A DNA stretch of 55,719 nucleotides from Deltaproteobacteria bacterium. GTDB lineage: Bacteria > Myxococcota_A > UBA796 > GCA-2862545. The position numbers were made by a program, and so were the translations under genes. The notes under the pieces were generated by a model. That model worked only from the letters and a program-made list of their open reading frames with translations. It did not search any database and was not told where the DNA came from. Within the stretch, counting starts at the first letter, position 1, and every line of letters begins with the position of its first letter. This document shows positions 1 to 55,719 of this stretch, in pieces. The stretch spans positions 1 through 55,719 of the forward strand of contig SBGP01000027.1 of the NCBI GenBank assembly GCA_006226595.1, written 5' to 3'.

Positions 1-3
1 TCA

Positions 4-54
4 CGTGCTTCAGCACGCTTCCTCCCCTACGGTGCCCTTGGCCACGGGCCAAGG
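4..54 (+). terminator. Possible terminator hairpins at the window edge
   Basis: Two inverted repeats are visible: CGTGC-TTCA-GCACG at 4-17 and an 8-bp perfect stem CCTTGGCC-ACG-GGCCAAGG at 36-54, followed by TCCTTT. The second could end a gene lying left of the window. The T-run is weak, so this is tentative. Apart from these, bases 1-311 hold no convincing gene; reading frames there look like chance high-GC frames. Confidence 0.35.
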
Positions 55-284
55 TCCTTTCGCCGACCCTGCGGGCCCGACTTTCGGTGAATCGCTGCGC
101 GACCGGCCGAATCCGCGAAACGGCCCTCAGACCACTCGGTCCGACTTTTTCAGCAGCCTGCTAGCGCCTCTCGCGACGAGACAGGCTCGATGGCGACGGC
201 ATGTCGCCCACCGTGCTCGCGCCAGAACTGCCCGCGCGGCGATGCGTTGTCGCGAACGCGACGCAGACGCGGCCTCGTGTGCGC

Positions 285-290
285 TACAGT
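285..290 (+). promoter_or_regulatory. Candidate -10 element of the kinase gene
   Basis: TACAGT fits the TANNNT form of a -10 and lies 21 bases before the chosen ATG at 312, giving a short leader that would include the GGGGGGA ribosome binding site at 299-305. No recognisable -35 is present, so the call rests on position only. Confidence 0.25.
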
Positions 291-311
291 CGTCGACCGG
301 GGGGAATGCGG

Positions 312-3300
312 ATGGCGGAGGCGCCGGCCAGTGGCACGCGTGTCGGCCCATGGCTGCTGATCGAGGAGCTCGGTCACGGCGGCATGGGCTCGGTGTGGCG
401 CGCCACGCGCGAGGATGACGCGGTGGCCGCGGTCAAGCTCCTCCACCCGCACCTCGCACGCTCGGATGCCCAGCTTCGGCGCTTCCGTCGCGAAGCCGAG
501 CTCGGTACCCGGCTGACGCATCCGAACCTGGTCCCCACCCTGGACAGCGGGGAGGTCGACGGCCTGCCGTGGATGGCGATGGAGCTCATCGCGGGCCCCA
601 CGCTGTTCGAGCTCGCCGTGGACGAGGCGCCACTCGACGAGATGCGGGTGCGCAACCTGCTCGCCGAGGTCGCCGACGCGCTCGCCGAGCTCCACGACCA
701 CGGCATCGTGCATCGCGACGTGAAGCCACAGAACCTCGTGTACGACCGCGCCGCGGACCGGGCGCGACTCATGGACCTCGGCATCGCCCGCGCCGCCGAG
801 TACTCGACGCTCACCGCGACCGGGCAGTTCATCGGCTCGACGCGTTACGCCGCCCCCGAGCAGTTCCACCCGGGTGCCACGCCCGTCGACGGGCGAGCCG
901 ACCTGTACGCGCTCGGTGTGGTGCTCTACGAGCTGCTCACCGGGCAGATGGCCTTCCCCGGGCTCGGGGTACCCGCGCTGTACGTGGCCAAGGTGCGCAA
1001 CGGCGTCCCGGATCCGAGCGTGCTCCGGCCCGACCTCTCCCCCATCGCCGACGCGCTGGTTCGCGCGCTGACCGCCACCGACCCCGACCGGCGCCCCGAA
1101 GATGCCCGGGCCGCCGCGCACGCCCTCCGGACCGGTCACATCGACGAGTTCGAAGAGGACTCCTCGGTGATCACCCTGGTCGGCTGGGACGAGCTGCCCC
1201 CGTCCAATGCGCCGGAGCCCACCGAGGCCGCGATCGGACGTTCGGGCCAGGCCCACGGCATCGCGGAGCAGCTCCGCGAGGGAGCCCTGCTCACCCTCAC
1301 CGGAACAGCGGGTAGCGGCAAGACGCGCCTCGCGCTGGAGCTGGCGCGCATGACCCGGCCCCGCTGGCTGGGCGGCGTGGTGTGGGTCGAGGCCGAGCGA
1401 AGCACCACCGTCGACGAGCTCTCCGTCGTGCTCGGCGCCGCATTGGGGCTGCCGGCCCTCGGAAACCCGGTCGAGCAGATCGGCCACGCCCTGCGCGCGA
1501 GAGAGGCCTCGCTCGTCATCCTCGACAACATCGAGCAGATCGAGGGCTTCGCACCGACCCTCGGGGCGTGGATCGAGGCGGGCGACCAGCGCGTCGCGTG
1601 GCTGACCACGAGCCGCGTGCCCACGGGAGTCGCCGCGGAGGTGCTCGTCGAGGTGGACCCGCTCGATCTGCCGCCGGTGGGCGCCACCGACGTGTCCGCT
1701 GTGCGCGAGTCTCCCGCCGTCGAGCTGTTCCTGCGCCGGGCGCGCGATGCGGACCGCCGCTTCGCGCTCACTCCCGAGAACGCCGCGGACGTCGCACAGC
1801 TCGTGCGCAGGCTCGACGGGCTGCCGCTCGCGCTCGAGCTCGCGGCCTCTCGGGTCGCGGTGGTCTCCCCCCGACGCATGCTCGAGCGCCTCGACCGCCG
1901 CTTCCGCCTGCTGCGCGACCGAGGTGCCACCGGCAAGCACGCGGCCCTCCAGGCCGCTCTCGACGCGAGCTGGGAGCTGCTCGAGCCCTGGGAGCAGGCA
2001 GCGTTCGCGTGGAGCGGAGTGTTCGCCGGCGCCTTCGATGCCGACGATGCCGAGGCCGTGTGGCCGATCTGGGAGCAGTTCCCGGATGGGGACGACCCGC
2101 TCGACATCCTCCAGAGCCTGCTCGCTCACCACCTGCTCAAGCGCGAGGCCACCGCCGGCGAGGTCCGCTTCTCGCAGCTGCAATCGATTCGCGAGTACGC
2201 GCGGGAGCGCCTCGCAGACCCGTCGAGCGTCGAGGGTGACGAGGGCCCGGCCACCGGACCCGAGGTCCAGCGCGAGCTCGCCCGACGCCTCGCGGCCCAC
2301 CTCGCCGAGCGCAGTGCCGACGAGCTGGTCGCCTGGAAGCGAGACAGTGACCCCCTGGCCCTCGACCGCATGGCGGCGCGGGTCGACGACCTGCTCCTCG
2401 CCGCCGAGGCCGACCACGAGGGCGCGGGCCTGTGCGCCGAGGCCGCGCTCACCGTGATTGCGCGTCGCGGACCCATCGCGGCCGTCGCGCGTGTCGCGGA
2501 GGCCCTGTCGTCGCGGCAGCCCCACGACGGTGCCCTGCAGGCCCTCGGTCAGGCACAGCTGCTCGCGTCTCGCCTCGACGAGGCCGATGCCACCTTCTCG
2601 AAGCTCGTCGATCGACCCGGCTACGTCGGGGTCACCGCACTGTCGGCCCGCGGACTGGTGCGCCTGCAGCGCGGTCAGCCCGATGCCGGCGAGGCCGACC
2701 TGCAAGAAGCGCTGATGCGGACCGAGTCCACGCGCTCACCGGATCTGCTCCGCGCGCGGGCGCGCGCCCTCAACCACTACGGCAAGCTGTGCATCGGCAC
2801 CGGGCGCCCCGGACTGGCCGGCCAGGTCCTCGACGAGGCCATCGGCCTGCTCGAGCACGCCTCCCCGCTGCTCGCGAGTGCCGTGCACAACAACCGCGGC
2901 ATGCTCTGCCTGCGCACCGGCAAGATCCCCGAGGCCGAGCGCTCGTTCTCCGAGGCGCTGCGCATCGACCGCGACATGGGCACGCGCCTCGGCGAGGGCA
3001 AGGTGCTCACCAACCTCGGCATCGTCGCCTACCATCAGGGGCGCCCAGAGCGCGCCGAGGCCCTGTGGACCGAGGCGCTCGCGTGCCATCGCGAGGTCGG
3101 CAACGCCGAGAGCGAGGCCGTCGCACTCGGAAACCTGGGCCAGCTCGCCATGGAGCGCGGCCGCATCGACGACGCCCGCCGTCACGTGGCCGCCTCGCTC
3201 GCCCTCAAGGAGACGCTGGGTCAGCCGGTGGCCGTTGCCTACGGCACGGTCACGCTCGCGAAGATCGAGCTCGCCGACCGGAACTACGCCCAGTGCATCG

Positions 3301-3767
3301 GCCTGTGCGAGAGCGTGCTCGCGCTGCTCCAGGAGCGCCACGACAAGCGCGTCGCCGCGGAGGCGCTGCTCGTGATCTCCGAGGCACGCGTGGGTCAGGG
3401 AGAACGCGACGCGGCGCTCACCGACCTGGACAGCGCCTGCCACACCGCCCTGGAGGGCGGGTTCACCGCCGTCGCCGCCGCCGCCGCCGCCCGCCGCACC
3501 GAGCTGCTCGCCGGCGCCGGGCGCCTCGAGGAAGCCCGCGAGTCGCTGACCCTCGCCGAGACCCACACCGGGGAGGGCCCCGAGCGCGCCCTGCTGCTCA
3601 TCGCACGCGGCTCGGTCGCGCTCGCCTCCGGGGATACGGAGGGCGCTGGACGCGCCCTGCGCCTCGCCGAAGACGTGACCACCACCTTGGGCATGGGGCC
3701 GGAAGCTGCCGGCCCACAGGGCGTCGAGCGACTCAAGCTGGCCATCGCGGCCTCGGAGGCCGGCTAG
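312..3767 (+). CDS. Ser/Thr protein kinase with NB-ARC-like ATPase and TPR domains
   Basis: A 1151-residue signalling protein. Residues ~14-270 are a Hanks-type kinase: Gly-rich loop GHGGMGSVW, Lys in AVKLL, catalytic HRDVKPQN (D136) and DLG in place of DFG (D155), as in many bacterial kinases. A predicted-ATPase (COG3903/AfsR-like) module follows with P-loop GTAGSGKT at ~331-338, a Walker-B-like VILDNIEQI and the NB-ARC-type motif GLPLALELA near 502. From ~740 the protein is TPR repeats, probably a sensing or partner-binding scaffold. No transmembrane segment is apparent, so it should be cytoplasmic. The ATG at 312 is preferred over the ATG at 306 because the GGGGGGA site is correctly spaced only for 312. 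The antiporter gene begins 3 bases after the stop, so the two are probably co-transcribed. Substrates are unknown. A second protein of the same architecture lies at 34170-37769. Confidence 0.9.
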   Translation: MAEAPASGTRVGPWLLIEELGHGGMGSVWRATREDDAVAAVKLLHPHLARSDAQLRRFRREAELGTRLTHPNLVPTLDSGEVDGLPWMAMELIAGPTLFELAVDEAPLDEMRVRNLLAEVADALAELHDHGIVHRDVKPQNLVYDRAADRARLMDLGIARAAEYSTLTATGQFIGSTRYAAPEQFHPGATPVDGRADLYALGVVLYELLTGQMAFPGLGVPALYVAKVRNGVPDPSVLRPDLSPIADALVRALTATDPDRRPEDARAAAHALRTGHIDEFEEDSSVITLVGWDELPPSNAPEPTEAAIGRSGQAHGIAEQLREGALLTLTGTAGSGKTRLALELARMTRPRWLGGVVWVEAERSTTVDELSVVLGAALGLPALGNPVEQIGHALRAREASLVILDNIEQIEGFAPTLGAWIEAGDQRVAWLTTSRVPTGVAAEVLVEVDPLDLPPVGATDVSAVRESPAVELFLRRARDADRRFALTPENAADVAQLVRRLDGLPLALELAASRVAVVSPRRMLERLDRRFRLLRDRGATGKHAALQAALDASWELLEPWEQAAFAWSGVFAGAFDADDAEAVWPIWEQFPDGDDPLDILQSLLAHHLLKREATAGEVRFSQLQSIREYARERLADPSSVEGDEGPATGPEVQRELARRLAAHLAERSADELVAWKRDSDPLALDRMAARVDDLLLAAEADHEGAGLCAEAALTVIARRGPIAAVARVAEALSSRQPHDGALQALGQAQLLASRLDEADATFSKLVDRPGYVGVTALSARGLVRLQRGQPDAGEADLQEALMRTESTRSPDLLRARARALNHYGKLCIGTGRPGLAGQVLDEAIGLLEHASPLLASAVHNNRGMLCLRTGKIPEAERSFSEALRIDRDMGTRLGEGKVLTNLGIVAYHQGRPERAEALWTEALACHREVGNAESEAVALGNLGQLAMERGRIDDARRHVAASLALKETLGQPVAVAYGTVTLAKIELADRNYAQCIGLCESVLALLQERHDKRVAAEALLVISEARVGQGERDAALTDLDSACHTALEGGFTAVAAAAAARRTELLAGAGRLEEARESLTLAETHTGEGPERALLLIARGSVALASGDTEGAGRALRLAEDVTTTLGMGPEAAGPQGVERLKLAIAASEAG

Positions 3768-3770
3768 CCC

Positions 3771-5435
3771 GTGGAACACGCCGCCATTCAGATCCTGCTG
3801 CTCCTGCTCATCGGGTGCATCGTCGCCCTCGGTGCGCGGCGCTTCCGCATGCCGTACACGCTGGCCCTCGTGGTCGCCGGCGTGCTGCTCGGCTTCGTGC
3901 ATCTCGAGGAGCTCGAGGTCTTCCACCTGTCGAGCGAGGTGCTGTTCACCTTCCTGCTCCCCGCCCTGCTGTTCGAGGCGGCGTTTCACCTCGATCTCGC
4001 CGACTTCCGCAAGAACGCGGTGGCCATCCTCACCCTCGCGATGGGTGGGGTACTCGTCAGCGCGGGCCTCACCGGACTCATCCTGTGGGGCGGGCTGAGC
4101 GTGCTCCGCCCGGGAGTCGAGCCCGCAGTCATCGCCCTGTTCGCGGTGGTCATCGCCGCCACCGACCCGATCAGCGTGCTCGCGCTGTTCAAGACGCTCG
4201 GCGTGCCCCGCCGGCTGTACCTGCTCGTCGAGGGCGAGAGCCTGCTCAACGACGGCGTGGCGGTGGTCCTGTTCCTGATCGTCGCCGCCGTGTTCGGCGT
4301 GGAGGTCGGTCACACGGCCCACGTCGAGCTGCACGGCACCTTCGACACCGTGGCCTACGGCGTGAAGACCTTCGTGATCATGGCTGGCGGCGGCGTGTTC
4401 ATCGGGGCCATGGTCGGCGCCCTGCTCTCCGCGATGATGCGGCAGTTCGACGACCACCTCATCGAGATCACGCTGACCACCGTGGTCGCCTTCGGCAGCT
4501 TCCTGCTCGCCGAGGAGCTGCACACCTCCGGCGTGCTCTCCACCGTCACCGCTGGCGTGGTCACGGGCTCGTTCGGCGCGAGGTACGGCATGAGCACCCG
4601 CACCCGTCTCGCAGTCGAGGACTTCTGGGAGTACGCCGCCTTCGTCGCGAACACCATCGTGTTCCTGCTCGTCGGTCTCATCCTCGACGTACAGGACCTG
4701 GTCGCCGACTGGCTTCCGGTCACCCTCGCGTTCGTCGCCACCGTCAGCGCCCGCGCCGTCGCGACCTACAGCGCGTGGCCACTGCTCCGCGCGGTGGGCC
4801 ACGAGCTGCCGAAGTCGTGGTCGCACGTGCTCGTCTGGGGTGGTCTGCGCGGCAGTCTGTCGATGGTCCTCGTCCTCGGCCTCCCTCTGGACTTCGAGGG
4901 GCGCGAGCTGCTGATCCATCTCGTGTTCGGCGCGGTGAGCGCCTCGTTGTTCCTCCAGGGCCTCACCGTCGGTCCGCTCCTCGCACGCCTCGGGCTGTCG
5001 ACCGGCGGAGACGAAAGCCGCATGGCCATGGAGACCGACCGGGCGCGGGTCCTCGGCGTGGTCGCCGCCCAGCGCCGCCTGCACGAGCTGATCGAGGAGG
5101 GACTGGTCGCCCCTGCCACCGCGCACCGCATCGGCGAGTGGCTCGCGAACCGCCGCGGGGAGGCCAACGAGCGCCTGTCCCACGAGCTCGGCACCCAGCG
5201 CGCGCTCGCGGCCCAGCGGGCGGGAGAGGCCCTGCTCCAGCTCCTCGATGTCGAGCGCGAGGCGATTCGCCACGCCGCCAAGCTCGAGGCCGTGCATCCC
5301 GAGGCTGCCGAGCAGGCGCTGGCGGACATCGATACGCGCATGGCCGCGCTGCGCGAAGGCCTGCACCACGGCGACCTCGCCCACGCCATCGACGAGGTGG
5401 TGGGCGAGCCCGAGCACGGCGAAGACATGCACTGA
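3771..5435 (+). CDS. CPA1-family Na+/H+ antiporter
   Basis: A 554-residue membrane protein of the cation:proton antiporter-1 (NhaP/NHE-like) family, which exchanges Na+ (or K+) for H+ across the inner membrane. About 12 hydrophobic segments fill residues 1-400. The family core is clear: AATDPISVLALFK, followed by EGESLLNDG, which carry the ion-binding Asp and the conserved Glu-Ser/Asn-Asp region. Residues ~415-554 form a hydrophilic, helix-rich cytoplasmic tail, likely regulatory. The start is GTG, 3 bases after the kinase stop; translational coupling to the kinase is likely and the antiporter is a plausible kinase target, though that is inference. Confidence 0.9.
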   Translation: MEHAAIQILLLLLIGCIVALGARRFRMPYTLALVVAGVLLGFVHLEELEVFHLSSEVLFTFLLPALLFEAAFHLDLADFRKNAVAILTLAMGGVLVSAGLTGLILWGGLSVLRPGVEPAVIALFAVVIAATDPISVLALFKTLGVPRRLYLLVEGESLLNDGVAVVLFLIVAAVFGVEVGHTAHVELHGTFDTVAYGVKTFVIMAGGGVFIGAMVGALLSAMMRQFDDHLIEITLTTVVAFGSFLLAEELHTSGVLSTVTAGVVTGSFGARYGMSTRTRLAVEDFWEYAAFVANTIVFLLVGLILDVQDLVADWLPVTLAFVATVSARAVATYSAWPLLRAVGHELPKSWSHVLVWGGLRGSLSMVLVLGLPLDFEGRELLIHLVFGAVSASLFLQGLTVGPLLARLGLSTGGDESRMAMETDRARVLGVVAAQRRLHELIEEGLVAPATAHRIGEWLANRRGEANERLSHELGTQRALAAQRAGEALLQLLDVEREAIRHAAKLEAVHPEAAEQALADIDTRMAALREGLHHGDLAHAIDEVVGEPEHGEDMH

Positions 5436-5469
5436 GCGGGAAGGCCGCAGCGACTGGGGACAAGATCCG

Positions 5470-5487
5470 TACACTGGTCCACGGAGG
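5470..5487 (+). promoter_or_regulatory. TACACT -10-like hexamer and ribosome binding site
   Basis: TACACT at 5470-5475 is followed by ACGGAGG at 5481-5487, five bases before the ATG at 5492. The spacing fits a short-leader promoter for the MYXO-CTERM gene; no clear -35 is seen. Confidence 0.3.
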
Positions 5488-5491
5488 TCCC

Positions 5492-6184
5492 ATGCTCGTC
5501 CTGCTCGCCGCACTCGCCCAGGCCACGCCAGCCATCGACGCCCACCTCGCCGAGGTCGAGGCCGACCTTCGCGCCGCCGACACCGACGGGCTCGACGCCG
5601 AGGCGCGGGCGCATCGCGCACGCCTGCTCGACGTGCTCCACGACTACCGCGTCGCCGGGCAGTACCCCGAGAACGAGGTGTCGCGAGTGGGCCGCACCCG
5701 CCCGAAGCCGTTCCCGGCGGGCTTTCCCGAAGCCCCGGGCCGCACGCCGGTCTTCGTCGACGAGCACGGCACCCACTGCGCCGTCGGCTACCTGCTCGCC
5801 GTGGATGGCGAGGACGCGCTGGTCGCCCGCATCGCCGCGACCGACAACCTGGCGTACGTGCACGAGCTCGCCGATCCGGATCTGCTCGACTGGGCCGACG
5901 CACGCGGGTTCACGGTCGACGAGCTCGCCCGCATCCAGCCCGCCTACGACTTCGAGGAGGACAACGACGGCGACGGCTGGACCTCGAACAGCGACTGCGA
6001 CGACAACGACAAGCACGTGAACCCCGACGCGGACGAGGTGTGCGCGAACGCGGTGGACGACGACTGCGACGGCACCATCGACGAGAGCACGTGCGTGGAC
6101 AAGGGCTGCAACAGCGGCGATGCGGACGGCACCGCGTTGCTGCTGCTCGCCCCGCTCGCCCTGTTCTTCCGGCGCCGTGCCTAG
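5492..6184 (+). CDS. Secreted MopE-type Asp-rich protein with MYXO-CTERM tail
   Basis: A 230-residue secreted protein. A short signal peptide (MLVLLAALAQA) is followed by a domain common in myxobacterial hypothetical proteins (VDEHGTHCAVGYLL, then a long helix ending RIQPAY). Residues ~155-200 are an Asp/Asn-rich Ca2+-binding stretch (DNDGDGWTS, DCDDND, DDDCDGTIDE) matching the MopE putative metal-binding motif. The C terminus (KGCNSG, then LLLLAPLALFF and RRRA) looks like MYXO-CTERM, a signal thought to anchor proteins at the myxobacterial surface after processing. The ATG is chosen on the ACGGAGG site five bases upstream. Function of the N-terminal domain is unknown. The next gene overlaps the stop. 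Confidence 0.75.
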   Translation: MLVLLAALAQATPAIDAHLAEVEADLRAADTDGLDAEARAHRARLLDVLHDYRVAGQYPENEVSRVGRTRPKPFPAGFPEAPGRTPVFVDEHGTHCAVGYLLAVDGEDALVARIAATDNLAYVHELADPDLLDWADARGFTVDELARIQPAYDFEEDNDGDGWTSNSDCDDNDKHVNPDADEVCANAVDDDCDGTIDESTCVDKGCNSGDADGTALLLLAPLALFFRRRA

Positions 6185-7298
6185 GTGGCTCCTGCTCGCG
6201 CTCGCGGCCTGCTCCCCGACCTGGGAGGAGGCGGGGCCGGTGGTCGAGGCGAACTGCCTCGGCTGTCACGCGGGGGATGCGCCCTTCGACTTCATCACCG
6301 CCGACGGCCTGGCCGAGGTCGCGCCCCTCGCCCGCGCCCACGTGCGGGCCGGCACCATGCCGCCCTGGCCTCCAGAGGGCGGCGTCGCACTGCGCGGCGA
6401 TCGACGCCTCGACGACGACGAGGTCCACCTGCTCGCGGCATGGCTCGCAGATCCGGTGCTCGGGGACGCGGTCCTCACGCCCCCGCCCCGCGACGAGGTG
6501 CGCCGGGACGCGACGATCGAGGTGCCGGCGTTCCAGGCTCCGACGGGAGAGGGCCACCGCTGCTTCGTCGTCGACCTGCCCGACGGCCAGCTCGAGGCCT
6601 ATGCCGTGCAGCGCGAGGGGCCCGTGCACCACGTGCTCCTCGGTCGCTTCGCCGAGGCAGCTCCCCTGCTGGCGCTCGATGCCGCCGACCCCGAGCCTGG
6701 CTGGGCCTGTCCCGACGCGTTCATGCCGGGGGCCGAGCCGAGCCCCGAGCAGGTGCCGATCCTGTGGTTCCCGGGCTCGAACCCGACCCGCACCTTCCCC
6801 GGCACCGCGCTGGCCCTCGGCGGCGTGGGTGTGGTCCAGGTCCACACCGCGGGTGCGGGCACCGCGAGCGTCGTGCTCGAGCTCGACCTCGCCGAGCAGG
6901 CGCTGACCGAGCGCACCCTGTCGCTGGGGGTCGGCCGCATCGTCCCCGAGGAGCAGCCGGAGGTCCGTCGCACCGCCTTCGTGCGCGATTGGATGCGCCC
7001 CGAGGACCTCGCGATCGCCAAAGGACAGGTGTGGCTGACCGGCGCCCGCGGACACGGACACGACCGCTTGCGGCAGCTCACCCTCCGCAGTGAGGACCGG
7101 GTGTGGCTGGACCTGGTCCGCTGGGAGGTGGCGTGGCAGAGCCGCTATGTCTTCGCGGAAGCCCAGCCCATCGACCTCGACGCGCCCCTGACCCTCGAGT
7201 GCCGCTACGGCTCGTCGACGGGTTCCTACCCTTCGGAGCAGGAAATGTGCGGAGGCTGGCTGTTCTTCACCGTGGAGGCGCCGCTCGACCCGGGGTGA
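6177..7298 (+). CDS. Lipoprotein resembling haem/ascorbate-dependent copper monooxygenase
   Basis: A 373-residue predicted lipoprotein starting at GTG 6177, which overlaps the preceding stop by 8 bases; the lipobox is LAAC. Near residue 30 CLGCH is a c-type haem-binding CxxCH, followed by a motif typical of this myxobacterial family (AGTMPPWPP, then DRRLDDDEVHLLAAWL). The rest resembles a PHM-like copper type II monooxygenase: VHHVLL could supply the first copper site, but the usual HYN-type motif of the second half reads VQVHTAG here, so one copper ligand set looks altered. It may be an oxidase with changed chemistry or a non-catalytic relative. The enzyme would act in the periplasm or at the cell surface. 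Confidence 0.6.
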   Translation: MPRWLLLALAACSPTWEEAGPVVEANCLGCHAGDAPFDFITADGLAEVAPLARAHVRAGTMPPWPPEGGVALRGDRRLDDDEVHLLAAWLADPVLGDAVLTPPPRDEVRRDATIEVPAFQAPTGEGHRCFVVDLPDGQLEAYAVQREGPVHHVLLGRFAEAAPLLALDAADPEPGWACPDAFMPGAEPSPEQVPILWFPGSNPTRTFPGTALALGGVGVVQVHTAGAGTASVVLELDLAEQALTERTLSLGVGRIVPEEQPEVRRTAFVRDWMRPEDLAIAKGQVWLTGARGHGHDRLRQLTLRSEDRVWLDLVRWEVAWQSRYVFAEAQPIDLDAPLTLECRYGSSTGSYPSEQEMCGGWLFFTVEAPLDPG

Positions 7299-7315
7299 CG
7301 AGAGCGCGACGCTGC

Positions 7316-7344
7316 TGGCCAAGCTGCGATAAACCACCTATATG
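7316..7344 (+). promoter_or_regulatory. Candidate sigma-70 promoter of the ABC-F gene
   Basis: TGGCCA (7316-7321) and TATATG (7339-7344) are separated by 17 bases, each matching the consensus at four of six positions. Transcription would start near 7351, giving a leader of roughly 75 bases before the ATG at 7428. Confidence 0.4.
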
Positions 7345-7427
7345 CGGCATCCCGAGGCCGAGCGTCCCGCGTGTACGGCCCGAAGCACCCACACTCCCGC
7401 GTCTTGTACGCGAGGCCGGAGGTCCCC

Positions 7428-9026
7428 ATGATCACCGTCTCCGATGTCACCAAGGGTTACGGCGGCCGCACGCTGTTCGAGGGCGTCAACGTCGCCTTCT
7501 CCGCCGGCCAGGCCTACGGCCTCACCGGCCCGAACGGTTGCGGCAAGTCGACGATGATGAAGATCCTCATCGGCGCCGAGGAGTCCGATTCCGGCCACGT
7601 CTCCCGGCCCGAGCGCACCGCCTGGCTGCGTCAGGACCACTACGCGTTCGACGAGTACACGGTCATGGACACCGTGTTCCAGGGCAACCAGCGCCTGTGG
7701 GACGCGATGCAGCGCAAGGAGGCCATCTACGCCAAGGGCGACGACATCACCGACGAAGAGGGCGAGCTGCTCGGCGAGCTCGAGTGCGTGGTCGCCGAGG
7801 AAGACGGCTACACGGCCGATGCCGACGCCGCCATCCTGCTCTCCGGTCTCGGCATCGGCGAGGAGCTGCACTACGCGCCGATGAGCGAGGTCCAGGGCGG
7901 CATGAAGGTCCGCGTGCTCCTCGCCCAGTCCCTGTTCGGCAAGCCCGACGCCATGCTCCTCGACGAGCCCACCAACCACCTGGACATGGAGTCCATCCAG
8001 TGGCTGGAGGACTTCCTGTCCCGCTACGACGGCGTGCTCGTGGTCATCTCCCACGACCGTCGCTTCCTCAACGCGGTGTGTACGCAGATCGCGGACATCG
8101 ACTACGAGACCATCATCCTCTACCCGGGCAACTACGACGACATGGTGCGTCAGAAGGCCCAGATCCGCGGCCGTCTCGACAAGGAGACCGCCGAGAAGCA
8201 CAAGAAGATTGCGCAGCTCAAGGAGTTCGTGCAGCGCTTCGGTGCTGGCTCCCGCGCGTCCCAGGTCCGCAGCCGCGCCAAGCAGATCGAGCGTCTGCGA
8301 CCCGACGAGATCAAGCGCAGCAACATCGCGCGCCCGTACATCCGCTTCTCGGCGGGTGAGCAGAGCGGCCGCGACGTGCTCGAGGTGCGCGACCTGTCCC
8401 ACGCGTACGACGACCACGTCATCTTCTCCGGCCTGAACACCATGGTTCACCGCGGCGACAAGGTCGCGATCCTCGGTCGCAACGGCATCGGCAAGACCAC
8501 GCTGGTCAGGGCGCTCCTCGACCCCAAGAACGAGGAAGATGGCAAGGTCAAGTGGGGCCACAACACCCGCATCGGCTACTTCGGCCACGATCACCGCGAG
8601 GAGATCACGCCGGGCATGACCGTGTTCACGTGGCTCGCCGCCCAGCGTCCCGACATGTACGAGCAGGACGTGCGCGCCGTGCTCGGGCGCATGCTGTTCT
8701 CGGGTGAAGACGGACAGAAGCCGACGGCGACCCTCTCGGGTGGTGAGGCGGCCCGCCTCAAGATGTGCGAGCTCATCCTCAACGAGTACAACGTGCTCCT
8801 GCTCGACGAGCCCACCGACCACCTCGACCTCGAGAGCATCTCGGCTCTGCGCGACGCCATCGAGGCGTACGAAGGCACGGTGTTCTACGTGACCCACGAC
8901 CGTGACCTCGCGAGTGCCGCGAACCGCCTGTTCACGTACCCGAAGCCGGGCGAGCTCATCGACTACGACGGCGGCGTCGACGCCTACCTCGCCTGGTACG
9001 AGAGCAACTACCAGAAGGCCTCCTAG
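7428..9026 (+). CDS. ybiT: ABC-F ATPase, YbiT type
   Basis: A 532-residue ABC-F protein: two ATP-binding cassettes and no membrane domain, as in ribosome-associated translation factors. Cassette 1 has Walker A GPNGCGKST, a signature reading VQGG rather than LSGG, and LLDEPTNHLD; cassette 2 has GRNGIGKTT, LSGGEAARL and LLDEPTDHLD. The linker (VISHDRRFLN, LYPGNYDD, then FVQRFGA with SRAKQIERL) and the total length agree best with the YbiT subgroup of ABC-F. These bind the ribosomal E-site region; the exact role of YbiT is not settled. The ATG at 7428 follows CGGAGG at 7417-7422. It stands as a single gene between a likely promoter and a hairpin terminator. Confidence 0.85.
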   Translation: MITVSDVTKGYGGRTLFEGVNVAFSAGQAYGLTGPNGCGKSTMMKILIGAEESDSGHVSRPERTAWLRQDHYAFDEYTVMDTVFQGNQRLWDAMQRKEAIYAKGDDITDEEGELLGELECVVAEEDGYTADADAAILLSGLGIGEELHYAPMSEVQGGMKVRVLLAQSLFGKPDAMLLDEPTNHLDMESIQWLEDFLSRYDGVLVVISHDRRFLNAVCTQIADIDYETIILYPGNYDDMVRQKAQIRGRLDKETAEKHKKIAQLKEFVQRFGAGSRASQVRSRAKQIERLRPDEIKRSNIARPYIRFSAGEQSGRDVLEVRDLSHAYDDHVIFSGLNTMVHRGDKVAILGRNGIGKTTLVRALLDPKNEEDGKVKWGHNTRIGYFGHDHREEITPGMTVFTWLAAQRPDMYEQDVRAVLGRMLFSGEDGQKPTATLSGGEAARLKMCELILNEYNVLLLDEPTDHLDLESISALRDAIEAYEGTVFYVTHDRDLASAANRLFTYPKPGELIDYDGGVDAYLAWYESNYQKAS

Positions 9027-9048
9027 CCCGCGACGCCTCTGGCTACGC

Positions 9049-9078
9049 ACGTCCCGCCCGCGCCCGTCGGCGGGACGT
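9049..9078 (+). terminator. Intrinsic terminator after ybiT
   Basis: A 10-bp perfect inverted repeat, ACGTCCCGCC and GGCGGGACGT, with a 10-base loop begins 23 bases after the ybiT stop and is followed by TGTCGTTGT. The stem is strong; the T-tract is interrupted. Confidence 0.6.
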
Positions 9079-9188
9079 TGTCGTTGTGGCACCTCGCACA
9101 GGCATGCGGCGGACTCGCACAGTCCCCTGGCGCTGGGAACCGCGTCATGCGGGTCCACGGCGGGCACGCGGCTTGCTATGCCCTGGGC

Positions 9189-10673
9189 ATGCGCCTCGTC
9201 ATCCTCCCCGCCGTCCTGCTCCTCGCCGCCTGCTCCGGAACCACGCCGGATACCGGTGACTCGCAGCCCACGTCCACCCGCGTCACTCGGACCTTGCTCC
9301 ACACGTCCGACGAGCACGGGTGGCTGGTGCCGCCGACCGAGCTCGGCACCACCTACGGGGGACCGGCGGTGATGCGCGCGATGTGGACGGAGCGCGAAGC
9401 CGCGACGCCCGACACGCACCTGATCCTCACCGGCGGTGACAGCGCCCTCGGCGGCGCGGCCATCAGCCAGTGGTTCGAGGGACGGCCCGCCATCGAAGTG
9501 ATGAACGCGATGGGCTACCAGGTCGCCGCGGTGGGCAACCACGAGCTCGATCTCGGCCAGGCGGTGTTCGAGGCCCGCGCCGACCAGTCCGACTTTCCCT
9601 GGCTGGCTGTGAACATCGACGATGCCGAGGGCCCATATGTCGACGGCACGGCGCTCTTCGAGCTCGATGGCATCGAGGTCGGCGTCCTCGGGCTCGCGAA
9701 CCGGGACATGGTGGAGCTCGTGCTCGCGACGGCCACCGAGGGACTGACCTTCCCCGCGCCGAGCGCGCGCATCGACGCGGCCGCCGCCAGCCTGCGCGAG
9801 CAGGGCGCGGACGTCGTCGTCGTGCTCACCCACGAGTGCGCCGCCGCCGCTGGCGATCTGCTTCCGACGCTGACCGAGCCGGTGGACGTGTGGTTCGGCG
9901 CGCACTGCCACGCCCAGGCGAACACCGAGGTCGCCGGCGTGCCCGTGGTCGCGAGCGGACGCTGGTGGGAGGGCTACAGCCGCGTGGACCTCACCTTCGA
10001 GGAGGGCGCGCTGATCGACGCCAGCGCGTCGTTCCAGACGGTCTCGTGGCCCTCCGCGGGCACGCCGCTGGCCGAGCCCGACGCGGACGTGCAGGCGCTG
10101 GTGGACACCTGGGCCGCGGCGGTCGACGCCGAGCTGTCCGAGGTCATCGGCTACACCGACACGGGCGTGGTCCGAGGCTGGCGCATGGCCAACTGGCTCA
10201 CGGACAGCTGGCTCACGTCTGGGGATGCCGACTTCGCACTGTTCAACGCGAGCCTGCGCGCGGACGTCGCTCCCGGCGAGATCTCGCTCGAAGACATCGT
10301 GAACGTGCTGCCCTTCGAGAACGACCTGGTGACGCTGGAGGTGAGCGGGGCCACACTGCAGGCGCATCTCGCGACCACGAGCGAACCACCGTATGTGGCA
10401 GGTTTTTCCTACACTGTGCAGGATCAACAGGCGCAGATCACGCCGGTCGACCGTGCGGCCTTCGACCCGTCGGCGACCTACGTCGTCATCGTCACCGACT
10501 TCGAGGCGTACAACACCGGGCGGCCGTACCTGGCGTGGGACCCGACGCCGACGCCCACCGGCACGCACTACCGGGACCCGCTGATCGCATGGACCCGCGC
10601 GCTCGGCAGCTCGGCAACGGACCCGCTGGAGGCGCACCTCGACGGCACACCGCGCGGCCCACGCGCTCGTTGA
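9189..10673 (+). CDS. 5'-nucleotidase/metallophosphatase-family lipoprotein
   Basis: A 494-residue lipoprotein (lipobox LAAC) of the UshA/5'-nucleotidase family, which hydrolyses phosphate from nucleotides or related substrates outside the cytoplasm. The two-metal calcineurin-like site is present with small changes: SDEHGW (Asp, His), GGDSALGG (Asp), GNHELD (Asn, His), LTHE (His) and GAHCHA (two His). Residues ~340-480 are the substrate-specificity domain (5_nucleotid_C), recognised by LFNASLRADV and VLPFEN. The ATG at 9189 is chosen because it begins the signal peptide; no ribosome binding site is obvious. Its stop abuts the convergent hydrolase gene. The substrate cannot be told from the sequence. 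Confidence 0.85.
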   Translation: MRLVILPAVLLLAACSGTTPDTGDSQPTSTRVTRTLLHTSDEHGWLVPPTELGTTYGGPAVMRAMWTEREAATPDTHLILTGGDSALGGAAISQWFEGRPAIEVMNAMGYQVAAVGNHELDLGQAVFEARADQSDFPWLAVNIDDAEGPYVDGTALFELDGIEVGVLGLANRDMVELVLATATEGLTFPAPSARIDAAAASLREQGADVVVVLTHECAAAAGDLLPTLTEPVDVWFGAHCHAQANTEVAGVPVVASGRWWEGYSRVDLTFEEGALIDASASFQTVSWPSAGTPLAEPDADVQALVDTWAAAVDAELSEVIGYTDTGVVRGWRMANWLTDSWLTSGDADFALFNASLRADVAPGEISLEDIVNVLPFENDLVTLEVSGATLQAHLATTSEPPYVAGFSYTVQDQQAQITPVDRAAFDPSATYVVIVTDFEAYNTGRPYLAWDPTPTPTGTHYRDPLIAWTRALGSSATDPLEAHLDGTPRGPRAR

Positions 10674-11435
10674 TCAGCTACGAACCGCCGCTTCGAGCAT
10701 GCGGGTGAACGCCTCGGGGCGCTCCCACTGCGGATAGTGGCCGCTTCCCTCGACCAGCTGAAGGTCCGCGCCGTCGATGAGCCCGACCACCGCCGCCTCG
10801 AGAACCGCGGGGGACAAGATCTGCTCCTTGTCGCCGCCGATCACCCGCGTCGGCGCACGCAGCTTGGGAAGCTCGTCCGCGAAGTTCGCGAGTCGGAAGG
10901 TGTCGAGACTCTCGAGGTAGGCCGCCGGCAACACGGTTGCCGACGCCTGGTGGAGCGCATCGAAGTTTGCACAGGGTTCGGCCATCGTGCTGCCGAGCAC
11001 GGTAGCCATGCCCTCGGCGCGGCCCGCCAGACCGCGGAAGAACGCGAGGTCCTCGTCGGCGAACGGCACGCCTCCCGCCGGTACCGGCGACACGAGTACG
11101 AGGCGCTTCACCTTGTCGGGGTGATCGATGGCCACGCGCTGGGCGATGAGGCCCCCCATCGAGTGCCCCACGAGCACGACCGCTTCGTCGAGCGCGGCGA
11201 GCACGTCGGCGACGTCCGTTGCGAACGCCTCGAGGGTGTAGCCGGTCGCCGGCTTGTCCGAGAAGCCCGTGCCCCGGAGATCGAGCGCGTACAACGCCTC
11301 GTCCCCCTCCCAGCGCTCCAGCACGGGCTGCCACACCGCACTCGACGTGGCCCATCCGTGGACCATGAGCACCTTGGTTCCGCTGCCCTCGCGGGTCCGC
11401 ATATGGAGGGTCACCTGAGTTCCCCGCACGTCCAT
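10674..11435 (-). CDS. Alpha/beta-hydrolase
   Basis: A 253-residue alpha/beta-hydrolase-fold enzyme with no signal peptide. The oxyanion region is HGWA, the nucleophile elbow is GHSMGG (Ser), the acid is the Asp of GGDKEQIL and the base is the His of GSGHYPQWERP, so the triad is complete. The domain order matches esterases, haloperoxidases and C-C hydrolases; the substrate is unknown. The start has AAGGGGAG at correct spacing on the minus strand. Only 32 bases separate this start from that of the divergent histidine kinase, so both promoters must be very compact or lie inside coding sequence. Confidence 0.85.
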   Translation of the reverse strand: MDVRGTQVTLHMRTREGSGTKVLMVHGWATSSAVWQPVLERWEGDEALYALDLRGTGFSDKPATGYTLEAFATDVADVLAALDEAVVLVGHSMGGLIAQRVAIDHPDKVKRLVLVSPVPAGGVPFADEDLAFFRGLAGRAEGMATVLGSTMAEPCANFDALHQASATVLPAAYLESLDTFRLANFADELPKLRAPTRVIGGDKEQILSPAVLEAAVVGLIDGADLQLVEGSGHYPQWERPEAFTRMLEAAVRS

Positions 11436-11455
11436 CACCGTCGACTCCCCTTCGC

Positions 11456-11461
11456 TAGACT
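11456..11461 (+). promoter_or_regulatory. TAGACT -10 of a possibly leaderless kinase transcript
   Basis: TAGACT stands six bases before the ATG at 11468, which has no ribosome binding site. Transcription starting about 7 bases downstream of the hexamer would begin at the start codon. Confidence 0.45.
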
Positions 11462-11467
11462 GTCCGA

Positions 11468-13214
<1,747 letters not shown>

Positions 13215-13231
<17 letters not shown>

Positions 13232-13655
13232 CTCGCGGCAGGCCCATGCTCCGGTGGTCGGCCAGCGTGCATCGGTCCTGGACGACGGTGATCCCCGCCT
13301 CGGACAACGCCCGCGCCACGGCGTCGTGGCGGATGCCCTGCTGAAACCACACCACGTCGGGGTGCACGGCCAACAGCTCGTCGAGGTGCTCCGGCAGCGC
13401 CTCCGAGCGGCGAAAGACATCCACCATGTCCACCGGTCCCTCGAGCTCGGCGAGCGTCGCCACCACCTCGCGACCGAACAACCGTGTGCGCGCGTGCACA
13501 GGGTTGACCCCCGTCACCTCGTAGCCCTGCTCCGCCAGGTACTCCGGCACGTAGAACCCCGCGCGCATCGGGATCGGCGTGGCGCCGAGCACAGCGATTC
13601 GGCGGGTTCGCTCGAGGATCTGGCGACGCGCGTCCCGGCTGTCGACGATGGGCAT
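13215..13655 (-). CDS. CoA-binding domain protein (YccU-like)
   Basis: A 146-residue single-domain protein with a Rossmann-type CoA-binding fold like that of succinyl-CoA synthetase alpha. Typical features are the RIAVLGATP nucleotide loop, YEVTGVNP and the C-terminal VVQDRCTLADH motif of the YccU/CoA_binding_2 family. The family's physiological role is not defined. The ATG at 13655 has GGAGGGAAGG just upstream on the minus strand. The 3' end overlaps the hybrid kinase gene tail to tail. Confidence 0.85.
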
Positions 13656-13726
13656 GCCTTCCCTCCACGGCGGAAGTGTGAAAGATCCGCGCTCCCCACG
13701 CGTATCCACATCGGAGGAAACGCCAA

Positions 13727-13936
13727 ATGGCTCACAACGCGAAGAACCCCGGCATCGCCGCCGTCCTGTCCATGCTCATCCCGGGCGTCGGTCAGATCTA
13801 CGCCGGGCACATTCTCTGGGGCATCTTCTGGCTCGTGATCACCCCCGGTTTCTGGATCGGTTCCGGAGGGTGTCTGGGGTGGATTTGTCACATCCTGTCC
13901 GCGGTGCAGGCAGCCAATCAGGCACAGGCTCGCTGA
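13727..13936 (+). CDS. Small TM2-like membrane protein
   Basis: A 69-residue protein with two hydrophobic helices (~residues 10-30 and 33-58). The first has the LIPGVGQIYAGH pattern found in TM2-domain and similar small bacterial membrane proteins of unknown role. A strong ribosome binding site, GGAGGAAA, precedes the ATG. It is divergent from the CoA-binding gene, with 71 bases between the starts. Confidence 0.75.
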   Translation: MAHNAKNPGIAAVLSMLIPGVGQIYAGHILWGIFWLVITPGFWIGSGGCLGWICHILSAVQAANQAQAR

Positions 13937-14119
13937 GCCCGTCCTCATCGGCATCGTAGGGGTGGTCAGGTGCGGCGACAAACCTTGACCTCGGGGGGGG
14001 TTGGCAAAGGGTCTGACAAACCCGACATTCTCTACGAAAGAGGGCTTGTGTCTCACGACACTCCCTGAAATCCTAGACACTCGCCGAACCCTGTCGGCGT
14101 CCGGTCCCGGGAGGCTCCC
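13937..14119 (+). promoter_or_regulatory. Leader region of the sigma-factor gene
   Basis: This 183-base gap is less G+C-rich than its surroundings and probably holds the sigma-factor promoter. TTGGCA (14001-14006) and GACATT (14024-14029) are 17 bases apart and are the best -35/-10 pair I can find; TAGACA at 14074-14079 is another possible -10. The ribosome binding site GGGAGG at 14109-14114 is five bases before the proposed ATT start. No terminator for the preceding small gene is obvious. Confidence 0.35.
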
Positions 14120-15112
14120 ATTTCCACCAAAGATACCCGCTACCGCCGTCTGACCGCGGACGAGGAGAAGGACCTGGCCCGGCGTATTCACGCCGCCGAG
14201 GCCCGCGCCCTCGACGCGATCGAAGACCTCGACCTGGCCAGGGAGATCCTCGGTGCCACGCCACGCCGCCGCGAGCGGACCCGCGCCGGCAGCGTCGATC
14301 GCCTCCAGGAGGCCATCGAGGCGGTGTTCAAGGCGAGCAAGACCGAGCCGGACCTGAAGATGTCCGCCCGCATCGCGCGCGGCGCCTGGGCCGAGGCCGA
14401 GGACCTGCGCTGGGAGCTCGCGATGAGCGGCAAGCGCATCGCCCACGGCGAGGCCCGCAAGCTCGCTGGCCCGTTCATGGACGAGGCAGACCTCGTGCAG
14501 GAGGGCTACATCGGCCTGCTGCGCGCGGCCAAGCGCTTCGACCCGGACCGCAACATCCGCTTCTCGACCTACGCCCGCTGGTGGGTCCGCGCGCAGATGA
14601 CGCGCGCCATCGACCACACCGGCCGTCCCGTGCGCCTGCCCGGCTGCGCCGTCGAGCAGACCCGCAACCTGCGCAAGGCCATCAAGCGCTTCGACACGCT
14701 CGGTGTCGAGTACACCATCGCCGAGCTGGCCGAAGAGGTGGGCATCGACGAGAAGCGCGCCGAGTTCCTGCTCTCGCAGGGCCAGACGGTCTCCCTCGAC
14801 CAGCCGATGGAAGAAGGCGACCGCCCGCGGCCGCTCCAGCACTTCCTCGCCGACGAAGAGAGCCTCAACCCCGACGAGGAGACCATCCACACGCAGGAGC
14901 TGCGTCGGATGATGACCGCGCTGGGCACCGTGCTCTCCGAGCGCCACCGCCACGTGCTCACCCGCCGCTACGGCCTCGAGGACAACCAGTTCCGCACCCT
15001 CTCCGAGGTCGGCGCGAGCATGAGCCTGTCCCGCGAGCGCGTGCGTCAGATCGAGCGCGAGGCCCTGATGCGCCTGCGTGAGCACGCGATGATCCGCGAG
15101 AAGGTCGCCTGA
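14120..15112 (+). CDS. Sigma-70 family RNA polymerase sigma factor, AUU start
   Basis: A 330-residue sigma factor related to primary and group 2 sigmas. Region 1.2 is YRRLTADEEKDLARRI at residues ~8-23. Region 2 contains DEADLVQEGYIGLL, RFDPDRNIRFSTYARWWV and RAQMTRAI. Region 3 follows (EYTIAELAEEVG), and region 4 ends in a helix-turn-helix, LSRERVRQIEREAL. The frame is open back to a TGA at 14066, but it has no ATG, GTG or TTG before GTG 14324, which would delete region 1.2. GGGAGG at 14109-14114 lies five bases before ATT 14120, so ATT (read as fMet) is the best start. Region 2.1 is unusual: a long helical insert and a divergent strand replace the usual RLVVSIA segment. A strong terminator follows, so the gene is monocistronic. 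Confidence 0.85.
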   Translation: MSTKDTRYRRLTADEEKDLARRIHAAEARALDAIEDLDLAREILGATPRRRERTRAGSVDRLQEAIEAVFKASKTEPDLKMSARIARGAWAEAEDLRWELAMSGKRIAHGEARKLAGPFMDEADLVQEGYIGLLRAAKRFDPDRNIRFSTYARWWVRAQMTRAIDHTGRPVRLPGCAVEQTRNLRKAIKRFDTLGVEYTIAELAEEVGIDEKRAEFLLSQGQTVSLDQPMEEGDRPRPLQHFLADEESLNPDEETIHTQELRRMMTALGTVLSERHRHVLTRRYGLEDNQFRTLSEVGASMSLSRERVRQIEREALMRLREHAMIREKVA

Positions 15113-15132
15113 CCGGTCTCGCGTGAGACACG

Positions 15133-15161
15133 AGCCGCGGTCCCAGGGCCGCGGCTTTTTT
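15133..15161 (+). terminator. Strong intrinsic terminator after the sigma factor
   Basis: An 8-bp perfect stem, AGCCGCGG and CCGCGGCT, with an 8-base loop runs directly into six T residues (15156-15161). It lies 20 bases after the stop and is the clearest terminator in the window. Confidence 0.9.
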
Positions 15162-15251
15162 GTCACAGCCACGCGCCACCCAGGGCCTCGCACCTCGCGA
15201 AAACCCGCATAAAAATCGCCACTCCGGCGAATGTTCGCTCCGTGTCAACGC

Positions 15252-15267
15252 TGGCACGCCGCGTGCA
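15252..15267 (+). promoter_or_regulatory. Sigma-54 type -24/-12 promoter
   Basis: TGGCACG-CCGC-GTGCA matches the sigma-54 consensus TGGCACG-N4-TTGCA at all conserved positions but one, with the invariant GG and GC at the right distance. It is 40 bases before the ATG at 15307, giving a leader of about 28 bases that includes the GGCGGAG ribosome binding site. An upstream TAAAAA at 15210 is an alternative -10. Confidence 0.6.
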
Positions 15268-15306
15268 CCGATGGACGACGCCCTCCTCTGACGGGCGGAG
15301 TCTTTT

Positions 15307-17121
15307 ATGTCGCGCGCACTCACCGGGTCCCTCCTCACCCGGTCTCTCACCGCTTCCGCGGTGCTGCTGTCCATCGGTTGCTCGGAGTACGAGCTCGCCG
15401 ACCCCACCGGGCCCAATACCGACCCGGGAACCTGCGACCTCGAGCCGCCGAACGATCTCGTCCAGCGCGACCCGGTCGCCTGCGAGACCGAGCCGGAGGT
15501 CGGCCAGTTCACCCCGGTGGTCGAGTGGAAGTGGGAGTCCAACCCCACACACGCTGGCTTCCACCAGGTCATGGCCCAGCCCGTGGTCGCGAACCTCGAC
15601 GACGACAACGGCGACGGACAGATCGGCGTCGGCGACATCCCGGACGTGGTGTTCGCGTCGTTCCAGGGCGGCGCCTACACCTCTCCCGGCGCGCTCGTCG
15701 CGGTGAGCGGCAAGACCGGCCAGACCCTGTGGTCGCGGACCGACATTGGCGGCCACCAGCCCTACGGCAGCACCGGCGTCGCCATCGCGGACCTCGACGG
15801 CGACGGAAAGCCCGAGATCGTGTTCTCGTCCGTGGACGGACTCACCGCCGCCAGCGCCAGCGGCGACCTGCGGTGGCACGCCGCGGTGGCCACCGACCGC
15901 TACGGCATGCCCGCCATCGCCGACATGGATGGTGACGGCAGCGCCGAGGTGGTGTTCGGGCCGACGGTGGTCGACGCCTCGGGCCAGGTCGTGTGGACAG
16001 GACCCGAGGGAGGCGGCTGGCACTACTCGAGCTACCCCGTGGACCTCGATGGCGACGGGCTGATGGAGGTCGTCGCCGGCTCCGTGATCTACACCCACGA
16101 TGGCCAGATCCGTCACCGCAACCCCCACGGCAACGGCTGGACCGCGGTGGGTGACCTCGACCTCGACGGCGTGCCCGAGATCATCACCGTCGGTGGCGGC
16201 AAGATCGGCGTCAGTGACGACAGCGGCGCGGTGGTGTGGGAGTTCCCGATCACCGACGGCGGCGGCGGTCCCCCGACGGTGGCGGACTTCGACGGCGACG
16301 GCGCCCCCGAGATCGGCGTGGCCAGTCGCGAGGTGTACCGCGTGGTCGACAGCGACGGCACCCAGCTGTGGGCCAACACCGTTCAGGACTACAGCAGCTC
16401 GATCACCGGCTCGTCGGTGTTCGACTTCGAGGGCGATGGCGGCGCCGAGGTCGTGTACGCCGACGAAGAGACCCTGTGGATCTACGACGGCGCCACCGGC
16501 GAGGTCGAGCTCGCCTGGACCGACCACAGCTCGGGCACGCTCATGGAGTACCCGGTCATCGTCGACATCGACGCCGACGGCAGCGCCGAGATCGTCGTCG
16601 CGAGCAACAACTACACCTTCGCGGGCTCGACGGGCATCACCGTGATCGGCGATGCGGACAGCAGCTGGGCAGCAGCGCGTCCGATCTGGAACCAGCACGC
16701 GTACAGCATCACCCACATCGAGGATGACGGCTCCGTGCCGCGCAGCACCGAGGCGAACTGGCTGCGCTGGAACAACTTCCGCGCCGGCAACAGCGCGAAC
16801 GCCGCCGGCTACGCACAGCCGGATCTCGCCGTCGGCGAGCCGGTGAGCTGCGATGCCGAGTGCCACGCGGACCGCATGGTCCTGTGGATTCCGGTGGTCA
16901 ACAACGGCGAGGTCGACGCATGGGACGTGACGCTCGAGGTCGACGGCGACGTGCGCACGGTCGGCGACCTCGGTCCCGGCGAGGCCCGCTGGGTCGGACC
17001 GTTCACGCTGTCCAGTGCGCGGCTCGACGAAGGACTCGTCGCGACCGCGGCCGCGGCCGGCGCCCTGGAGTGCGATCTCGCCGACAACCAGCGCCTGCTG
17101 CACGCCTCGTGCACCCGCTGA
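15307..17121 (+). CDS. FG-GAP/VCBS repeat lipoprotein
   Basis: A 604-residue predicted lipoprotein (lipobox SIGC). Most of it is a beta-propeller made of FG-GAP/VCBS repeats; the Ca2+-binding loops recur as DLDGDGKPE, DMDGDGSAE, DLDGDGLME, DFDGDGAPE and DIDADGSAE. The last ~100 residues lack repeats and look like a CARDB-type beta-sandwich (VVNNGEVDAWDVTLEVDG). Such proteins sit on the outer surface and often mediate adhesion or binding; no catalytic site is seen. The ribosome binding site is GGCGGAG. A sigma-54-like promoter lies upstream and a separate promoter follows the stop, so it appears monocistronic. It is distantly similar in plan to the propeller lipoprotein at 24410. Confidence 0.8.
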   Translation: MSRALTGSLLTRSLTASAVLLSIGCSEYELADPTGPNTDPGTCDLEPPNDLVQRDPVACETEPEVGQFTPVVEWKWESNPTHAGFHQVMAQPVVANLDDDNGDGQIGVGDIPDVVFASFQGGAYTSPGALVAVSGKTGQTLWSRTDIGGHQPYGSTGVAIADLDGDGKPEIVFSSVDGLTAASASGDLRWHAAVATDRYGMPAIADMDGDGSAEVVFGPTVVDASGQVVWTGPEGGGWHYSSYPVDLDGDGLMEVVAGSVIYTHDGQIRHRNPHGNGWTAVGDLDLDGVPEIITVGGGKIGVSDDSGAVVWEFPITDGGGGPPTVADFDGDGAPEIGVASREVYRVVDSDGTQLWANTVQDYSSSITGSSVFDFEGDGGAEVVYADEETLWIYDGATGEVELAWTDHSSGTLMEYPVIVDIDADGSAEIVVASNNYTFAGSTGITVIGDADSSWAAARPIWNQHAYSITHIEDDGSVPRSTEANWLRWNNFRAGNSANAAGYAQPDLAVGEPVSCDAECHADRMVLWIPVVNNGEVDAWDVTLEVDGDVRTVGDLGPGEARWVGPFTLSSARLDEGLVATAAAAGALECDLADNQRLLHASCTR

Positions 17122-17132
17122 CGGTGACGGAA

Positions 17133-17149
17133 ACCGCGTGCGGTAGGCT
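17133..17149 (+). promoter_or_regulatory. Palindrome and TAGGCT -10 before the enolase-like gene
   Basis: ACCGC-GT-GCGGT ends in the first base of TAGGCT (17144-17149), a -10-like hexamer. The gene starts 21 bases later behind GGGGGAAG. The overlap of palindrome and hexamer would suit repressor control, but no -35 is evident. Confidence 0.35.
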
Positions 17150-17170
17150 CTCGCACCGGGGGAAGCGCCA

Positions 17171-18202
17171 ATGACCATCGCGCGGGTCGACGCCTGGACC
17201 AAGGCTCTGCCGCTCACCGAGCCGGTGGGCTTCCAGGGACAGTTCTACGGTGACGTGCCCGTCGCGTTCGTGCGCATCCGGACCGAGGACAAGGCCGCGG
17301 GCATGGGCTGCGCGGTGCCGGCCCTCGACGTCAGCGATGCCGACCTCGAGGCGATGGGTGCGGCGCTGACCGAGGCCACCGCGCGCCTCGTCGGTCGCGA
17401 CCCCCTCCACCGCCGGGCCATCCTCGACGAGCTCGAAGGCCCCGCCCGCACCGCAGTGGACCTCGCGCTGTGCGACCTGCTCGGACAGGCTGCCGGCATG
17501 CCGCTGCACCTGCTCTGGGGCTCCGCACCGCTGGGTGTCGTGACCTCGCGCGGCATTGCGCCCATGGGCACCGGCGCCACCGTGAGCCAGGCCAAGGCCC
17601 TGGTTGCCGAGGGCACCCGCGCGCTGCGCATCGAGGCCTTCGGCGACGCGGAGATCGACGCCCAGCGCCTGCTTCGGGTGCGCGACGAGCTCGGACCCGA
17701 CATCGGCCTCGCGCTGCACGCCACCGGCACCCACGCCGACCTCCACGCCCTCTGCGCCGAGTGCGGCCCCGTGGGGCTCGACTACATCGCGGTCGGCGCC
17801 ATCGACCCGCGAAGGCTATCGCGCCTGTCCTACGGCCTGCCGGCGCCACTCGCCGTGCGCTGCGCGAGCGCCGATGACGCGCTGCGCTTCACCGCGGCCG
17901 GCGTCTCGCTGCTCCACGTCAGCCTTCAAGCGGTGGGAGGGATCGCGGAGCTCTCCACCATCGCCGCCATCGCGCGCTCGCGCGGCGCCAGGCTCGTGCT
18001 CGCCGCCGGCCCCGAGCCGGCGATCAGCATCGCCGCCGCCACTCACTTCGCACTCGGGGAGCCCGCCGTCGCCTTCGCCGAGCTCGACGGTCACCTGGGT
18101 TTCTCGCAGGATCCGACGGCCGGCTGTGTCGTGTGGACCGATGGCGAGCTTCGACCCACGGAGCGTCCCGGTCTCGGCTGGGCCAAGCCCAAGGCCGGCT
18201 AG
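17171..18202 (+). CDS. Enolase-superfamily protein lacking catalytic residues
   Basis: A 343-residue protein with the two-domain layout of the mandelate racemase/muconate-lactonising enzyme family: a capping domain to ~120, then a TIM barrel. The barrel positions that should carry chemistry are altered. Residues 153-155 are RIE instead of KxK, the first metal-ligand strand reads LALHATG instead of a DxN motif, the expected Glu strand reads YIAVGA, and the expected Asp-Glu pair reads RCASAD. HVSLQAVGGIAE keeps the GG turn but lacks the Lys. It is therefore probably not a Mg2+-dependent racemase or OSB synthase, and may be a pseudoenzyme or bind a ligand. The glycosyltransferase gene begins at the base after its stop, so it heads a tightly packed operon. 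Confidence 0.75.
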   Translation: MTIARVDAWTKALPLTEPVGFQGQFYGDVPVAFVRIRTEDKAAGMGCAVPALDVSDADLEAMGAALTEATARLVGRDPLHRRAILDELEGPARTAVDLALCDLLGQAAGMPLHLLWGSAPLGVVTSRGIAPMGTGATVSQAKALVAEGTRALRIEAFGDAEIDAQRLLRVRDELGPDIGLALHATGTHADLHALCAECGPVGLDYIAVGAIDPRRLSRLSYGLPAPLAVRCASADDALRFTAAGVSLLHVSLQAVGGIAELSTIAAIARSRGARLVLAAGPEPAISIAAATHFALGEPAVAFAELDGHLGFSQDPTAGCVVWTDGELRPTERPGLGWAKPKAG

Positions 18203-19378
18203 GTGCGGGTCCTCCACCTCAGCGCCCAGCGCCCGTCCCACACCGGAAGCGGGACCACTCTCGCGAACCTCGTCGCGGTGGGCAGCGAGCGAGGCATCGT
18301 CCAGGAGGTCGCGTGCGGTCTTCCGGGCGGTGTCGACCTGGCCATGCCGGTCCCCACCCATCCTCTGCGCTTCGAGTCCGAGGCCCTGCCCTTCCCGATC
18401 CCGGGCATGAGCGACGTCATGCCGTACACGGCCTCCCGCTACCGCGACCTCGACGAGAGCCAGCTGGTGGCCTACCGACGGGCCTGGAGGGCGCACCTCG
18501 CGAGGGTGGTCGACCAGTTCCGCCCCGACGTCATCCACGCGCACCACCTGTGGCTCACCACCTCGCTGGCCACCGACCTTGGCGTGCCCGTGGTGGCCCA
18601 CTGCCACGCGACAGGCCTCCGGCAGCGCGCCCTGTGCCCGCACCTCGTCGACGAGGTGGACGCCGGAATCGCCCACGCCGCCGGCATCGTCGCCCTCACG
18701 GAGGGTCAGGCGAAGCAGGTCCGCACCCTGTGGCCGGAGGTGCCGGTCACCCCGGTGGGCGCGGGCTATCGGGCCGACGTCTTCCACGCCCGACACCGCC
18801 GCCCCGCCCGCGGGCGCATCGTGTACGTCGGCAAGCTCGCACGCTCGAAGGGCCTGCCCTGGCTGATCGACGCCTTCGTGCGGCTGCGGGAGCGGCGACC
18901 GGAGGTCACGCTGCACGTGTGCGGTCTGGGGAGCGGGGAGGAGGGCGAGGCCTTGACCCGGCGCCTTCGCGAGATCGGGGCCTACCACGAGGGCATGCTC
19001 ACCCCCTCCGGACTCGCCGACCGCCTGCGCGAGGGACAGGTGTTCGTGCTCCCGAGCCTGTTCGAGGGCTACGGCCTCGTGCTCATCGAGGCCCTCGCGT
19101 GCGGCAACCGCCTCGTGGCCACCGGCTTCGACGCCGCCCGCGACGACCTGAAGCCCCGCGTCGGCGAGGCCCTCCACCTCGTGGACCTGCCCCCCCTCCT
19201 CCACGTGGACGAACCCGATCCAGACGCCCTGCCCGACTTCGTGCACCGTCTCGAGCAGGCCATGGACCGCGCCCTCGACGCCGGGCCCGTGTCCGAGGTC
19301 GACCTCCACGCCTTCACCTGGGAGTCCGTGTTCGACCGGGTCGCCCGGGTGTGGGCAGCCGCGGCCCAGAGGACTTAG
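18203..19378 (+). CDS. GT4-family glycosyltransferase
   Basis: A 391-residue GT-B fold glycosyltransferase, family GT4. The N-terminal domain (residues 1-190) has the HTGSGTTLANL donor/acceptor loop and IHAHHLW. The C-terminal nucleotide-sugar domain has YVGKLARSKGLPWLIDAF and the retaining-enzyme E-x7-E motif in FEGYGLVLIEALACG. It should transfer a sugar from a nucleotide donor to a lipid, polysaccharide or small molecule; the acceptor is unknown. The GTG start directly follows the TAG of the enolase-like gene. No signal or membrane segment is seen. Confidence 0.85.
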   Translation: MRVLHLSAQRPSHTGSGTTLANLVAVGSERGIVQEVACGLPGGVDLAMPVPTHPLRFESEALPFPIPGMSDVMPYTASRYRDLDESQLVAYRRAWRAHLARVVDQFRPDVIHAHHLWLTTSLATDLGVPVVAHCHATGLRQRALCPHLVDEVDAGIAHAAGIVALTEGQAKQVRTLWPEVPVTPVGAGYRADVFHARHRRPARGRIVYVGKLARSKGLPWLIDAFVRLRERRPEVTLHVCGLGSGEEGEALTRRLREIGAYHEGMLTPSGLADRLREGQVFVLPSLFEGYGLVLIEALACGNRLVATGFDAARDDLKPRVGEALHLVDLPPLLHVDEPDPDALPDFVHRLEQAMDRALDAGPVSEVDLHAFTWESVFDRVARVWAAAAQRT

Positions 19379-19386
19379 GCTCACAC

Positions 19387-20709
19387 ATGCGAACCCTGCT
19401 CCTGTTGTCCCTGGCCGCGACGCTCACCGGCTGCCCGAAGAAGGGCCCGAAGACCGTGGAACTCACCGCGCCCCAGGACATGACCCTGGAGTTGCTCAAC
19501 GCGTGGACCGCCGAGGTGTGCGCGCTGATCGAAGAGGAATCCGGCGGCACGTTCACGAAGACGCCCCACGTGCGCCTCGCCACGCCGACCGAGCTTCGCC
19601 AGGTGGTCGTCGACGAGGCGGTCGCCATGGACCGCATCCGGTATCCGAAGGTGCCCGAGCGCGTGCTCCGCGAGCGCTATGCCGGCATGCCCATCGCGGG
19701 CATCCTGGGCAAGTACGGCATCTTCACGGATGTGATGTACGTGGATACCGACACCATCTGGTCGATGGCCCTGGAGGAGGGCGGCCCCGAGCAGGTGCCG
19801 CTGGTCGCCAAGGTACTGCTCGCCCACGAGCTGACCCACGCACTGCAGGCCCAGTACGGCGACGCGAGCGCCCGCTGGGACGAGCTTCCCGACAACGACG
19901 CGCTCGAGGCCTTCCGCTCGGTGACCGAGGGCCAGGCGAGCTGGGTCGAGCGCAGGGTCGCCACACGCCTCGACGCCGACCACGTCGCGGAGGCCATGAT
20001 CGAGGGCCAGGGCTGGTCCTTCGACAACGGCGCCGAGAGCGCGATGAGCTTCCGGCTGTGGAGCGCTTACGGCCAGGGCGACGTGTGGATGCAGTCGCTC
20101 TACGACGAGGGTGGCTTCGAGCGCCAGTGGCTCATGGTCCGCGAGCCGCCCTCCGAGAGCGCGATGGTCTTCGGCTCACGGCCCTACGCCCACGACTACC
20201 GCGAGCCGCCGGAGGGCTGGCGCGAGCAGTTCGCAGGCCTCGAGGCCAAGCTCGGCCAAGGTAGCTGGAGCACGAGCGAGTCACGCCTCGGCGAGGTCGA
20301 TCTGCGCCAGATGCTGTTCGCGTATGGCGAGCACGCCTACGACGACATCGCCGCCATCGAGTACGGCTGGTCACGCACCGCCGATCTTCCCGACCGGCAG
20401 GTGCAGTTCCAGCGCTTGCGCTTCGAGAACGAGGACCAGGCGCATGGGTACCTCGAGCTCATGTTCGCCGAGCCCCATCACCAGCCAGACGAGCAGGTCG
20501 AGCGGCTCGACTTCGCGGACGAAGCCGTGAAGATCGTGCAGGCTCCCGGGAGCAGCACCGGCATGGGCACCCTCGCCCGAGACGAGGTGCATACCTGGTG
20601 GTTCCGAAAGGGTCGCGAAGTGTTCGCGCTCCACTGCCTGTACTTCCGGCCGGGCCTTCGGGCCCCAGAAGTGCTAACCGCCATGCTCGCGCTGGTGGAG
20701 GAAGAGTGA
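19387..20709 (+). CDS. HExxH zinc-metallopeptidase-like lipoprotein
   Basis: A 440-residue lipoprotein (lipobox LTGC). At ~residues 148-160, LLAHELTHALQAQYGD holds a HExxH zinc site, and a downstream TEGQASWVE supplies a plausible third ligand Glu, as in gluzincin metallopeptidases. The rest shows no recognised domain; the ~20-residue segment before the site (DVMYVDTDT) may be the substrate-edge strand. The start lacks a ribosome binding site, and TAGGCT at 19376-19381 ends 5 bases before the ATG. The stop overlaps the phosphoglucomutase start by four bases (GTGA). Confidence 0.6.
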   Translation: MRTLLLLSLAATLTGCPKKGPKTVELTAPQDMTLELLNAWTAEVCALIEEESGGTFTKTPHVRLATPTELRQVVVDEAVAMDRIRYPKVPERVLRERYAGMPIAGILGKYGIFTDVMYVDTDTIWSMALEEGGPEQVPLVAKVLLAHELTHALQAQYGDASARWDELPDNDALEAFRSVTEGQASWVERRVATRLDADHVAEAMIEGQGWSFDNGAESAMSFRLWSAYGQGDVWMQSLYDEGGFERQWLMVREPPSESAMVFGSRPYAHDYREPPEGWREQFAGLEAKLGQGSWSTSESRLGEVDLRQMLFAYGEHAYDDIAAIEYGWSRTADLPDRQVQFQRLRFENEDQAHGYLELMFAEPHHQPDEQVERLDFADEAVKIVQAPGSSTGMGTLARDEVHTWWFRKGREVFALHCLYFRPGLRAPEVLTAMLALVEEE

Positions 20710-22394
20710 GCGAGCTTCGCGACATCGCCCTGGCCTGGATGAACGAGGACCCGGACCCCGAGACCCGAGCCGAGCTCGAGGCCGTGCTCGACGACGAGGC
20801 CGAGCTCCGCGATCGATTCGGCACCCGACTCGCCTTCGGAACCGCAGGCCTGCGCGGTGCGCTCGGCGCAGGCACCAACCGCATGAACCGCGCGCTGGTG
20901 CGCCGCGTGGCCGCCGCCATCGGCGCCACCCTCCAGGTCGGCACCGTCGTCATCGGCTACGACGCGCGCAAGAACAGCCGCGCCTTCGCCGAGGACAGCG
21001 CGTGCGTGCTCGGGGCGATGGGGCTCAAGGTGGTGCTCTTCGAGGACATGGTGCCCACGCCGCGCCTCGCGCACGCCGTGCGCTACCTCGGGGCTCAGGC
21101 CGGCATCATGGTCACCGCGAGCCACAATCCGCCCCAGGACAACGGCTACAAGGTCTACGCCGGCGATGGCGCCCAGATCGTGCCGCCCCTCGACAAGTTC
21201 ATCGCCGCCGCCATCGATCGCTTCCCGCGACTCGACGACGTCATGTGGGCCGAGCTCGACGATCTCGTGGCTCGTGGCCGCGTGACCACCCCTCCCGCCG
21301 AGGTCGAAGCCGCCTACTTCCAGGGCGTTCAGGACCTTCGCGTGCACCCCACGGGTCCGCTGCGCATCGCCTACACCCCGCTGCACGGCGTCGGCCGCGA
21401 CAGCGTGGTCCGCGCGCTCTCCGAGGCCGGCTACGACGACGTGCACGTGGTCGTCACCCAGGCCGAGCCCGACGGCAGCTTCCCGACGGTCGACTTCCCG
21501 AACCCCGAGGAGCCCGGCGCGCTCGATCAGGTCCTCGCGCTCGCCTACGCCGCCAAGGCGGACCTCGTGCTCGCCAACGACCCGGACGCCGACCGCGTGT
21601 GTGTGGCCCTGCCCGTGGGCGACAGCTTCCGCGTCCTCACCGGCAACGAGGTCGGCTGCCTGCTCGCCGAGGACGTGCTGGCCCACGACGGCCTCGAGAA
21701 CCCGCTCGTCGCCACCACCATCGTGAGCAGCGTGCTCCTGTCGCGCATCGCGGCCGCCCACGGCGCGACCTACGCCGAGACGCTCACCGGCTTCAAGTGG
21801 CTGGCCCACGCCGGTTTCGCGCACGAGAAGCGCGGCGGTCAGGTCGGTCTCGGCTACGAAGAGGCGCTCGGCGTCAGCGTCGGCTCCCTGGTTCGCGACA
21901 AGGACGGGGTGAGCGCGATGGTGCGGCTGGCCGACCTCGCCGCTCGCTACAAGTCTCGTGGCGAGACCCTGCTCGATGCGCTCGCCAACCTCTACCGCAA
22001 GCACGGTGTGCACCGCACCGGCCAGAAGGCGATCAAGCTCCCCGGCGCCGAGGGCAAGGCCCGCATCGACGCCGCCATGAAGCAGCTTCGCGAGAGCCCG
22101 CCCATCAAGCTCGGTGGACAGCCCGTCGTGCGGCGCCGTGACCTGCTCCAGCGCAAGGCCTGGACCCTCGAGGGCACCGAGAACGAGACCCTGCCCAAGT
22201 CCAACGTGCTCGCGTGGGAGCTTGCCGACGGCAGTCGCGTGCTCGCGCGTCCGAGCGGCACCGAGCCCAAGCTCAAGCTGTACGCCGAGGCCGTGGTGCC
22301 GTGGAAGAGCGGGCTGGCCGCGGACGAGGAGCGCGCGGACATCCAGGTCCGACGCCTGCTTCAGGAGATCGCGTGGATCGGCGGGCTGGGGTGA
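20706..22394 (+). CDS. Phosphoglucomutase/phosphomannomutase, PGM2 type
   Basis: A 562-residue alpha-D-phosphohexomutase that interconverts sugar 1- and 6-phosphates (or pentose phosphates). All four active-site blocks are intact: phosphoserine loop TASHNPPQDNGYK, Mg2+ loop NDPDADR, sugar loop GYEEALG and phosphate loop RPSGTEPKLK. The N terminus FGTAGLRG followed by GAGTNRMN is typical of the PGM2/PgcA group. The GTG start overlaps the preceding stop (GTGA) and is preceded by GGAGGAAG. It may supply sugar-1-phosphate to the nucleotide-sugar pathway feeding the upstream glycosyltransferase. Confidence 0.92.
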   Translation: MSELRDIALAWMNEDPDPETRAELEAVLDDEAELRDRFGTRLAFGTAGLRGALGAGTNRMNRALVRRVAAAIGATLQVGTVVIGYDARKNSRAFAEDSACVLGAMGLKVVLFEDMVPTPRLAHAVRYLGAQAGIMVTASHNPPQDNGYKVYAGDGAQIVPPLDKFIAAAIDRFPRLDDVMWAELDDLVARGRVTTPPAEVEAAYFQGVQDLRVHPTGPLRIAYTPLHGVGRDSVVRALSEAGYDDVHVVVTQAEPDGSFPTVDFPNPEEPGALDQVLALAYAAKADLVLANDPDADRVCVALPVGDSFRVLTGNEVGCLLAEDVLAHDGLENPLVATTIVSSVLLSRIAAAHGATYAETLTGFKWLAHAGFAHEKRGGQVGLGYEEALGVSVGSLVRDKDGVSAMVRLADLAARYKSRGETLLDALANLYRKHGVHRTGQKAIKLPGAEGKARIDAAMKQLRESPPIKLGGQPVVRRRDLLQRKAWTLEGTENETLPKSNVLAWELADGSRVLARPSGTEPKLKLYAEAVVPWKSGLAADEERADIQVRRLLQEIAWIGGLG

Positions 22395-23344
22395 GCCCCC
22401 GCCTGGTGAAGGCCGACGAGCGGGGCATCGCCGAGGCCGTCGCGCTGCTGGCCGCCGGTGAGGTGGTCGGCATGCCCACCGAGACCGTGTACGGACTCGC
22501 CGCGGATGCGACGAGCCCCGAAGGCGTGGCGCGCATCTTCGCGACCAAGGGTCGTCCGGCTCACAACCCGCTGATCTCCCACGTCCCGGACCTCGACGCG
22601 GCGCGCGCGATCGCGGTGGTCGATGCGCGGGCCGAACACCTCGCGGCGCGTTTCTGGCCGGGCCCGCTGACCATGGTCCTGCCTCGCCGCCCGGACGCCG
22701 GCCTCGCCCCGCAGGTGACGGCTGGACTGCCCACCGTCGCCGTGCGCGCCCCCGCCCACCCCGTGGCGCGCGCCTTGCTCTCGGCCTTCGGGAGGCCGGT
22801 GGCGGCGCCGAGCGCGAATGCGTCGGGCACGCTGTCCCCCACCCGCGGCGAGCACGTGACCCTCGACGTCCCACTCGTGCTCGATGGCGGACCGGCGGAG
22901 GTCGGGCTCGAGTCGACCATCGTCGACCTCACCGGTGATCAGGCAGTGCTGCTGCGGCCCGGCGCCATCACCCGCGCACGCCTCGCGGCCGTGCTCGGCG
23001 ACCTGCACGTCCAGCTCACCGTGAGCGAGGGCAACCCGGACCAGCCCACGGCTCCTGGCCAGCTGCTTCGGCACTACGCCCCGTCGCACCCGCTTCGCCT
23101 GGATGCCGAGCGCTGCGCGCCGACCGAGGCGTGGCTGGGCTTTGGCGGCGGCCCACCGACCCCGTGCGCCGCGTTTCTCGACCTGTCCCCAGCCCGCTCG
23201 CTCGAGGAGGCAGCCAGCCACCTGTTCGCGTACCTCCGCGAGCTCGACGCCGAGTCGATCACAGGCATCGCCGTGGCCCCGATCCCCGAGACCGGCGTCG
23301 GCGTCGCGATTCGCGACCGCCTCGTCCGCGCTGCCCGGGGCTGA
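22391..23344 (+). CDS. tsaC: Threonylcarbamoyl-AMP synthase (TsaC/Sua5)
   Basis: A 317-residue long-form Sua5 protein. It makes threonylcarbamoyl-AMP from threonine, bicarbonate and ATP for the t6A37 modification of ANN-decoding tRNAs. The YrdC domain has PTETVYGLAADAT, GRPAHNPL and APSANASGTLSPT. A C-terminal Sua5 domain follows, with the linker APGQLLRHYAPSHP that is diagnostic of Sua5 proteins. The GTG start overlaps the mutase stop (GTGA), so translation is coupled. This is likely the housekeeping copy, though other t6A genes are not in view. Confidence 0.9.
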   Translation: MSPRLVKADERGIAEAVALLAAGEVVGMPTETVYGLAADATSPEGVARIFATKGRPAHNPLISHVPDLDAARAIAVVDARAEHLAARFWPGPLTMVLPRRPDAGLAPQVTAGLPTVAVRAPAHPVARALLSAFGRPVAAPSANASGTLSPTRGEHVTLDVPLVLDGGPAEVGLESTIVDLTGDQAVLLRPGAITRARLAAVLGDLHVQLTVSEGNPDQPTAPGQLLRHYAPSHPLRLDAERCAPTEAWLGFGGGPPTPCAAFLDLSPARSLEEAASHLFAYLRELDAESITGIAVAPIPETGVGVAIRDRLVRAARG

Positions 23345-23345
23345 T

Positions 23346-23364
23346 CTCGGGTAGGCTGCCCGAG
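23346..23364 (+). promoter_or_regulatory. Inverted repeat enclosing a TAGGCT -10
   Basis: CTCGGG and CCCGAG flank TAGGCTG; the repeat ends at the base before ATG 23365. TAGGCT (23352-23357) is seven bases from the ATG and no ribosome binding site exists, so the repeat could be an operator over a leaderless promoter or a small mRNA hairpin. Confidence 0.35.
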
Positions 23365-24399
23365 ATGTCCCCTCTCACCTGGCTCGCCGTACTGGTCCTC
23401 ACGCCGGCCCACGCTGTGGTCGGCGGCGAGGCCACGACCGCCGACGAGGCCGTCGTCGCGCTGCAGTTTGGCGAGGTGCTCTGCGATCAGCCCCGCACGA
23501 CCGTGTGCTCCGGCACGCTCATCGGCGAGCGCTCGGTCCTCACCGCCGCGCACTGCGTGTCGGACGGCATCGCCCTCGGCCTGCAGCTCGCCTCGGGACC
23601 CGACGCCCGAACCGGCGACGTGGTGTACCCGAGCGAAGTCATCCTCCATCCGCTGTGGGACGAGCAGACCCGCGCCCACGACCTGGCCGTGCTCGTGCTG
23701 CCCTTTCCCTCCGAGGCCGCGCCGGCGACGCTGTTCGACGAGAGCCGCGCCCTCGCGCTCGACGAGACCGTCCGCCTCGTCGGCTATGGCACGGACCTCG
23801 TCGAAGGACCCGGCCTGAAGCGAAGTGGGGGCGCGCGCATCTCCGCGCTCGATGCGGAGACGTTCACCGTCGCGCCCGGCCCCGCCATGTCGTGCACCGC
23901 CGACTCTGGGGGCCCAGTGTTCGCCGAGATCGACGGGGTCGAACAGCTGGTCGGGGTCACGGCCTGGGGCGACGAGGCCTGCGCGGAGTTCGGCGTGAAC
24001 ACGCGGATCGACGTGGCCTTTGCCCTCGACGCCATGCAGCAGGCCGGCGACGTCCCCGAGTCCACGTTCTTCGAGGAGGTCGAGCTCGCCGACGCCAGCC
24101 TGTGCGAGGTCGCCTGCGCCACGGACGAGGACTGTCCCGCCGGTATGGAGTGCAGCGAGCGCGGCGACGGATTGCGATGCCGGTTCGATGGGCTCTCAGC
24201 CGGCTACTTCCCCGATGACGCGGCCTGCGACCTGACCGTCGCCCTCGACCGCGGCGGCGGCCCGGAGTGCGCCTGCTACGCGCTGTGTCCCGATGTCGAA
24301 GAGACCGAGGGGTGCGGCTGCCACACGGCTCCCCTCCCCGCCGCGGTGCTGTGGTGGCCGGGCCTCGTCCTCGCCCTCCGCCGCCGACGAGCGGTGTAG
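23365..24399 (+). CDS. Trypsin-like serine protease with MYXO-CTERM tail
   Basis: A 344-residue secreted protease. After the signal peptide the mature domain begins VVGGEATT, like the IVGG of activated trypsins. The triad is His in LTAAHC, Asp in HDLAVLVL and Ser in CTADSGGPVF; Cys pairs surround it. After the protease domain (~residues 18-240) a Cys-rich segment follows (CEVACATDEDC, CSERGDG), then a tail EGCGCH, a hydrophobic run and RRRR that looks like MYXO-CTERM, suggesting surface anchoring. No ribosome binding site is present; TAGGCT stands seven bases before ATG. The TAG stop at 24397-24399 also forms the first half of the next gene's TAGGCT. Confidence 0.85.
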   Translation: MSPLTWLAVLVLTPAHAVVGGEATTADEAVVALQFGEVLCDQPRTTVCSGTLIGERSVLTAAHCVSDGIALGLQLASGPDARTGDVVYPSEVILHPLWDEQTRAHDLAVLVLPFPSEAAPATLFDESRALALDETVRLVGYGTDLVEGPGLKRSGGARISALDAETFTVAPGPAMSCTADSGGPVFAEIDGVEQLVGVTAWGDEACAEFGVNTRIDVAFALDAMQQAGDVPESTFFEEVELADASLCEVACATDEDCPAGMECSERGDGLRCRFDGLSAGYFPDDAACDLTVALDRGGGPECACYALCPDVEETEGCGCHTAPLPAAVLWWPGLVLALRRRRAV

Positions 24400-24402
24400 G
24401 CT
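24397..24402 (+). promoter_or_regulatory. TAGGCT -10 shared with a stop codon
   Basis: The TAG stop of the protease gene is extended to TAGGCT, seven bases before ATG 24410, which lacks a ribosome binding site. It has the same layout as the sites at 19376, 23352 and 39273. Confidence 0.4.
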
Positions 24403-24409
24403 CTCTCCC

Positions 24410-25891
24410 ATGCGCACTGCCACGCTGCTCATCGCCTGTGGACTCACCGCCTGCGGCGCTGCCACCCCCGAGCGAACCGAGCCGGCGCCGGTGGTGGGAA
24501 GCTGCCCGGCCCAGGACGCGCCAGACGGCGTGCACGCGGTGCTCGCCTGGCAGGCCGACAGCGAGCTCTCCGGGCTGCAAGAGGGCTCGCCGGCACTGTG
24601 CGACCTCGACGAGGACGGTCAGCCCGAGCTGATCGCACCGATCGCGCCGCCTCCTCCCGCCCGCGCGCGCATTCAGGTCCACGACGCCGTGAACGGCACC
24701 CTGAAGTGGCAGACCCGGCTGTTGCAGAAGGACGACTTCGGCACGCCCCTGTGTGTCGATGCCGACGCGGACGGCGACCTGGACGTACTCACCTCTGGCC
24801 GTTCCGGGGACGTGCGCGCGCTCGATGGACGGACGGGCGACGTGCTGTGGACGCTCTCCGACGGGGACGAGAGCTTCCTCGCTGGCGGCAACACGTACTC
24901 GGTCGTGCCGGTCGGCGAGCGGTTGCTCGTCGTACAGGGCGGCGGTGGAGGCCCCGCGGAGGGCGGCATCGTCGCGCCGGACGTGCCGGGTCGCCTACTG
25001 CTCTTCGCGCGCTCCGGCGGTGTGCTCGGCAGCTGGCCCGCGCCCGACGACGAGGAGATGTACGGCACCCCCGCGGTCCTGGCCACGGATACCGGCTGGC
25101 GCATCGCCGTGGGGACCGGTGGCGAGCGGCTCGGCGGGTCGATTCACCTGCTCGATCTCGACCGCGACGGCTCGAGCTTCACCGCGCGCGGCGCGCTGCG
25201 CAGCAGCTGCGAGACAGGGGGCTTCATCAGCTCGCCCATGTTCGGAGATCTCGATGGGGACGACGTCTCCGAGCTGGTCGCCGTGGACTTCTGCGGCACG
25301 GTGCACGCCGCCGCGCTCGACGGGACCGTCCGCTGGACCGCGACCTCGGACATCCCGTACGGGACGTCGAATCCCCTGCTCGCCGACCTCGACGGCGACG
25401 GACGACTCGACGTCGTCGCGGCGTTCGAGTCGCTGAACATCAGCTTCCGAGAGCAGACCGCCGCGAACCCGACGAGCCTGATCGGCGCGTGGCGCGGCAC
25501 GGACGGCGCCCCCCTGTGGTCGCACACCACTCCGGGGTGGATCTTCGCGTCGCCCGTGTCCGCGGACCTCGATGGCGACGGAACCGAGGACGTGGTCCTT
25601 CCGGAGACGGGCGCTGGGGCGGGCGGCCCCCGACTGGTCGCGCGCTCGGGACGCACCGGAGAGGTGCTCTACCAGCGAGACGAGGGCGAGACCGCGAGCA
25701 CCCCCGTCCTCGCAGACGTCGATGCGGACGGGCACCTCGACCTGCTGTACGTGGACGCGCTGCCCGATGATGGTGCGGTGATGCCCCGCCGACTCGAGTT
25801 CTGTGGGGTACCGCACGACGCGAACCACAGCTGGTCCGGCTTCCGGGGCAGCCGTCACGACGGCGTTCGCGCCGCGCCAGGAGCCCGATGA
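24410..25891 (+). CDS. FG-GAP/beta-propeller lipoprotein
   Basis: A 493-residue lipoprotein (lipobox LTAC). The chain is a beta-propeller mixing FG-GAP Ca2+ loops (DLDEDGQPE, DADADGDLD, DLDGDGRLD, DLDGDGTED, DVDADGHLD) with PQQ-like blade sequences such as LDGRTGDVLW and RSGRTGEVLY. It probably binds ligand or partners at the cell surface; no catalytic residues are apparent. It is the second protein of this kind in the window, after 15307-17121. Its stop overlaps the start of the small lipoprotein gene (ATGA). Confidence 0.8.
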   Translation: MRTATLLIACGLTACGAATPERTEPAPVVGSCPAQDAPDGVHAVLAWQADSELSGLQEGSPALCDLDEDGQPELIAPIAPPPPARARIQVHDAVNGTLKWQTRLLQKDDFGTPLCVDADADGDLDVLTSGRSGDVRALDGRTGDVLWTLSDGDESFLAGGNTYSVVPVGERLLVVQGGGGGPAEGGIVAPDVPGRLLLFARSGGVLGSWPAPDDEEMYGTPAVLATDTGWRIAVGTGGERLGGSIHLLDLDRDGSSFTARGALRSSCETGGFISSPMFGDLDGDDVSELVAVDFCGTVHAAALDGTVRWTATSDIPYGTSNPLLADLDGDGRLDVVAAFESLNISFREQTAANPTSLIGAWRGTDGAPLWSHTTPGWIFASPVSADLDGDGTEDVVLPETGAGAGGPRLVARSGRTGEVLYQRDEGETASTPVLADVDADGHLDLLYVDALPDDGAVMPRRLEFCGVPHDANHSWSGFRGSRHDGVRAAPGAR

Positions 25892-26268
25892 CTTCTCTGC
25901 TCTTCGCCCTGCTGCTCGCCTGCGGCGGGTCCTCGACCACGGGCCCGAGCACGGACGACCTCGCCAAGCTCTCCGACGAACAGGTCGCCCGCAAGACCCT
26001 CGCGTACATGGAGCAAGTGGCCACGGCAGGCAAGGCGCACGCACCCGACTGCGACGCCATGGCGACGGCCATGAAGCCGGTGGTCGACGAACACCGTGCC
26101 CTGATCGAGCTCACCTCACGCTACCGCTCCGACCCCGAGAAGAGTGCGTGGTTCGACGCTCATTACGGCGACCAGGCCAAGCCACACATGGAATGGCTGA
26201 TCGACACCATGCGGCAGTGCGGTGAGAACGCGAACATGCGGGCGGTGTCCGACCAGATGTTCCGCTAG
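25888..26268 (+). CDS. Small helical lipoprotein of unknown function
   Basis: A 126-residue lipoprotein (lipobox LLAC) with mostly helical character after residue 25 (LSDEQVARKTLAYMEQVATA). Two Cys residues occur in CDAM and QCGE. I do not recognise a family. The ATG overlaps the propeller gene stop (ATGA), and AGGAG lies just upstream. It is the last gene of the run that begins at 17171. Confidence 0.65.
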   Translation: MTSLLFALLLACGGSSTTGPSTDDLAKLSDEQVARKTLAYMEQVATAGKAHAPDCDAMATAMKPVVDEHRALIELTSRYRSDPEKSAWFDAHYGDQAKPHMEWLIDTMRQCGENANMRAVSDQMFR

Positions 26269-26276
26269 GGACACGC

Positions 26277-26333
26277 GTTCGAGATCCGAACAACCGGAGT
26301 GTTCGCATGCCGAACACTGTTCGCATCTCGAAC
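26277..26333. promoter_or_regulatory. Three tandem GTTCG-N5-CGAAC palindromes
   Basis: Perfect 15-bp palindromes GTTCG-N5-CGAAC occur at 26277-26291, 26301-26315 and 26319-26333, with centres AGATC, CATGC and CATCT. Start-to-start distances are 24 and 18 bases. The third lies just upstream of TAATAC (26350-26355), roughly over the -35 position, with the others at about -54 and -78. They look like binding sites for a dimeric regulator of the downstream PLA2-like gene. The identity of the regulator is unknown. Confidence 0.75.
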
Positions 26334-26349
26334 ACACCGCACATAGTCC

Positions 26350-26380
26350 TAATACTTAACCCCGCGTCCCCATCGGGGTT
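26350..26380 (+). promoter_or_regulatory. TAATAC -10 and hairpin in leader of PLA2-like gene
   Basis: TAATAC is the best -10 in this gap. A 7-bp hairpin AACCCCG (26358-26364) with CGGGGTT (26374-26380) ends in four T residues, like an intrinsic terminator. It could end read-through from the upstream operon, or act as an attenuator if transcription starts at the TAATAC. The remaining leader to 26456 holds only the GGAGGA ribosome binding site. Confidence 0.5.
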
Positions 26381-26456
26381 TTCCCCATGCCGCGCGCCTG
26401 CCACGCCCGTTGGATCGATGCTTGCACCTGGGGCCGGCCAAGTCTTGGAGGACTGA

Positions 26457-27194
26457 ATGGCCCGCACCCTTCTCATCGCCGCCGCCTCGCTGTTCGCTGT
26501 TGCTTGTGGCGCCCAGAACGCCGACCCGCTCCAGGTCGCTCGGACCGGAGACCAGTTCGCGTTCACCTACACCGGAGAAGAGGCCACGGTCGTTGTCGAT
26601 GCCCAGACCACGGCCGAGGGTGTCTACACCCTCGACTTCCGCATCGACGATGAGCACTTCACCCTCGACATCAACGACAACACCACCACGGCGACCGTCT
26701 CCGGCGACCTGGACATGACCGAAGCCCGACGAGATGCGATCTACGACATGGCCGTGGCCGTCGCCGATCTGCGCGAGGGCAACCACATCATGTTCGACAA
26801 GCTGTACCGGGCCGCCAGCCTGTACGGCAAGCACCCGGTCGGCGAGGTGGTCGCCACCCGCGAGGTTCGCTTCGATGCGACCGAGCGTGGATGGACCAGC
26901 CTGTGTGAGCACTACTACAACGGCTGGACCTACGCCGGACGCTTCGACGAGGAGTGCAACTGCTCCTGGGGCTTCTGCGACCAGTGCAGCCACACCTGGA
27001 CCAGCGTGGTCGGCGGCCCGAACGGCAACAACGGCTGCTACGCCGCGTGCGGCGTCGGCTGCAGCTCCGGCACCGACTACACCAAGGACTGCGGCAACCA
27101 CGATGCCTGCGCCAACGCCGGCTACAACGACTGGGAGTGCCTGGACGAGTGGAACGCGGCGTCCGACGACTACCTGTTCGCGCCTCACTGCTGA
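26457..27194 (+). CDS. Phospholipase A2-like secreted lipoprotein
   Basis: A 245-residue lipoprotein (lipobox VACG). The first ~110 residues after the signal are a beta-rich domain (QFAFTYTGEEATVVV). The C-terminal ~90 residues are Cys-rich (CNCSWGFCDQCSH, then CYAACGVGCSSG) and contain DCGNHDACANAG, which resembles the CxxHD core of secreted phospholipase A2 enzymes: His-Asp catalytic pair flanked by Cys. A Ca2+-binding loop is not evident, so activity is uncertain. If active it would cleave phospholipids outside the cell, which would fit predation or membrane remodelling (inference). GGAGGA precedes the ATG, and three palindromes lie upstream. Confidence 0.6.
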   Translation: MARTLLIAAASLFAVACGAQNADPLQVARTGDQFAFTYTGEEATVVVDAQTTAEGVYTLDFRIDDEHFTLDINDNTTTATVSGDLDMTEARRDAIYDMAVAVADLREGNHIMFDKLYRAASLYGKHPVGEVVATREVRFDATERGWTSLCEHYYNGWTYAGRFDEECNCSWGFCDQCSHTWTSVVGGPNGNNGCYAACGVGCSSGTDYTKDCGNHDACANAGYNDWECLDEWNAASDDYLFAPHC

Positions 27195-27218
27195 TTCCCC
27201 GGCAAACGCGACAGCTGC

Positions 27219-27242
27219 ATGCCCACCCCTCGGGGTGGGCAT
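27219..27242. terminator. Bidirectional hairpin between convergent genes
   Basis: A near-perfect inverted repeat ATGCCCACCCC with GGGGTGGGCAT lies 25 bases after the PLA2-like stop and 7 bases before the end of the convergent gene. The stem is long but T-runs are short on both strands. Confidence 0.5.
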
Positions 27243-27248
27243 TGCCAC

Positions 27249-28220
27249 TCAGGACTCGGCGCTCGTGCTCCCCCGCAAGCGCGCCAGGTCAGCCTCGGCT
27301 TCGACTGCGCGTTCACCCGTGAGCAGCGCCGCGGTCACCAGACCCTCGATGCGGCGGTCGACCCACTCGATCACCTCTTCGGGACCGCAACCGACGCAGT
27401 GCACGCGGCCGTCGCGGAGGTCGGTCGCCCACAGCACACGCCACGCGCCATTGGCGCTGTGTCCTCGCGAGAGCAGCAAGGACTCGTAGGGGATGGTCTG
27501 CCCGCCGAAGACGAGGCGGTCCGCGGCGATGACGACGTCGATGCTGGGTCGCCCCACGCGACGCGCCAGGCGGTCGAGCCCCTCGAGGGCGAGCGCCAGC
27601 GGGATGAGCGCGACGCTTCCCCATCCGCCGACGAGGGCCCACAGCAGCTGCTCGTGGAGGTTCGGTCCCGATGTGGCGAACAGGTAGGCCGCGGGTCCGA
27701 GCAACGCGAAGGGCGCAAGACCGAGGCGCAGTGCGAACAAGCCGCGGGTCAGCCACAAGGGCTGCAGACGCACGCGCTCTCCCTCGAGCGTGGTGTCGAC
27801 GCGCATGCCCGGGGGCGGCGCCCCAGCCGCCGGCGACTCACGGTCCGGAAGGATGCCCTCACCCTCGCCGACCCGCCGCCAGCTGCCGCCTCCAGCGCGC
27901 TCCCAGGTCCCGTCGTCATCCACGCGCACGGTGTGACTGCGAATCACCTCCAGCCAGGGGGCCGCGAGGCTGATCCACAGCGCAGCACCCAACGTGACGA
28001 CCACCACGTAGGCAAGACCGAGCACGAGCACCGCGAACAGTCCGATCCACAGGTCGTCTCCGGGCAGCCCCTCGCGCGACACGAGAAACGCCATGGCGAG
28101 CACCGCCGCGAGTGCCGCGAGGCCGTTCCACCACGGGGAGTCGGACAGCCCGACGAGCGGAAGCACGGGACCGTGGGTCTCGCGCGTCGCTACCGTGCCT
28201 GCCCGCCGCCTCCGCCCCAT
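27249..28220 (-). CDS. Membrane protein of unknown function
   Basis: A 323-residue protein with an Arg-rich N terminus and four hydrophobic segments: two near residues 30-85 and two near 165-210. The hydrophilic segment between them (~90-155) has charged and Pro-rich stretches, and a ~110-residue cytoplasmic-like tail follows the last helix. No family is recognised; the tail (VVIAADRLVFGGQTIPYESL) suggests a PH-like beta domain. It lies 21 bases downstream of cydB, so it may belong to the cydAB transcript. Confidence 0.65.
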   Translation of the reverse strand: MGRRRRAGTVATRETHGPVLPLVGLSDSPWWNGLAALAAVLAMAFLVSREGLPGDDLWIGLFAVLVLGLAYVVVVTLGAALWISLAAPWLEVIRSHTVRVDDDGTWERAGGGSWRRVGEGEGILPDRESPAAGAPPPGMRVDTTLEGERVRLQPLWLTRGLFALRLGLAPFALLGPAAYLFATSGPNLHEQLLWALVGGWGSVALIPLALALEGLDRLARRVGRPSIDVVIAADRLVFGGQTIPYESLLLSRGHSANGAWRVLWATDLRDGRVHCVGCGPEEVIEWVDRRIEGLVTAALLTGERAVEAEADLARLRGSTSAES

Positions 28221-28241
28221 GCCGTCCCCGCCGACCGGCGG

Positions 28242-29246
28242 TCAGTTCACCGGCTCGGACTTGAACACCGCATACAACGCCCAGAACGCGCCCACCAGCG
28301 GAAGCGCCCCGACCCCGAGGATGAGCAGCATGGGCTTGATCGCCGAGGTCGGTGCTGCCGCGGTCATCACGTCGACGTCGGGCACGATGAGGTAGGGGAA
28401 CTGCGCGAGCCCCCAGCCCCACACGACGAGGGTGACGAGGGCCATCGTGCTCACCCGCGCCAGGCGAAACCGGCGGGTGTAGAGGGTCCCGGCGACGGCG
28501 AGCGCCACGGATCCCACGAACACCTGAAACGGCAGGGCCCAGTGGGAAGCGAGAAGCCCGTCGTAGAGCAGCGGCGCGCCGGTCCGCGCGGTGAGCAGCG
28601 TCGCCCAGGCGAACAGCCCGCTCGCGCCCCAGGCGGCGAGGGCTCGCGCGCGAAAGTCCTCCTGCAGCTCCGGATCTGCGGTCTCGAGCGTGAGGTAGCT
28701 ACCGGCGAGCAGCGCGAACAACGCGAGCACGAAGGCGCCGACCGAGAACGGGAACGGACCGAGCCACGGAGCGAAGAATCCCCCGGACACCGCGGTGCCG
28801 TCGACGCGAATGTCTCCCGAGCCGAGCGCGGCCACCGACAGGCCGAGCATGAACGGGCTGACCACGCTCGCCACGCTGAACACCGCACTCCAGCGGGCCT
28901 GAACCTCGTCTCGGCGAGAGTCGTAGCTTCGGAACACGAAGGCCGTGCCACGCAGGACGATGCCGAGCAGCATGATGGTCAGCGGCCAGTGCAGCGCGAT
29001 GCCGATGCTCGCGTAGGCCGTCGGATAGGCCACGAAGCACAGCACGAGCACGAGGATGAGCCACACGTGGTTCGCTTCCCAGATCGGGCCGATGGCCAGC
29101 GCGATGGTCCGTCGCTGCTGCTTCTGCCGAGGGCCCCACGCGAACAGGTCCCAGATGCCGCCCCCGAAGTCCGCCCCTCCGGTGAGTGCGTAGACCGTGA
29201 GAGCAGCGAGCATCAGGCCAGCTGGCCAGGTCTCAACCGGCAGCAT
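28242..29246 (-). CDS. cydB: Cytochrome bd-type oxidase subunit II
   Basis: A 334-residue polytopic membrane protein, CydB/CioB family, partner of CydA in the quinol oxidase that reduces O2 to water without pumping protons. The typical N terminus is present (LTGGADFGGGIWDLFA), as are IGPIWEANHVWLI and LRGTAFVFR. About eight helices cover the chain. Its start lies 14 bases inside the end of cydA, so the two are translated together. Confidence 0.92.
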   Translation of the reverse strand: MLPVETWPAGLMLAALTVYALTGGADFGGGIWDLFAWGPRQKQQRRTIALAIGPIWEANHVWLILVLVLCFVAYPTAYASIGIALHWPLTIMLLGIVLRGTAFVFRSYDSRRDEVQARWSAVFSVASVVSPFMLGLSVAALGSGDIRVDGTAVSGGFFAPWLGPFPFSVGAFVLALFALLAGSYLTLETADPELQEDFRARALAAWGASGLFAWATLLTARTGAPLLYDGLLASHWALPFQVFVGSVALAVAGTLYTRRFRLARVSTMALVTLVVWGWGLAQFPYLIVPDVDVMTAAAPTSAIKPMLLILGVGALPLVGAFWALYAVFKSEPVN

Positions 29247-30555
29247 CGGCCACCTCCGTGGACGGCGCGTGCGCGAACTGGCGGAGCATCAGGTACACGG
29301 TCGCGATCGACAGAAGCACGTACAGCGCAGAGAACGCGAGGAACGGCACGATCAGGCCTTCGGTCGGCGTCACCGCATCCGCGGTCTTGAGGATGCCGTA
29401 GATGGTCCATGGCTGGCGCCCCACCTCGGTGACGACCCAGCCCGCCTCGACCGCCACGAAGCCCAGAGGCAGGCAGGCGGCGACCAGGGCCAGATAGCGC
29501 GGGTCGTCCGGCACCCCTCGCGCGCGAAGCGCCAGGAGCGCGCCGAGCAGCCCGACACCGATGAGCGTCATGCCGATGCCGACCATGGTCTGGTGGGCGA
29601 GGTGCACGATGACCACCGGCGGTCGCTCGTCCTCGGGAAAGTCCTTGAGCCCCTTCACCTCGGCATCCCAGTCGCCGTAGGACACGAACGAGAGCAGTCC
29701 GGGAATGGTCAGCGCATAGTGCGTCTCTTCGGCCTCGACGTCCGGCCACCCACCGATGGTGAAGCCGGCGCCGCGCTCCGTCTCCCAGTGCGCTTCCATC
29801 GCCGCGAGCTTGGCGGGCTGATGGTGCGCCACGTGCTCGCCGACCACGTGCCCCGACAGCGGCTGGAGCAGCGCGGTGACCGTGCCGACGGCGAGGGCGA
29901 TGCCGAGCGCCTGCCGGTGGAAGCGATTGCGCGGGTCCTTGCGCAGCATCCACGCGTGAATGCCTGCGACGCCCCACGCAAGCGCCATGAACGCCGCGAT
30001 GGCCATGTGAACGCTGTGCCCCACCGCGGACGGGTTGAACATCGCGGCGATCGGGTCCACCGCGACGACGTTGCCCGCGGCATCGAGCTCGAAGCCCGCC
30101 GGAGTGTTCATCCACGCGTTCGCGGTGACGACGAACATGCCCGAGGCGAGCCCCGAGAGCGCGACCATCACCCCCGAGGCGAGGTGGGCGCGCGGTGAGA
30201 CGCGGTCCCAGCCGTACAGGTAGATCCCGAGGAAGATCGCCTCGGTGAAGAACGCGAAGCCCTCGAGCGAGAACGGCATGCCGATGATCGGCCCCGCGAA
30301 GGCCATGAAGTGCGGCCACAGAAGGCCGAGCTCGAAGCTCAGCACCGTGCCCGACACCGCGCCGACCGCGAAGAGGATGGCCGTGCCCTTCGCCCACTTC
30401 TGCGCCAGGGTTCGATACATCTCGTCGCCGGTCTTCACCCACAGCGACTCGGCGATGACCATGAGCAGCGGCATGCCCATGCCGGCGCACGCGAACACGA
30501 TGTGAAAGGCGAGACTCATCGCCATCTGCGATCGTGCGGCAAGCAGGTCGGTCAC
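29233..30555 (-). CDS. cydA: Cytochrome bd-type oxidase subunit I, cyanide-insensitive-like
   Basis: A 440-residue CydA/CioA protein with nine or so helices, carrying the haems of the oxidase. The N-terminal His is in SLAFHIVFA (haem b595 ligand region), GHSVHM carries the haem b558 His, and the hallmark GWVVTEVGRQPW is present. The Q-loop after the sixth helix is short, as in the cyanide-insensitive (Cio) group and not the E. coli long-loop form. The start is GTG with GGGGG just upstream. TACGTT on the minus strand stands near a likely -10. A 19-bp palindrome lies in the divergent gap at 30606-30624. Confidence 0.93.
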   Translation of the reverse strand: MTDLLAARSQMAMSLAFHIVFACAGMGMPLLMVIAESLWVKTGDEMYRTLAQKWAKGTAILFAVGAVSGTVLSFELGLLWPHFMAFAGPIIGMPFSLEGFAFFTEAIFLGIYLYGWDRVSPRAHLASGVMVALSGLASGMFVVTANAWMNTPAGFELDAAGNVVAVDPIAAMFNPSAVGHSVHMAIAAFMALAWGVAGIHAWMLRKDPRNRFHRQALGIALAVGTVTALLQPLSGHVVGEHVAHHQPAKLAAMEAHWETERGAGFTIGGWPDVEAEETHYALTIPGLLSFVSYGDWDAEVKGLKDFPEDERPPVVIVHLAHQTMVGIGMTLIGVGLLGALLALRARGVPDDPRYLALVAACLPLGFVAVEAGWVVTEVGRQPWTIYGILKTADAVTPTEGLIVPFLAFSALYVLLSIATVYLMLRQFAHAPSTEVADAAG

Positions 30556-30605
30556 GAAGCCCCCGTGTCAAGAACGTATGACCATGCCGAAGAGCCCGAC
30601 CTCAA

Positions 30606-30624
30606 CCGCAACAATCCTTTGCGG
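30606..30624. promoter_or_regulatory. Palindrome in the cydA divergent promoter region
   Basis: CCGCAA and TTGCGG are separated by seven bases (CAATCCT). It lies between the divergent starts of cydA and the TPR gene and could be an operator. It does not match the classic FNR or Rex boxes. Confidence 0.4.
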
Positions 30625-30659
30625 GCCCGTCCGTCACGGCTGGGCGGTCGATCGGGAGT

Positions 30660-30665
30660 TACCCT
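30660..30665 (+). promoter_or_regulatory. TACCCT -10 before the TPR gene
   Basis: TACCCT stands six bases before ATG 30672 with no properly spaced ribosome binding site, suggesting a leaderless transcript like those at 11456 and 24397. Confidence 0.35.
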
Positions 30666-30671
30666 CCACCC

Positions 30672-31304
30672 ATGCTCCTGCTGCTCGCCAGCCTTGCCTT
30701 CGCCGAGCTTCCGCTTCCCTCGTACGAGGACGAGCTGTCGCGCATCGCCGAGCGCGAGATCAGCCGCCTGATGGAGCGAGGCGAGGTCGACGAGGCGCTC
30801 GCCGTCGCAGCGCGCTTTCGCACGCACGTCACCGACACCGCGCACGTGGCCTACCTCGAGGGGCTGATCCACAACCGCTCGGGCTCGCTCGACGCCGCCG
30901 AGGCCGCGTATCGTCGCAGCCTGAGGCTGCGTCAGGACCTTCCCGAAGCCTGGTACGACCTCGGGGAGATCCTGCTCGTGAAGGGCGAGTACGCCGAGGC
31001 CGCCGAGTGCTTCTCGCAGTCGAGCGCGCTGTACCCCTCCGGGCCCGAGTCCTGGCGGTCGCCGCTGCGCGAGGCCGAAGCCGCCGGCCACCTTCGTCAC
31101 CCCGAGGATTTCGAGCGCCACCTCAAGCGAGCGCTCGAGCGCGGATTCTCGTTCCGAGAGATCGAGGGCCTGCCCCAGTGGCAGACCTTCTACGCCGACC
31201 CGCTGCTCAAGGACCCGCTCACCAAGCTGGTCACCGTCTACGGGCGGCCCGAGACCCTGCACTCGCTGATTCCCGTCGAGCGACGCCCCGAGGAGACGCC
31301 GTGA
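30672..31304 (+). CDS. Secreted TPR protein
   Basis: A 210-residue protein with a short signal peptide (MLLLLASLAFA) and two clear TPR units at ~35-105 (AYLEGLIHNRSGSLDAAEAAYR, then AWYDLGEILLVKGEYAEAAECF, each 34 residues). The following ~80 residues are helical and match the common TPR_end motif (LPQWQTFYADPLL). It is likely a periplasmic scaffold. The stop overlaps the glyoxalase start (GTGA). Confidence 0.75.
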   Translation: MLLLLASLAFAELPLPSYEDELSRIAEREISRLMERGEVDEALAVAARFRTHVTDTAHVAYLEGLIHNRSGSLDAAEAAYRRSLRLRQDLPEAWYDLGEILLVKGEYAEAAECFSQSSALYPSGPESWRSPLREAEAAGHLRHPEDFERHLKRALERGFSFREIEGLPQWQTFYADPLLKDPLTKLVTVYGRPETLHSLIPVERRPEETP

Positions 31305-31675
31305 TCACCGGACTGCGCGACGTGTACGTCAACGTCGCCGACATGGACCGCGCGGTGGCCTTCTACGTGGGAGTGCTGGGCCTGACGCTCGTGGAGCACT
31401 CGGAGTGGTGGTCGACGCTCGACTGCGGCGGGATGCGCTTCGGCCTGCACGGCACCGGTGGATCCGCGGTGCCTCCCCTGCCCCACGATGACCACGGCCC
31501 CCACGCCGGCGCAGTGCTCACCTTCCAGACGGATGACGCCCACGCCGAGGCCGCCCGCCTCCAGAAGGCCGGCGCGACGCTGCTCTCCGCCGTGGTCCCC
31601 CAGCCGTGGGGCACGCTGTTCACCTTCGCGGACCCCGACGGGAACGTGCACAAGTGCATGCAGCCGCCCGAATGA
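31301..31675 (+). CDS. VOC/glyoxalase-like protein
   Basis: A 124-residue single vicinal-oxygen-chelate domain with the DMDRAVAFYVGVLGL N-terminal helix and the usual FADPDGNVHKCMQP C-terminal strand. The ~125-residue length fits a one-domain dimer. The metal-ligand pattern is partly present (VYVN, then VHK), so lyase, dioxygenase or resistance function cannot be separated. GTGA overlap couples it to the TPR gene, and ATGA overlap to the next. Confidence 0.8.
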   Translation: MITGLRDVYVNVADMDRAVAFYVGVLGLTLVEHSEWWSTLDCGGMRFGLHGTGGSAVPPLPHDDHGPHAGAVLTFQTDDAHAEAARLQKAGATLLSAVVPQPWGTLFTFADPDGNVHKCMQPPE

Positions 31676-32526
31676 GCCTGCTGTTCCTGCTCCTGGCCTG
31701 TGCCCACACCCCCGCCGCCCCCGCCGAGGAGCTGCCCGCCTGCGCCTTCGTCGAGGGCGAGAAGACGGGCAAGCTCATGGACGGGCGACTCGACGAGGTC
31801 AGCGGACTCGCGACCCACGGGGGTCTGCGGTGGGTGCACAACGACAGCGGGGACGTCGCGCGCTTCTTCGCGCTCGACGCCACGACCGGCAAGACCCGGG
31901 CCACGTACGAGCTTCGCGGTGTCGAGGCCTACGACTGGGAGGACCTCGACCTCTACCAGGCTCCGGACGGCGCATGGCAGCTGTTCCTCGGAGACATCGG
32001 CGACAACATGGAGGTCCGCGACACCGTTCAGGTCCACCGCGTGACCCTTCCCGACGGGACCGAGAGCGCGACCGTCGACGCGACCACGTGGACCCTGCGC
32101 TACCCGGACGGCGCCCACAACGCCGAGAGCCTCATGGTCGATCCGCGCACCGGCGAGCTGTGGATCGTCACCAAGCACAAGAAGGGTCAGTCCGCCTTCT
32201 TCTCGGCCCAGCTGCCCGACGGCCCCGGCGAGGTCGAGCTCGTGCAGCGCGGCACGTACGTGTTCCCCCACGAGAGCCGGGGCACCGAGCTGACGACCGC
32301 CGGCACCTTCTCCCCCGACGGCTCGCAGTTCGTGCTGCGGACCTACACCCATGCATGGATCTGGGACCGCGGCGATGCCTCCGTCGCCGAGGCGCTGACG
32401 GCGAAGCCGTGTCGCATGAAGCTACGAACCGAGGCACAGGGCGAGTCGATCGCCTGGGACGAGACCGGATTGCTCACCGTCAGCGAGGGCACCGGAGCCT
32501 TCTTCTGGCACTACGTCCCCCGCTAG
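31672..32526 (+). CDS. Beta-propeller-like lipoprotein of unknown function
   Basis: A 284-residue lipoprotein (lipobox LLAC). The body has repeated beta-strand patterns ending in W or F (VSGLATHGGLRWVHNDSGD, VEAYDWEDLDL, RYPDGAHNAESLMVD, then WIVTKHKK), as in NHL-type or SGL propellers. There is no catalytic motif I would trust. The ATG overlaps the glyoxalase stop. Confidence 0.65.
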   Translation: MSLLFLLLACAHTPAAPAEELPACAFVEGEKTGKLMDGRLDEVSGLATHGGLRWVHNDSGDVARFFALDATTGKTRATYELRGVEAYDWEDLDLYQAPDGAWQLFLGDIGDNMEVRDTVQVHRVTLPDGTESATVDATTWTLRYPDGAHNAESLMVDPRTGELWIVTKHKKGQSAFFSAQLPDGPGEVELVQRGTYVFPHESRGTELTTAGTFSPDGSQFVLRTYTHAWIWDRGDASVAEALTAKPCRMKLRTEAQGESIAWDETGLLTVSEGTGAFFWHYVPR

Positions 32527-32610
32527 TCGCGTCACGTTCTCCGCCGTCGCGACACTACGCCGCGACCCCGCCGGCACGCGGACTCGCTAGGCCGGCAGTC
32601 CGGAGGACTC

Positions 32611-33291
32611 ATGCCCGCGGCCACTGCATCCGCTCCCGTCACCCACGCCGTCGCCCGCAAGGCGGTCGCCGATGGCATCGGCACCTTCGCGCTCGTCTTC
32701 GCCGGCTGTGGAGCCATCGTGGTCGACACCCAGGGCGCACAGCTCGGTCACGTCGGCGTGTCCCTCGTGTTCGGCCTCGTCGTCGCCGGGATGATCTTCG
32801 CGACCGGCCACCTCTCCGGCGCGCACTTCAACCCCGCGGTGACCCTGGCGTTCGCGGCGATCGACCGGTTCGCATGGCGCGACGTGCCCGCCTACCTCGC
32901 AGCACAGCTCGCCGGCGCCGTGCTCGCCTGCGTGGCGGTCCAGGGCTTGGTCGGAGACGAGGCGCTGCTCGGCACCACCGTCCCCGCGATCCCGCTCGCC
33001 CAGGCGCTCGGCGTCGAGTTCCTGCTGACGTTCTTCCTGATGTTCGTGATCACGGCGGTCGCCACGGACGCCCGCGCTCACGGCCAGCTCGCCGCAGTCG
33101 CGATCGGCGGAACCGTGACGCTCGGCGCGCTCATGGGCGGGCCACTCACCGGCGCGTCGATGAACCCGGCACGCAGCCTGGCGCCGGCGCTCGTCAGCGG
33201 GGCCCTCGCCGGCCAGTGGGTGTACCTGCTCGCCCCCGTCGCGGGGGCGGTCGCAGGTGCGCTGACCTACCGCTGGGTCGCTGCCGACTGA
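32611..33291 (+). CDS. Aquaporin-family channel (MIP)
   Basis: A 226-residue MIP-family channel with six helices and two half-helices. The first NPA lies in SGAHFNPAVT and the second in GASMNPARSL, the exact signature of the NIP-like group. The second-NPA Arg is present. It should conduct water, possibly small solutes such as glycerol. GGAGGA precedes the ATG, and TAGGCC lies upstream. The stop abuts the convergent methyltransferase gene. Confidence 0.88.
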   Translation: MPAATASAPVTHAVARKAVADGIGTFALVFAGCGAIVVDTQGAQLGHVGVSLVFGLVVAGMIFATGHLSGAHFNPAVTLAFAAIDRFAWRDVPAYLAAQLAGAVLACVAVQGLVGDEALLGTTVPAIPLAQALGVEFLLTFFLMFVITAVATDARAHGQLAAVAIGGTVTLGALMGGPLTGASMNPARSLAPALVSGALAGQWVYLLAPVAGAVAGALTYRWVAAD

Positions 33292-34173
33292 TCAGCGCGC
33301 GAGGTACTGCACGAACAGGTGCTCATCGTCGGTGTAGCGGTGCTGCACGTCGGAAAAGCCGGCTGCATCGAGCAACTCGAGCCAGTGGGCCACGTCGAGC
33401 TCGTACACGTCGCGATCGGCAACCGGCACCGCGGCGAGGTCGAGCTGTTCGAGGCAGAAGTGCCGCACCACCGCCTCGAGCCGATCCGCGAGATCTCCCG
33501 AGGCGTCGCGCTGGTCGCGGATCAGCGACCGTGCCGCCCGCCGCAGATAGGAGTCGATCATGTGATCGAGCAGCGCGTCGCTGCCCGAGGCAAGCGCCAC
33601 GTCGCAGTGCACGTCCGCCTCGTTGAGCACGAGCAAGGGCGCGGCTGCGCGCATCGCTCGAAGCGCCTCGAGTTTCCCGGAGCCAGCGAGCCCGTGCCGC
33701 GACCGCTCGTCGGCATCGCGACCGGCGAGGTGATGCAGGGTCAGCGAGCACACGACCACGTCGGCCGCGGGAAGCTCAGCGGACTCGACCCCGCACACGT
33801 GGGACACGATCTCGACGGCGCCGGGCACACTGTCGCGCACGCGCTCGTGCGCTTCCAGCACGGGATCGACCACGTGGAGCGTGCCCTGCAGCCCATCGAG
33901 CAGGCGCCACAGCTTGCCGTCGCCGCCGCCGACCTCGACAGCGGTGAAGCCCGGCCGCAGGTGTGTCGCCAGGACCTCGGCGTTGGCGGCGTACAGCGCT
34001 CGCATCACCGAGCTGCTGGTCCAAGCGTCGAACAGGCTCTGCGCGCCGAAGCGCGTGTTCCAGAGCTCCGCGCTGTGCGCTGGCGGGAGCCCGGCTCGAA
34101 CCTGTCGGAAGCCGTCGGATTGTTCGCTTCGAGGCAGCGCCAGTACGCGCTCCACGTCATCGAGCCAACTCAC
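33292..34173 (-). CDS. Class I SAM-dependent methyltransferase
   Basis: A 293-residue protein with a class I methyltransferase core. Motif I is VEVGGGDGKLWRLL; the following acidic strand LHVVDPVLEAHE and the later VVVCSLTLHHL match motifs II and IV. The last ~80 residues include RHFCLEQLDLAAVP and FSDVQHRY, usual for small-molecule or natural-product methyltransferases. The GTG start overlaps the stop of the upstream kinase gene by four bases (GTGA on the minus strand), so kinase and methyltransferase are translated together. Its substrate is unknown. Confidence 0.8.
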   Translation of the reverse strand: MSWLDDVERVLALPRSEQSDGFRQVRAGLPPAHSAELWNTRFGAQSLFDAWTSSSVMRALYAANAEVLATHLRPGFTAVEVGGGDGKLWRLLDGLQGTLHVVDPVLEAHERVRDSVPGAVEIVSHVCGVESAELPAADVVVCSLTLHHLAGRDADERSRHGLAGSGKLEALRAMRAAAPLLVLNEADVHCDVALASGSDALLDHMIDSYLRRAARSLIRDQRDASGDLADRLEAVVRHFCLEQLDLAAVPVADRDVYELDVAHWLELLDAAGFSDVQHRYTDDEHLFVQYLAR

Positions 34174-37100
34174 GCGACCTTCACCTTGTCCAGCGCCTTG
34201 GCCACCCGGGCCGCTTCACGGGGGCGACCGAGCCGTGTCCACTGATCGACGGCGAGCTTGGTCGCGATGCGGGTGGGGTTGGGCCACCCCTTCGACGCGC
34301 ACACGTGGGCGAGCACCGTCAGGAAATAGGCGACGTCCTGATCCACGGTGTCGCCGAGACCGAGCTCGTGCGCGGACCACAGCCAGCGATACGTCTCCTC
34401 GCCATCGTCGCGAAGCGCGAGCAGCGTAGCGACGACGAGCCGGTAGCTGGCCCAGAGCCAGTGCCCGGGCACGCTGCGCAAGTGAACGGCGGCGTTGCTC
34501 GCGTGGACGTACATCTTCGACAGGTCGTCCTCGAGCAACGCGAGATGCGCCAGGGACAGGTGAGCGAAGATCGCGCTCTCGAACACGTGCTGGCGCTCGG
34601 CCCACCGCGCGCAGGACTCGTAGATCGTCCGTGCCCGGTCGTAGTCGCCGCGCATGCGGTACAGGTCGGCGAGGCCCGCGCGGGCGTCCATGGTCAGCGG
34701 GATCGCGCCGAGCTCGTCACTCGCCTGGATCGCCTCCCGGAACAGGGTCTCGGCCGTCTTGAGGTCGAGCTGCTGCCGCTTGACCACGGCGAGACCCGCC
34801 TGCGCCCGGGCCACACCGTGGGGGTCCTCGCCGGCATGGAAACCCTCGACCGCCTCGCCGTACAGCTCCTCGGCGTCCGCGAATCGCCCGAGGCGACGGG
34901 CGATGTAGGCCTGTCCGAGGGCTGCATGAGCGGCGCCTCGCGTATCCCCCGCCTTCTCGGCCCGGTTGAGCACGCGGGTGAACAACAGGTCCGCGCCCTC
35001 GAAGTTGCGCTTCTTCTGCTCGAGCCAGGCGAGCGCCGACAACGCCTCGGCCTCGGCCTTGGTATCGCCGGACGATCGCGCCCGGTTGAGCGCGAAGTTG
35101 AGCCGCTTGTCGGCCTCGGGGAGGTGTCCGGACTCGCGCAGGGCGGTGCCGAGCCCGATCAGCGCGGTGAGCGCGCCGTTCGTGTCGCCGTACTCCTCCA
35201 TGGACTGGAAGGCCTTGCCGTACAGCTCGGCGGCGGCCTTGTTGTCGCCGCGAAGGTGCGCGGCCCGAGCCGCCCACACCCGAGCCCAGCCGAGCTTCTC
35301 GGGCATGCCGCGCTCGGCCGCGGTCTCCGCCAGCTCCGCGGCTTCCTGCAGGCGATGGATCGCACCTCGCCGATAGGCGCGGGTCGCCGCGATGAGCAAT
35401 GGCTTCACCGCGAGATCCCAGGCCTCGGCGGCGTGGGCGTGGCGTCCGACCTCGAGGACGACGTCTTGTCCAGAGGCCTCGCCGTAGGCAGCCCAGGCGC
35501 CGGACAGATGGCGGTGCAGCCCTCGGATGTCGGCGCGCATCATCGCCCGGGCACGCAGGCTCGCCTGCAGCATGCCGTGGTCGAAGCTGAGCCGCGAGCC
35601 CGAGCGGACCCACAGCCCGCACGCGAGCATGTACGCGGCGATCTCGGGCGTCGGAGCAAGGCGGATGAGCAGGTCTTCAGGCAGCTCGGCACCCGCGAGC
35701 GCCGCCATGTGCACGGCCTGATCGAAGCCCTTCGCATCGCCGCTCGCGCGGGCGAGGGCCTCGACGCGGGCTGCGAACAGGGCCTCGGCATCGCTGGGAA
35801 GCGCCGAGTCGAGGTCGACCCCCTCGGCGAGCCCGAACTGCAGTCCGCCGGTGTCGACGAGCCACCCGCGAGAGGACCACTCGAGGATGAGCTGACGCGC
35901 AAACAGCGGGTTGCCCTCGCAGCGCTGGGCGATCTGCGACGCGAGATCGGGGGCGAGGGTCAGGGACTCGGCGAGCAGCTCGGCGGTGCCCTGCCGATCC
36001 AGGCGCGGCAGGTCGATGCGGACCGCACCGTCCTCGACCAGCGCATCGATACGCGATGCGAGCACCCAGTCGTGCGCGATGGCCTCGCTGCGCAGGGTCG
36101 CGACCACGAGCAGCGGGCGATCGATGCCCTCGGCGGCCAGCTGGAGCACGCCCTCGGCGATGTCGAGTCCGTCGCCCTCTTCGACGGCGAGGTGCACGTT
36201 GTCGAGGACCAGGGTGGACAGGGCGCGCCACGAGCGCGCATCGAGCTCGCGGTACACCTCGCGCAGGCCATAGCCCGCGGCCACGGCCTCTTCGCCAGGG
36301 TGCGAGAGCCCCGCCCACCGCGCCAGCGTCGACGCCTCTTCCTGGACCATGCGGTCGTTCGCCCCTCGAGAGCGCGCCAGGCGGCGACGCAGGCGGCTCT
36401 CGAGGGTGGCCCGGGTCTCGTTCCAGGGGCGGATCAGCGCACGCGCAGCGCCGGCGTAGCCATCCTCCTTGCCCGGCGGCTCGTGCCACCGCATGCGGAT
36501 GGGCTCGGCCCAGCCCCCTTCTTCGACCGCGCGCGCCACGCTCTCGACCAGCGCGGTCTTGCCGCTCCCAGCCTCGCCGACGACGAGCACGACCCAGGTC
36601 TGGCGGGTCTCGGCGACCTCGCGCATGAGCGTCCACAGCTCGTCACGAGCGCCCTCGCGCGCCACGAGCGGGAGCTCGCGCATGGCGAACAGCGGCAGGC
36701 TCGCACGCGCCTGCGCCCCGAGACCCGGGTCCGGCGGCGGATGACGCGGAAGTCGCGGCGCGGCCGGGCGATTCCACAGCGGCACGCCGAAGTCGACCTC
36801 CTGCACGTGCTGGCCCTTGCCGTCGAAGGACCACTCGACGTCCGCCACGCCCTCGCCGATGTCCGAGACCTGAGAGGTCCGCGGGCCCGATGGCCGAGGC
36901 GCCGACGGGGCGACAGTGCCCTGCCCACCCATGCGACGGGGACCAGTGTGCTCGTCCTCGACGGGGGGAAGTGCCAGCAGCTCGGTGCGCAGGTCCGCGG
37001 CGAGGTCGTACCGCGACAGCGGCTCGGCGGAGAGCAGGTTCGCGAGCACGATCTCGAGGCCGTCAGGCACGGGGAAGCGCGGCACCAGCTCGTGGAGCTC

Positions 37101-37769
37101 GGCGTCCAGCGCGCTGCGTCCCGGGGGGAACGGCAGCTGGCCGGTGACCAGCTCCCACAGGATCACGCCCACCGCATACAGGTCGGTCCACGGCCCCATC
37201 TCGCGCACGAGCCCCAGGCGCTGCTCGGGGGCCATGTACCCGGGCGTGCCCTCGCGGCGGCCCCGCTTGCGCGCCAGGGTCCCGGCGGCATTCGCGAGCC
37301 CGAGATCCGCGAGCCACACCGACAGCTCGCCGTCACCTTCGTGCAGCAGCACGTTCTCGGGCTTCAGGTCCCGGTGGAGCACGCCGCGGGCGTGGAGGTG
37401 CGCCAGGGCCTCGAGCAGCTGGAGAACCAGCCGCAGCAGGTCTTCCCAGCCAATCGGCTCCTGGCGAAAGCGCGCGAGGTTGCCCCCGTCGGCGAGCGCG
37501 AGGCCCAGAAACGGCGTGCCGTCGGAGAGTGACCCGAGGTCATGCAGCGGCACGATGTGCGGGTGGGTGAAGCGCGCCGCGATGCGCACCTCGAGATCGA
37601 AGCGCGCCGCAAACCGCGCGTCGGCCGCGAGTTCCGGCTTGATCACCTTGAGCGCCACGGGCAGATCGAGCACCTGGTCGCGGACACGCAGCACTCGCCC
37701 CATCCCGCCCTCACCGAGGACAGGATTCGCGCCCTCGAGCGCGTACCGAGGTGGGAGCTTGAGCTTCAT
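34170..37769 (-). CDS. Ser/Thr protein kinase with ATPase and TPR domains
   Basis: A 1199-residue cytoplasmic signalling protein. The kinase (residues 14-265) has GEGGMGRVL, Lys41 in VALKVIK, catalytic HRDLKPEN (D134) and DLG (D155). An acidic-to-Pro-rich linker runs to ~365. An AAA_16/PknK-type ATPase follows with P-loop GEAGSGKT at 398-405, a Walker-B-like TLVLDNVH and the LFARQLI sensor-like region. From ~750 onward TPR repeats predominate (for example AALGQAYIARRLGRFADAEELY). The ATG at 37769 is preferred over a TTG twelve codons upstream because the kinase homology starts there. The downstream methyltransferase overlaps its stop. It is a paralogue in plan of the 312-3767 protein, though sequence details differ. 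Confidence 0.88.
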   Translation of the reverse strand: MKLKLPPRYALEGANPVLGEGGMGRVLRVRDQVLDLPVALKVIKPELAADARFAARFDLEVRIAARFTHPHIVPLHDLGSLSDGTPFLGLALADGGNLARFRQEPIGWEDLLRLVLQLLEALAHLHARGVLHRDLKPENVLLHEGDGELSVWLADLGLANAAGTLARKRGRREGTPGYMAPEQRLGLVREMGPWTDLYAVGVILWELVTGQLPFPPGRSALDAELHELVPRFPVPDGLEIVLANLLSAEPLSRYDLAADLRTELLALPPVEDEHTGPRRMGGQGTVAPSAPRPSGPRTSQVSDIGEGVADVEWSFDGKGQHVQEVDFGVPLWNRPAAPRLPRHPPPDPGLGAQARASLPLFAMRELPLVAREGARDELWTLMREVAETRQTWVVLVVGEAGSGKTALVESVARAVEEGGWAEPIRMRWHEPPGKEDGYAGAARALIRPWNETRATLESRLRRRLARSRGANDRMVQEEASTLARWAGLSHPGEEAVAAGYGLREVYRELDARSWRALSTLVLDNVHLAVEEGDGLDIAEGVLQLAAEGIDRPLLVVATLRSEAIAHDWVLASRIDALVEDGAVRIDLPRLDRQGTAELLAESLTLAPDLASQIAQRCEGNPLFARQLILEWSSRGWLVDTGGLQFGLAEGVDLDSALPSDAEALFAARVEALARASGDAKGFDQAVHMAALAGAELPEDLLIRLAPTPEIAAYMLACGLWVRSGSRLSFDHGMLQASLRARAMMRADIRGLHRHLSGAWAAYGEASGQDVVLEVGRHAHAAEAWDLAVKPLLIAATRAYRRGAIHRLQEAAELAETAAERGMPEKLGWARVWAARAAHLRGDNKAAAELYGKAFQSMEEYGDTNGALTALIGLGTALRESGHLPEADKRLNFALNRARSSGDTKAEAEALSALAWLEQKKRNFEGADLLFTRVLNRAEKAGDTRGAAHAALGQAYIARRLGRFADAEELYGEAVEGFHAGEDPHGVARAQAGLAVVKRQQLDLKTAETLFREAIQASDELGAIPLTMDARAGLADLYRMRGDYDRARTIYESCARWAERQHVFESAIFAHLSLAHLALLEDDLSKMYVHASNAAVHLRSVPGHWLWASYRLVVATLLALRDDGEETYRWLWSAHELGLGDTVDQDVAYFLTVLAHVCASKGWPNPTRIATKLAVDQWTRLGRPREAARVAKALDKVKVA

Positions 37770-37883
37770 GGTCCCCGCAGGTGCGCGCAGAGGAGCCACG
37801 CGCAATCCGTCACCAAGAAGGTATCGCAGACGGAGTCGAGACGAGCGCGGAGTAGGGCGATACGCCTACCCCTTGGAGGGTGA

Positions 37884-39275
37884 ATGGGACTGCTGGCGCA
37901 GCTTCAAGGCCGATGGGGCGGGGCACGGCAGAACGCGATCGAGGGATGCGCGACGATCACCTGGGGCGCACTCGCCGACTCCGTCGCCGTGGCGCGCGGT
38001 GGCCTGCGTGAGGCTCGCCTGCAGTCGGGAGACGTCCTGGCGACTCCAGGAGACAAGACCCTCGACTACCTGGTCCTGCTGCTCGCCTGCTTTGGCGAGG
38101 GCATCACGGTGCTGCCTCTGAACCCGCGTGCCCCTCGCGCCGAACGCGAGAAGCTCGTCGCCATCGCCGAGGAACACCGCCGCGTCTACCGCTGGGAAGG
38201 CGCCCCGCCCGAGGGCGACGCCATCCATGGCGACGAGGTCGACGACGAGCACCCCGCGCTGCTGTGCTTCACCTCGGGGACGACGGGCGTGCCCAAGGGG
38301 GCCCTGCTCTCGCACCGCGCGGTCGCCGCGGATCTCCGCGCCCTGCACGAAGGATGGCAGTGGCGTGCCGACGACCGGCTGCTCCACGCCCTGCCGCTGT
38401 TCCACATCCACGGCCTGCTCGTCGCCCAGCTCGGCGCGCTGTGGGCCGGCGCCACCACGGTGTGGATGCCTGCCTTCGACGCGACCGAGGCCCTCGCACT
38501 GCTCCGCACCGCCGGCATCACCGTGTTCATGGGGGTGCCGACGTTCCATCACCGCCTGCTCGACGAGCCGGGGGAAGCCGAGTCGCTTCCTCTGCGCCTG
38601 GTCACCTCGGGAAGCGCACCGCTGCCAGCGGAGACCCACCGGCGCTTCCAGGCGCGATTCGGCGTCGCCATCGTCGAGCGGTACGGCATGACCGAGATTG
38701 GCATCGTGCTGTCCAATCCCTACGACGGCGCGCGCAAGCCCGGGTCCGTGGGTCTGCCGCTGCCCGGTGTGCGCTGTCGGATCACCGACCCGGACACCGG
38801 CGCGGACGTCACCGGCGAGACCGTGGGCGAGGTCCGCATCGCAGGCCCCACGCTGATGAACGGCTACCTGGGACGCCCCGAGGCCACCGCGGCTGCCATC
38901 GGGGATGGCTGGATGCACACCGGCGACTTCGGATGGCGCGACGACGACGGCTACGTGCACCTCCTCGGTCGGAAGCACGACCTGATCCTGGTCGGGGGCT
39001 TCAACGTGTACCCCCTCGAGGTCGAGGCCGCGCTCGTCGCGCACCCCGAGATCGACGAGGCGGCGGTCGTCGGGCTTCCGGATCCCGACCTCGGTGAGGT
39101 GCCCGGTGCGCTCTACCGTGGTCGCGCCACACCCGAAGCGCTGGAGGCCTGGCTTCGGGAACAGCTCTCCGCGTACAAGCTGCCCCGCCAATGGCGACGT
39201 GTGGACGCACTCCCTCGCAACCCGACGGGCAAGGTGGACCGCCGGGAAGCTCGCCGCCTGCTCACAAGCGAGTAG
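37884..39275 (+). CDS. Malonyl-CoA synthetase-like acyl-CoA ligase
   Basis: A 463-residue adenylate-forming enzyme. Core motifs are CFTSGTTGVPKGALLSH (ATP loop), the YGMTEIGIVLSNP A5 motif, GDFGWRDDDGY and the C-terminal Lys in NPTGKVDRR. The region YGMTEIGIVLSNPYDG followed by KPGSVGLPLPG matches the MatB/ACSF3 malonyl-CoA synthetase group better than acetyl-CoA or long-chain ligases, so malonate or a short dicarboxylate is the likely acid. The ATG has GGAGGG just upstream. It heads the gene set ending with RNase D. Confidence 0.8.
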   Translation: MGLLAQLQGRWGGARQNAIEGCATITWGALADSVAVARGGLREARLQSGDVLATPGDKTLDYLVLLLACFGEGITVLPLNPRAPRAEREKLVAIAEEHRRVYRWEGAPPEGDAIHGDEVDDEHPALLCFTSGTTGVPKGALLSHRAVAADLRALHEGWQWRADDRLLHALPLFHIHGLLVAQLGALWAGATTVWMPAFDATEALALLRTAGITVFMGVPTFHHRLLDEPGEAESLPLRLVTSGSAPLPAETHRRFQARFGVAIVERYGMTEIGIVLSNPYDGARKPGSVGLPLPGVRCRITDPDTGADVTGETVGEVRIAGPTLMNGYLGRPEATAAAIGDGWMHTGDFGWRDDDGYVHLLGRKHDLILVGGFNVYPLEVEAALVAHPEIDEAAVVGLPDPDLGEVPGALYRGRATPEALEAWLREQLSAYKLPRQWRRVDALPRNPTGKVDRREARRLLTSE

Positions 39276-39278
39276 GAT
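39273..39278 (+). promoter_or_regulatory. TAGGAT -10 at a stop codon
   Basis: The TAG stop of the ligase gene is part of TAGGAT, six bases before ATG 39285. AGGA also lies there and could act as a ribosome binding site, so the two roles cannot be separated. Confidence 0.3.
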
Positions 39279-39284
39279 TCCTGC

Positions 39285-40058
39285 ATGGCCATTCCGCACA
39301 TCGACCGAATCCGTGAGCTCCGCGCCCGGCTCCAGGCCTGTGGCCACGCTCCGGCGCTGCTCTCGCAGGTGCATGCGGCGCTGACCGAGCTCGCCGCGAC
39401 GCGTCACGTCGAGCGCGATGATCTGCCCGGTGACGGTCTGATCGAGTACCTCGTCCACGTGGATGGGCTGCAGGGCCTCGCCGCCGTGGACGCTCCAGAG
39501 GACGCCCCGCGTCCGGCTCGTCTGCAGGCCCGCGAGCTGTTGCTCCGCAGCGCCACCGCCGTGCTCATGCCCATCGCCCAGGATGCGCAGGACGCGAGCA
39601 CCGAGCTCGACGACTTGCGGCGCTCCCAGCTCGAAGCGATCAACAACTCCGGTGACGACGAGCTGATCGCGCGCATGCGCTCGCTCCACGACGTGCAGCA
39701 CCACCTCGGGCACGAGCTCCAGCACGTGCAGGGGCGGCTCGCCTATGTGACGCCGACGCGGAACCTGCTCGACCTGTACGTCGAGAAGCTCGGCCGCGCG
39801 CTGCAGTCGACGGCCCCGATCCGGGACGCGCTGTGCGACACCTTTGCGCAGACTGCGGTGCAGGACCTCCCCGCGTTCCTGGAACAGCTCGGCGCGGTCG
39901 AGACCTTCGCCGATCCGTCCCCTGAGAAGGTGTACGAGCGCCTCACCCATTGGAGCGCGGAGCTGCCCGCGCTGACAGCCATCCTCGAGGCCGAGCTCGC
40001 CGAGCTCTCCGGGCGGATGACCGAGGTTCAGGCCGAGCTCGAGGAGCTCCTCGGATGA
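39285..40058 (+). CDS. Coiled-coil protein of unknown function
   Basis: A 257-residue, Ala/Glu/Leu-rich, mostly helical protein. Residues ~95-150 (AQDASTELDDLRRSQLEAI) and the C-terminal ~220-257 (LEAELAELSGRMTEVQAELEELLG) have heptad patterns. No signal or membrane segment and no recognisable catalytic motif; I do not know the family. The stop overlaps the next gene (ATGA). Confidence 0.65.
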   Translation: MAIPHIDRIRELRARLQACGHAPALLSQVHAALTELAATRHVERDDLPGDGLIEYLVHVDGLQGLAAVDAPEDAPRPARLQARELLLRSATAVLMPIAQDAQDASTELDDLRRSQLEAINNSGDDELIARMRSLHDVQHHLGHELQHVQGRLAYVTPTRNLLDLYVEKLGRALQSTAPIRDALCDTFAQTAVQDLPAFLEQLGAVETFADPSPEKVYERLTHWSAELPALTAILEAELAELSGRMTEVQAELEELLG

Positions 40059-40753
40059 GCTTGCCGCTCGGTCGGTGGGATCCGGGTGTCCACGCAGGAC
40101 TGAGCGCGCTGCTGGAGGAGCCGGGCAACGGGCGCATCGCGGCCTTCGACTTCGACCAGACCTGCATCACCGGCGACATCGGCGAGAGCTTGCTCGACGC
40201 GCTCGGTCGCGACGTGCGCGCCGAGTACGAGCGACTCGACGAAGAGGAAGGGCACGAGGTCTCGTACCCATGGTGCGCGGCGGTGCTCGGCGGTCGCACG
40301 GTCGAAGAGCTCGACCAGTTCGCGGCGTCGACCTCGCAGGCGTGCCTGGACAGCGGCAAGATCCGCCTGCGTCCCGAGATGATCGCGCTCCAGGCGGCCT
40401 TGCGCGACGCCGGGTGGCAGGTGTGGGTGGTGACCGCGTCCGCGCGACGCGCCGTGATTCCGCTCGCCGCACGCTACGGGGTGCCCGCCGAACGGGTGCT
40501 CGGCATGGAGCTCCGCGAGGTCGACGGGTGGGCGCACGAAGAAGTCGTCGGCACCGTGACGTACCGACAGGGCAAGGTGGATGCTCTGTTCGACGCCACC
40601 GGCCGCCGGCCGGACCTCGCTGCGGGCGACAGCATCACCGACCTCGAGCTGCTTCGCAGCGCGACATATCGCCTGCTTCTCGATAGGGGCGCTCCTCACG
40701 TCCGAGGGATCGCGGAAGAGGAGCGGTGGTGGATTCAGCCAGCCTTTCAGTGA
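40055..40753 (+). CDS. HAD-superfamily phosphatase (PSPase-like)
   Basis: A 232-residue HAD enzyme. Motif I is AFDFDQTCITGD, with the nucleophile Asp and the acid Asp two residues later; motif II is WVVTAS; motif III Lys lies in TYRQGKVDAL; motif IV is AAGDSITDLELL. The helical cap between motifs I and II (RAEYERLDEEEGHEV) fits the C1-capped PSPase-like (HAD-IB) group. The substrate is unknown. ATGA overlaps the preceding stop. Confidence 0.8.
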   Translation: MSLPLGRWDPGVHAGLSALLEEPGNGRIAAFDFDQTCITGDIGESLLDALGRDVRAEYERLDEEEGHEVSYPWCAAVLGGRTVEELDQFAASTSQACLDSGKIRLRPEMIALQAALRDAGWQVWVVTASARRAVIPLAARYGVPAERVLGMELREVDGWAHEEVVGTVTYRQGKVDALFDATGRRPDLAAGDSITDLELLRSATYRLLLDRGAPHVRGIAEEERWWIQPAFQ

Positions 40754-41802
40754 AGCGCCCCGGCCTCCTGGTGATCAACTTCGGAGGACCGCAGTCCGAG
40801 AGCGAGCTCGCGCCGTTCCTGGAAGAGCTGTTCATGGACGTCCTGCCGCTGCCGGGGGCGCTCAGGCGCTTCGCCGCTCGGCGGATCGCCGGAAGCCGAG
40901 CCGGTCGCGTCGCTCCGAACTACGCGCAGATCGGCTGGTCACCGCTGGTGCCCTCGACCTTCGAGCAGGTCGACGCCCTCAAGGCGCAACTGCCAGCGGA
41001 TCTCCCCGTCGCGGTCGGCATGATGCTGTCGCCGCCCAGCTTCGAGACGGCGGTCAAGGACCTGCTCGACCAGGGCGTGGACGGCATCGTCGCCCTGGCG
41101 CTGTTCCCTCAGTGGAGCTTCGCGACCACCGGGGCCGCCTTCGAGCGCCTCGACGCCGCGCTCGCGTCCCTCGGGAAGGCGGATCTCCCGCTGCACCGCG
41201 TGCCGGCGTTCTTCGGACACCCGCAGTACGTCGAGGCCCTGGCGGAGCGCATTCGTGAAGGCATCGACCAGCTGCCCGGCGACGGGCCGGTGCACCTGCT
41301 GTTCTCGCCTCACGGGCTCCCGCTGTCGTTCCTGCGCAAGGGCGACCCCTACCCCGAGCAGGTTCGCGCCACGATCAAGGCAGTGCTGGACCGCCTGGCG
41401 TGGACGGAACCGGCGCACGTCGGCTGGCAGAGCCGGGTCGGACCCGTGAAGTGGATCGAGCCGAGCACCGAAGCCGAGGTCGAACGCCTCGGGCGCGAGG
41501 GCGCCAAGCGCGTGCTCGTCGTGCCGGTCGCGTTCGTCGGCGACCACATCGAGACCCTGCACGAGCTGGACATCGAGCTCGCCGAGGTCGCGCACAAGGC
41601 GGGCATCACCCACTTCGGGCGCGCGCCGGCACTCGACGCGCACCCGCAATTCATCGCGTGCCTGGCCCAGCTCGCCGAGCAGGGCGTCGCGCGATTCGGA
41701 TCGTCGAGCTGTGTACGGTGCACCTTGCCCATCACACCGGGCTACGCCAAGGGTCGCTGCGCCGCGTGCCGGTTCGTCCCGCCGTCTCATCTGTTGCGCT
41801 GA
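40729..41802 (+). CDS. hemH: Ferrochelatase
   Basis: A 357-residue ferrochelatase-type chelatase that inserts Fe2+ into a porphyrin at the end of haem synthesis. Family features include LLVINFGGPQS at the N terminus, FPQWSFATTGAAFE carrying the usual active-site region, FSPHGLPLSF with the conserved His, and VPVAFVGDHIETLHELDIE with the catalytic Glu/Asp-rich helix. The C terminus carries four Cys in CVRC and, 12 residues on, CAAC, suggesting a bound Zn or [2Fe-2S] centre. The start is uncertain: GTG 40729 has AGGAG spaced 5 bases away; GTG 40726 and a GTGA-overlap GTG at 40750 are alternatives. Confidence 0.9.
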   Translation: MDSASLSVKRPGLLVINFGGPQSESELAPFLEELFMDVLPLPGALRRFAARRIAGSRAGRVAPNYAQIGWSPLVPSTFEQVDALKAQLPADLPVAVGMMLSPPSFETAVKDLLDQGVDGIVALALFPQWSFATTGAAFERLDAALASLGKADLPLHRVPAFFGHPQYVEALAERIREGIDQLPGDGPVHLLFSPHGLPLSFLRKGDPYPEQVRATIKAVLDRLAWTEPAHVGWQSRVGPVKWIEPSTEAEVERLGREGAKRVLVVPVAFVGDHIETLHELDIELAEVAHKAGITHFGRAPALDAHPQFIACLAQLAEQGVARFGSSSCVRCTLPITPGYAKGRCAACRFVPPSHLLR

Positions 41803-41871
41803 TCGCCGCAGCCGGCTACCCGCTGCATCCCGGCGAAAACTCACGTTGGCCGTGGCTCTCCGCAGGAACTC

Positions 41872-42450
41872 ATGAGTCTGACCACGCTCGAACGGCTGCC
41901 GCAGCGCACGCCCCCCGTTCAGGACCAGCTGCACCTCGCGCTGCAGCCGGTTCCCGGCGAGGAGCAGGTCATGCTGTGGCTCTCGGACGGCCGAGCGGCC
42001 GACCTGTGTGCCGCGTGGATCGAGTGCGGCCCGGGCGGCATGCTCGCCGCCGGCGATCACCCCCACGCGCTGCTCCTCCGCTCGCCGCTCGAGCTGGCCA
42101 TGCGCGCGCCGCGTCGCATGCGCGGCGACGACGAAGGCACGAGCGTCGACTGGCGCGCGTCCGTCGACGGCAGCGCCCTGCTGCTCACGAACGACACCGA
42201 GCTGGCCACGTGGGTGGCGGCCCATCGCCTCGCAGAGTTCCTCGCCGAGGCCCATGCGCCCGCGATGTCCGTGGAGCAGCTGCGCGCGGTGGTCGGCACC
42301 CCCGCCGAAGACGGTCGTGTCACCGTGTCGCTGTCCATGGGACTTCACACCGCGGAGCTCCGCGTCGAGCGACGCGACGCGATCGGCCGAGCCAGCGAGA
42401 CCTGGATCGGCAGCCCGCGCGCCGGATGGCGGAGCAACTGGGCCTGGTGA
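41872..42450 (+). CDS. Conserved-looking protein of unknown function
   Basis: A 192-residue soluble protein with several beta-like stretches (EEQVMLWLSDGRAADLCAAW, HALLLRSPLELAM) and a C-terminal helix-strand ending GLHTAELRVERRDA. No motif is recognised. Its stop overlaps the preferred GTG start of the RNase D gene (GTGA) and AGGAA precedes its ATG. Confidence 0.6.
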   Translation: MSLTTLERLPQRTPPVQDQLHLALQPVPGEEQVMLWLSDGRAADLCAAWIECGPGGMLAAGDHPHALLLRSPLELAMRAPRRMRGDDEGTSVDWRASVDGSALLLTNDTELATWVAAHRLAEFLAEAHAPAMSVEQLRAVVGTPAEDGRVTVSLSMGLHTAELRVERRDAIGRASETWIGSPRAGWRSNWAW

Positions 42451-43523
42451 TTCCGCAGCTCCTCACGTCGGAAGCCCAGCTTGCCGACCTCGAGCACGCG
42501 CTCGCCGAGACCGACCGCGTCGCCCTCGACACCGAGTTCCACCCGGAACGCCGGCGCACACCCCTGCTCCATCTGGTGTCGCTCGCCACGCCGGCGGGCA
42601 CCTGGCTCGTCGATCCACACGTCCCCGGACTGCTCGAGCGACTGCGCGCACCGCTGTCGACGAAGACCTGGGTGGTCCACGGAGGCCGCTACGATCTCGT
42701 CCTCATGGAGCCCCGCGTCGGCAGGCCCGCCCACGTCGTCGACACGCAGATCCTCGCCGGACTGTGCACGTCGCTGTACCCGGCACGCCTGGAACAGCTG
42801 CTCGAGGGCGATCCTTTTGCACGCGGAAGCGGCCAGACCATGAGCGACTGGAGCCAGCGTCCGCTGACGCGGCTGCAGCGCGCCTACGCCGCGGACGACG
42901 TTCTGCGCCTTCTCGACCTCGCCGCCGACCTGGAAGAGCGAGTGCATGCGCTCGGCCGCAGCCACCTCGCCACCGAGGCGATGCAGGCCTTCGCAGAGGA
43001 TGCCTACGGCCCGCAGCGCACCGATCCACTGGGGTTCCGCGGACGTCGCCAGCTCTCCCCCCGCGAGGCGGCGATCCTCGACGAGATCCTGTGGTGGCGC
43101 GATCTCGAAGCCGAGGCCCAGGACAGCACGCCCACCTCGATCCTCGGCGACGGCCACGTCCTGGATCTCGCGAAACGCGCGCCGAGCACCCTCGAAGCCG
43201 TGAGCGCCAACCGGCGGTTTCCGAATCGGATCGCCCAACAGTACGGCCGCGCCTTCGTCGACATCGTGCACCGCGTCCACCGCCGTCCCGAAGCCCTGCT
43301 CCCACGTACGGCGCCTCGGGGCTCGGCGCGCGAGGCGCGGCTGGTCTGGTGGCGCGCCCAGTCTCTGGTCGCGGGCCTCGCGCATCAATGGGCCGCAGAG
43401 CTCGCTCTTCCGGACGCCGTGCTCGAGCGCGTCGTCGACGGCGAAGCGCTCGACGGCTGGCGCGCGACGCTCCTCGGTCCGTGGGTGCAAACCGAGCGGA
43501 TGCGCGAGCCCGCGCGAGAATGA
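42447..43523 (+). CDS. rnd: Ribonuclease D-family 3'-5' exonuclease
   Basis: A 358-residue DEDDy exonuclease with an HRDC domain. Motif I is LDTEF (D28, E30), motif II the Asp in HGGRYDLVL (D83), motif III YAADDV (Y147, D151), so the four metal ligands and the Tyr are intact. HRDC-type helices follow at ~190-260. The GTG at 42447 overlaps the preceding stop (GTGA) and gives the usual RNase D N terminus; an ATG at 42426 would add seven residues. It should trim tRNA or other RNA 3' ends. Confidence 0.85.
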   Translation: MIPQLLTSEAQLADLEHALAETDRVALDTEFHPERRRTPLLHLVSLATPAGTWLVDPHVPGLLERLRAPLSTKTWVVHGGRYDLVLMEPRVGRPAHVVDTQILAGLCTSLYPARLEQLLEGDPFARGSGQTMSDWSQRPLTRLQRAYAADDVLRLLDLAADLEERVHALGRSHLATEAMQAFAEDAYGPQRTDPLGFRGRRQLSPREAAILDEILWWRDLEAEAQDSTPTSILGDGHVLDLAKRAPSTLEAVSANRRFPNRIAQQYGRAFVDIVHRVHRRPEALLPRTAPRGSAREARLVWWRAQSLVAGLAHQWAAELALPDAVLERVVDGEALDGWRATLLGPWVQTERMREPARE

Positions 43524-43562
43524 TCCTGTTTGGATCGCCCTCTGGAAAAGCGCGGCCGTAAA

Positions 43563-43664
43563 TTTTTCGACCCCCGCAAAGCCGGTGTTCAAGCGGATCT
43601 CCGGACCGATGTCATGCGAGTGTCGAAAAAGATTGTTGAAGCCTTGGGGGTGGATTGCCATACT
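43563..43664 (+). promoter_or_regulatory. Flp pilin promoter with flanking inverted repeat
   Basis: TTGAAG (43636-43641) and CATACT (43659-43664) are exactly 17 bases apart, the best sigma-70 pair in the window. Upstream an inverted repeat, TTTTTCGAC at 43563-43571 and GTCGAAAAA at 43622-43630, surrounds a relatively A+T-rich stretch and ends five bases before the -35. It could be a looping operator or a binding site for an architectural protein. The leader would be about 53 bases long and contain TGGAG at a good distance from ATG 43724. Confidence 0.55.
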
Positions 43665-43723
43665 CACGGTGCACGGGCGACCTGCCAAGCCCGAGCGGAT
43701 CCCAACAAACTCTGGAGTCTCCC

Positions 43724-43882
43724 ATGCTTTCCAAGTTCGTCCGTGACGAGAACGGCGCCACCGCCATCGAGTACGGCCTCATCGCCGCCCTTATCGCCGT
43801 CGTCATCATCGCCGCGGTCACCATCCTCGGCCAGAAGCTCAACAGCACCTTCCAGTCGATCGGCAACTCCCTGCCGGCGTAG
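43724..43882 (+). CDS. flp: Flp/Fap-type pilin
   Basis: A 52-residue Flp pilin subunit. A short leader with N10-G11 is followed by ATAIEYGLIAALIAVVII: the prepilin peptidase (not in the window) would cut after Gly11, leaving Glu at position 5 of the mature pilin, the normal Flp signature. After the hydrophobic helix the 18-residue tail (LGQKLNSTFQSIGNSLPA) is short. A TGGAG site and a strong promoter precede it; a hairpin and a terminator follow, so the pilin is expected to be made in excess over the assembly machinery. Confidence 0.92.
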   Translation: MLSKFVRDENGATAIEYGLIAALIAVVIIAAVTILGQKLNSTFQSIGNSLPA

Positions 43883-43888
43883 TGAAGG

Positions 43889-43902
43889 CGCTCGAAAGAG
43901 CG
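43889..43902 (+). other. GAAA-tetraloop hairpin after the pilin stop
   Basis: CGCTC-GAAA-GAGCG, a 5-bp stem with a stable GNRA tetraloop, lies 7 bases after the flp stop. It may stabilise the 3' end of the pilin mRNA. Confidence 0.5.
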
Positions 43903-43909
43903 AATTTGG

Positions 43910-43942
43910 AAAGCCATCGTCCCGACGGGGACGGTGGCTTTT
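43910..43942 (+). terminator. Pilin terminator
   Basis: A 14-bp stem (43910-43923 with 43928-43941, one G-U pair, loop GACG) ends in four T residues. Its position between flp and cpaB suggests partial termination that sets the pilin-to-machinery ratio, unless cpaB has its own promoter. Confidence 0.85.
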
Positions 43943-44251
43943 CTCGTTGTTGACAGGTGATCTCGGGAGGCACGCCACCCGAGTTCGATTTTCGATCAGG
44001 ACGATCGCAGGTGCGGTCGGCCGCATCCAGACAATGCAGTCAGGGCGGCCACACCGCAGTCTCGGCTCGCGAAATCCCGCTTGCCTCCGTGGCATCCGCG
44101 ACGGCCAGCGCCCCCTGGACCCGCTCGTCAGCCTGGCACATGCCGTCGAAGAGACGCAGTTTGCGGGCCTCCCCGGTTTTATTGCGTCGCCGAATGGGGT
44201 AGAAACTACCGGCCGGCTTACTAGGCCTGCGCCCGGGGAATGGAGGACGAG
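43943..44251 (+). other. Long gap between flp and cpaB
   Basis: No convincing gene is seen here. A TTGACA at 43950-43955 has no -10 at a suitable distance. CTCGGG and CCCGAG form an imperfect inverted repeat near 43962-43983. GTTTTATTGCG near 44175 and TAGAAACTACC near 44199 are relatively A+T-rich and could belong to a cpaB promoter, but I cannot define it. The cpaB ribosome binding site is GGAGGACGAG just before ATG 44252. Small open frames on both strands look like chance. Confidence 0.35.
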
Positions 44252-45145
44252 ATGGCTCGCCAGAACACAGGCGGTCGCGGACGCGCGGTCGCATTCATGG
44301 GAGTCGCGCTGTTGATGGCGTCCGGCGCCGCATATGGACTCTACGCACTCGTACAGGACTACGAGCGCCAGCTGTCCGAAGCCCGCCAGCGCGAGCAGAA
44401 CGTGCCGGTCGTGATCGCGGCACAGGACCTCTCGCAGGGTGGCGACATCACCAAGGACGACGTCACGATCTTCGAGGTGCCGCCGCACTACGTGCCGACG
44501 ACCACGTACAGCCGTGCCGAAGACGTCTACGATCGCGTGCCAAAGGAGCGTATCCTCAAGCACGAGTTCATTCGTGAGGAGCGCCTCGCGAACGCCGAGG
44601 AAGGCACCGGCCTGAACGCGATCATTCCGCGTGGCATGCGCGCCCTGCCGGTGAACATCACCAACGGTTCCGCGGTGTCCGGCTTCGTGAACCCGGGCAA
44701 CTACGTCGACGTGCTCGTCTCCGTCCGCAAGGGCGTCACGGGCAGCGAGTACGCGACGATCACCCTGCTCCAGGCCGTCCAGGTGCTCGCCGTGGACAAC
44801 AAGCTCGGAGAGGGCGAGTCGGTGTCGACGATCGGCAAGCAGCGTCCGTCCGTGACGCTCGCGCTCACGCCGGAAGACGCGTTGAAGATGACGCACTCGG
44901 TGCGCGACGCCTCGGTCACCCTGACGCTCCGCAACGACATCGACGTCACCCAGGTCGAGACCAACGGCGCCACGCCTTCCGACCTGATCGGCAAGGCCGA
45001 CACGCGTAAGAAGGTGGTTCGCAGCACCGGCGGTACCTCCACGGGCCCGGCGACGACCACTGACACGCTGAAGATCATCCGCGGTTCGCGGACCGAGGAG
45101 AAGGATCCGAACTCCTACGGTACGCGCGCCCGCCGCCGGCGGTAA
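44252..45145 (+). CDS. cpaB: CpaB/RcpC Flp pilus assembly protein
   Basis: A 297-residue inner-membrane-anchored periplasmic protein of the Tad system. An N-terminal helix (~residues 12-36, VAFMGVALLMASGAAYGLYA) is followed by a SAF domain (VPVVIAAQDLSQGGDI, then LKHEFIREERL) and the RcpC core (GMRALPVNITNGSAVSGFVNPGNYVDVLVS). CpaB is thought to link secretin to the inner-membrane complex. The C terminus is basic, ending RARRRR. The ATG at 44252 is chosen because GGAGGACGAG lies directly before it; ATG 44240 sits inside that site. Confidence 0.9.
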   Translation: MARQNTGGRGRAVAFMGVALLMASGAAYGLYALVQDYERQLSEARQREQNVPVVIAAQDLSQGGDITKDDVTIFEVPPHYVPTTTYSRAEDVYDRVPKERILKHEFIREERLANAEEGTGLNAIIPRGMRALPVNITNGSAVSGFVNPGNYVDVLVSVRKGVTGSEYATITLLQAVQVLAVDNKLGEGESVSTIGKQRPSVTLALTPEDALKMTHSVRDASVTLTLRNDIDVTQVETNGATPSDLIGKADTRKKVVRSTGGTSTGPATTTDTLKIIRGSRTEEKDPNSYGTRARRRR

Positions 45146-45184
45146 GCTGCGCCCACCCTGTTTCACCCCCCCTGTCAGAGGCTG

Positions 45185-46558
45185 ATGCCCATGATCCGGA
45201 AAACCCTCCACAGGATGCTCGCACTTGTCGCGGCGCTCCTCGTCTTCAGCACCGCCCACGCCCAGGAGGCGCGGACGGACTGGCTCGACATCGAGCTTGG
45301 CAAGAGCCTCGTGCTCGAGACGCCGGCGAACGCCAAGGCGATCGCGATCACCGATCCCACCGTGGCGGACATCCAGACTCTCGGCTCGGGCAACAAGCTC
45401 CAGGTGCAGGGCAAGCAGGTCGGCTCCACCGACCTCATCGTGCAGCTGACCACGGGCGCGCCGATCATCTACGAGATCACCGTGCATCAGGACCTCACCG
45501 ACCTCATCCGTCGCGTCGACGGCCTGGTCGAGGGTGAGCCGCCGCAGGTCTACCCCCTGCAGGACCGCATCGTCGTCCAGGGCGTCGTCGACGACCTCGA
45601 CACCCTCGAGGCCATCGCCGGCGTCGCCCGCATCTACGACGACAACTTCGTCAACCTGATGACCGTCGAGGGCGATCACCAGGTGCAGCTCGAGGTCATC
45701 TTCGCCGAGGTCAGCCGCAGCGCGACCCGCTCCCTGGGCCTGCAGGCTCTCTGGGGCAACAGCGAGATGGGCTTCCAGATGGCCAGCCCCGCGCTGAACA
45801 GCAACACGGGCGTCCAGCACCCGAGCGTGACCGCGATCGCGCAGGGCTTCGTCGGCAACTCGAGCTCCGGCCTGTTCAACTTCATGGGCTACATCGCGGA
45901 CCTCGACCTCGCGGCCACGCTGTCCATCCTCTCCGACTACCGGATGGGCAAGGTGCTCGCGCAGCCGACCCTCGTCGCCCTCTCCGGTCAGCAGGCCGAG
46001 TTCCTCGCCGGTGGTGAGATTCCGCTCCCGAACCCGAGTGGTCAGGGCCAGATCACCATCCAGTTCAAGGAGTACGGCGTCAAGCTGGTCTTCGTGCCCA
46101 CCGTGCTCGGCGGAAACGTGATCGACCTGCGCGTGTACGTCGAGGTCAGCGAGCCGGACTTCGGCAACGCCGCTCGACTCGTTGGTATCGAAGTTCCGGG
46201 CTTTGCCTCCCGCAAGGCGGCGAGCCACCTGCGCCTCGACTCCGGCATGACCTTCGCGATGGCCGGCATGCTCAACGAGCGTACCAACTACAGCCGCGCT
46301 GAAGTCCCCGGTCTCGGTCGCATCCCGATTCTCGGCACCCTGTTCCGGTTCACCACGCACGAGCGTGACGAGACCGAGCTGGTGATCTTCGTGACGCCGC
46401 GCCTGGTCCGTCCCCTCGGTCCCGGCGAGGTCCCGGCCGCGCCCGGCACCACCGAGAACAACAACCCCAGCGACATCGAGCTCTTCCTGCTCGGCCTCGA
46501 CCACCGTCCCGGCAGCCGCACGGCCGAGCCGTCCGGCGACGTCGGCCTCGTGCGCTAG
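45185..46558 (+). CDS. cpaC: CpaC/RcpA outer-membrane secretin
   Basis: A 457-residue secretin with a signal peptide (LLVFSTAHA). Residues ~35-100 are the N-terminal secretin-and-TonB-like domain (GKSLVLETP, then ITDPTVADIQ). A BON-like segment follows (RRVDGLVEGEPPQ, then DRIVVQGVVDD). The secretin beta-barrel core starts near 170 (VQLEVIFAEVSRS) and includes VLAQPTLVALSGQQAEFLAGGEIP and VPGLGRIPILGTLFR, the diagnostic secretin signature. It forms the outer-membrane pore for the pilus. ATG 45185 is followed by a second ATG at 45191, which could also serve. Confidence 0.92.
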   Translation: MPMIRKTLHRMLALVAALLVFSTAHAQEARTDWLDIELGKSLVLETPANAKAIAITDPTVADIQTLGSGNKLQVQGKQVGSTDLIVQLTTGAPIIYEITVHQDLTDLIRRVDGLVEGEPPQVYPLQDRIVVQGVVDDLDTLEAIAGVARIYDDNFVNLMTVEGDHQVQLEVIFAEVSRSATRSLGLQALWGNSEMGFQMASPALNSNTGVQHPSVTAIAQGFVGNSSSGLFNFMGYIADLDLAATLSILSDYRMGKVLAQPTLVALSGQQAEFLAGGEIPLPNPSGQGQITIQFKEYGVKLVFVPTVLGGNVIDLRVYVEVSEPDFGNAARLVGIEVPGFASRKAASHLRLDSGMTFAMAGMLNERTNYSRAEVPGLGRIPILGTLFRFTTHERDETELVIFVTPRLVRPLGPGEVPAAPGTTENNNPSDIELFLLGLDHRPGSRTAEPSGDVGLVR

Positions 46559-46567
46559 GAGACGCCT

Positions 46568-47755
46568 GTGCGTTCAGTGGACAACGTTCGTGGAGCAGCC
46601 CGAGTCCTGCTCGTAGGACTCGACAACGACGCCGTCGGCATGGTCCGTGAGGTCCTTGCCGCCGAGGCGGTCCTTCCCCAGGGCAGCCTGCCCTTTGGGG
46701 ATGCCCTCATCGAGGCTCGACACTCCCAGCCCGATGCCGCCATCGTCTCGCTCGGTGAGGCGATGGATGCGGCTCTGGACTTCGGGGCGCAGCTGTCTCG
46801 TGAGTTCCCGAACATGACGCTGGTCGCCATGGCCCGTCAGTCCGACGCGCAGGCCATCCTGGCTGCGATGCGTGTCGGCTACAAGGAGTTCGTCACCCTT
46901 CCCGACGATGCCCAGCGCCTCCGGGATGCGGTGCACGCCTCCGCTCTCTCGGCCAGCTCCGGTGAGAAGGGGCTGGTCATCGCCACCGTGGGTTCCAAGG
47001 GTGGCGTGGGTACCACGACCGTGGGCACCCACCTCGCGGCGGAGCTCGCCGCAATTCACCGAGTCGTGCTCCTCGACCTGGACTTCTCCATGGGCGACGC
47101 GGCCTCGGTACTCGATGTGACCGTCAAGGACTCCATCGTCGATGTCCTGACGCGCGCTGATCGCCTCGACGAGCGAAGCCTCACCGCTTCCGTCGCGACC
47201 CACCGAAGCAAGGTGCAGGTCCTGGCTCAGCCCAACGGCGTCGACAGCCTCACCGAGGCCGATGCGGACGACGTGTTCAACCTGATCAATGCCTGTGCGC
47301 AGGCCTATCAGTACGTCATCCTCGACATCGGAAGCCAGGTGAGTGCCGCGACCGGTCTCGCCCTTCAGGTCGCCGACATCATTCTCCTCGTCACCACCCC
47401 CGACGTCATCGCCGTGCGCGATGCGTTCCGACGCCTCAAGCTTCTTCAGGCGCTCGGGGTGGAGAACGACCGCATCCGTCTGCTGGTCAACCGGCACCGT
47501 CCGAAGACCTTCGTCAGCCTCGAGGACATCCAGACGAACCTCGGCCTCCGAGTGTCCGCCACCATCGCTGACGATCCGAAGACGGCAGAGCAGGCGACCA
47601 ACGAAGGCAAGCTGATCCGCGAGGTCAACCGCCGCAGCGACACGGCGCGCAACATTGCAGGGCTCGTGGCCCTGCTCACCGAAGAAGAGGACGCCGAGGT
47701 CTCGGGCGATCCTCCATCCAAGAGCGGCCTGTTCGGCTGGTTCGGAAGGGGATGA
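46568..47755 (+). CDS. cpaE: CpaE-like localisation ATPase
   Basis: A 395-residue protein combining a pseudo-receiver N terminus (residues 12-110, lacking the phosphoacceptor Asp of true receivers) and a ParA/MinD-type ATPase. The ATPase has the deviant Walker A GSKGGVGTTT, a Walker-B-like DLDFSMGD and the later LLVTTPD. CpaE is believed to position the Tad machinery at the cell pole. The GTG start has AGGAG 7 bases away. A glycine- and serine-rich tail ends at FGWFGRG. Confidence 0.88.
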   Translation: MRSVDNVRGAARVLLVGLDNDAVGMVREVLAAEAVLPQGSLPFGDALIEARHSQPDAAIVSLGEAMDAALDFGAQLSREFPNMTLVAMARQSDAQAILAAMRVGYKEFVTLPDDAQRLRDAVHASALSASSGEKGLVIATVGSKGGVGTTTVGTHLAAELAAIHRVVLLDLDFSMGDAASVLDVTVKDSIVDVLTRADRLDERSLTASVATHRSKVQVLAQPNGVDSLTEADADDVFNLINACAQAYQYVILDIGSQVSAATGLALQVADIILLVTTPDVIAVRDAFRRLKLLQALGVENDRIRLLVNRHRPKTFVSLEDIQTNLGLRVSATIADDPKTAEQATNEGKLIREVNRRSDTARNIAGLVALLTEEEDAEVSGDPPSKSGLFGWFGRG

Positions 47756-47759
47756 GTAG

Positions 47760-49106
47760 ATGGGTGGCACTCGACTGATCGATCGCGTTCGTGGCGCGCA
47801 GTCCAAGTTCCGCGGCGGCGGCGGCTTCGCGGACTCCGAAGAGTTCGAGCAGGTCAAGAAGGAGCTGCACACCGAGGTCATCGAGTCCCTCGACTTCGAG
47901 CAGGTCAACACGACCGACCGCGATGAGCTCTCCGGCAAGCTGCGCAAGACGCTCATCGAGCGCGTCGAAACGCGGCAGCTGCCGCTCAACCGCATGGAGC
48001 GGGAGCGCCTGGTCGAGGAGATCCTCGACAACATCCTCGGCCTCGGCCCTCTCGAACCCCTCCTCCGTGACCCCGAGGTCTCGGACATCATGGTCAACGG
48101 TCCGAAGACCGTGTTCGTCGAGCGGAAGGGCAAGCTGGTCAAGACCAGTGTCACCTTCACCGACAACAAGCACCTGATGCAGATCATCGAACGCATCGTC
48201 GCGGCCGTCGGTCGTCGCGTCGATGAGACGACCCCGATGGTCGACGCCCGCATGGCGGACGGGTCGCGCTTCAACGCGATCATCCAGCCGCTGGCTCTCG
48301 ATGGCGCCGCCGTCTCTATCCGTCGGTTCGGTACGGTCCCGATTCACGCCGAGGACCTGATCGCACTGGGCTCCTGCCCTCGCCCGATCATGGAGGTTCT
48401 CCGCGGAGCCGTCCGCTGCAAGCTGAACTGCATCATCAGCGGCGGTACCGGTTCCGGGAAGACCACACTGCTCAACGTGCTCTCGTCCTTCATCCCGGAA
48501 GGCGAGCGGATCATCACCATCGAGGACTCCGCGGAGCTCCAGCTGCAGCAGACCCACGTCGTGCGCCTCGAGACCCGCCCCGCCAACCTCGAAGGCAAGG
48601 GCGAGGTCAACCAGCGCGACCTGGTGAAGAACTGTCTGCGAATGCGGCCCGACCGCATCATCCTCGGCGAGATCCGCGGCGGTGAGGCCATCGACATGCT
48701 CACCGCCATGAACACGGGCCACGATGGCTCGCTCGCCACGGTGCACGCCAACAACTCGCGCGACGCGCTCTCCCGCTTCGAGACCATGGTCGGTATCGGT
48801 ATGCCGAACATGGGCGACAAGGCGATCAAGGAGACGATTGCTCGCGCACTCGACGTCATCATCCAGCAGAGCCGCCTCCCGGACGGCACGCGTCGCATCC
48901 TCTCGCTCACCGAGGTGACGGGCATGGAGGGTCCGGTCATCACGACCCAGGACATCTTCGTGTTCGAGCGACGCACCATCGACGAGCACGGCCGCGTGCG
49001 CGGAGCCTTCAAGGCCACCGGCATCCGACCGAAGTTCGCGACCAAGTTGGCCTCGAACGGCATTCGCCTGTCGAGCGAGCTGTTCCGGTTCGAGATGGAG
49101 GTCTAG
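47760..49106 (+). CDS. cpaF: CpaF/TadA secretion ATPase
   Basis: A 448-residue type II/IV secretion ATPase that drives pilus extension and retraction. The N-terminal domain (to ~190) has EEILDNILGLGPLEPLL and DIMVNGPK; the catalytic domain has Walker A GGTGSGKTT, the Asp box ITIEDSAELQL, the Walker B LRMRPDRIILGEIRGGEA and the His box GHDGSLATVHANN, all intact. Four bases separate its start from the cpaE stop. Confidence 0.95.
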   Translation: MGGTRLIDRVRGAQSKFRGGGGFADSEEFEQVKKELHTEVIESLDFEQVNTTDRDELSGKLRKTLIERVETRQLPLNRMERERLVEEILDNILGLGPLEPLLRDPEVSDIMVNGPKTVFVERKGKLVKTSVTFTDNKHLMQIIERIVAAVGRRVDETTPMVDARMADGSRFNAIIQPLALDGAAVSIRRFGTVPIHAEDLIALGSCPRPIMEVLRGAVRCKLNCIISGGTGSGKTTLLNVLSSFIPEGERIITIEDSAELQLQQTHVVRLETRPANLEGKGEVNQRDLVKNCLRMRPDRIILGEIRGGEAIDMLTAMNTGHDGSLATVHANNSRDALSRFETMVGIGMPNMGDKAIKETIARALDVIIQQSRLPDGTRRILSLTEVTGMEGPVITTQDIFVFERRTIDEHGRVRGAFKATGIRPKFATKLASNGIRLSSELFRFEMEV

Positions 49107-50057
49107 TTGCCCCCCTCACTTACCATCTTCATCATCGCGGTGATCTTTACCGCGATGCTGGGCATGTCCCAGGGCATGTACTGGGCCTACGTCGCCCGGC
49201 GCGAACGCGAGCAGCGCGAGCTCGCCCGCCGTCTCGGCAGCATGGGCGAGGGCGTCGAAGGCACCTCCCTGTTCAAGGAGCAGGCGAAGGACGCCGTCGC
49301 GAACGCCCTCGGTAGCCTGGGTGCGCACCTTCAGGACAGCCTGCGCAAGGCTGACCTCCAGTACGGCGTTGCCCAGCTGGTCGCCCAGTGCGTGATTCTC
49401 GGACTCATCGTCGCCGTCGGCGCGATCTATTTCCTGGGTCTCCCGGGAATGATGCTTGCGCCCATCGCAGCGATCGTCCCCTACGGCCTGGTTCGCAAGG
49501 CGGGCAATGACCGGACGCGCCTGCTCGTGGAGCAGCTCCCCGATACCCTCGACCTGATGGCCCGCTCGCTGCAGGCCGGTCTCGGCCTCTCCGACGCCCT
49601 GCGGCTGGTCGCCGAGGAGATGCCTCTCCCGGTCGCCGCCGAGTTCGGCCGCGTGTTCGAGGAGGTCCGCTTCGGTCGCGACTACCGTGAAGCTCTCGAG
49701 AAGCTCCTCAACCGTAACCCTGGCATCTTCGACCTCCAGCTCCTGGTGTCGTCCATCCTCCTGCAGCGTGAGACCGGCGGTAACCTCATCGAGATCCTCG
49801 ACAACATCGCCGAGACCATCCGCGCCCGCTTCCTGTTCCAGGCGAAGGTGGCAGCCCTGACCTCCGAGGCGCGTTTCTCCGCCCTCGTGCTCGGCTCCCT
49901 TCCCCTTGGCGTTGCCACGATGATCTCGATCACGCAGCCGACCTACCTGCTGCCGTTGGTCGAAGATCCGATGGGCAACCTCTTGCTCGGTTTCGCGTGC
50001 TGCATGTACACCTTCGGCGTGTTCATGATGAACCGCGTGTCGCAGGTGGAGGTCTGA
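49107..50057 (+). CDS. tadB: TadB inner-membrane platform protein
   Basis: A 316-residue polytopic protein, type II secretion F/TadB family, which forms the platform under CpaF. Hydrophobic segments lie at ~6-28, ~95-135, ~262-282 and ~290-310. The T2SF domain has DTLDLMARSLQAGLGLSDALRLV and the LLVSSILLQRETGGNL motif. It starts at TTG, with GGAGG seven bases upstream, immediately after the cpaF stop. The TGATG junction overlaps the tadC start by one base. Confidence 0.9.
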   Translation: MPPSLTIFIIAVIFTAMLGMSQGMYWAYVARREREQRELARRLGSMGEGVEGTSLFKEQAKDAVANALGSLGAHLQDSLRKADLQYGVAQLVAQCVILGLIVAVGAIYFLGLPGMMLAPIAAIVPYGLVRKAGNDRTRLLVEQLPDTLDLMARSLQAGLGLSDALRLVAEEMPLPVAAEFGRVFEEVRFGRDYREALEKLLNRNPGIFDLQLLVSSILLQRETGGNLIEILDNIAETIRARFLFQAKVAALTSEARFSALVLGSLPLGVATMISITQPTYLLPLVEDPMGNLLLGFACCMYTFGVFMMNRVSQVEV

Positions 50058-50950
50058 TGGAGACCCTTCTCGTCCTTCTCGGTATCGGCGTCATCGGCTT
50101 CGGCGTGTTCTCCGCCTACAGCTTCATGAACCCCTCTCGTACCGCCTCGGACCGCCTCGCGGAGTTCACGGGCGTCCGCGACGAAGACCTCAACGACGAC
50201 CCGGCACTCAAGCAACTCGCCGAGCGACTCGCCACCATGGCGGCCCAGTCCGGCGAGGACGCGGACTTCCTCCGCCGCAGCCTGGTTCACGCGGGCTACC
50301 GCGGCAAGCATGCGGCGGAGCTGTTCACTTCCGTGCGCGTCATGCTCGCCCTGACGCTGCCCGTGCTCGCCAGCGGCTTCCTCATCAACCAGAGCCCGCT
50401 TCGCATGGGAGGTGGCGTGCTCTTCGCCGCCGCCCTCGGCTACATCTTCCCGCAGAGCTGGCTCACGGGGCAGGTGGAAGCGCGCCAGAAGAAGCTGCTC
50501 CGTCCTTTCCCGGACGCGCTCGACCTCATGGTCGTCAGCGTCGAGGCCGGCCTCGGCCTGGATGCGGCCTTCCGCCGCGTCGCCGACGAGCTCGAGTTTG
50601 CGGCCCCTGAGCTCGCCGCCGAGTTCCGCCTCGTGAACAACGAGACCGGCGCCGGCGTGCCGCGCGTCGAGGCGCTCCGCCACCTCTACGACCGCACCGG
50701 CCTCGACACGATCAAGTCGCTGGTCAACATGCTCGTCCAGGCCGAGCGCTTCGGTACCTCCGTCGCCCGTTCGCTGCGCGTGCACGCGAACATCACCCGT
50801 GAGAAGCGCATGGCGCGCGCCGAGGAAGAGGCCGCGAAGGTGTCGCCGAAGCTCACCGTCGTCATGATCCTCTTCCTCATGCCGTGCCTGTTCATCGTCA
50901 TCATGGGTCCCGCCGCGGTCAACATTCGCCGGAACTTCCTGAAGAATTGA
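50057..50950 (+). CDS. tadC: TadC inner-membrane platform protein
   Basis: A 297-residue second platform protein, paralogue of TadB. It has an N-terminal helix, two central helices (~95-135) and a C-terminal helix (~265-288), and the T2SF core FPDALDLMVVSVEAGLGLDAAF followed by SLVNMLVQAERFGTSVARSL. GGAGG lies upstream of ATG 50057 within tadB. The next gene overlaps its stop through TTGA. Confidence 0.9.
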   Translation: METLLVLLGIGVIGFGVFSAYSFMNPSRTASDRLAEFTGVRDEDLNDDPALKQLAERLATMAAQSGEDADFLRRSLVHAGYRGKHAAELFTSVRVMLALTLPVLASGFLINQSPLRMGGGVLFAAALGYIFPQSWLTGQVEARQKKLLRPFPDALDLMVVSVEAGLGLDAAFRRVADELEFAAPELAAEFRLVNNETGAGVPRVEALRHLYDRTGLDTIKSLVNMLVQAERFGTSVARSLRVHANITREKRMARAEEEAAKVSPKLTVVMILFLMPCLFIVIMGPAAVNIRRNFLKN

Positions 50951-51696
50951 GATCGGCTCTGCTACTGCTGGTGCTTGCCGCCTGCGCCCCGAAGCGCCCT
51001 GCCCTCGCCGAAGACGAGACGTGGCGTGACTTCGAGAGCAAGCTCGAGGTGCGTCTCGACGTGATTGAGACGCTCCTGGATCAGGGGGCCGTGCGCAAGG
51101 CCGAGACGATCATCGCCCAGATGCGCTCCGAGGGAGAGGACACGCCCGAGCTGGACTACCTCCAGGGACGTGCCTTGTACCTGCAAGGTATGAGCGCCGA
51201 GGCCGAGCAGCTCCTGAGCCGCGCCACTACGGCGATGAAGCGCGATGCGCGTCCGCACGAGGTCCTCGGCCTCTTGTACGCGGACGCCCAGCGTTCGGAC
51301 GAGGCCGTCACCGAGCTCCAGACCGCGGTCAAGCTCGACGAGAACAACGCGAAGACCTGGAACAACCTCGGCTTTGTGCTCACCTCCACCCAGCGCTTCG
51401 ACGAGGCCGTCGAGGCCCTGCGCGAGGCAGTGCGCCTCGATGGGACCATCGCCCGCTACCGGAACAACCTGGGCTTCGCCCTGCACGCGAGCGGCCACCC
51501 GGCGGACGCGATGCAGGTGTTCAAGAGCACTGGAACCCTCGCGGATGCCCATACGAACATGGCTGTCGCCTGGGAGCTCGCTGGTTCGCTCGACGAGGCC
51601 CGCGCCCAATACGCCGCTGCGCTAGAATCCAACCCCGAACACACCCCCGCCAAGGAGGGCCTCGCTCGACTCGAGGCCCACGAGGAGTCCCCATGA
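50947..51696 (+). CDS. tadD: TadD-like TPR lipoprotein
   Basis: A 249-residue outer-membrane-type lipoprotein starting at TTG, which overlaps the tadC stop (TTGA). The lipobox is LAAC. Six or so TPR units run from ~45 to 240 (for example AKTWNNLGFVLTSTQRFDEAVEAL and ARYRNNLGFALHASGHPADAMQ). TadD proteins are outer-membrane assembly factors, often for the secretin, which fits the position here. No ATG or GTG start keeps the signal peptide intact, so TTG is favoured. Confidence 0.82.
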   Translation: MRSALLLLVLAACAPKRPALAEDETWRDFESKLEVRLDVIETLLDQGAVRKAETIIAQMRSEGEDTPELDYLQGRALYLQGMSAEAEQLLSRATTAMKRDARPHEVLGLLYADAQRSDEAVTELQTAVKLDENNAKTWNNLGFVLTSTQRFDEAVEALREAVRLDGTIARYRNNLGFALHASGHPADAMQVFKSTGTLADAHTNMAVAWELAGSLDEARAQYAAALESNPEHTPAKEGLARLEAHEESP

Positions 51697-51938
51697 CCCG
51701 CATCATCCTGATGGCCCTTGCTGGCGCCGGCCTCGCAGCCTGCGCCTCGCCCCGCCACCTTGGCTACGACTTCGGCCGTGCCTTCACGGAAGCGGCGATG
51801 CTCCAGACCGACCTCACCCGTCCCTCCGTGGCCGCTGGCGGTCACCCGCTGAACGGCAACGAGGCCGAGGCCATCCGTATGCAGGTGAGCCGCGAGGCGA
51901 GCGATCAGGAGTCGGGCCGGGCGCAGCTCGCCAACTAG
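51693..51938 (+). CDS. Small lipoprotein of the Tad operon
   Basis: An 81-residue lipoprotein (lipobox LAAC) with a small soluble part, GYDFGRAFTEAAMLQTDLTRP, then a Glu/Ala-rich helix. The family is not recognised. ATGA overlap with tadD and GAGGAG upstream place it in the Tad operon, perhaps as a pilotin-like partner of the secretin (inference). Confidence 0.7.
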   Translation: MTRIILMALAGAGLAACASPRHLGYDFGRAFTEAAMLQTDLTRPSVAAGGHPLNGNEAEAIRMQVSREASDQESGRAQLAN

Positions 51939-51959
51939 CCTCCTTCGGGGAGCGATCTC

Positions 51960-53279
51960 ATGCGACGTTCCCCGTCCGCCCCGCTGCTCCTGGGCGTGAT
52001 CTCAGGGTTGATTGCAGCGGTGGCGATCCTGCCTACGGCGGTCCCCCTCGGCTGGCAGATATCCGCCGCCGAGCGTGACTTCACCGTGCAGACCTCGGAG
52101 CGCGCGCTGTCCGCCGGAGAGCGCATGCTCCTTCGGGACGGGCGCCTTCCCGCCAATCCCACGGCGTTCGGTGCGGATGGCCTGCTGCTCATCGGCGATG
52201 CGAGCGAGCAGGTTGGCCACGTACCGATCGGGCTCGAGGGTCTGAGCCTCGACTGCACCGGCTGGGCGCAGATCCACGAGCTGCAGGGAAGCGAGTGGGC
52301 CGTTGCGTGCCACGAGCTGTCTGGGGACCGCCGCCTGTACTCCATCGTGCAGCACCGCTCGGAGCTCGCCTCGAATCTCGCCCTGCTCATCGGCGCGCTG
52401 TCGCTGATCGTCGGCATCATCACCGCCCTCGGCGTCCTCCGCATCCTGCGTCCCCTCTCCCACATCGCACTCGCTCTCGAGCGCGTTCGCATGGGTGAGC
52501 ACGGCGTCCGCGTGCAGCGAGCCGGCATGGCCGAGCTCGACGACCTCATCGAGGAGCTCAACGCCGCAGCATCGGCCATGGAGGAGCGCGAGGACGCGAT
52601 TCGCGGCCGCATTGCAGTCGTTCATGAGCTCGCGCGCATCGTCGCCCACGAGGTCCGCAACCCGCTGCAGTCGCTCGAGCTGCTCACGAGCCTGATCGCC
52701 GCGGAGCCGAACATCGAGGAACGACGCGAGCTGATGCACGCGATCCAGACCGAGATCCGCAACCTCGATGGCGTCGTCACGCGGCTGCTCCGCGAGGGCA
52801 TCGACCAGTCCGGGTTCCGCCTGAGCCGCTCCACGCGCGAGGTCCACCCCATCCTCGAGCAGGTGATCACCCTTCGCCGGCCCGAGGCCCACCGTCGGGG
52901 GGTGCTCATCGAGGGAGAGCTTCAGCGGGGTGTCGTCGCCAGCGTGGACACGGCGCTGTTTGCGCGCTCGATGGAGAACCTCGTCTCCAACGCGCTCCAG
53001 GCCGTGCCCGACGGCAAGGGCAAGATCGTCGTGAAGCTGGCCCGGGACGAGGACAGCTTCGTCGTTCGCGTCGACGACAACGGTCCCGGCGTGTCACCCG
53101 AGCTCTCCCCCACGGTGTTCGACCCCCACGTGACAGGGCGAAAGGACGGCCACGGGCTAGGATTGTCCATGGTCCGAGAGGTCCTCCGTGCCCATGGCGG
53201 TACGGTGCATCACGAACGCTCCCCGATGGGCGGCGCCGCGTTCATCGCCCGCATCCCCCTCGAAGAGGAAAGCCCTTGA
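51960..53279 (+). CDS. Membrane histidine kinase of the Tad locus
   Basis: A 439-residue sensor kinase. Two transmembrane segments (~10-34 and ~140-160) enclose a ~105-residue periplasmic sensor. A HAMP linker follows (ILRPLSHIALALERVRMGEHG), then a coiled region and HisKA with the phosphoacceptor His in VAHEVRNPLQSLEL. The catalytic domain has NLVSNALQAV (N), DDNGPGVSPELS (G1) and GHGLGLSMV (G2). The Asn-Pro-Leu of the H box is typical of NtrB-like kinases, matching the NtrC-like partner whose start overlaps its stop (TTGA). It likely tunes Tad expression, although the signal is unknown. Confidence 0.9.
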   Translation: MRRSPSAPLLLGVISGLIAAVAILPTAVPLGWQISAAERDFTVQTSERALSAGERMLLRDGRLPANPTAFGADGLLLIGDASEQVGHVPIGLEGLSLDCTGWAQIHELQGSEWAVACHELSGDRRLYSIVQHRSELASNLALLIGALSLIVGIITALGVLRILRPLSHIALALERVRMGEHGVRVQRAGMAELDDLIEELNAAASAMEEREDAIRGRIAVVHELARIVAHEVRNPLQSLELLTSLIAAEPNIEERRELMHAIQTEIRNLDGVVTRLLREGIDQSGFRLSRSTREVHPILEQVITLRRPEAHRRGVLIEGELQRGVVASVDTALFARSMENLVSNALQAVPDGKGKIVVKLARDEDSFVVRVDDNGPGVSPELSPTVFDPHVTGRKDGHGLGLSMVREVLRAHGGTVHHERSPMGGAAFIARIPLEEESP

Positions 53280-54472
53280 CCGCGCTCAACATCCTCATTG
53301 TCGACGACAACCGCTCCGCCGCGGACGCCCTCGCGCGCCTCCTCGCCCTGGGCGGCGACCAGGTGGCCGCGGCCTACGACGGCAACACCGCGATCGAGCG
53401 TATTCGCACGGACCCGCCGGACCTGGTGCTTACCGACCTCCGCATGGAGCCCGTCGACGGCATGGAGGTCCTGCGTGCCGCTCGGGCCATGGAACCACCC
53501 GTCGAGGTGATCGTGTTCACCGCGTTCGGCGCGGTCGAGGTCGCTGTCGAGGCCATGCAGCTCGGAGCGCGCGACTTCCTCACCAAGCCCGTCACCGCCG
53601 AGCAGATCGTCGAGCGACTCGCGCCGCTTCGCGCCGACGGAGCGACCCACCCCACGGACGATCCAGAGTTCATCGCGAACGCAGACTCCAGCCTTCGCCT
53701 CGTCGATACCCTGGGGCGCGCCGCGGGTGTCCCCTCCTCCGTGTGGCTCGAGGGCGAGCTCGGCAGCGGACGTGGCTTCGCTGCGCGCTACCTGCATCGC
53801 GTCGACCGCGCGGACGCTCCATTCTCGGAGATCAACCCGGCGCGGCCCTTCACCTGGCCCGAGACCGGCACCGCGGTGCTTCCGAACGTCGACCAGCTGT
53901 CGATGTCCGCCCAGGCGCAGCTCGCGCGCGATCTCGCCACCGTGCCCGAGAACCTTCGGGTGATCGCGACCTCCGGCCCCGATCCGCGACGTCTCATCGC
54001 CGAGGGGCGCCTGGATGCCGAGCTGTTCTACGCGCTGTCGGTGATCCTCATCGAGGTCCCGCCTCTGCGCAACCGCTCGGAGGACGTGCTGCCCATGCTC
54101 GACGCGGCGCTCGACCGCTTCGCCGCGCGCTACCGTCGCCCCCGCCCCAAACTCACGGGCGAGCAGCGCAAGGCGCTCTCTGCGCACGGATGGCCCGGCA
54201 ACGTCCGCGAGCTGCGAAACCTCGCCGAACGCGCGGTGGTCATGGGTGCGGATGCGCTCCACATCGACGTCCAGGCCCCCAAGACAGCGGGTCTGCCCCA
54301 GCTCGAGCCCGGGTTCTCGCTGGCCAACTACCTCGAGTCGGTCGAGAAGCGCCTGCTCATCGAGGCCCTGCGCCGGGCCGGCGGCGATCGCGCGCAAGCG
54401 GGCAAGCTCCTCGGCGTCGAGCGCAACACGCTGCGCTACAAGCTCAACAAGTACGGGCTCCTGGAGAAGTAG
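53276..54472 (+). CDS. NtrC-like response regulator with degenerate AAA+ domain
   Basis: A 398-residue regulator: receiver (D10/D11, phosphoacceptor D54, T82, K104), central AAA+ domain and C-terminal Fis-type helix-turn-helix (~355-396). The AAA+ domain keeps the overall order but is damaged. Walker A reads GELGSGRG (residues 160-167) instead of GESGTGKE, the segment that should carry the GAFTGA sigma-54 contact loop is deleted (~25-30 residues between EINPAR and TGTAVLP), and Walker B lacks its acidic pair (VLPNVDQL). Sigma-54 activation by the normal route is therefore unlikely; it may act as a DNA-binding regulator through Fis. The start is TTG, overlapping the kinase stop, with AGAGGAAAG upstream. 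Confidence 0.85.
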   Translation: MTALNILIVDDNRSAADALARLLALGGDQVAAAYDGNTAIERIRTDPPDLVLTDLRMEPVDGMEVLRAARAMEPPVEVIVFTAFGAVEVAVEAMQLGARDFLTKPVTAEQIVERLAPLRADGATHPTDDPEFIANADSSLRLVDTLGRAAGVPSSVWLEGELGSGRGFAARYLHRVDRADAPFSEINPARPFTWPETGTAVLPNVDQLSMSAQAQLARDLATVPENLRVIATSGPDPRRLIAEGRLDAELFYALSVILIEVPPLRNRSEDVLPMLDAALDRFAARYRRPRPKLTGEQRKALSAHGWPGNVRELRNLAERAVVMGADALHIDVQAPKTAGLPQLEPGFSLANYLESVEKRLLIEALRRAGGDRAQAGKLLGVERNTLRYKLNKYGLLEK

Positions 54473-55467
54473 TGACCGCCGCTGTGCTCGCGCTCGCGCT
54501 CCTGCTGAGTGCGCCCGCGCAGGCCCACCCCAACGCGCTGCGCATCGTGGCGCATGCCAGCGAGCTGCACGTCACGGTCTCCGAGGCGCGGCTGCGCTAC
54601 GCCGTCTCCCTGCCTCCGCACGGTGGGCACCACGACACGCCGTCCACCGATGGGCAGTCCCTCGAACAGACGCAGAGCGGCCTGACGCTCACCGGTGCTG
54701 AGGCACTCACGTGGTCGCTGACCGAGGGCCCGCGGACCACCGGAGCCGGAGCCCAGGAGATCGGACTGGTCGGCGCCGCTCCCCGCGTCGCGGACGACCT
54801 GGTGCTCGAGGACGCCAACTACCCGGACCTACCGGGCACCTTCCAGGGGCGGGTCACGGTGGGGCCCGGACTCGAGGTCGTCGCCTGCTCCCTGTTCACC
54901 GAGCGCGACGGGGAAGTCCGGGCCTCTCGCGCAGGCCGCTGGCAGCTCGGGGACGGGCATCGCCGGCTCACCGTCACCGTTCGCGAACGCGACGGGCTGG
55001 TGGAGCGTACGCTCGACCTCCTCGCCCCACCCCCCGAGGTCCGGACCGCCTGGCAGTCGCGCCCCGCGCAGGGCGTCGAGCGTCTGTGGCGCTTGACCCC
55101 GCTCTCCTGGGTTCTGGCCCTCTTGCTCGCGTCCGCGACGGCTCCTCTCGCTGTGCACGAGCGAAAGCGCGACCTCGGGGCCATGGCCGCGTCAGGGCTC
55201 GCTGCCATCGCGCTCTCGGTCCTTCCCGGTCCCTGGTCTTGGGCGGTTCCCGCGGTCACCACCCTGGCACTGCTGAGCCCGCGCACGCGACCCGCGTTGC
55301 TCGCGCTACTCCCGCTCGCGGCCCTCGGAGCGCCCGGTCCCGTCGCGGTTGGCGCGTGTGTGGCGCTCGCCGTCGCCGGACTCGCGGGCACGCGGAGTCG
55401 CCCCCTCCGCTGGCCCGTGGTCCTGTTCGGCCTCGTCGCGCTCGCCCGCGGAATCGCGACCCTCTGA
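54472..55467 (+). CDS. Secreted/membrane protein of unknown function
   Basis: A 331-residue protein with a signal peptide (VLALALLLSAPAQA). Residues ~20-205 are extracytoplasmic, with short His-rich parts (PPHGGHHDTP) and no known fold. Five or so hydrophobic helices fill the C-terminal ~120 residues. The GTG start overlaps the regulator stop by one base (TAGTG), so it is probably co-transcribed with the Tad regulators. No function is assigned. Confidence 0.7.
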   Translation: MTAAVLALALLLSAPAQAHPNALRIVAHASELHVTVSEARLRYAVSLPPHGGHHDTPSTDGQSLEQTQSGLTLTGAEALTWSLTEGPRTTGAGAQEIGLVGAAPRVADDLVLEDANYPDLPGTFQGRVTVGPGLEVVACSLFTERDGEVRASRAGRWQLGDGHRRLTVTVRERDGLVERTLDLLAPPPEVRTAWQSRPAQGVERLWRLTPLSWVLALLLASATAPLAVHERKRDLGAMAASGLAAIALSVLPGPWSWAVPAVTTLALLSPRTRPALLALLPLAALGAPGPVAVGACVALAVAGLAGTRSRPLRWPVVLFGLVALARGIATL

Positions 55468-55529
55468 GAGAGCAGGGGCGAGCATCGCTCACAGCGGTTA
55501 CCCACCCTCCCCGAACCGAGACGCCTGTC

Positions 55530-55544
55530 CGCGGTCTCACCGCG
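55530..55544 (+). other. Small hairpin upstream of the last gene
   Basis: CGCGGT-CTC-ACCGCG is a 6-bp stem with a 3-base loop that ends six bases before the CGGAG ribosome binding site. It could affect ribosome access; the rest of the 55468-55561 gap shows TACCCA near 55502 but no clear promoter. Confidence 0.35.
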
Positions 55545-55561
55545 AACGAACGGAGATACCC

Positions 55562-55719
<158 letters not shown>

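Follow-up and report, generated by a model that had tools for sequence, protein, structure and literature searches.

The window analyzed here (the whole stretch of DNA, 55,719 nucleotides) carries a Tad pilus locus in which a kinase gene and an NtrC-shaped regulator gene stand downstream of the pilus genes:

43724..43882, + strand: flp, encoding the Flp major pilin (52 aa, Flp_Fap)
44240..51938, + strand: Tad operon (cpaB/rcpC, secretin, tadZ-like ATPase, tadA, tadB, tadC, TPR protein, 81-aa ORF)
51960..53279, + strand: membrane histidine kinase (HisKA and HATPase_c), overlapping the regulator gene by 4 bases and syntenic in relatives
53276..54472, + strand: NtrC-shaped response regulator (receiver, degenerate AAA+, Fis-type HTH), 398 aa from a TTG start, assigned from Pfam and orthologs
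54472..55467, + strand: membrane protein gene, overlapping the regulator stop codon

The regulator reading frame is uninterrupted, and its start overlaps the kinase stop. An earlier note on this DNA had placed the gene at the end of the Tad operon, in overlap with its kinase. The overlap stands, but one more gene follows the regulator, the membrane protein gene that begins at 54472. This membrane protein matched no Pfam family, and its gene has a partial match in the sister species. A strong hairpin with a T-run lies 3' of flp (window 43910-43942), so transcription of flp may mostly be separate from that of the remaining operon.

The order cpaB, secretin, tadZ, tadA, tadB, tadC, TPR protein, small ORF, kinase, regulator was kept in every relative with a long enough contig; the small ORF was unmatched in L159 and L031, which otherwise showed the same gene order. 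Other genomes of the order have the same Tad operon through the small ORF, without the kinase and the regulator, and their loci formed a natural comparison set for promoters. A search of the sister families for a full-length, GAFTGA-bearing ancestor at the corresponding position found none; their Tad operons end before the kinase.

Four Pfam domains matched the regulator, each above its cut-off: Response_reg (residues 6-115), Sigma54_activ_2 (PF14532, 134-264), AAA_lid_14 (265-325) and HTH_8 (353-393). Its features are the following:

53291..53620, + strand: receiver domain (Pfam), with D10, D11, D54, T82 and K104
53675..54067, + strand: degenerate AAA+ core (PF14532, Pfam), model fold retained with pLDDT above 90
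53753..53773, + strand: former Walker A, GELGSGR, K replaced by R166
53843..53848, + strand: deletion point 1, after residue 190, with 27 aa including the L1 loop and GAFTGA missing
53867..53893, + strand: former Walker B, GTAVLPNVD, D-E replaced by P203-N204 (ortholog alignment)
53936..53941, + strand: deletion point 2, after residue 221, with 11 aa of the pre-sensor I (L2) loop missing
54191..54214, + strand: WPGNVREL (sensor II block)
54332..54454, + strand: Fis-type HTH (HTH_8, Pfam)

We counted residue conservation over 29 non-redundant orthologs; the ortholog-bearing genomes number 30 and belong to one order. The phospho-acceptor set D10/D11/D54/T82/K104, a phosphorylatable receiver set (DD, D, T, K) as expected of a response regulator, is present in 29/29 orthologs. 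R166 is likewise invariant (29/29), and the Walker B Asp-Glu has mostly become Pro-Asn, with N204 in 23/29. Compared with 35 canonical relatives, the regulator family carries two clean deletions, of which the 27-aa one is found in all orthologs and the 11-aa one had been overlooked in the earlier note. The orthologs have TSG/TAQ in place of the sensor I Asn, one R-finger position is mostly non-Arg within the window's family, and WPGN.RE is invariant. The earlier note had described a protein that retains its receiver and Fis domains and the WPGNVREL block and has lost GAFTGA, the P-loop Lys and the Walker B acids, and its description proved accurate on each of these points. The observation of an NtrC-shaped regulator with a GAFTGA-less, Lys-less and Asp-Glu-less AAA+ core is confirmed.

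Regulator orthologs are 43-74% identical and ~395-410 aa long. Of the other 20 genomes in the family, 19 have one, as do members of three further families of the order, and a 282-genome sample of the phylum showed them in that order only. The earlier note had proposed looking for the same deletion in relatives; the orthologs of all 30 genomes are shortened alike, with equal length and the same gaps. Because orthologs in these other genomes share length and gaps, a frameshift or assembly error is excluded. The coding sequence gave a dN/dS of ~0.14 for the whole regulator and ~0.19 for the AAA core, rough values from two species of the genus with dS near saturation. By this rough measure, the whole regulator including the AAA core is under purifying selection. 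A degenerating pseudogene or an artefact, a reading that could appeal to the loss of the most conserved AAA+ motifs, is hardly credible and is refuted by the gaps shared in 30 genomes and by the low overall dN/dS.

In a broad scan for relatives outside the phylum, the best 80 loci included three members of the regulator family; nearly all of the rest encode proteins of 27-35% identity that carry GAFTGA or a close variant of it. Three alphaproteobacterial contigs (L084, L105, L099) encode NtrC-like proteins without a recognisable GAFTGA in which the Walker A Lys is present. In both species of genus g4 (L128, L129), the recognition helix in the HTH of the regulator is altered (NIDQKLIRSGL versus TLRYKLNKYGL), and the operator has perhaps changed there.

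An AlphaFold model of the regulator (mean pLDDT 91.6) showed a full AAA+ core fold. It matched NtrX over the whole chain (Z 23) and the FlrC, NtrC1, LuxO and FleQ domains at ~2.2-2.5 A, with the FlrC domain superposing at 2.3 A. Judging from sequence and model, the AAA+ domain looks catalytically dead yet structurally retained. The L1 and L2 loops contact sigma54 and DNA in working enhancer-binding proteins (PspF/NtrC1). Because the Walker A Lys, the Walker B Asp-Glu, sensor I, GAFTGA and L2 are all lost, neither ATP hydrolysis nor sigma54 contact is expected of the regulator. Set against the hallmarks of a bEBP, the AAA+ fold with lid and the Fis-type HTH are present, whereas the GAFTGA loop, the Walker A Lys and Walker B Asp-Glu, and a -24/-12 promoter at linked targets are absent.

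No -24/-12 box was found at flp or cpaB in the window. The earlier note had held that sigma54-dependent activation would speak against its reading; on the promoter side, the boxes at regulator-bearing flp promoters were no better than shuffled sequence (mean score 7.2/11 versus 7.4). Across the regulator-bearing genomes no sigma54 box rose above chance at flp or cpaB, except one near cpaB of G016 that is absent from its sister. These promoters, the G016 case excepted, argue against a regulator that still works in the sigma54 pathway, by joining a canonical enhancer-binding protein in mixed oligomers or by inhibiting it. Such a role could draw on the ~24 strongly matching sigma54 activator domains encoded in the same genome and on the retained AAA+ fold and sensor II, but the regulator has lost the L1/L2 loops and an R-finger position that a mixed ring would need, and we regard it as very improbable. 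Two flp promoters of regulator-less genomes carry near-perfect sigma54 boxes (L220:953-968, TGGCACGGGACTTGCT, 11/11; L222:1409-1424, TGGCACCAATTGTGCA, 10/11), suggesting sigma54-driven Tad pilins in some members of the order.

The flp promoter of the window instead carries GAAAATTTTC-type dyads, one of which abuts a sigma70-like -35/-10 pair:

43558..43568, + strand: upstream dyad GTAAATTTTTC, candidate operator (motif search and window scan)
43625..43638, + strand: promoter-proximal dyad GAAAAAGATTGTTG, candidate operator, overlapping the -35
43636..43664, + strand: sigma70-like flp promoter TTGAAG-17-CATACT, with the same spacing and -10 in the sister species

These dyads and their promoter placement are new in the analysis of this regulator. 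An expectation-maximisation search of flp promoters from regulator-bearing genomes of the family returned the palindromic motif aAAAAATTTTTt, which scored 294 versus 239 (sd 9) for 12 shuffled sets; at larger widths, non-palindromic models mostly drifted into GC-rich background. Across the 55.7-kb window, the only sites of at least 8 bits were those at 43558 and 43625, both at flp. The composite dyad-TTGNNN-17-CATANN recurred in five promoters, two of them at flp (one in each species) and three at tadG, of which two share a contig and the third is from the sister species. The -35 elements at dyad promoters were mostly weak (TTGCGG, TTGATT, TTGCTC) and the spacers 17 bp long. Among 24 neutrally detected cores, the left flank was G in 21 and the right flank C in 21 (p=1e-7), so the dyad element is more than an A-tract. 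Another regulator-bearing family has flp genes that are not linked to cpaB; three of the flp promoters there carry GAAAATTTTTCG-TTGACT or a close match.

The dyad was also scored against regulator presence. No core of the neutrally detected kind was present in 14 flp promoters from regulator-less genomes, and none of 16 flp promoters of regulator-less relatives had a strong dyad (best score 12.8 bits), the strong-dyad threshold being post hoc and several site scores depending on a motif for which the window's own family was the training set. Outside that training family, 4/8 regulator-bearing flp promoters scored 13.3-17.8 bits; three of these four belong to one genus, and regulator presence and dyad presence are confounded with phylogeny. 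G028 and G211 have the regulator and no strong dyad at flp. Strong flp dyads were also seen in the f4 genomes G306 and G305 (L310, L313; 21.4 and 14.1 bits), and our model predicts the regulator in both.

Could the dyads be UP elements, or the sites of another, possibly Tad-linked, protein, with the regulator acting elsewhere? AT-rich elements upstream of a -35 do resemble UP elements, the target of the Fis-like HTH is a prediction, and some regulator-bearing genomes have no recognisable dyad. However, the conserved G and C flanks (21/24 each), the second sites at about -60 to -110 and the 0/16 regulator-less flp promoters with a strong site all argue against this reading, and the window's Tad operon encodes no DNA-binding regulator besides the NtrC-shaped one. 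We rank a different dyad binder as the second rival and consider it rather improbable.

We searched for the dyad elsewhere in the genome. Such dyads are very rare: GKAAATTTTYC has four sites in 7.2 Mb, one at flp and the other three preceding tadE, tadG and a gene for a trypsin-like protease. In the sister species, a slightly different pattern, GRAAAWTTTYC, also has four sites; they precede flp, tadE, the gene of that protease and that of a C10 peptidase, and each of these four genes has a counterpart in the genome studied here. When tadG and tadE promoters were scanned directly, dyads stood at all independent tadG promoters but that of C95 and at the tadE operon promoter, in this genome (three tadG promoters) and for the same classes in the sister species; the tadE copies on C103/C161 and C53/C128 had none. 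The C10 peptidase (L270, L275) and the trypsin-like protease (L242, L273) have the Tad dyad upstream in both species and are possibly Tad-linked secreted proteins or processing enzymes. Two dyad-like elements also lie upstream of a sigma-70 family factor gene (G008, L265 around 1509), a possible regulatory cascade. As a proxy for the regulator, the genome-wide dyad count was weak: it separated regulator-bearing from regulator-less genomes poorly, and some of the latter have several dyads.

In Myxococcus xanthus, dispersed TadE/F/G "tip" clusters serve one Tad pilus, and the text of that study mentions no response regulator or NtrC (PMC12075869). The dispersed tadE/tadG loci found here look similar to the exchangeable tips of the M. 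xanthus Kil pilus (PMC12075869), a lead at this stage. Tip clusters are believed to determine the binding target of a Tad pilus, and the scattered regulon is reminiscent of them.

Taken together, these results fit the proposal of the earlier note that a sigma54 activator has been converted into a different kind of regulator. It is supported by the loss of both loops and of the catalytic residues from a protein that keeps its fold, receiver and HTH, and also by purifying selection, the missing -24/-12 box and a dyad abutting a sigma70-like promoter across the Tad regulon. From these sequence features, we think it probable that a sigma54 activator was stripped down and now regulates the sigma70 promoters of a dispersed Tad regulon, gated by phosphorylation and independent of ATP. 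The regulator would be a conserved, Tad-dedicated two-component member with a sigma54 enhancer-binding protein as its ancestor. As the intact catalytic residues suggest, the membrane kinase would phosphorylate D54 of the receiver, and the AAA+ fold would serve only as a scaffold for oligomerisation and interdomain contact. A dimer of the Fis-type HTH is predicted to bind the G-A(3-5)-T(3-5)-C dyads, of which one abuts the -35 of sigma70-like promoters, centred at ~-40, and the second lies further upstream, by 20-23 bp at tadG/tadE and ~69 bp at flp. Dyad-bound regulator would then most likely activate sigma70 RNA polymerase in class II fashion, with a putative regulon of flp, the minor-pilin clusters of unlinked tadE/tadG genes and a small number of secreted proteases.

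Dyad binding by this protein and the direction of its control are both predictions. The main rival is a repressor acting on the same operators and sigma70 promoters, blocking the -35 through two cooperative or looped dyads, with phosphorylation relieving or enforcing the block. It would account for the proximal dyad overlapping the -35 TTG and for the two spaced sites at each promoter. However, the weak -35 elements with 17-bp spacers are as at activator-dependent promoters, and a dyad centre near -40 is the usual position of a class II activator. We judge repression unlikely, while still a serious contender. The full activator proposal, in which a phosphorylation-gated class II sigma70 activator coordinates flp, the unlinked TadE/TadG clusters and the secreted proteases with the dead AAA+ domain as a cooperative DNA-binding scaffold, has in our view an even chance of being correct. 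It supplies a candidate operator and a predicted, testable regulon for Tad pili with genome-scattered genes. The finding also corrects a predictable misannotation, as GAFTGA-less relatives are often annotated as sigma54 activators.

GAFTGA-less, sigma70-acting NtrC relatives are already known, and so are Tad-linked kinase-regulator pairs. Loss of GAFTGA has been reported repeatedly among bEBP relatives, including HupR (R. capsulatus), TyrR and DhaR (E. coli), which have lost the interaction with sigma54 (PMC3162934). GAFTGA loss with a switch to sigma70 is described for R. capsulatus NtrC, Caulobacter NtrC, VpsR, HupR, TyrR and DhaR (PMC10274813, PMC3162934). The Tad regulator shares an NtrC-like, GAFTGA-less chain with the sigma70-acting R. 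capsulatus NtrC, HupR and VpsR; its own action on sigma70 is a prediction from promoter architecture. TyrR and DhaR have no receiver domain, and HupR, TyrR and DhaR have inputs and targets other than those of the Tad regulator.

Rhodobacter capsulatus NtrC is a GAFTGA-less response regulator activating sigma70 promoters, according to a passage in PMC10274813 that cites Bowman and Kranz 1998. The Tad regulator is likewise NtrC-type and GAFTGA-less. However, R. capsulatus NtrC reportedly needs ATP binding, whereas the Tad regulator lacks the Walker A Lys, the Walker B acids and L2; unlike its counterpart, it also sits in a pilus operon. Caulobacter NtrC is GAFTGA-less too and acts on sigma70-type promoters, but only 8 L1 residues are deleted, against 27 aa here, and its Walker A K178 and Walker B D235, both lost from the Tad regulator, are present and required (PMC10274813). 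Vibrio cholerae VpsR is a GAFTGA-less receiver-AAA+-HTH protein that is sigma70-dependent and needs no ATP (PMC10274813). It was among the structural matches of the Tad regulator, with a weaker whole-chain match than NtrX/NtrC1. VpsR responds to c-di-GMP as effector for exopolysaccharide and has no Tad-operon kinase pair, whereas the Tad regulator is kinase-paired.

Pseudomonas PprB is NarL-type, and the PprAB regulator, unlike the Tad regulator here, does not derive from an AAA+ activator. Pectobacterium ECA0785/0786 and Pseudomonas PprAB are kinase-regulator pairs controlling flp/tad genes, and the Tad-linked regulator of Pectobacterium is OmpR-type, not AAA+-derived as here (PMC3767616). 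By its sequence, the Tad family goes further than R. capsulatus and Caulobacter NtrC, as it lacks the two loops together with the ATPase site. It would be a natural, cleanly fixed example of an ATP-driven sigma54 activator turned into a conventional regulator that keeps phosphorylation, fold and DNA binding.
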